Source: Candidatus Zixiibacteriota bacterium (GTDB lineage: Bacteria; SM23-81). Taken from it: 5,244 bases of DNA. Location: positions 1-5,244 of the forward strand of contig DAOVRJ010000178.1 of assembly GCA_030628225.1 (NCBI GenBank), given 5' to 3'. Made by a program: the position numbers and the translations under genes. This document shows positions 1 to 5,244 of this stretch, one piece after another. The notes beneath the pieces are model-generated. The model saw nothing but the letters and a program-made list of their open reading frames with translations. It was not told the origin of the DNA and ran no database searches. The first letter of the stretch is position 1; every line of letters begins with the position of its first letter.

Positions 1-88
1 CCGTCCCTCTCGCCTTTCACCAGGATCCAGGATCGAGGATCAAGGATCGGTTCTTCTTTTCCCAACTCTCCAAACTCTCATAACTCTC
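1..88. other. Gene-free downstream flank of the operon
   Basis: This short stretch follows the stop codon of the methyltransferase gene. It is made largely of simple tandem repeats (annotated separately at 21-48 and 64-99). I see no hairpin followed by a T-run on the minus strand, so no intrinsic terminator for the operon can be called here. Transcription may end further left, outside the window. Confidence 0.6.
21..48. repeat. Period-7 tandem repeat, four units of (C/G/A)AGGATC
   Basis: Four adjacent 7-base units start at 21, 28, 35 and 42. They read CAGGATC twice, then GAGGATC and AAGGATC, so only the first base varies. Each unit carries a GATC, giving four GATC sites at exact 7-base spacing. 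The array lies outside any gene. It belongs with the other short-period arrays in this window and looks like a replication-slippage or STRR-type element rather than a protein binding site, but the sequence alone cannot decide. Confidence 0.85.
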
Positions 89-99
89 TTAACTCTTTT
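64..99. repeat. Period-9 tandem repeat, four units of AACTCT(C/T)NN, crossing a stop codon
   Basis: AACTCTC starts at 64, 73 and 82, and AACTCTT at 91, giving an exact 9-base period with two variable bases per unit. The stop codon (TAA on the minus strand, 89-91) and the last two or three codons of the SpoU methyltransferase gene lie inside the array. The repeat therefore overlaps the gene end and may have set where the reading frame closes. Confidence 0.85.
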
Positions 100-628
100 C
101 CCGATACTGCCGCAGCACCTCGAAGACCACGGCCCCGAAGGCCACGGCCACGTTCACCGAGTTCTTGAAACCCCACATGGGAATCTCCACGATCTCGTCG
201 GACATCTCCAGGACCTCCCGGGATACGCCCAGGGCCTCATTGCCCACCACCAGGCAGACGGGGCTGGGATAGGCGATCTGGTGAAAGGGCTTGCTGACAT
301 CGGTGACCTCCAGGCTGATCAGCTTGATTTTCCGCCTCTTCATTTTCTCCACGGCCTCTGCCGTTGTGGGGCAATGCTCCCAGGGCACATAGTCCAGGGC
401 TCCCAGGGCTGTTTTGATGATCTTCGGGTTTGGGGGATGGGCCGTGATCCCGCAGAAAAAGATCTTCTCTATGCGGGCGCAGTCGGCGGTGCGCACGATG
501 GAGCCCACGTTGAAGGCGCTGCGCAGATTGTCCAGGATGGCATAGACGGGATGGCGGGGGAGCTTGCGGAACTCCTCGGGAGAAAGGGGAGAGTCGTTGG
601 TTTTCACCTGAAAATTGGTTTCCATCAT
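89..628 (-). CDS. SpoU/TrmH (SPOUT) family RNA 2'-O-methyltransferase
   Basis: The 179-residue product is a cytoplasmic SAM-dependent RNA methyltransferase of the SpoU class, which methylates ribose 2'-OH groups in tRNA or rRNA using a trefoil-knot fold. The three family motifs are visible: motif 1, NVGSIVRTAD at residues 40-49 with N40 and the catalytic-type R46; motif 2, VVGNEALG at 127-134 with G129, E131 and G134; and motif 3, IPMWGFKNSVNVAVAFG at 149-165, where SVNVAVA forms the knot and SAM site. No separate N-terminal RNA-binding domain is present, as in the small TrmL-like members, so the substrate cannot be named. The ATG at 626-628 overlaps the TGA of the radical SAM gene in an ATGA, which indicates translational coupling; a second ATG follows immediately. 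The ribosome site is weak (GAGTG). The C-terminus runs into a 9-base tandem repeat. The family is secure; the target nucleotide is not. Confidence 0.93.
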   Translation of the reverse strand: MMETNFQVKTNDSPLSPEEFRKLPRHPVYAILDNLRSAFNVGSIVRTADCARIEKIFFCGITAHPPNPKIIKTALGALDYVPWEHCPTTAEAVEKMKRRKIKLISLEVTDVSKPFHQIAYPSPVCLVVGNEALGVSREVLEMSDEIVEIPMWGFKNSVNVAVAFGAVVFEVLRQYREKS

Positions 629-1728
629 GGTTTCACTCGTTCATCTAAAAGCCGGGACAGCCTGGCCATGTTGCCCGGCGACCAGCCCAGGGCCTGGCGC
701 CAGACCAGGTCGCTCTCCATGCACAGGTAGACGAAGACGTCCGGGTCGTGCTCCTTGATCCAGGTGTTCAGCTTGCGGAACATCCGTGTGCGGATAGGTC
801 TGAAATACCGGGGCTTGCCGTCTTTTCCGGGGAAGAGCTCCCCCAGGACGATCTCGCTCTGCGGATGCCGGCGGCGGATGATCTCCTCCAGCTGCGGTGG
901 ATATCTCAGCGCCCCCAGGCTGATCCAGGCGATGGCCTGCGGGTCGACGTGCTGAAAGATGGCCTCCACCACCCGGCGGTAATCCTCCTCCCAGCCCGGG
1001 TAATCGATGAGCGGATCGAAGTGAAAGCCGATCCGGTATCCCGCCCGATAGCAGCGCCGGGCGGCCTGCAGACGCTCTTTGACCGGGGGGGCGCCATGTT
1101 CTTCCTTTCGGACCACCGGCTCAGCGTTAAGGGACCAGGAAACCACCGTGCGCCCGGCGTGCTCAAGGTCCATCAGGTCTTCTACGTTGGTCGTCTTGGT
1201 CTTCAACTCCAGGATGGCGTTGGATTTGTCGGCGAAATAGGGAACCAGTAGCCGGGCGTGCCCAAAGCTGGGGTCCAGGCTGAGGCTGTCGGTTAGCTCG
1301 CCGGTGCCCAGGCGGTAAAATTCGTCCTGGCCGGATGATAGAAAACTGTCCAGCTGGGCCATCAGGTCGTCCAGATTGGCGTAGACCGTCAACAGAGGAA
1401 TGGTCAGATAGCCCTGCAGGATGCAGTAGGTGCAGTCCAGGTCGCAGTTGGTGGCCGCGTTGATGATCCGGTATCCGCAGCAGATATAGTTTTTCGTGCC
1501 CGGGCACCGCTTGATGAAGGGTCCCCGCTGGCGGGCGATGAGCAAGGAGCGTTTTCCGGCCGCGATGGGGTCGGGTTCCCCCCGAAGAGCATCGACGGCC
1601 TGTTGGGGTTGGGAGACTATCTGCACGGGCACCGAGGGCCACCGGTCAAGCAGCTTTCGGGTGAAGGGCAGATCCCGGATGGATCGCTCCACGAAAATCT
1701 TTTGTGGCCGGAAAATCTCGGTACCCAT
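625..1728 (-). CDS. Spore photoproduct lyase-like (SplB family) radical SAM protein
   Basis: The 367-residue product is of about the usual SPL-family length. It has the radical SAM cluster CDLDCTYC, with C95, C99 and C102 in CxxxCxxC spacing, followed by ILQGYL as in SPL relatives. Upstream, RCPGTKNYICCGY (74-86) adds C75, C83 and C84. True SPL uses a 4Fe-4S cluster and SAM to make a 5'-deoxyadenosyl radical that reverses the thymine dimer spore photoproduct; in Bacillus it needs a hydrogen-donor cysteine (Cys141) after the cluster. Here there is no cysteine between residues 103 and 225, and the matching region reads RLGTGELTDSLSLD (139-152). The tyrosine in CTYC is kept, but the residue after the third cluster cysteine is Ile, not Tyr. 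I infer a relative with another substrate or chemistry, possibly still DNA or nucleotide directed. The ATG lies 3 nt after the ParB-like gene, with AAGAG six bases upstream of it; the end overlaps the methyltransferase start. Confidence 0.88.
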   Translation of the reverse strand: MGTEIFRPQKIFVERSIRDLPFTRKLLDRWPSVPVQIVSQPQQAVDALRGEPDPIAAGKRSLLIARQRGPFIKRCPGTKNYICCGYRIINAATNCDLDCTYCILQGYLTIPLLTVYANLDDLMAQLDSFLSSGQDEFYRLGTGELTDSLSLDPSFGHARLLVPYFADKSNAILELKTKTTNVEDLMDLEHAGRTVVSWSLNAEPVVRKEEHGAPPVKERLQAARRCYRAGYRIGFHFDPLIDYPGWEEDYRRVVEAIFQHVDPQAIAWISLGALRYPPQLEEIIRRRHPQSEIVLGELFPGKDGKPRYFRPIRTRMFRKLNTWIKEHDPDVFVYLCMESDLVWRQALGWSPGNMARLSRLLDERVKP

Positions 1729-1731
1729 GGG

Positions 1732-2715
1732 CTACTCTTGATCCCGGAAGGTGATCTCCAGTAATTCGGCCAGAGCAGAGCTCTCGGCCATGGCCGCCAG
1801 AGCCTTTTGGGCAGCGGCCAGCTGCTCCCGGCTGCGAAAGGTGATTGTCAGCCGGTAGTCCTGGCCCTCGAAGAAGGGCGATGCCGTCAGGCTGAGATGA
1901 GCGGGAAGCCGCAGCTTTTTCTTGATCTCCTCGAACTCGTCTGCCGCCCGAGAAAGCCGCGGATAGCGGCGTCTGATCAGCAATTCCCGGACCCTCTTGG
2001 CCCGGATGGGCACCTGGACTTGGGGGTCTTGCACCAGCGATGTGATTTGCGGGTCCCCGAGAAGCTCGTTTATGGAGGTTTTCCCCTTAAGAGACAGGTC
2101 GCGCAGCAGGGACAGGAACTCGCGTTGCCGGTTTTTGCCCAGAACCAGGGCGGTGAGCAGCTTGCCGAAGGCCAGACGATCCTCAGGGGAGAGGGTCAAT
2201 AGTTGCTGGGCCGTGGCGATGGATATTTTGCCGGCTGCCAGATCTTGCTTGATGGGCTCCTCCAGGCGGGCCAGAGACAGATAGAGGTCCAGCGTTTTGG
2301 GATCGGAGCCCAGGCCCAGGGCCGGGAGATGATCTTTGAGCATCTCCTCTCTGCTCAGCCGGAACTGACCGGCCAGCTTGTCTAAGGCCAGGGATTTTTC
2401 CACCACGTTGAGCGAACGGGTGCCCAGGTTCTCGTGCAGCCCCCGGAGAAAGAGCTTCAGCTCGTTTTCCGCGGATGCCAGATGGGCGATGACCTTTTCG
2501 AAACCCAGCGCCTCCAGGACCAGCAGCCGTTTGTACCCGCAGACGATCCGGTACCGGCCGGACCGGGGGATCTTCTGCAAGATGGGTGGCTGCTGGATGC
2601 CCACCCGGGCGATGGATTCTCGCAGCGACTGCAGTTCCGGGGCGTAGGTGATGACCAGGGTGCGGTCGCGGAGATCCACGGCTTCCAGGGGGATCTCCGG
2701 CAGCTGCATTGGCAT
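1732..2715 (-). CDS. ParB/Srx N-terminal domain protein (orphan, KorB/Spo0J-like)
   Basis: The 327-residue product has a ParB-type N-terminal domain at about residues 7-100. SLRESIARVGIQQPPIL (30-46) matches the family's first helix and strand, VCGYKRLLVLEALG (58-71) occupies the GERRxRA nucleotide-binding box, and HENLGTRSLNVVEKSLAL (94-111) occupies the ENxQRxDLNPxEEA box. A helical part with a probable helix-turn-helix follows (115-180), then a basic stretch RAKRVRELLIRRRYPRLSR (238-256) and a C-terminal domain unlike the usual ParB dimer domain. No ParA gene and no parS-like site is seen, so chromosome partition is unlikely; a DNA-bound or nucleotide-binding accessory role to the coupled radical SAM gene is inference. 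I chose ATG at 2713-2715 because the conserved domain begins there and GAAAGG lies seven bases upstream. An alternative GTG at 2749-2751 overlaps the glycosyltransferase stop as GTGA, with GAGG five bases ahead, and would add 12 residues. Confidence 0.85.
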   Translation of the reverse strand: MPMQLPEIPLEAVDLRDRTLVITYAPELQSLRESIARVGIQQPPILQKIPRSGRYRIVCGYKRLLVLEALGFEKVIAHLASAENELKLFLRGLHENLGTRSLNVVEKSLALDKLAGQFRLSREEMLKDHLPALGLGSDPKTLDLYLSLARLEEPIKQDLAAGKISIATAQQLLTLSPEDRLAFGKLLTALVLGKNRQREFLSLLRDLSLKGKTSINELLGDPQITSLVQDPQVQVPIRAKRVRELLIRRRYPRLSRAADEFEEIKKKLRLPAHLSLTASPFFEGQDYRLTITFRSREQLAAAQKALAAMAESSALAELLEITFRDQE

Positions 2716-2747
2716 GATCGGGCCTTTCTTTTGCTCAGATGACGCGC

Positions 2748-3590
2748 TCACGGCGACCTCGAGTAGTGTGCGGCGATATCGAGAAACTGACCGGCCAGCT
2801 CTTCTTTCCCGCGCTTGCGGCAGCCGTTGGCCAGGATCTGGCACTTCTGTTGCAGACAGGCGATGGCCGTCTTGCGGATGTGATCATCCAAGTCCCGGTG
2901 GTCCAGCAATTTGCGGATCGCCTGCACCCGGTACCGGTCCAGGCCCCAGTGTTTTTTGGAAAGCTGATCGGCGTGCCCCCCTCTTTTGACGATCAGGGGC
3001 CGGTCGATGAGCATGATCGGATAGTGCAGGCCGATGCGCAGCCACAGGTCGTAGTCCTCGCAGGCGGGCAGTGATTCGTCGAACAGGCCCACCCGGCAAA
3101 AAACCTCCCGGGCGATGAGCACAGAGGAGGGGCTGACGATGCACAGGGGCAGCATCTTCTCCAGTATCCAGCCGGAGTGCTTGCCATGCTTCTTGCGGGG
3201 GTTGACCCGCACCCCCCGGCGGATCCAGATCTCCTCGGTGTAGCAGACCTTGACCGTATGATCGCGCTCCACCAGGTCCATCTGGGCGGCCAGTTTGTTT
3301 TCTTTCCACAGATCGTCGGAATCCAGAAAGGCCAGATAGCGTCCCCTGGCCCGGCGGATCCCGGCATTCCGGGCGCTGCTGGCTCCGCGGTTGTCCTGAC
3401 CATACAGGCGGATGCGGTCCCCGTAGGGAGCCAGCCGGTCGACGGTGTCGTCAGTGGAGCCGTCGTCGATGACCAGCAGCTCGAGATCGGTGTAGCTCTG
3501 GGCCAGCACCGAGTCAACCGCCTCCGTTACCACGTGGGCCCGGTTGTAGGTGGGGATGACGACGCTGACCGTGGGAGTTTTCGGTGGAAT
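2748..3590 (-). CDS. Family 2 glycosyltransferase (GT-A fold), probable ATT start
   Basis: The 280-residue product transfers a sugar from a nucleotide-sugar donor, most likely in cell-surface polysaccharide or lipopolysaccharide synthesis at the inner face of the membrane; no membrane segment is seen. Numbered from the ATT, the GT-A landmarks are VSVVIPTYNRA (8-18, first beta strand and donor site), VIDDGSTDDT (40-49), the metal-binding DXD-type FLDSDDLW (88-95), and ACEDYDLWLR (176-185), whose ED pair is the likely catalytic base. Donor and acceptor cannot be told. The start is unusual: the first in-frame GTG (3531-3533) would cut off the essential first strand, and the frame is open up to a stop at 3651-3653 with no ATG, GTG or TTG before that strand. 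The in-frame ATT at 3588-3590 lies six bases after GGAGGT and gives a normal N-terminus. A start mutation or a one-base frameshift near 3578-3581 are the alternatives. First gene of the four-gene set. Confidence 0.88.
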   Translation of the reverse strand: MPPKTPTVSVVIPTYNRAHVVTEAVDSVLAQSYTDLELLVIDDGSTDDTVDRLAPYGDRIRLYGQDNRGASSARNAGIRRARGRYLAFLDSDDLWKENKLAAQMDLVERDHTVKVCYTEEIWIRRGVRVNPRKKHGKHSGWILEKMLPLCIVSPSSVLIAREVFCRVGLFDESLPACEDYDLWLRIGLHYPIMLIDRPLIVKRGGHADQLSKKHWGLDRYRVQAIRKLLDHRDLDDHIRKTAIACLQQKCQILANGCRKRGKEELAGQFLDIAAHYSRSP

Positions 3591-3596
3591 GAGCGG

Positions 3597-3602
3597 ACCT
3601 CC
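3597..3602 (-). promoter_or_regulatory. Strong Shine-Dalgarno GGAGGT ahead of an ATT codon
   Basis: On the minus strand GGAGGT is followed by the six bases CCGCTC and then ATT, in frame with the glycosyltransferase. It is the best ribosome binding site in the window and the main reason for placing the start at 3590. AUU starts are known but rare (infC and pcnB in E. coli), and there they keep expression low and sensitive to IF3. Confidence 0.7.
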
Positions 3603-3664
3603 GGGAAAATGTGCTGAGAAAAAGGCATCAAGCAGTTCGGGTGGTCGTTTTCAGGGCCGCTCCA

Positions 3665-3693
3665 AAATTAGCACTATGCTTGGAGGATATCAA
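3665..3693 (-). promoter_or_regulatory. Tentative sigma-70 promoter for the four-gene operon
   Basis: On the minus strand TTGATA (3693-3688, five of six matches to the -35 consensus) is separated by 17 bases from TAATTT (3670-3665), which is preceded by TG one base upstream as in extended -10 promoters. The -10 hexamer itself is poor (three of six). Transcription would start near 3658, giving a leader of about 68 nt before the ATT codon. Position and spacing are right, but this is a single unaided match. Confidence 0.35.
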
Positions 3694-3733
3694 GTTCTTT
3701 TTCAAGATTCGAGGTGGGAGTGGGATGAGAAGT

Positions 3734-3789
3734 GGCAGTCGGCAGTAAGTGAAATGCAGAATGAAAAATGAAAAGTGAAAAATGCAAAA
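3734..3789. repeat. Degenerate period-7 repeat array, eight units in phase
   Basis: Eight consecutive 7-base units keep one register. They begin as GGCAGTC and GGCAGTA, pass through AGTGAAA and TGCAGAA, and become TGAAAAA, TGAAAAG, TGAAAAA and TGCAAAA. The unit sequence drifts from GC-rich to A-rich while the period stays at 7. It lies wholly between genes. Confidence 0.75.
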
Positions 3790-3812
3790 TATTAAGAGTA
3801 AAAAAAGCCTTT

Positions 3813-3861
3813 CCCGAATCCCGAACCCCGATTTACGACTCTCGACTCTCGAATCTCGAAA
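3813..3861. repeat. Degenerate period-7 repeat array, seven units around CGA
   Basis: Seven 7-base units start at 3813 and every 7 bases to 3855. All carry CGA at unit positions 3-5: CCCGAAT, CCCGAAC, CCCGATT, TACGACT, CTCGACT, CTCGAAT, CTCGAAA. The array is out of phase with the one at 3734-3789 by two bases, so the two seem to be separate arrays. Its CTCGA and ACTCTC words echo the AACTCTC unit at 64-99. Confidence 0.82.
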
Positions 3862-3893
3862 ACCCCCACGAGCACGTGTTTAACCTAACCCTC

Positions 3894-5244
3894 TCAGTCC
3901 AACCGAACTCCCGCCTCCCGGTACAGCCCCTCCAGCTCGGCGATCTTATCCTCGATGAGCCGGAAACAATCGCTCAAAAGCCCTCGGTCTCCGATGTCCA
4001 GTCCCAGAGTCTCCTGGATCATCTGCGGCGCAGGACGATCGAAGCTGTGGCCGACCATCCGCAGATAGTTATCCACGAACCGGGGATTTTTCTGCAGTTC
4101 CTGGAGGACCTTCAGGGACAGGGCACTGGAGATCACATAGTTCACGTTGTACATGGGCACGGTGTAAAAGTGATGGATCACGTTCCAGATTCCCTGGTAC
4201 TCGGGATGGATCTGGTAGTAGACGTTGTACTTACTGCCCATTTCCCGGCAGAGGGCGTCGAGCTCATCGGCCGTCTTCAGCTGATCGGCGGCCACCTGCT
4301 CATAAATGGTGGCTTCCAGGTCGGCGATGAAGTTGAGCGACAGAACGCGGGTGGCTTTTTTCAGAAACTCCTCCAGGAAGTAGATCTTCATCTGCAGATC
4401 CCCGGCCCCTCTATACAGATGGTCGATTAGCAGAAGCTCGTTCAGGATGGCCACGGTCTCGGTGACGTAGTTGGGGCCATCGTAATAAAGGGGCTCAGTT
4501 CCGGCATTGGCCAGGATCTTGTAATGAACGGCATGCCCGGCCTCGTGGGCCATGGTAGTTACACCCCCCAGGTATCCCTCATAGGCAAAGCAGTAAAACT
4601 GCCATGCGGCACCGGCATATCCGTAGGCGAAGGCCCCGGGAGTGCGGTTCTCGCCGGACACCACGTCCAGCCGCCCCTGATGGGGATCGAGCAGGCTGGC
4701 CAGCTCGTCGTGATACTCCTGGCCCAGAGGGGCCAGGGCCTCCATGATCAGATCTGTGGCCTGGCGGATATCCCAGCGGGGCTTCTCAAACCCCCTGGGC
4801 ACCACCGACCTGTCCCAGGTGTACACGGTGTCGTAGCCGGTGGCCGCTTTGATGCCCTTCTGATGGAGAAGCTGAAATTTCTTGTTCAGCCCGGCGTGCT
4901 CGGCGATCTGGCCGTAGAGGTTGTTCACCTGGTCGTAGGTGAGGAACAGGTTGAAGTATTTCGACTCGGCGTAGTTCTGGAACCCGCGCATCCGGGCCAG
5001 CTTGTTTTTCGTCCGCACGCTTTTTTGGAGGGCGAAGGCGTAGATGTCGCGGTGGGTGTTCATGTTGCGGAAATACCCCTGCCAGGTATCCTGGCGAATT
5101 ACCCTGCTGGTGTCGTTGATCAGGCGGGAGTAGTTCAGGTTCACGTTCAGGGTCTCGCCCGGCACAGGAACCAGGTCTGGAAACTGGGTGCGATCGACGC
5201 ATTTCTGATAGAGCTCCTCCACCCAGGGGTTCAGGTAGGGGTCC
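3894..5244 (-). CDS. M3 family zinc metallopeptidase (oligoendopeptidase F-like), 5' end outside window
   Basis: This is the C-terminal part, 449 visible codons plus stop, of a thermolysin-type zinc peptidase of family M3, which cleaves short peptides, usually in the cytoplasm. The active site is HEAGH (bases 4533-4547), with two zinc-binding histidines and the catalytic glutamate. A glutamate exactly 25 residues after the second histidine (in YVTETVAILNE) fits the third zinc ligand spacing of M3 enzymes. Further on, HHFYTVPMYNVNY (about 120 residues after HEAGH) holds the His and Tyr residues that bind substrate in the family. The frame stays open through the last complete codon at the right edge (DPYLNPW precedes the GTG at 5220-5222, which is therefore internal). 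Family members are usually about 550-600 residues, so roughly 100-150 are missing. Whether a signal peptide exists cannot be seen. It is separated from the downstream operon by 303 bases and is probably a separate transcription unit. Confidence 0.93.
   Translation of the reverse strand, partial: DPYLNPWVEELYQKCVDRTQFPDLVPVPGETLNVNLNYSRLINDTSRVIRQDTWQGYFRNMNTHRDIYAFALQKSVRTKNKLARMRGFQNYAESKYFNLFLTYDQVNNLYGQIAEHAGLNKKFQLLHQKGIKAATGYDTVYTWDRSVVPRGFEKPRWDIRQATDLIMEALAPLGQEYHDELASLLDPHQGRLDVVSGENRTPGAFAYGYAGAAWQFYCFAYEGYLGGVTTMAHEAGHAVHYKILANAGTEPLYYDGPNYVTETVAILNELLLIDHLYRGAGDLQMKIYFLEEFLKKATRVLSLNFIADLEATIYEQVAADQLKTADELDALCREMGSKYNVYYQIHPEYQGIWNVIHHFYTVPMYNVNYVISSALSLKVLQELQKNPRFVDNYLRMVGHSFDRPAPQMIQETLGLDIGDRGLLSDCFRLIEDKIAELEGLYREAGVRLD

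Follow-up and report, generated by a model that had tools for sequence, protein, structure and literature searches.

An SPL-like radical SAM enzyme (rSAM), the C-terminal domain of a ParB-like partner protein and a dedicated GT2 glycosyltransferase, often joined by a PNP-superfamily nucleosidase, probably form a conserved enzyme module of three to four components, for which biosynthesis or modification is the most likely role. Neither spore-photoproduct repair nor chromosome partitioning is likely to be its function. The parts are tied to one another across many bacterial phyla by operons, by co-occurrence and by gene fusions.

An orphan ParB-like gene beside an SPL-like radical SAM gene

The window, i.e. 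the whole stretch of DNA analysed, is a complete contig of 5,244 bp (G000:C10) from a 2.34 Mb metagenome-assembled genome. Among named relatives, candidate division Zixibacteria SM23_81 is the nearest, with 76% identity in the rSAM. The contig carries five genes, all on the minus strand, which encode, in order, a PepF-like M3 peptidase truncated by the contig end, the GT2 glycosyltransferase (2748..3572), the ParB-like protein of 327 aa (1732..2715), the rSAM of 367 aa (625..1728) and a SpoU/TrmH-type RNA methyltransferase (89..628). AAAGAAAGG precedes the start codon of the ParB-like gene, an ATG at 2715. The stop codon of this gene occupies positions 1732-1734, leaving 3 nt to the ATG of the rSAM gene at 1728, and the rSAM stop overlaps the methyltransferase ATG by 4 nt; the coordinates thus confirm the close spacing reported on both sides of the rSAM gene in a first-pass annotation of the sequence. 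The absence of ParA and parS, also remarked upon there, holds as well: no parA is present among the genes of the window, and a window search at three mismatches found no parS-like site. Since the housekeeping rsmG-parA-parB cluster lies on a separate contig of the same genome (G000:C83), the window gene represents an extra, orphan ParB paralogue.

The row PepF-GT2-ParB-rSAM-SpoU is intact in the window and in its nearest relative (G001), as it could be if the arrangement were inherited synteny only, with genes that work separately. Outside the family of the window, however, GT2, ParB and rSAM stay while PepF and SpoU do not; all three are retained even in genomes where they are unlinked, and fusions exist. 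Synteny as a general explanation is refuted by the survey described below, and we regard it as highly improbable. The SpoU methyltransferase and PepF, conserved in the nearest family only, were rejected as module members. A defence system was likewise rejected, with no PADLOC match, as was a phage origin, the PHROG matches being merely general ParB, GT and rSAM ones.

The pair recurs in many bacterial phyla

A named survey of 84,980 genomes returned the best 80 rSAM loci, which were distributed over Zixibacteria, KSB1, Calditrichota, Desulfobacterota, Aminicenantes, Acidobacteria, Nitrospirae, Rokubacteria, Omnitrophota and others. Most of these 80 loci carry a same-strand ParB-family gene upstream, often overlapping the rSAM start. 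One cultured host, Desulfacinum infernum DSM 9756 (L125), is among the surveyed loci; GT2 does not adjoin the genes at this locus. A second sample, drawn from across the domain, comprised 386 genomes; the rSAM was present in 122 at a threshold of E<=1e-25 and the full-length ParB family in 44, and 43 of these 44 genomes also had the rSAM (Fisher 2.6e-23).

Adjacency was surveyed in the DNA around the rSAM in 69 genomes, namely those with the closest homologues, few of the more distant 44 rSAM genomes being included. In 45 genomes, from 37 families, the ParB-family partner lay immediately upstream; it was fused in two and divergent in one, and in the remainder it was elsewhere (14 genomes), at a contig edge (1) or not found (6). 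Three of the last seven genomes (G136, G273 and G141) carry a GT2-ParB pair elsewhere, which brings the elsewhere total to 17. In some distant genomes the partners are weak, coming from an iterated profile and resting partly on position. The proposal that the ParB-like protein and the SPL-like rSAM form a real module without ParA is therefore borne out by the survey, far above chance: adjacency extends well past one or two close relatives, and co-occurrence persists even where the genes are unlinked. The gene order GT2-ParB-rSAM is shared by the window and many phyla. Tree distances of ParB, rSAM and GT2 correlate with r of 0.65-0.74, a correlation that may merely reflect shared organismal history.

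A dedicated GT2 and, often, a nucleosidase accompany the pair

The first-pass annotation had overlooked two further components. The dedicated GT2 at 2748-3572 is the third component of the module. Upstream of ParB it is conserved at 46-75% identity across phyla, and it forms a distinct subfamily with the signature W-[IF]-R-x-G-x-R-V-N-P-x-K-K-H. This subfamily was found, as a single copy per genome, in 76 of the 386 genomes of the second sample; 71 of the 76 contain the rSAM, even when the genes are unlinked (Fisher 1.1e-37), and co-occurrence of ParB with GT2 in the same sample gave a Fisher value of 1.9e-20. The GT2 gene adjoins ParB while the rSAM sits elsewhere at four loci (L037, L190, L192 and L200), and adjoins the rSAM without ParB at three (L068, L091 and L124). 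At L206 a GT4-type glycosyltransferase replaces GT2 beside the ParB gene. The genome neighbourhoods of unlinked GT2 genes revealed no further common partner.

The second overlooked component, which recurs often, is a nucleosidase of the PNP/UDP phosphorylase superfamily (PF01048), whose gene lies next to the module in many lineages. Some 120 PF01048 genes are present in 48 module genomes, and in 14 of the 48 the distance from one of them to a module gene is about 5 kb or less, compared to 0.5-0.9 expected (Poisson ~1e-12). PNP was also the commonest family among 121 operonic neighbours scanned, with 11 matches against 4 for the next family. At L160 and L162 the genes form a four-gene row, PNP-GT2-partner-rSAM, with overlapping ends, and sequence inspection placed an MTA-phosphorylase-like gene just upstream of the rSAM at L176 and L180. 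Several subfamilies are represented among the PNP genes, and the locus lacks PNP in most genomes, the window included; the window genome has a single PF01048 gene, unlinked to the module locus.

Gene fusions jointly connect all four proteins. The C-terminal part of the ParB-like protein is fused to the rSAM at L166/L203 and L183/L204, and rSAM reading frames of 447-479 aa occur in G256 and G333, from the same two families as the L166 and L183 fusions. L086 is a fusion of the same kind at a contig edge. A PNP gene is fused to GT2 at L205 and to the ParB C-terminus at L235, directly upstream of that locus's own rSAM, although the C-terminal part of the latter fusion is weak (12-16 bits).

The radical SAM enzyme has an SPL-type fold with an altered active site

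The window rSAM scores 120 bits with PF20903 (SPL) and 125.5 bits with TIGR04070, below the equivalog cut-off of 400. A model of the L086 orthologue, built from an alignment that included the window protein, matched 4fhf with Z 35.6 and 2.1 Å over 322 residues; the next-best family, MqnE, reached Z 14.7. Compared to SPL (SplB, PF20903, TIGR04070; 4fhd/4fhf), the fold, the CxxxCxxC motif at residues 95-102, the Y96 equivalent Y101 and the K178/R307/Y308 set are alike, as is a cysteine at the C74/S76 position. Among 32 relatives C95/C99/C102 are invariant, together with C75, Y101, E144, D147, K178, R307, Y308 and C336, and C83/C84 are nearly so. C83/C84 and C336 are extra cysteines relative to SPL and might hold a second cluster; the extra cysteines might also serve a different chemistry. 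The module rSAM also differs from SPL in having a dedicated partner, a GT2 and often a nucleosidase.

Two further differences concern catalytic residues. The role of C140 in SPL has been described (PMC3742179); at this Bacillus-type H-donor position, C140(Gt)/C141(Bs), all 32 relatives carry Glu (E144). The position of SPL Y98 (residue 103) is Ile, Val, Phe or Ala in all 32, and never Tyr. In the SPL of Clostridium acetobutylicum, however, the H donor is C74 (PMC5368176). C75, present in 32/32 relatives, aligns with the S76C position of 4rh0 (Geobacillus S76), and C. acetobutylicum C74 would correspond to this same position. Given C74 and the invariant C75, it is unsafe to conclude from the C140-to-Glu change that the H donor is lost, and an SPL-like return of the H atom is still conceivable.

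These features bear on the possibility that the module repairs DNA, with the rSAM acting as a photolyase-like enzyme on the thymine photoproduct or another lesion and the ParB-like protein as a clamp, gated by CTP, for loading this enzyme onto DNA. The SPL fold and the invariant cysteine aligned with C74 would suit such a role, and SplB-like rSAMs are known from SOS-type operons (PMC3765255), but the loss of Y98 and the invariant Glu in place of C140 speak against it. No repair genes recur among the 121 operonic neighbours scanned. The SOS/repair operons with SplB-like rSAMs (DUF4130, ImuB-C) resemble the module in that a dedicated partner gene accompanies an SPL-like rSAM; their partner families are different, and the module has GT2 and the nucleosidase, not repair polymerases or glycosylases.

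The C-terminal domain is the constant part of the rSAM partner

The ParB-like protein of the window matches PF17762 (HTH_ParB) with 25.2 bits, above the cut-off of 22.6, PF02195 (ParB_N) with 23.4 bits, just below the cut-off, and TIGR00180 with 40.9 bits. An AlphaFold2 model with a mean pLDDT of 95 shows three parts: a CTPase fold (residues ~1-100), an HTH part (~101-208) and a novel C-terminal domain (~209-327). In structure comparison, residues 1-208 resemble ParB, KorB and Noc with Z of about 10-12, and the N-terminal fold alone also resembles SerK and sulfiredoxin. In the GxxR box G60 is present in 55/55 relatives and R63 in 54/55, and the EN...R box is mostly kept; with both motifs largely conserved, NTP binding by the ParB part is plausible. 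Which nucleotide a ParB-CTPase fold binds is not predictable from sequence (PMC12704722). The PF17762 HTH was matched at 0.01 by only 10 of the 55 relatives.

The C-terminal domain, encoded at 1735..2091 on the minus strand and carrying the motifs R250-Y-P252 and F282-E283 (RYP and FFEG), matched no Pfam model, and comparison of the full-length model found no PDB entry covering the region 209-327. Partners at L153, L160 and L162 consist of this domain only (171-182 aa), and other partners have an unrecognisable N-terminal part. We conclude that the C-terminal domain is the constant part of the rSAM partners, to which the ParB CTPase/HTH part is an optional addition. The first-pass annotation had suggested that the ParB-like protein may load the rSAM onto DNA. 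This is not supported as the core function, since the C-terminal domain, the conserved element beside the rSAM, occurs in short proteins without the ParB part, or fused to the rSAM (L166, L183) or to PNP (L235); a nucleic-acid substrate is still conceivable. In the model of the L086 fusion this domain was predicted with low confidence, and we therefore claim no interface from that model.

The architecture of the partners also bears on DNA repair. The ParB CTPase and HTH folds are retained in most partners, which favours repair, but they are missing or unrecognisable in many. Direct reversal of a lesion leaves the dedicated GT2 and the nucleosidase without a role; with a module that includes them, simple DNA repair or partitioning fits poorly, and we consider the repair reading unlikely.

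Comparison with known systems

ParB/Noc/KorB clamps and orphan ParB-like proteins (PMC12704722) share with the window protein the CTPase fold, the GxxR and EN...R boxes and a ParB-type HTH. Unlike the clamps, the window protein has neither a ParA partner nor a ParA-binding motif, has another C-terminal domain and stands in an operon with an rSAM and a GT2. The words "radical" and "photoproduct" are both absent from the main text of the 2025 survey of ParB-CTPase folds (PMC12704722). A combination of rSAM, PNP-superfamily nucleosidase and GT2 in one pathway is found in the hopanoid HpnH-HpnG-HpnI pathway, with a parallel in menaquinone MqnE-MqnB (PMC12583986), but the hopanoid rSAM belongs to another family and the ParB-like partner occurs only in the module. 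The hopanoid pathway itself was rejected: HpnH (TIGR03470) exceeded its cut-off in only 4 of the 38 module genomes and was not among the matches of the window rSAM. Neither the ParB-like protein nor the rSAM reached an NCBIfam equivalog cut-off, and the open-licence literature and curated family models searched contained no description of the ParB, rSAM and GT2 combination. The individual proteins belong to known superfamilies; the set of parts appears to be new, as no known kind of system combines them.

A proposed pathway

We propose that the partner uses its C-terminal domain to bind the rSAM and to recognise or present the substrate of that enzyme, and that the ParB CTPase/HTH part, where present, would add nucleotide-controlled regulation or docking. 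The rSAM may act on a nucleotide- or nucleoside-containing substrate, since K178, R307, Y308 and D147, which align with the SPL pocket, are kept. Its product would then be glycosylated by GT2. The nucleosidase could remove adenine from a 5'-deoxyadenosyl adduct, much as MqnB does after MqnE, or from 5'-deoxyadenosine formed as an inhibitory by-product. HpnG acts after HpnH in trimming an adenosyl adduct (PMC12583986), and 5'-deoxyadenosine inhibits radical SAM enzymes (PMC8102628). A more specific version, which we put forward as tentative, is that the SPL-fold rSAM is controlled by an NTP-switch adaptor derived from ParB. The enzyme would add the 5'-deoxyadenosyl radical to a nucleotide-containing substrate, or rearrange that substrate; the nucleosidase would trim the adenine and GT2 would glycosylate, giving a modified nucleoside, cofactor or lipid.

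In a different scheme, the rSAM and GT2 would jointly produce a glycosylated nucleoside or base within tRNA or DNA, under the guidance of the ParB-like protein. A GT2-family enzyme in animals glycosylates tRNA queuosine, and the SPL-type pocket residues together with the ParB and HTH folds suggest polynucleotide binding. All 38 module genomes tested have queA, but so do 57 of 60 controls, and queA is therefore uninformative. No module protein comes from a known tRNA or DNA modification family, and the nucleosidase is left unexplained; we consider such hypermodification rather doubtful.

The rSAM risks being labelled a DNA photolyase and its partner a chromosome-partition protein, and both labels are probably misleading. 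A large SPL-like branch occurs in bacteria that are not known to sporulate, and its function becomes testable in the cultured Desulfacinum infernum. In this branch the ParB CTPase fold is found attached to radical chemistry, and, if the proposed pathway is true, this would be the first use of the fold as the partner of a radical enzyme.

The genes for a SpoU methyltransferase (positions 89–628) and PepF (positions 3894–5243), which flank the module in the window, were considered as further module members and rejected. Their placement beside the module is conserved only in the nearest relative, a member of the same family (locus L036, genome G001), and therefore reflects local synteny outside the module.

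The Aminicenantes loci L077, L082, L087, L093, L103, L109, L113 and L122 have a PF01048 (AMP nucleosidase/PNP-like) gene upstream of the ParB–radical SAM pair, in divergent orientation; in Aminicenantes the pair also adjoins a fixed ExbB/ExbD/TonB-like cluster. A PF01048 gene is likewise divergently upstream of the pair at L072 and L094. At L176 (genome G136) and L180 (genome G273), the radical SAM gene is preceded, after a gap of about 3 nt, by a gene that on inspection looks MTA-phosphorylase-like; both genomes carry the GT2–ParB pair on a separate contig (L238, L239).

At positions 5530–6687 of locus L206, a GT4-type glycosyltransferase gene overlaps the 5' end of the ParB-like gene. The GT2 subfamily is absent from the carrier genome, G091, and the GT4 gene is a possible non-homologous replacement for it. 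At L045 (1650–2628), a gene for a YacP-like protein with an NYN domain (PF05991, 96 bits) is overlapped by that of a ParB relative consisting of the C-terminal domain only. No SPL-like radical SAM gene was found in this genome, G046, at E<=1e-25, and the domain is possibly used differently there.

The window's radical SAM protein has conserved cysteines beyond the radical SAM motif at residues 75, 83, 84 and 336. When aligned with Geobacillus SPL, C83, C84 and C336 lack a counterpart; these three could be ligands of an auxiliary iron-sulphur cluster.
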